From the NCBI GenBank assembly GCA_024710445.1, contig JANJUT010000215.1:1-14711 (forward strand): 14,711 nucleotides of DNA. Reading direction: 5' to 3'. The stretch comes from Thiobacillus sp. GTDB lineage: Bacteria; Pseudomonadota; Gammaproteobacteria; Burkholderiales; Thiobacillaceae. Made by a program: the position numbers and the translations under genes. Of this stretch, positions 1-14,711 are shown in pieces; positions within the stretch are counted from its first letter, which is position 1; each line of letters begins with the position of its first letter. The notes beneath the pieces were generated by a model, which made no database searches, was not told the DNA's origin, and worked only from the letters and a program-made list of their open reading frames with translations.

Positions 1-1644
<1,644 letters not shown>

Positions 1645-1646
1645 CC

Positions 1647-3395
1647 GTGCCGCGACCCCGACCGTATTACCAGGAACCCTATCGCTTTGTTTTCTGGATG
1701 ACGCGCTGGCTTGCCGGTGTGCTGTTGTTGCTGTGCGGGGCGCTGGCCACGGCTGCGCCTCTGTCGGCCGCGCAGGAACATGACACGGCCATCGGCCTGT
1801 CCACCCGTTTTATGGTTGAACAGGGTAGCCGGCTCGAACTGCCGGATGCAATCACAGCCTTGCGCGCCGGGAAATTCGAGCCGGGGAAAAGCCCGGTCCT
1901 GAATTTCGGTATTGGCTCGAAACCGGTGTGGATCCACTTTACGGTGGCCAATCGAAACGCGGACATTCTGCAAAAACGACTTTCCATCGAAACGGCCTGG
2001 CTCGACCGGGTCGAGGTGTATTTCCAGCACAAGGACGAAACCGTCGCACGCTATCGTACCGGCGACCGGCAAGCCTTCTCCGATCGCCCGCTCGCGAATC
2101 GCTACTTTGTGTTTGATCATGCTTTCGCGGCGGGGACCAGCGATGTGTTCATCCGCATCGAAACCCCTGACCCCATGGTGGTGCCGATCTATCTGACGAG
2201 TCCGGATGTTTTCCGGACCAGGCAGACACAACAGGAACTCAGCTACGGCATCGTCTATGGCTTCCTGCTGGCCCTGATTGCCTACAACGCCATTCTTTAC
2301 CTGGGCTTTCGCAGTTCGCGCTATCTGTTGTATTCAGCGTACCTGGCGATGTTTGTCATCATGAATATCGCTTACACGGGTCATGGCTACGCGTGGCTGT
2401 GGCCCGATTGGGTGCGCTGGCAGCAGTGGTCCAATCCGGCCCTGATGTTCCTGTATGGCGTCAGCGGCCTTGTGTTCGCCAGCCGCTTCCTGGACCTGAA
2501 GCTGTATTTTCCGCGGGTACGCAAGGCTGTCATCGCCTTTTGCATGGGCTTTGGCGTGCTGCTGGTGGCGGCTTTCCTGCTGGACAGCCAGAAGGCTGCC
2601 CTGCTGCTTGCCTTCAGTTTCGCCCTCCTGTTCAGCATCATCATGCTGTTCCTGGGCGCCATATCGGTCCATGCCGGCCAGAAACCGGCCAGGTATTTTC
2701 TCATGGCTGCGATGGCGGCCATGGCAGGCGCGCTGCTGACAACGCTCTCGGTCTGGGGATTCATTCCCCACAACAGCTGGACCTTCCGCGCGGTGGAAAT
2801 CGGCATGCTGGTCGATGCCACCCTGCTGGCCCTGGCGCTGGCCTACCAGCTTCGTGTCAGCCAGGAAAGAAGGATACGAGCCGAACGGTTGGCGCAGATG
2901 GACCCGCTGACAGGCCTGAATAACCGGCGCGCCTTCTACGACAAGACCGCTTCGTTCTGGAGCAATGCGATTCGCCACAAGCATGCCACCTCGGTCATGC
3001 TGCTCGACATTGATCGATTCAAGCAGATCAACGATATCTATGGTCATGCCCACGGTGACGAAGTGCTGAAGGCCCTGGCGGACATCCTCAAGCAGTCCGT
3101 CAGGCAGGGCGATGTGCTGGCCAGATGGGGCGGCGAGGAATTCATCGTGTTTCTGCCGGAAACCAGTCTTCAGGAAGCGGCCGCCCTGGCAGAACGGTTG
3201 CGCATGGCGATTGAGGATGTGCGCATTCCACGCGAGCAGGGCATCACCTCGGTGACGGCAAGTTTCGGGGTGGCACAAAAGGAGGCGCGCCACATTACGC
3301 TGGATGCGCTGGTTGCCTCTGCCGATGCGTGCCAGTACCAGTCCAAGCTGCAAGGCCGTAACCAGGTGACCTTTGTGGCTGCCGAAATGCTGTAA
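1647..3395 (+). CDS. Membrane diguanylate cyclase with 7TMR-DISM sensor and GGDEF domain
   Basis: Predicted to make cyclic di-GMP from two GTP in response to an extracytoplasmic signal. Numbering from the GTG start: hydrophobic signal segment about 18-38; a 7TMR-DISMED2-like periplasmic domain about 45-185 (KPVWIHFTVANRN near 92-104); seven-helix membrane region about 198-402; GGDEF domain about 412-578. In the catalytic domain I see DPLTGLNNRR at 419-428, metal-site LLDIDRFKQIND at 452-463 and the active-site GGEEF at 495-499. RxxD at 486-489 lies exactly five residues before GGEEF, the arrangement of a product-inhibition I-site, so the enzyme is probably active and feedback-controlled. The start is ambiguous: GTG 1647 has AAGG about 8 nt upstream and lies 2 nt after thiC, while ATG 1698 gives a cleaner signal peptide but has no well-placed ribosome site. 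Probably co-transcribed with thiC. The ligand is unknown. Confidence 0.93.
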   Translation: MPRPRPYYQEPYRFVFWMTRWLAGVLLLLCGALATAAPLSAAQEHDTAIGLSTRFMVEQGSRLELPDAITALRAGKFEPGKSPVLNFGIGSKPVWIHFTVANRNADILQKRLSIETAWLDRVEVYFQHKDETVARYRTGDRQAFSDRPLANRYFVFDHAFAAGTSDVFIRIETPDPMVVPIYLTSPDVFRTRQTQQELSYGIVYGFLLALIAYNAILYLGFRSSRYLLYSAYLAMFVIMNIAYTGHGYAWLWPDWVRWQQWSNPALMFLYGVSGLVFASRFLDLKLYFPRVRKAVIAFCMGFGVLLVAAFLLDSQKAALLLAFSFALLFSIIMLFLGAISVHAGQKPARYFLMAAMAAMAGALLTTLSVWGFIPHNSWTFRAVEIGMLVDATLLALALAYQLRVSQERRIRAERLAQMDPLTGLNNRRAFYDKTASFWSNAIRHKHATSVMLLDIDRFKQINDIYGHAHGDEVLKALADILKQSVRQGDVLARWGGEEFIVFLPETSLQEAAALAERLRMAIEDVRIPREQGITSVTASFGVAQKEARHITLDALVASADACQYQSKLQGRNQVTFVAAEML

Positions 3396-3406
3396 TCCGG
3401 CCCGCG

Positions 3407-3412
3407 TATAAT
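3407..3412 (+). promoter_or_regulatory. Possible -10 box (TATAAT) for uppP
   Basis: A perfect TATAAT sits between the diguanylate cyclase stop and uppP, 50 nt before the uppP ATG. No convincing -35 box is found 16-18 nt upstream (GAAATG at 3384-3389 is a poor match). The box lies in the 7-nt loop of the inverted repeat GCCCGCG/CGCGGGC (3400-3406 and 3414-3420). Transcription starting about 7 nt downstream would run straight into the terminator hairpin at 3418-3445, so the box may be fortuitous or part of an attenuated leader. Confidence 0.35.
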
Positions 3413-3417
3413 TCGCG

Positions 3418-3445
3418 GGCGCGCCTGACTGACGCGCCTTTTTTT
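3418..3445 (+). terminator. Rho-independent terminator after thiC-diguanylate cyclase unit
   Basis: GGCGCG (3418-3423) and CGCGCC (3433-3438) form a 6-bp all-GC stem with a 9-nt loop, followed by seven T residues (3439-3445). It lies 22 nt after the cyclase stop codon and 17 nt before the uppP start. The upstream GCCCGCG/CGCGGGC repeat shares bases 3418-3420 with it, so the two hairpins partly exclude each other. Confidence 0.8.
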
Positions 3446-3462
3446 ATATCCGTATCTATTTC

Positions 3463-4293
3463 ATGGCCGATTCCACCCTGATCCTGTATGCCCTCATCCT
3501 TGGCTTCGTTGAGGGCATCACCGAATTCCTGCCGATTTCCAGTACCGGCCACCTGATACTGGCGGGGCAACTCCTGGGGTTCAACGGCGAGAAGGCCAAG
3601 GTGTTCATGATCGCCATTCAGCTGGCGGCTATTCTTGCCGTGGTGTGGGAATACCGGGTACGGCTCGGGCATGTGGCGACGACCCTGCACACCGAGCCTG
3701 CATCGCGGCGACTGGCGATTAATCTGATGGCGGGCTTCCTGCCGGCGGCGGTACTGGGACTCCTGTTCTACAAGGAGATCAAGGCCTACCTGTTCAATCC
3801 TATCGTGGTGGCATCTGCGCTGGTGATCGGCGGTCTCCTGATCCTGTGGGCCGAACGCCGCAAGCATGTGATCAGCACCGAGACGGTCGAGGAGCTCAAC
3901 TGGCGCCGCGCGCTGGCAGTGGGCTTCGCGCAGGCGCTGGCGATGATTCCCGGCACCTCGCGCTCGGGCGCGACCATCATCGGCGGGCTGTTCCTCGGCC
4001 TGTCGAGAAAGGCGGCGGCGGAGTTCTCGTTCTTCCTCGCCATTCCCACCATGTTCGCCGCCACGGCCTACGACCTCTACAAGAACTGGCAGCTGTTCGA
4101 CGCCGGCGACATTCCGTTGTTTGCGATTGGCGGCGTCGCGGCGTTCGTCAGCGCCCTGATTGCCGTGCGCACGCTGATCAAGTTCGTCAGCCGCCACGAC
4201 TACACGCTGTTCGCCTGGTACCGCATCGTGTTCGGCGGAGTGGTGCTGGCGACCGCCTACTTCGGGGTGGTCGACTGGGGCGCCGGCCACTGA
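3463..4293 (+). CDS. uppP: Undecaprenyl-diphosphate phosphatase (UppP/BacA family)
   Basis: Integral inner-membrane enzyme that dephosphorylates undecaprenyl diphosphate to recycle the lipid carrier for peptidoglycan and other envelope polymers; overproduction in relatives gives bacitracin resistance. The 276-residue length is normal. Both catalytic signatures are present: the Glu-rich motif [15 protein letters not shown] (residues 16-30, E17 and E21, S26/S27, H30) and [10 protein letters not shown] (163-172, with R167 as the likely catalytic arginine). Many hydrophobic helices span the protein. The ATG at 3463 follows a T/A-rich leader with no obvious Shine-Dalgarno sequence, but the start fits the family N-terminus. 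The gene ends 4 nt from the stop of the convergent DUF533 gene, with no terminator between them. Confidence 0.97.
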
Positions 4294-4297
4294 GCCT

Positions 4298-4987
4298 TCA
4301 CGCCGTGGCGAGTGCCTGCCTTGCCTCGGCTTCCAGTTGTGCTTTCAAATCGACCGGCAGCTTGAGCCGGGTTGCCAGCGCGTCGAGATAGGCCCGCTCC
4401 ATGAAGCTCTCGGCGTCGACCGCGAGCACGCTCACCAGATACATCTCGCTCGCGACTTCCATCGACCCCGCTGCGGCGGCGACATCGGCGGGGTCGAGCG
4501 GTCGCGCGACTTCATGGTCGATCCAGTTGCGCAGGGCGGGATCGTCGGCCAGCGAAACGAGTTTCTCTTCGATCAATCCACGCTCGCGTCCATCGATATG
4601 GCCGTCCGACTTGGCCGCGGCGATCAGCGCCTTCAGCACGGCACGGCTGTGGTCTTCGGAGGCCGGCGCCGGCAGGAATTGCACGGGCTGCGGGGTGGGT
4701 GCTGCGCCTGTGGCGGATTTCTGCTGCTGCCAGTTGCTGTAGGCGCGGAACGCGAGCGCACCGAGCACCGCGGCGCCGCCGTAGCCCAGCGCCTTGCCGC
4801 CAAACTTGCGTACCCGCTTGTCGCCCAGCAGCAACCCCAGCACGCCGCCGGCCAGCATGCCGGTGCCGAAGTTGGCGTAGCCGGGCTTGCCGGACGCACC
4901 GCCGGGGGGCACTTGATTGCCGAGGGTGCTGGACAGCACGGACTGACCGGAACTCAGCAGCTGGTCGAGCAGGGATTTCGCATTCAT
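4298..4987 (-). CDS. DUF533 / TerB-like inner-membrane protein (YebE type)
   Basis: A 229-residue protein resembling the DUF533 (YebE) family, whose function is not established. Visible parts: an N-terminal amphipathic segment (MNAKSLLDQLL), a Gly-rich region with two short hydrophobic stretches (about 40-54 GTGMLAGGVLGLLLG, and 66-82), a Pro/Gln linker (about 95-110), then an all-helical TerB-like domain (about 112-228) with the acidic KSDGHIDGRERGLIEE stretch at 126-141 characteristic of TerB folds. I chose ATG 4987 because GAGGA lies 10 nt upstream and the sequence then matches the family N-terminus; an in-frame ATG at 5014 lacks a ribosome site. The gene lies 66 nt downstream of the response regulator on the same strand and could be read from it. 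A link to tellurite resistance should not be assumed. Confidence 0.85.
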   Translation of the reverse strand: MNAKSLLDQLLSSGQSVLSSTLGNQVPPGGASGKPGYANFGTGMLAGGVLGLLLGDKRVRKFGGKALGYGGAAVLGALAFRAYSNWQQQKSATGAAPTPQPVQFLPAPASEDHSRAVLKALIAAAKSDGHIDGRERGLIEEKLVSLADDPALRNWIDHEVARPLDPADVAAAAGSMEVASEMYLVSVLAVDAESFMERAYLDALATRLKLPVDLKAQLEAEARQALATA

Positions 4988-4997
4988 GGGGTGGGAT

Positions 4998-5021
4998 TCC
5001 TCGAGACAAGACATTCGAGGA
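4998..5021 (-). promoter_or_regulatory. Inverted repeat covering the DUF533 ribosome-binding site
   Basis: TCCTCGA (4998-5004) and TCGAGGA (5015-5021) are a perfect 7-bp inverted repeat with a 10-nt loop. In the minus-strand transcript the downstream arm contains the GAGGA that serves as Shine-Dalgarno sequence for the ATG at 4987. Folding would hide that site, so the repeat could reduce or condition translation, or act as an RNA thermometer. There is no T-run, so it is not an intrinsic terminator. Confidence 0.45.
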
Positions 5022-5053
5022 GACCGGCCTGGGGCAGACGAAGTTCCACCCGG

Positions 5054-5587
5054 TCAATCGGCTTTCGGCGGGTGCTTGTCGAGTTTGCGCTGCAGCGTGC
5101 GGCGGTGCATTTTCAATGCCCGCGCAGTGGCTGAAATGTTGCCGTCGTGCTCGTTCAACACTTTCTGGATGTGCTCCCATTCCAGCCGCGCGACGGTCAG
5201 GGGTTCGGGGCTGACGTCGAGCGTGGCATCCGGTTGATCGCGCATGAGCGCAGCGAGGATTTCGTCGGCGTCGGCCGGCTTGGCCAGGTAATGCCGTGCG
5301 CCCAGTCGCACCGCCTCGACGGCTGTGACGATGCTGGCATAGCCGGTGAGTACGACGATGGCGGGCGGCGGCGTACGGGCGGCCAGCATGGCCACCACCT
5401 TCAATCCCGATTCGCCGGGCAGCTTCAGATCGACCACGGCATGGCTGGGACCGAATGTGTCCGATACCACCTGAGCTTCGGCCGCGTCGTGTGCCATCGC
5501 CACCTCGAATCCGCGCTTGCCCAGGGCACGCGACAAGACTGCCGCAAAATCCGTGTCATCCTCGACGATCAATAACTTGAGTTTCAT
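5054..5587 (-). CDS. regA: RegA/PrrA/ActR-family redox response regulator
   Basis: DNA-binding regulator partnered with the RegB-like kinase. Residues 1-115 form the receiver domain: acidic pocket D10/D11, phospho-acceptor D53 (VVDLKLPGESG), T81 and K103. A short Pro-containing linker (about 122-130) is followed by a Fis-type helix-turn-helix at about 148-170 (GNISATARALKMHRRTLQRKL), nearly the invariant RegA/PrrA recognition region. The 177-residue length and lack of an AAA+ domain exclude NtrC. In other Proteobacteria this family controls terminal oxidases, carbon and nitrogen fixation and other redox-balanced functions. The start codon overlaps the regB stop (ATGA), giving translational coupling. 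The ORF ends 66 nt before the DUF533 gene. Assignment to RegA is strong; the target genes here are unknown. Confidence 0.94.
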   Translation of the reverse strand: MKLKLLIVEDDTDFAAVLSRALGKRGFEVAMAHDAAEAQVVSDTFGPSHAVVDLKLPGESGLKVVAMLAARTPPPAIVVLTGYASIVTAVEAVRLGARHYLAKPADADEILAALMRDQPDATLDVSPEPLTVARLEWEHIQKVLNEHDGNISATARALKMHRRTLQRKLDKHPPKAD

Positions 5588-6840
5588 GTTGCCTGACTCC
5601 AGGGCAAAGTAATTCGTACGCAGCTTCCGCCGCCTTCGCGTTCGACGAGCGTGAGGCTGCCGCCAGCCCGCTCCAGGGTGGCGTGGGTGAGTACCAGCCC
5701 CATCCCCCAGCCATGCCCCGACTTGCCGCTGAAGGCAACCCGTCCGGCCTGCGCTTTCTGTTCGGGCGTGAAGCCCGGCCCACGGTCGGCGATGTCGATT
5801 TGCAGGGTGTCATCGTGGCTGGTGGTGTTGAGTTCGACGGCATCGGGCGATACGTCGGCAGCATTGTTGAGGACGTTGAGGATGGCCTGCTCCAGGCCGT
5901 CGGGTGGCGTGAAGGCGCGGCGATCGGTGGGCAGGCTTGCGGTGATCTGCGCATCGGGGCGCAGTACCTGCCAGCGCTCGATCAGCATCGCCAGCCAGGC
6001 ATCGAGTGGCCGGGCTGCGGCAGGGGTGTCCTGCGCACGCTCGGCCAGCTGGGTGAGGATGCGTTTGCAGGCCTGAGCCTGTTTTTCCAGTAGCCGGCAG
6101 TCGGCGCCGATGTCGGGATCGTTGGCGAATTCGCTGGCCAGTTCGTGTGCGGTGGTCTGGATGGTGGCGAGGGGGGTGGCGAGTTCATGAGCCGCCAGTG
6201 CGGCCTGGGTGCCGAGCGCGACGATGCGCTCGTCACGCAACTGTTTTTCGCGCAGGGTGGACAGTTCCTGATCGCGCGTTCGCAGCGCGGCGTGCATGCG
6301 GGTGACGAAGAATGCGATGAGGCCGGCGCTGATCAGGAAGTTGAACCACATGCCGCCGAGGTGCATGCCGTAGGCTGCAATCGGATCGGCCACTGCCAGC
6401 GGCTGGTAGTAGAACAGCAGCACCGCATAGAGGCCACCCGCCACCGCCGCCAGCAGCCACACCCAGCGCGGGCGCAGGCTGACGGCTGCGATGACGACCG
6501 GCACCAGCATCAGCGAAGCGAATGGGTTGGTGACTCCGCCGCTGAAAAAAACCAGCACGGCAAATGCGGTGAGGTCGGTCAGCAGGTGCACCAGAAATTC
6601 CATCTGCGTCGCGGGCAATTCCTGCCGCAGACGCCATGCGGTGGAGAGCGAAAACAGCGCCATCAGCGTCAGCACCGCTCCCATCGGCAACAACGGCATC
6701 GGGATGTGGATGCCCCAGTGCAGCCACACGATGCCGACGGCCCAGCCGGCGATCAGCGACACGCGCACCGCCAGCAAGCGGCCCAACAGGGCACGGGCGG
6801 GCAGGGTGGAAAGCAGGGTGGAATCAACCGCGGACGACAT
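5584..6840 (-). CDS. regB: RegB/PrrB-family redox-sensing membrane histidine kinase
   Basis: Sensor of quinone-pool redox state that phosphorylates RegA. The N-terminal half (about 20-182) carries six likely membrane helices. The RegB heptapeptide GGxxNPF, associated with quinone sensing, is intact as GGVTNPF at 101-107. The phospho-acceptor box has H218 (AAHELATPLATI). C258 in QAQACKRIL lies 40 residues after H218, the same spacing as between H225 and the redox-active C265 of Rhodobacter capsulatus RegB as I recall it. The ATP-binding domain shows the N box (NVLNNAADVSP, 322-332), G1 (DRGPGF, 352-357) and G2 (GWGMGL, 377-382). The 418-residue length is typical. The ATG at 6840 has no clear Shine-Dalgarno sequence. 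It is transcribed away from the copper receptor gene, sharing a 123-nt control region. Confidence 0.94.
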   Translation of the reverse strand: MSSAVDSTLLSTLPARALLGRLLAVRVSLIAGWAVGIVWLHWGIHIPMPLLPMGAVLTLMALFSLSTAWRLRQELPATQMEFLVHLLTDLTAFAVLVFFSGGVTNPFASLMLVPVVIAAVSLRPRWVWLLAAVAGGLYAVLLFYYQPLAVADPIAAYGMHLGGMWFNFLISAGLIAFFVTRMHAALRTRDQELSTLREKQLRDERIVALGTQAALAAHELATPLATIQTTAHELASEFANDPDIGADCRLLEKQAQACKRILTQLAERAQDTPAAARPLDAWLAMLIERWQVLRPDAQITASLPTDRRAFTPPDGLEQAILNVLNNAADVSPDAVELNTTSHDDTLQIDIADRGPGFTPEQKAQAGRVAFSGKSGHGWGMGLVLTHATLERAGGSLTLVEREGGGSCVRITLPWSQAT

Positions 6841-6846
6841 GGCGGC

Positions 6847-6852
6847 ATTGTA
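6847..6852 (-). promoter_or_regulatory. Possible -10 box (TACAAT) for regBA
   Basis: On the minus strand TACAAT lies 6 nt before the regB ATG, a 5/6 match to TATAAT. No good -35 hexamer is present at 16-18 nt. A start from this box would give an almost leaderless mRNA, which would fit the absence of a ribosome-binding site. The palindrome at 6878-6894 would then be centred near position -46, a usual place for an activator. Confidence 0.3.
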
Positions 6853-6877
6853 ATCCGTGCACTGCGATGTGCCGGGG

Positions 6878-6894
6878 TGTGACGATATGTCACA
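6878..6894. promoter_or_regulatory. 17-bp palindrome TGTGAC-N5-GTCACA, probable regulator site
   Basis: Perfect 6-bp half-sites separated by GATAT lie midway between regB and the divergent copper receptor gene. A further direct copy of the half-site (GTGACA) is at 6899-6904. The 5-nt spacing and GNGAC/GTCNC shape resemble the RegA/PrrA-type consensus GCGNC-N5-GNCGC, with one mismatch per half. A second near-match, GCGGC-N5-GGCGA, is at 6905-6919. It also resembles a CRP box, but the TGTGA/TCACA arms are 7 nt apart instead of 6. Binding by the neighbouring RegA is an inference. Confidence 0.6.
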
Positions 6895-6924
6895 TTCCGT
6901 GACAGCGGCTAAAAGGCGACAATT

Positions 6925-6941
6925 GGGTCTCTTTATGACCC
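6925..6941. promoter_or_regulatory. Short inverted repeat GGGTC-N7-GACCC before the copper receptor
   Basis: Perfect 5-bp arms (6925-6929 and 6937-6941) lie 22 nt before the receptor ATG. It could be an operator, or a hairpin in the 5' leader if transcription starts upstream. No T-run follows. Evidence is only the symmetry. Confidence 0.3.
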
Positions 6942-6963
6942 CGATTTTGGTTCAGTTTTGATT

Positions 6964-9228
6964 ATGCAAAAGCCCGCTTTCGTCCCCCGCCTGCTTCCCT
7001 TGATGATTGCCATCAGCCTGTTTCCGGTCACGTCCAGCGCGAATGAGCCGACGCCCCTGGCGACCGTTGTGGTGGAAGGTGCGCCGGAAACCCTCGCACC
7101 GGCCGGCATTGTGGTTGAAAACCTGCCGTCGCTGCGGGCCACGACCAGCGACACCGCCAGCCTGCTGCGGGATGTCCCGGGGGTGAGTCTGTACGGCGCC
7201 GGTGGCGTGTCCAGCCTGCCGTCGATCCACGGCCTGGCGGATGACCGGCTGCGCATCAAGGTCGATGGCATGGATCTGATTTCAGCATGCGGCAACCACA
7301 TGAACCCCGCTTTGTCCTACATCGATCCCAGCAATGTGGAGAGCATCCAGGTGTTTTCTGGCCTTGCGCCGGTGAGCGTAAGCGGCGACAGCATCGGCGG
7401 CGCCATCCATGTGAAATCTTCGGAGCCGGAATTTGCCGCTGCAGGCGGCACGCTGCGCAAGGGCGAGGCTGGCGCTTTCTATCGCAGCAACGGCAATGCT
7501 TTTGGCGGCAATCTTTCAGCCACTGTTGCAAGCGATACGGTCAGCGTGACGTATAGCGGATCGGCTGTGAAATCCGGCAATTACACGGCCGGCGGGGATT
7601 TCAAGGCAGCAGGGCCGGCCTATGTCAATGACGGAAAATCCATCACGACCTCGACCAAATGGCTGGCCGGAGACGAGGTTGGATCGTCCATGTATAAATC
7701 GATGAACCATTCCCTTGGTTTTGCGCTGCGTAATGAAAACCACCTGACTGAACTGAAGCTGGGCCTGCAGGATCTTCCTTACCAGGGCTTTCCGAATCAG
7801 CGCATGGACATGACCGCCAACGACAGCGAGCAGGTCAATCTGCGCTACAAGGGCCAGTACCAGTGGGGTGCGCTGGAGGCGCGCGTCTATCATGAGCATA
7901 CGCGGCACAAGATGAATTTCCTCGAAGACAAGGCTTACTGGTATCAGACTTGGGCACCGGGTATGCCGATGGACACGGAAGGCAGAAACACCGGTGCCGT
8001 GGTCAAGGCGGATATTGTTCTTTCCGCGCGCGACACGCTCAGGGTCGGGAGTGAATACCAGCGTTATCGTTTCGATGACTGGTGGGAAGCTTCTGGTACG
8101 GGCGGCATGTCCCCGGATACCTTCTGGGACATCAACGATGGCGAGCGCGACCGTTACGCCGTGTTTGCCGAATGGGAAGTGCGCTGGAGCCCGCAGTGGC
8201 TGAGCCAGCTGGGTCTTCGTCACGAAACGGTCAAGATGGATACCGGGCCGGTGCAGGGCTATAACGGTACCTATGCTGCAGACGCCGCCGCTTTCAATAC
8301 TGCCGACCGCAGCCGCACCGACAGCAATTGGGACATGACCGCGCTGGCCCGCTACATGGAAAACGACAGCACGGCCTATGAGTTTGGCTATGCCCGCAAG
8401 ACCCGCTCACCCAACCTCTATGAGCGCTATACCTGGTCGACGGGCGGCATGGCGATGAACATGATCAACATGACTGGTGATGGCAACGGTTATGTCGGCA
8501 ACCTGGACCTGAAGCCGGAAGTGGCCCACACGATTAGCGCCACTGCCGACTGGCATGACGCCGGGGAGCAGAACTGGGGTCTGAAAATCACACCGTATTA
8601 CACCTACGTTCAGGATTACATCAATGCGCGGCGCTGCGAGGCAGCTGACAGCCAGATGGCTGGATCGAAATGTGCCGCGGCAAACCTGACGACCGTCAAT
8701 AATTTCGTGTTCCTCAAATACACCAATCAGGATGCCCAGCTCTACGGCCTGGATATTTCCGGTTACATGCCACTGGCCAGAAATACCGGTTACGGCAGCT
8801 TCACCGCAACCGGCGTGCTGAATTATGTCAGGGGAGAAACCACTTCCGGAATCGATGACAATCTCTACAACATGATGCCATTGAGCGCGAAACTGGCCGT
8901 CGTGCAGAATCTGGGCAGATGGACCAACACTGCGGAAGTCGTGATGGTCGATGCCAAGGATGACGTGTCGCAAGTCCGAAATGAGATCAGGACAGCTGGC
9001 TACAGTTTGCTGAACCTGCGTAGCAGCTATACGTGGAAACAGGCACGACTGGATATAGGGATCGAGAACGTCTTTGATAGACTCTACGACCTTCCCCTGG
9101 GCGGGGCATATGTTGGGCAGGGCACGACCATGCCGCCAGCGGGGATGGCATCAGGGGCCCCCGCCTGGGGTGTCCAGGTTCCCGGTACCGGCCGTTCGAT
9201 CTACACGGGCGTGACCGTTCAATTCTGA
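6964..9228 (+). CDS. OprC/NosA-like TonB-dependent copper receptor
   Basis: Outer-membrane beta-barrel with N-terminal plug, predicted to import copper using TonB energy. Numbered from ATG 6964 (754 residues): signal peptide 1-26 (VTSSA before NEPT), possible TonB box near 33-38 (ATVVVE), plug about 45-155 (LLRDVPGVSLYG, IHGLADDRLRIKVDGMDL, SGDSIGGAIHV), barrel to the terminal F754. CxxxM is present as C109-GNH-M113 and HxM as H315-K-M317, the paired motif that holds copper in Pseudomonas OprC as I recall it. Met-rich loops (GMPM 333-336; M496, M498, M500, M503) and a possible loop disulfide (C558/C570) add soft-metal character. An in-frame TTG at 6958 is less likely. No clear ribosome site is seen. 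The copper chaperone follows 23 nt later, supporting copper as cargo; NosA-like relatives are the alternative name. Confidence 0.9.
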   Translation: MQKPAFVPRLLPLMIAISLFPVTSSANEPTPLATVVVEGAPETLAPAGIVVENLPSLRATTSDTASLLRDVPGVSLYGAGGVSSLPSIHGLADDRLRIKVDGMDLISACGNHMNPALSYIDPSNVESIQVFSGLAPVSVSGDSIGGAIHVKSSEPEFAAAGGTLRKGEAGAFYRSNGNAFGGNLSATVASDTVSVTYSGSAVKSGNYTAGGDFKAAGPAYVNDGKSITTSTKWLAGDEVGSSMYKSMNHSLGFALRNENHLTELKLGLQDLPYQGFPNQRMDMTANDSEQVNLRYKGQYQWGALEARVYHEHTRHKMNFLEDKAYWYQTWAPGMPMDTEGRNTGAVVKADIVLSARDTLRVGSEYQRYRFDDWWEASGTGGMSPDTFWDINDGERDRYAVFAEWEVRWSPQWLSQLGLRHETVKMDTGPVQGYNGTYAADAAAFNTADRSRTDSNWDMTALARYMENDSTAYEFGYARKTRSPNLYERYTWSTGGMAMNMINMTGDGNGYVGNLDLKPEVAHTISATADWHDAGEQNWGLKITPYYTYVQDYINARRCEAADSQMAGSKCAAANLTTVNNFVFLKYTNQDAQLYGLDISGYMPLARNTGYGSFTATGVLNYVRGETTSGIDDNLYNMMPLSAKLAVVQNLGRWTNTAEVVMVDAKDDVSQVRNEIRTAGYSLLNLRSSYTWKQARLDIGIENVFDRLYDLPLGGAYVGQGTTMPPAGMASGAPAWGVQVPGTGRSIYTGVTVQF

Positions 9229-9251
9229 GCTTTTTGACTGAGGGTAAATAG

Positions 9252-9707
9252 ATGAAAACCACGCTTGCCGCCGCACTGTTAGTCAGCCTTGCAGGCCTGC
9301 CCGCCTGGGCTGCCAATGTCAGCGTCACCAATGTCTGGGCGCGTGCCACCATGCCGGGGCAACCGGTCAGCGGTGCCTACATGCAGATCCAGTCCGATGA
9401 AAATGCGAAGCTGATAGGGGCATCCAGCCCGGTCGTGCCGCGCGTGGAAATCCATGAAATGAAAATGGATGGTGATGTGATGCGGATGCGTGAAGTCAAG
9501 GCGATCGACCTGCCGAAAGGCAAGACCGTTTCACTCGAGCCGGGCGGGTTTCACATCATGCTGATGAATCTGCAGAAACCGATTGCTGCGGGCGAGATGG
9601 TTCCGCTCAAACTGGTCGTGGAATCCGGCGGCAAGCAGCAGACGATTGAGGTGAAAGCCGAAGCACGCGGTGCGGGCGGCGGCACCATGCAGCATCAGCA
9701 TCACTAA
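9252..9707 (+). CDS. Periplasmic copper chaperone PCuAC
   Basis: Secreted cupredoxin-like chaperone (DUF461/PCuAC family) that delivers copper to cytochrome c oxidase and related cuproenzymes. Signal peptide 1-20 (LPAWA, then ANVSV). The copper motif H-X10-M-X21-H-X-M fits exactly: H68, M79, H101, M103. Extra potential ligands are M70, M72, M77 and the C-terminal MQHQHH tail (146-151), like the Met/His tails that bind Cu(II) in some relatives. AGGG lies 7 nt before the ATG (9241-9244). The gene is 23 nt after the copper receptor, probably one transcript. Its TAA overlaps the TAG of the convergent hvfC by two bases, with no room for a terminator. The 151-residue length is normal. Confidence 0.95.
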   Translation: MKTTLAAALLVSLAGLPAWAANVSVTNVWARATMPGQPVSGAYMQIQSDENAKLIGASSPVVPRVEIHEMKMDGDVMRMREVKAIDLPKGKTVSLEPGGFHIMLMNLQKPIAAGEMVPLKLVVESGGKQQTIEVKAEARGAGGGTMQHQHH

Positions 9708-10465
9708 GCCTGACGGATTCCCAGGATCGCGCCACGCGCACGCAAGTCTTCCAGCAGCGCACCACCAGCCTGCAGGATCAGCGCGGGGTCGGGGTGGCGG
9801 CTTTCTTCGGCGATGCGTTGCAGGGCGGCGCGCCCGCTCAGGGTTCCCGCTTCGATCAGGGTGAGCAGGCGTGCCGTGAAGGCATTGATCTCGGTGAATG
9901 CCACCCGGTCTTGGCCATCGCGGAATACCAGCAGCCAGGTTTCAGCAGGTTGCACTTTGCGTCGCGGTGCGATGTGGTGCACGGGCCAGTCGTAATGCAG
10001 GTTGGCCAGCACCGGATTCAGCACGGGTGTGCCATCGAGCAGATCACCGGCGGTATCGATGCCGCAATCCACGCTGCGGTTCGACACCGACAGCACCAAC
10101 TCAATCCACTCATAATGCGCCAGCGCCAATAGATATGGCGGATAGCCTTCATGGGGCGTCCATTCATTTTGCAGAAACTGCACGAACTCGTCTGGAATCT
10201 GCCGGAAATAGGGGGTGTGACTGCGATGCGTACTGAAAAACCCACGCACCAGTTTTGACCATTTGCGCACGCCAAGCACGTTCTTCAGAACCGGAAAGCA
10301 CGCCAGCAAGAACCCTTCCACATTGTTGTAGAGCAGTTCGTTGTAGATGTTCATGCGTCGCGCTTCCACGCCAGCCGGGCGCGGGTTTGCCCTGGGATCG
10401 CGGATGTGCGCGGTGAAGGCGCGCTGGTAACGCTGAAATTCAGGAAGCTCGGGCGAGGGTTTCAT
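9704..10465 (-). CDS. hvfC: HvfC/BufC-type RiPP maturation partner (DUF2063)
   Basis: Partner protein of the MNIO enzyme HvfB, thought to bind and present the precursor peptide during modification. The N-terminal DUF2063 domain (about 8-100) shows the usual features: [32 protein letters not shown] (38-54) and [12 protein letters not shown] (76-87). [16 protein letters not shown] (108-123) belongs to the linker or second domain; the C-terminal half (about 160-253) is an all-alpha/beta domain with no recognised catalytic residues. I chose ATG 10465, which gives 253 residues and starts 26 nt inside hvfB, so the two are translationally coupled; an open frame extending upstream to 10621 has no HvfC-like sequence and is antisense-like noise over hvfB. 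No DoxX-like HvfD gene follows. Confidence 0.9.
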
Positions 10466-11321
10466 GGGCGGCGTGCGCTGCCTGGCTGTGTTGAGTTTGG
10501 CTGTGTCGATTCTGGATCTGCGCGATGTGTTCGACTTCGCGCACCAGTTCGGCCAGCGGCGGGATGTTGAAGTCACGCTCCAGCAGCGTGGGGAAGACGC
10601 CGTGGAGGTGATAGGTTTCATCGAGCAGCGCCCACACCGGGTCGATCACATCGGCACCGTGAGTGTCGATGATCAGGTCGTCCGCCTCGTTGTAATGGCC
10701 GGCCATGTGCAGATACACAATGCGTTCGCCCGGCAGGGCACGAATGAATTCGAGTGGGTCATAGCGATGGTTCACGCTGTTGACGTAGACGTTGTTGACG
10801 TCGAGATGCAGGTCGCAATCGGCCTCGTCGAGCACCGCACGGATGAAATGCGCCTCGTCCATCTCGGCGATGGGTGAAGCCGTATAGAACGATGCATTTT
10901 CGATGGCGATGCGGCGTTCCAGAATGTCCTGCGTGCGGCGGATGCGCGCAGCGACGTAGTTCACCGCATCTTCCGTGAATGGAATCGGCAGCAGGTCATA
11001 CAGATGCCCGTCATCCGAGCAGTACGACAAATGTTCGGTAAAAAGGGCAATGCCGTGGGCATCCATCAATTGCCGTGTTTTGTGCAGCAGCATTTCGTCG
11101 AGCGGAGCCGGGCCGCCAAGTGACAGCGACAGGCCGTGGCAGACGAAGGGAAAGCGTTCGGTAAAACCGCGCAGGTCGCGGCCATAGGCGCCCCCCATGT
11201 CGATCCAGTTCTCCGGAGCGATTTCGAAAAAATCGATGGCATCGGGGACATGGATTTTCAGCTCGGGCAGAAGCTCGCGCCGAAAACCCAGTCCCGCGCC
11301 GGTGGGGCGCAGGGTTTTCAT
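10440..11321 (-). CDS. hvfB: HvfB/BufB-type multinuclear non-heme iron oxidase (MNIO, DUF692)
   Basis: Iron-dependent TIM-barrel oxidase predicted to convert cysteines of the neighbouring precursor into copper-binding heterocycles or thioamides. The 293-residue sequence has the DUF692 conserved blocks: [10 protein letters not shown] (8-17), FFEIAPENW (31-39), [10 protein letters not shown] (61-70), TEHLSY (95-100), IAIENASFY (138-146), [15 protein letters not shown] (171-185), YLHMAGHY (203-210), IDTHG (218-222) and LLERD (246-250). Likely metal ligands are among H62, E96, H97, E141, D174, H205, H209, D219, H221 and E248. The C-terminal tail is His/Gln-rich (H265, H273, H278, H283, H286) and is encoded partly over the start of hvfC. 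It starts 10 nt after the precursor stop. MbnB (methanobactin) is a relative, but the partner here is DUF2063, which points to the HvfABC/bufferin branch. Confidence 0.94.
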
Positions 11322-11331
11322 GGCAGGGCGT

Positions 11332-11772
11332 TTACTTCATTCCGCCCATGCCGCCGCACTTGCCTTCCATCGGCATTTTGGCGCCACCGCATTTGCCCTG
11401 CATCATCTTGCCCATTTCAGCCTGGTCGAGAGAGCCGTCCTTGTTGGCATCCATTGAGTCAAACACGGCCTCGTGCCGCTTGACGAATTCTTCCTTGCTG
11501 ACCTTGCCGTCCTTGTTGGCGGCCATCATGGCAGGGCAGGGCATGCCTTCGGGTGCACCGGCTTTCATGCCGCCGCATTTTCCCTCCCCCGCTTTCATGC
11601 CGCCGCACTTGCCTTCCATCGGTTTTGGGACAGTTGTGTCCGCAACCTGGTAACCGCTCGACAGGCCGGACAGGGCGAAGGGGTTTTCGGTGGCCGATGC
11701 AATGGGCGCGGCAGCCATGCTGGCAACAAAGGCGGAACCAACAGCCGTAGCGATAAGGGTTTTCTTGGACAT
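11332..11772 (-). CDS. hvfA: HvfA/bufferin-type RiPP metallophore precursor with embedded EF-hand
   Basis: Secreted small Cys-rich protein, the predicted substrate of HvfB/HvfC and a periplasmic copper sequestrant. Numbered from ATG 11772 (146 residues): Sec signal 1-28 (IASA, then TENPF); [17 protein letters not shown] (29-45), a stretch usual at the mature N-terminus of this family. Then modules EGKCGG at 53-58 and 63-68, GMPCPAMM (76-83), an EF-hand region (84-119), QGKCGG (125-130) and EGKCGG (136-141). Cysteines are C56, C66, C79, C128, C139; mature Met content is high. The second EF loop [12 protein letters not shown] (108-119) is canonical; the first ([12 protein letters not shown], 84-95) has Ala instead of Asp at position 1. 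GGAG lies 8 nt upstream of the ATG; an in-frame TTG at 11790 is inside that leader and rejected. It heads an operon with hvfB and hvfC. Confidence 0.88.
11347..11373. repeat. Exact 27-bp direct repeat, copy 1 (3' end of hvfA)
   Basis: Identical base for base to 11596-11622. It encodes PMEGKCGGM at residues 134-142 of the precursor. The two copies are 249 nt (83 codons) apart and in frame, enclosing the EF-hand. Recombination or replication slippage between them would remove the EF-hand segment without a frameshift. Confidence 0.9.
11561..11620. repeat. Two tandem 30-bp imperfect repeats in hvfA
   Basis: Units 11561-11590 and 11591-11620 share their first 17 bases exactly and then diverge at a few positions. 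Each encodes one decapeptide with the core EGKCGGMK (residues 51-60 and 61-70), so the metal-binding modules probably multiplied by tandem duplication. Confidence 0.85.
11596..11622. repeat. Exact 27-bp direct repeat, copy 2 (middle of hvfA)
   Basis: Second copy of the repeat at 11347-11373, encoding PMEGKCGGM at residues 51-59. It overlaps the second unit of the tandem 30-bp repeats and marks the N-terminal border of the EF-hand-containing stretch. Confidence 0.9.
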
Positions 11773-11828
11773 CGTTTTCTCTCCAGACAAATAAATTTAA
11801 GGCCATCAAAAATGATCCCGGACGGACC

Positions 11829-11834
11829 GGTTAC
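11829..11834 (-). promoter_or_regulatory. Candidate ECF -35 element GTAACC before hvfA
   Basis: On the minus strand GTAACC lies 56 nt before the hvfA ATG, between the anti-sigma stop and the hvfA ribosome site. An AAC-containing -35 is typical of ECF promoters, and I recall GTAACC as the -35 of Caulobacter sigma-F, which controls bufferin operons. No clear -10 of the Caulobacter form (CGAA) is seen at 16 nt, where TTTT appears instead; CGTCCGGG lies too close (5 nt). Hence only a candidate. Confidence 0.4.
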
Positions 11835-11842
11835 TTGCAAAA

Positions 11843-11854
11843 GGCTCAAGAGCC
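11843..11854 (-). terminator. Weak hairpin at the end of the anti-sigma gene
   Basis: GGCTC-TT-GAGCC on the minus strand spans the anti-sigma stop codon and is followed by TTTT. The stem is at most 4-5 bp with a very tight loop, so termination would be leaky. It could separate sigma/anti-sigma transcription from hvfABC in part. Confidence 0.3.
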
Positions 11855-12103
11855 GAGCTTTTTCTGCAATTCGGTTTTGATGCGCTGCCGGGCGTTGGGC
11901 GTGAGTCCAGGCGTGGTGTCGTCCACGCCTGTTTCCACACGGAACAGGCGGCGCATTTCCTGCAATTGCGAGTTGAAGCGGGCGCAGTTTTTGCACATGG
12001 CCAGGTGAAACTGCATGGCCATGCGCTCAGCAAACCGCAGGCGTTCGTCCATGGCGCGCGACGCAAGTTCCGTCGTTTCCTTACACGTTGGCATCCATTT
12101 CAC
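11846..12103 (-). CDS. Soluble zinc-finger anti-sigma factor
   Basis: Small cytoplasmic protein expected to hold the adjacent ECF sigma factor inactive until a signal is sensed. From GTG 12103 it is 85 residues, with C7 and the zinc anti-sigma motif H33-X3-C37-X2-C40 (FHLAMCKNC). There is no membrane segment, unlike many anti-sigma factors of metal-stress ECF systems, so it should sense a cytoplasmic signal such as a thiol oxidant or metal displacing zinc. The GTG overlaps the sigma stop (GTGA, 4 nt) and has AGGT 5 nt upstream; ATG 12094 is an alternative start without a ribosome site, three codons shorter and retaining all four ligands. It lies 73 nt before hvfA on the same strand. Confidence 0.8.
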   Translation of the reverse strand: MKWMPTCKETTELASRAMDERLRFAERMAMQFHLAMCKNCARFNSQLQEMRRLFRVETGVDDTTPGLTPNARQRIKTELQKKLGS

Positions 12104-12666
12104 GTTGCACCTGCTTTCGAAAAACCGTTCAACTCCAGGCATTGCCGCATGAACAAACGCGCCCGATGCAGCAGTACCCAGCAGTTGGTCGGGGTAATGT
12201 CGAGTTCCTTACAGATTTCTTCGGTTTCCATGCCGCCGACCTCACGCAGGCTGAAAACCTGCGCCATCAACGGTTTCAGGCGGTCGGCGCATTCGTCCAG
12301 CACGCGTCGTAGCTGGCTGAGTTCGGCTTCGGCATGCGGATTGCCCCAGGAGCGGAGCGGTTCGGCCCAGTGGCCGTCTTCCTTGAACAGCAGGTCGACT
12401 GCTTCCTCGCCATCCGCGCTGTGCGGCAGGGCAACCTCGCGCACCTGGCGCCGGATCAGGTCGACGATCTTGTGTTTGAGTATGCCGGTGAGCCAGGTGC
12501 GCGGGCTGGCGTCACCCGTGTAGCGAGCCTGTGCGGAAAGCGCGGCCAGCAGGGTTTCCTGCACCGCATCTTCGGCCAGTTCGTCCGAATGGAGCTGGCG
12601 GCGTGCCACCCGGAATAAATAATCTCCGTGCTCGGCCAGCCAGGATTGCGCGTCAAGCGTGTGCAT
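12100..12666 (-). CDS. ECF-type RNA polymerase sigma factor
   Basis: Sigma-70 family factor with regions 2 and 4 only. Numbered from ATG 12666 (188 residues): region 2 about 11-75 (LAEDAVQETLLAAL at 30-43, then PRTWLTGILKHKIVDLIRR at 55-73) and region 4 about 118-178 (LKPLMAQVFSLREVGGMETEEIC, then the helix-turn-helix DITPTNCWVLLHRARLFMRQCL). The NCWVLLHRAR ending and the adjacent zinc-finger protein resemble a betaproteobacterial family I remember as TIGR02943. ATG 12666 has GAGG 8 nt upstream; ATG 12678, four codons earlier, lacks one. The frame stays open to 13008 but that part runs antisense through the heat-shock gene. Translationally coupled to the anti-sigma gene and followed by hvfABC, so it probably controls that operon and itself. 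Confidence 0.9.
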   Translation of the reverse strand: MHTLDAQSWLAEHGDYLFRVARRQLHSDELAEDAVQETLLAALSAQARYTGDASPRTWLTGILKHKIVDLIRRQVREVALPHSADGEEAVDLLFKEDGHWAEPLRSWGNPHAEAELSQLRRVLDECADRLKPLMAQVFSLREVGGMETEEICKELDITPTNCWVLLHRARLFMRQCLELNGFSKAGAT

Positions 12667-12736
12667 GTATTGCCTCATTTTGGTTTGATGGCGTGAGTGC
12701 ACTTTAGTGGCAGCGGCACAAAGAAACAAACCGGCC

Positions 12737-12764
12737 CTTGAAACGAAAACATCGCACCCCAGAT
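12737..12764 (+). promoter_or_regulatory. Sigma-32 (RpoH) heat-shock promoter for the Hsp20 gene
   Basis: CTTGAAA (12737-12743) matches the sigma-32 -35 box exactly, and CCCCAGAT (12757-12764) matches the -10 consensus CCCCATNT at all but one of the specified positions. The 13-nt spacer is within the normal range. Transcription would begin near 12771, giving a leader of about 34 nt with a strong AAGGAG (12793-12798) 6 nt before the ATG. Confidence 0.85.
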
Positions 12765-12804
12765 CGGTTGTATCCGACCATTTGTTAACTTGAAGGAGAC
12801 TACG

Positions 12805-13245
12805 ATGGCTAATATCACCCGTCACGGCCCGTTTGGGGTAACTGATCCGTTTGCAACGTCTGATCCGCTCGACAATCTGTTTCGCGGCTTTTTCCGGCCG
12901 GTGCAGATGGACAAGGACATGCCGCAGATACGCATGGATGTGAAGGAAGATGCGGCGAGCTACGCGGTTCATGCCGATATTCCTGGCGTGAGCAAGGACG
13001 ATATCCATGTCAGCATCGATGGCAATACGGTGTCGATCAGCGCCGAAGTAAAGAAGAACTTCGAGCAGAAGGAAGGCGAGACCGTGCTGCGACGCGAGCG
13101 GTCATTCGGGCGCGTCAGCCGCAGTTTTGCGCTGGAGAACGAGATTGACGAAGCATCGGCCAATGCCCGCTACCAGGATGGCGTGCTGGAACTGGTGCTG
13201 CCGAAGAAGGTGGCAGCAGCGGCCAGGCGGCTGGCAGTGCAATAA
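12805..13245 (+). CDS. Hsp20 / alpha-crystallin small heat-shock protein
   Basis: ATP-independent holdase that binds unfolding proteins in the cytoplasm, usually as a large oligomer. From ATG 12805 it has 146 residues: N-terminal arm 1-41 with DPFATSDPLDNLFRGFF (14-30), alpha-crystallin domain about 42-134 (RMDVKEDAASYAVHADIPGVSKDDI, SFGRVSRSFALENEID, YQDGVLELVLPKK), and a short tail ending RRLAVQ whose L143-A-V145 can serve as the IxI/V anchoring motif. The start is set by AAGGAG 6 nt upstream; an in-frame TTG at 12790 overlaps that site and is rejected. It is driven by a sigma-32 promoter and closed by a strong terminator, so it is a single-gene unit, divergent from the ECF sigma gene. Confidence 0.97.
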   Translation: MANITRHGPFGVTDPFATSDPLDNLFRGFFRPVQMDKDMPQIRMDVKEDAASYAVHADIPGVSKDDIHVSIDGNTVSISAEVKKNFEQKEGETVLRRERSFGRVSRSFALENEIDEASANARYQDGVLELVLPKKVAAAARRLAVQ

Positions 13246-13262
13246 CGCCAGCACGCTGGAAT

Positions 13263-13291
13263 AAAAAAGGCGACTTCGCGTCGCCTTTTTT
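13263..13291 (+). terminator. Strong Rho-independent terminator after hsp20
   Basis: AAAAAAGGCGAC and GTCGCCTTTTTT form a perfect 12-bp inverted repeat around the 5-nt loop TTCGC; the core GGCGAC/GTCGCC stem is capped by a UUCG-like loop. The A- and T-runs on both sides would allow termination in either direction, though no gene approaches from the right. Confidence 0.93.
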
Positions 13292-13298
13292 AATGGCG

Positions 13299-13304
13299 TA
13301 AAAT
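13299..13304 (+). promoter_or_regulatory. Possible -10 box (TAAAAT) for argB
   Basis: TAAAAT lies 8 nt after the hsp20 terminator and 26 nt before the argB start, a 5/6 match to TATAAT. No matching -35 is present, since that region is inside the terminator. It is plausible only because argB must be started somewhere between 13292 and 13330. Confidence 0.35.
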
Positions 13305-13330
13305 TCGCACACATTCAATCCGGAGCCGTC

Positions 13331-14215
13331 ATGACCGCAACCCATACCGCCGCTGAAAAAGCCAATATCCTGTGTGAGGCGTTGCCCTATATCCAGCGGT
13401 TTTACGACAAGACCATCGTCATCAAATATGGTGGAAACGCCATGACCGAACGGCATTTGATGGAAGCTTTTGCCAAGGATGTGGTGCTGCTGAAACTGGT
13501 GGGCATGAATCCGGTGGTGGTACACGGTGGCGGCCCGCAGATCGCCGGACTGTTGCAGCGGATCGGCAAGCAGAGCGAGTTTATCCAGGGCATGCGCGTT
13601 ACCGATGACGAAACGCTGGATGTGGTGGAGATGGTGCTCGGCGGCCTGGTCAATCAGGATATCGTGACGCTGATCAACAAGCACGGCGGCAAGGCGGTGG
13701 GGCTGACCGGCAAGGACGGCAACTTCATCCACGCCAGGAAGATGTTCGTGGCGAGCAAGGAAAAAGCCGACCAGATGCTCGACATCGGCCAGGTCGGCGA
13801 GATCACCAGCATCGACCCGGAAATCATCCAGGTGCTCGATGCGCGCGACTTCATTCCGGTAGTGGCGCCGCTCGGTGCCGATTCCGAGGGCAACGCCTAC
13901 AATATCAATGCCGACGTCGCGGCTGGCAAGATCGCCGGCGTGCTGCAAGCGGAAAAGGTCATTTTCATGACCAATACGCCGGGCGTGCTCGACAAGCAGA
14001 TGCAACTGCTGACCGGGCTGACGCCGCATCAGGTGGATGAGTTGATGGCCGATGGCACGATCAGCGGCGGCATGATTCCCAAGGTGGGCTATGCGGTTGA
14101 CGCGGTGAACCGCGGGGTGAAGACCGCGCACATCATCGACGGCCGGGTCGAACATGCGCTGCTGCTGGAAGTACTCACCCCGGAAGGCGTCGGCACCCTG
14201 ATCAAGCGGGCCTGA
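13331..14215 (+). CDS. argB: Acetylglutamate kinase (arginine biosynthesis)
   Basis: Phosphorylates N-acetylglutamate with ATP, the second step of arginine synthesis, in the cytoplasm. All amino-acid-kinase signatures are present over 294 residues: KYGGNAM (32-38), HGGGPQ (65-70), GMRVTDD (87-93), the nucleotide/substrate region [15 protein letters not shown] (191-205) and GGMIPKV (246-252). An extra N-terminal helix of about 25 residues precedes the first strand, and the C-terminal [20 protein letters not shown] region is of the type found in arginine-sensitive hexameric kinases, so feedback inhibition by arginine is likely. GGAG lies 7 nt before the ATG. It is followed 2 nt after its stop by the EVE-domain gene. 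Other arg genes are not in the window. Confidence 0.98.
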
Positions 14216-14217
14216 AC

Positions 14218-14673
14218 ATGCGCTACTGGGTCATGAAATCCGAACCGAGCGATGTCAGCATCGATGATCTGGCTGCCATGCCGAATCAAAGTGTCGCCTG
14301 GTATGGCATTCGGAACTATCAGGCGCGCAATTTCATGCGCGACCAGATGCGGGTCGGCGACAAGGTGTTGTTCTACCATTCGTCGTGCGCCGAACCCGGC
14401 GTGGCCGGACTGGCGGAAGTCAGTGTGCTGGCATATCCCGACGCGACGCAGTTCGACCCCATGAACAAGTACTTCGACCCCAAGGCCACGCCGGAAACGC
14501 CGCGCTGGGTGAATGTGGACGTGAAGCTGGTGAAGAAAACCCGGCTGATGCCGCTGTCGGAAATCCGCACCTATCCCGAACTCGCCAACATGCGCATCCT
14601 GCAAAAAGGCAATCGCCTGTCGATCACGCCGGTCGATCCGGCCGAATACGCCTTCATCGTCAAGCATCTTTAA
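14218..14673 (+). CDS. EVE-domain protein (PUA-like, modified-base or RNA reader type)
   Basis: A single EVE domain (151 residues), a fold related to PUA and YTH domains that is thought to recognise modified nucleobases; no enzymatic residues are expected and the bacterial role is unsettled. Conserved features: YWVMKSEP (3-10), the W28-Y29-GIRNYQARNFMR binding-pocket segment (28-41), GDKVLFYHSS (47-56), PRWVNVDVK (95-103) and RLSITPVDPAEY (133-144). The ATG lies 2 nt after the argB stop with no independent ribosome site, so translation is probably coupled to argB. The arrangement may be simple operon packing and need not mean a role in arginine synthesis. Confidence 0.93.
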   Translation: MRYWVMKSEPSDVSIDDLAAMPNQSVAWYGIRNYQARNFMRDQMRVGDKVLFYHSSCAEPGVAGLAEVSVLAYPDATQFDPMNKYFDPKATPETPRWVNVDVKLVKKTRLMPLSEIRTYPELANMRILQKGNRLSITPVDPAEYAFIVKHL

Positions 14674-14711
14674 ATGGTCGAGCTGGCCCAGCTGGCGACC
14701 TATGGCGACAT
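14674..14711 (+). CDS. Start of a further gene (cut off by window end)
   Basis: An ATG directly follows the EVE-protein stop (TAA-ATG) and opens the frame MVELAQLATYGD up to the window end. Position and strand suggest the next gene of the argB unit. Twelve residues are too few to name a family; the opening is reminiscent of DedA-type membrane proteins but this is a guess. Confidence 0.45.
   Translation, partial: MVELAQLATYGD

Follow-up and report, generated by a model that had tools for sequence, protein, structure and literature searches.

Among described proteins, EfhP (PA4107) of Pseudomonas aeruginosa combines a signal peptide with EF-hands and EGKCG repeats, four of which are counted in the text of PMC11559002, where iron sensing is also proposed; DUF692 and DUF2063 genes adjoin efhP (PMC4053335). 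According to the text of PMC9132961, EfhP binds Ca2+ with an affinity of 13.7 uM and is molten-globule-like without it, a +X-type change in its first loop cut Ca binding, and binding was lost altogether when positions 1 and 12 were both changed. Antoine et al. (2025; PMC12452194) described the Buf_EGKCG|EF-hand_5 chimaera, in which two EF-hands are fused C-terminal to a short EGKCG domain. HvfA/oxazolin and FonA/fontiphorin share with the protein studied here the EGKCG motifs, the HvfB-/HvfC-type enzymes and, for HvfA, a signal peptide, which is probable in the protein studied here. The EGKCG/EF-hand pairing is already in print, and what is added here is the frequency of an order in which Cys modules flank the EF unit on both sides (the sandwich order), of which the texts on EfhP and MNIO precursors, supplements and figures aside, make no mention; further additions are an apparently decayed C79 and loop 1, relatives that are module-free or His-armed, and the idea of a folding timed by export.

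The precursor gene was found on the minus strand of a 14,711-nucleotide stretch of Thiobacillus sp. DNA (hereafter the window) with the following features:

11332..11772, minus strand: hvfA-like precursor, 146 aa, with an EF-hand unit amid Cys modules (ORF, Pfam EF-hand_5 above cut-off, homologues)
11689..11772, minus strand: Sec-type signal peptide, residues ~1-28 (by inspection of the sequence; relatives alike)
11599..11616, minus strand: module 1, EGKCGG, residues 53-58 (sequence)
11569..11586, minus strand: module 2, EGKCGG, residues 63-68 (sequence)
11536..11538, minus strand: C79 in MPCPA, predicted to stay unmodified (contexts in relatives and FonBC rules in the text of PMC12668002)
11488..11523, minus strand: EF loop 1, residues 84-95, +X Asp lost (sequence, comparison with relatives)
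11416..11451, minus strand: EF loop 2, residues 108-119, canonical (sequence, Pfam, comparison with relatives)
11383..11400, minus strand: module 3, QGKCGG, residues 125-130 (sequence)
11350..11367, minus strand: module 4, EGKCGG, residues 136-141 (sequence)

From the N-terminus, the precursor runs through a signal-peptide-like start, two EGKCGG modules, C79 in GMPCPA, two EF loops, QGKCGG and EGKCGG. The Cys contexts are EGKCG for C56, C66 and C139, QGKCG for C128 and GMPCP for C79, and the signal region looks Sec-like by eye and is similar in relatives. A stop is present in the plus-strand frame at 11332..11772 and the residue numbering is valid for the minus strand, on which the numbers that the sequence-only reading gave for the modules, C79 and the EF loops are all correct; the feature is real and had been read correctly. 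In HvfA, the repeats are contiguous (EGKCGEGKCG) and the text available to us mentions no EF-hand, whereas the module Cys of the window precursor are spaced 10 and 11 residues apart. Like the Buf_EGKCG|EF-hand_5 chimaera, the window protein brings EGKCG motifs and EF-hand_5 together in one MNIO-linked protein, with MNIO genes adjoining; the chimaera begins with a signal peptide or a transmembrane stretch, and the start of the window protein looks like a signal peptide. The described form with C-terminal EF-hands was ruled out for the window, as two modules follow the EF unit; given these modules beyond the EF unit, we regard the window protein, which also has one damaged loop, as a variant of this chimaera.

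Downstream of the precursor lie hvfB, whose start is 10 bases from the hvfA stop, and then hvfC, which overlaps hvfB, and upstream lie the anti-sigma and ECF sigma genes (in hvfC and in these two genes, the start codon is our choice of M):

10440..11321, minus strand: hvfB, MNIO maturase, DUF692 (PF05114 E 2.8e-103; NF003818 432.5 bits, cut-off 360)
9704..10465, minus strand: hvfC, DUF2063/RRE partner protein (PF09836, PF22106; NF050145 283.8 bits, cut-off 142)
11846..12094, minus strand: small zinc-finger (zf-HC2) anti-sigma factor, start M of MPTCKETTEL (PF13490; NF052368 above cut-off)
12100..12666, minus strand: ECF sigma factor, TIGR02943 family, start M of MHTLDAQSW (profile matches)
9252..9707, plus strand: PCu(A)C copper chaperone, convergent with hvfC (PF04314 E 5.9e-38)
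6958..9228, plus strand: TonB-dependent receptor (PF00593, PF07715; copper-receptor model TIGR01778 under its cut-off)

An adjoining HvfB-type MNIO, an HvfC-type partner and repeated EGKCG motifs, which are among the criteria for an HvfA/oxazolin-type MNIO-PME1 precursor, are all found in the window, and the genome (incomplete, 2.4 Mb) gave one MNIO match. The NCBIfam HvfA models NF050137 and NF050188, which are an annotation aid and no biological definition, did not match the window precursor at E 0.1; at E 0.001, they matched 31/46 and 23/46 of the A3 members, respectively, and NF050137 is named for KCGExKCG repeats, which the window precursor does not have. The TonB receptor and PCu(A)C genes nearby would suit the uptake of copper no less than its buffering. 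Within the genus, 11/12 EF loci (the window among them) have PCu(A)C, and the twelfth, L025, breaks off within hvfC. Upstream of EGKCG-type clusters, the ECF sigma (TIGR02943) and zf-HC2 anti-sigma genes were both present at 49/70 family loci as compared with 1/77 in the class sample. At one locus, L006, an HvfB ~85-87% identical to that of the window has the sigma and anti-sigma genes upstream, and no precursor was recognised before hvfB.

The EF unit was matched by Pfam EF-hand_5 in two stretches (E 1.5e-9; 37.3 bits, cut-off 25.9), which is no chance result, since all 46 A3 members also match this model. We compared the loops within a close-relative set, the best 120 of 1601 homologues, several of which bear Thiobacillus names; a pattern that requires Asp1 and Glu12 in loop 2 and leaves both free in loop 1 fitted 119 of them, and these were parsed. 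In this set, Asp1 and Glu12 of loop 2 are kept in 120/120 (119 by the pattern, P0020 separately), position 9 of loop 2 is Asp in 117/119, loop 1 Asp1 is present in 113/119, and 9/119, the window included, have a loop 1 with damage at position 1 or 12, whereas P0013 and P0063 are examples with both loops intact; as these relatives are the best-scoring homologues, the conservation of loop 2 is partly due to shared descent. The pair of one canonical and one degenerate loop noticed from the sequence alone holds up, with a canonical loop 2 and a loop 1 without its +X Asp in the window protein, whereas both loops of EfhP are canonical. Ca2+ binding by this EF unit is predicted to occur mainly via loop 2, and it may be weak because the same kind of change reduced binding in EfhP. 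AlphaFold2 returned low mean confidence (51.4 and 52.8), fair only within the EF unit (block means 72-79, residues 89-118) and below 50 in the modules.

The loops of the window protein lie 12 residues apart, with Ala at position 2 in both; in other EF-bearing precursors the gap is usually 12 to 17 residues, and 30 in two, and in EfhP it is 15, as derived from the published E99 and E126. The text of PMC10232371 gives a spacing of 12-13 for lanmodulin as opposed to ~25 in the usual Ca-responsive EF-hand proteins. The smallest gap was 12 in 38/55 module-free EF proteins surveyed, so that the 12-residue spacing by itself is no sign of a lanmodulin.

The sequence-only reading had noted a CP site at C79, whose modification appears unlikely. 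As stated in the text of a preprint, the related maturase FonBC tolerates no Pro anywhere in the 5-mer, requires Gly or Ala after Cys and leaves a one-repeat peptide unmodified (PMC12668002). Pro flanks C79 on both sides, and by analogy MPCPA is probably rejected by the maturase. Among the 119 parsed relatives (best 120 of 1601), the nearest Cys within 9 residues before loop 1 stands in EGKCG in 24, in EAKCG in 18, in ENKCG in 15 and elsewhere in other contexts, and it is absent in 25; GMPCP occurs once, DMPCP once and a shifted GMPCR in P0068. As many relatives have a module-like Cys at the place of C79, these contexts together with the FonBC rules make C79 most likely a decayed module.

The sandwich arrangement is frequent. 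Modules flank the EF unit on both sides in 112/119 parsed relatives (best 120 of 1601), on the C side only in 4 and on the N side only in 3, and under a looser module rule they stand on both sides in 116/118 single-pair proteins of this set; the module splits differ (3+1, 3+2, 2+1, 1+2 and others), with totals from 2 to 7. The HvfB family sample (72 loci including the window) comprised 18 sandwich, 52 EF-less and 2 loci without a recognised precursor, and the class sample (118 loci) comprised 6 sandwich loci, 1 with the EF unit at the C-end, 70 EF-less and 41 without a recognised precursor. A survey for EF-hands in HvfB-adjacent precursors, as the sequence-only reading had suggested, thus gave 25 EF-bearing among 190 HvfB loci, 24/25 of them sandwich with the window counted; the samples contain near-identical genomes and the counts do not stand for independent events. 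In named genomes, an EF-bearing precursor with HvfB downstream was found at 17/80 loci, of which 13 are sandwich (L195, L198, L203, L204, L206, L208, L209, L211, L220, L224, L230, L233 and L235, with EGSCG as the N-side motif of L230) and occur in Nitrosospira, Lysobacter, Tahibacter, Luteimonas, Pseudoxanthomonas, Dokdonella, two Pseudomonas and others. The remaining 4/17 have the EF unit at the C-end (L192, L193, L207 and L257, from two Nitrosomonadaceae-type genomes, Pseudomonas sp. RIT623 and Stenotrophomonas); L207 (Pseudomonas) and L257 (Stenotrophomonas) have loops similar to those of EfhP and modules only before the EF unit. L164 has the EF unit at the C-end too, and so do L194, L197, L215 and L255, which have no HvfB in the locus and whose genomes hold an MNIO; with these four unlinked loci added, the sandwich share of the named loci is 13/21.

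Some homologues keep the EF unit without the Cys modules. L196 (3495-3893) and L201 (3492-3890) retain the signal, a leader-like start and the EF pair and contain zero Cys; these two show KYG or GYG where their kin have the KCG module. The EF pair has a His-rich stretch to either side in L199 (3405-3860), L200 (3405-3866), L202 (3354-3764) and L205 (1495-1947), three with Nitrosomonas titles and one from a Proteobacteria MAG. HvfB was found in none of these six loci (0/6), and an MNIO occurs elsewhere in 5/6 of the genomes, including 4/4 of the His-armed ones. In these six kin, the EF unit seems to serve a purpose independent of the Cys modules; it can sit between other arms and outlive or precede the Cys modules.

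We saw no sign of the maturase needing the EF unit. The genus yielded 35 precursors, 12 with an EF unit (window included) and 23 EF-less, to which the signal and leader regions are common (mean identity in these regions 73.7% among EF, 73.3% between the two kinds and 78.3% among EF-less precursors), and HvfB identity to that of the window is 81-96% at the other EF loci and 80-87% at the EF-less loci. On an HvfB tree of 70 proteins (18 EF), a quick build with 25/67 forks open, the EF label changes at least 7 times as compared with 12-18 times in 200 label shuffles. According to the text of a preprint, HvfA without its signal sequence carries <1 modification per peptide (PMC13419390), which suggests that modification takes place before export. 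It had been proposed that calcium could gate the modification; since HvfB proteins 80-87% identical to that of the window serve EF-less precursors in the genus and modification is likely to precede export, such gating is unlikely. EF-bearing and EF-less precursors beside maturases at least 80% identical to that of the window provide natural matched pairs for comparison.

The reading we favour, with a probability of roughly 0.47, is that the window protein is an HvfA/oxazolin-type RiPP precursor of an EF-hand chimaera subtype, which would be modified in the cytosol, exported by Sec and folded by Ca2+ in the periplasm; the HvfB/HvfC neighbours and the relatives back the earlier proposal of a RiPP metallophore precursor with an EF unit between two Cys sets. 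In the cytosol, HvfBC would oxidise the four EGKCGG-type Cys, but not C79, yielding copper-binding 5-thiooxazoles, with the signal peptide serving as leader for HvfBC and the maturase having no need for the EF unit, which would be Ca-free and disordered during modification. Sec would export the chain while it is unfolded, and in the periplasm the EF unit would take up Ca2+, mainly in loop 2, and fold into a small core from which flexible arms that bind copper extend to either side. Free cytosolic Ca2+ is far below 13.7 uM. Periplasmic Ca2+ is given as at least equal to the outside level in the text of PMC9132961, and these levels, together with the affinity of EfhP, suggest an EF unit that is apo and open in the cytosol and folded after export. 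The thiooxazole chemistry, the copper binding (HvfA, FonA; text of PMC12668002) and the modification before export are carried over from characterised relatives, and it is by analogy that we infer the Ca-triggered folding of the window protein and its use. In the FonA peptide, two sites gave a mass change of -8 Da, which corresponds to -4 Da per site. The damaged loop 1, the low AlphaFold2 confidence, the missing NCBIfam HvfA match, the four unlinked named loci with the EF unit at the C-end, the module-free and His-armed kin and the neighbours equally suited to copper uptake count against this reading.

A bolder version, which we hold to be rather unlikely, is that a widespread set of copper-binding thiooxazole proteins takes the rise in Ca2+ across the inner membrane as its cue to fold, such that copper capture is on only in the periplasm; the Ca2+-folded EF core would set the metal-binding arms, and perhaps dimers, in their working arrangement. 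If so, the His-armed EF proteins seen in Nitrosomonas-type genomes would put that folding core to another use. Whichever reading holds, the window protein joins two little-connected fields, EfhP-like Ca2+ sensing and copper handling by MNIO-made metallophores, and if the EF-hands lie in a copper peptide that is modified, part of what EfhP shows as Ca phenotypes may reflect metal instead.

Alternatively, the EF unit may be a calcium sensor like EfhP, with the Cys modules sensing or holding metal and a signal passed to a partner such as the anti-sigma/ECF sigma pair, whose genes lie just upstream in the window. In the texts on EfhP, Ca-dependent hydrophobicity and regulation are described and anti-sigma partners are speculated upon (PMC9132961, PMC11559002), and the module-free EF-bearing homologues L196 and L201 would suit this role. 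However, the sigma/anti-sigma pair tracks the taxonomic group and not the EF unit: it is present at 23/23 EF-less and 9/12 EF loci of the genus, at 1/70 EF-less and 0/7 EF loci of the class sample and at 0/17 named EF loci (with upstream flanks of <100 to 3500 bases, some pairs were perhaps missed). With loop 1 of the window damaged as well, we consider a sensor unlikely.

In a clamp, an idea that goes back to the sequence-only reading, Ca2+ would pair the loops and so bring the Cys sets of the two arms together into copper sites across the EF unit. A Ca-driven meeting of the two clusters is possible; the precise clamp is disfavoured and to us quite doubtful, because the loops are merely 12 residues apart, loop 1 is damaged, and the variable splits and totals fix no number of sites per side. 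The form with the EF unit at the C-end (L192, L193, L207, L257 and L164) also speaks against it, and the best Foldseek E was 0.018.

More doubtful still is a role as spacer or relic, in which the modules could do without the EF unit between them and it is decaying in the window protein and some of its kin. Its patchy presence on the HvfB tree, the damage to loop 1 in 9/119 and the loss of the C79 module in the window would agree with such decay; however, the retention of Asp1 and Glu12 in loop 2 throughout the best 120 of 1601 homologues, also where loop 1 is damaged, would be superfluous in a spacer, and in L196 and L201 the EF unit persists without the Cys modules. That it binds a lanthanide instead of calcium, as lanmodulin does, is very improbable: the top solved-structure matches of the profile are the lanmodulins 6mi5 and 8fns, gapless over both loops, and the 12-residue spacing and Asp9 in loop 2 agree with them, but lanmodulin has four loops with Pro at position 2 and lacks Cys modules where the two align, as opposed to two loops with Ala2 in the window protein, the spacing is shared with most of the module-free EF proteins, and the text on EfhP reports binding of Ca2+, not of Mg2+ or Sr2+, with lanthanides unmentioned (PMC9132961).

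Other arrangements of the same parts were observed. P0026, of 190 residues, alternates two EF pairs with modules (modules, EF, module, EF, modules), as if its EF unit had been duplicated. Three Bacteroidota proteins, L225 (3453-4397), L231 (101-697) and L258 (303-803), combine several EF loops with KCG modules, and no MNIO was found in these three genomes, for which completeness was not stated. By eye, two of the three begin lipoprotein-like, a DoxX-like gene comes after that of L258, and GMC-oxidoreductase-like genes adjoin L225 and L231.
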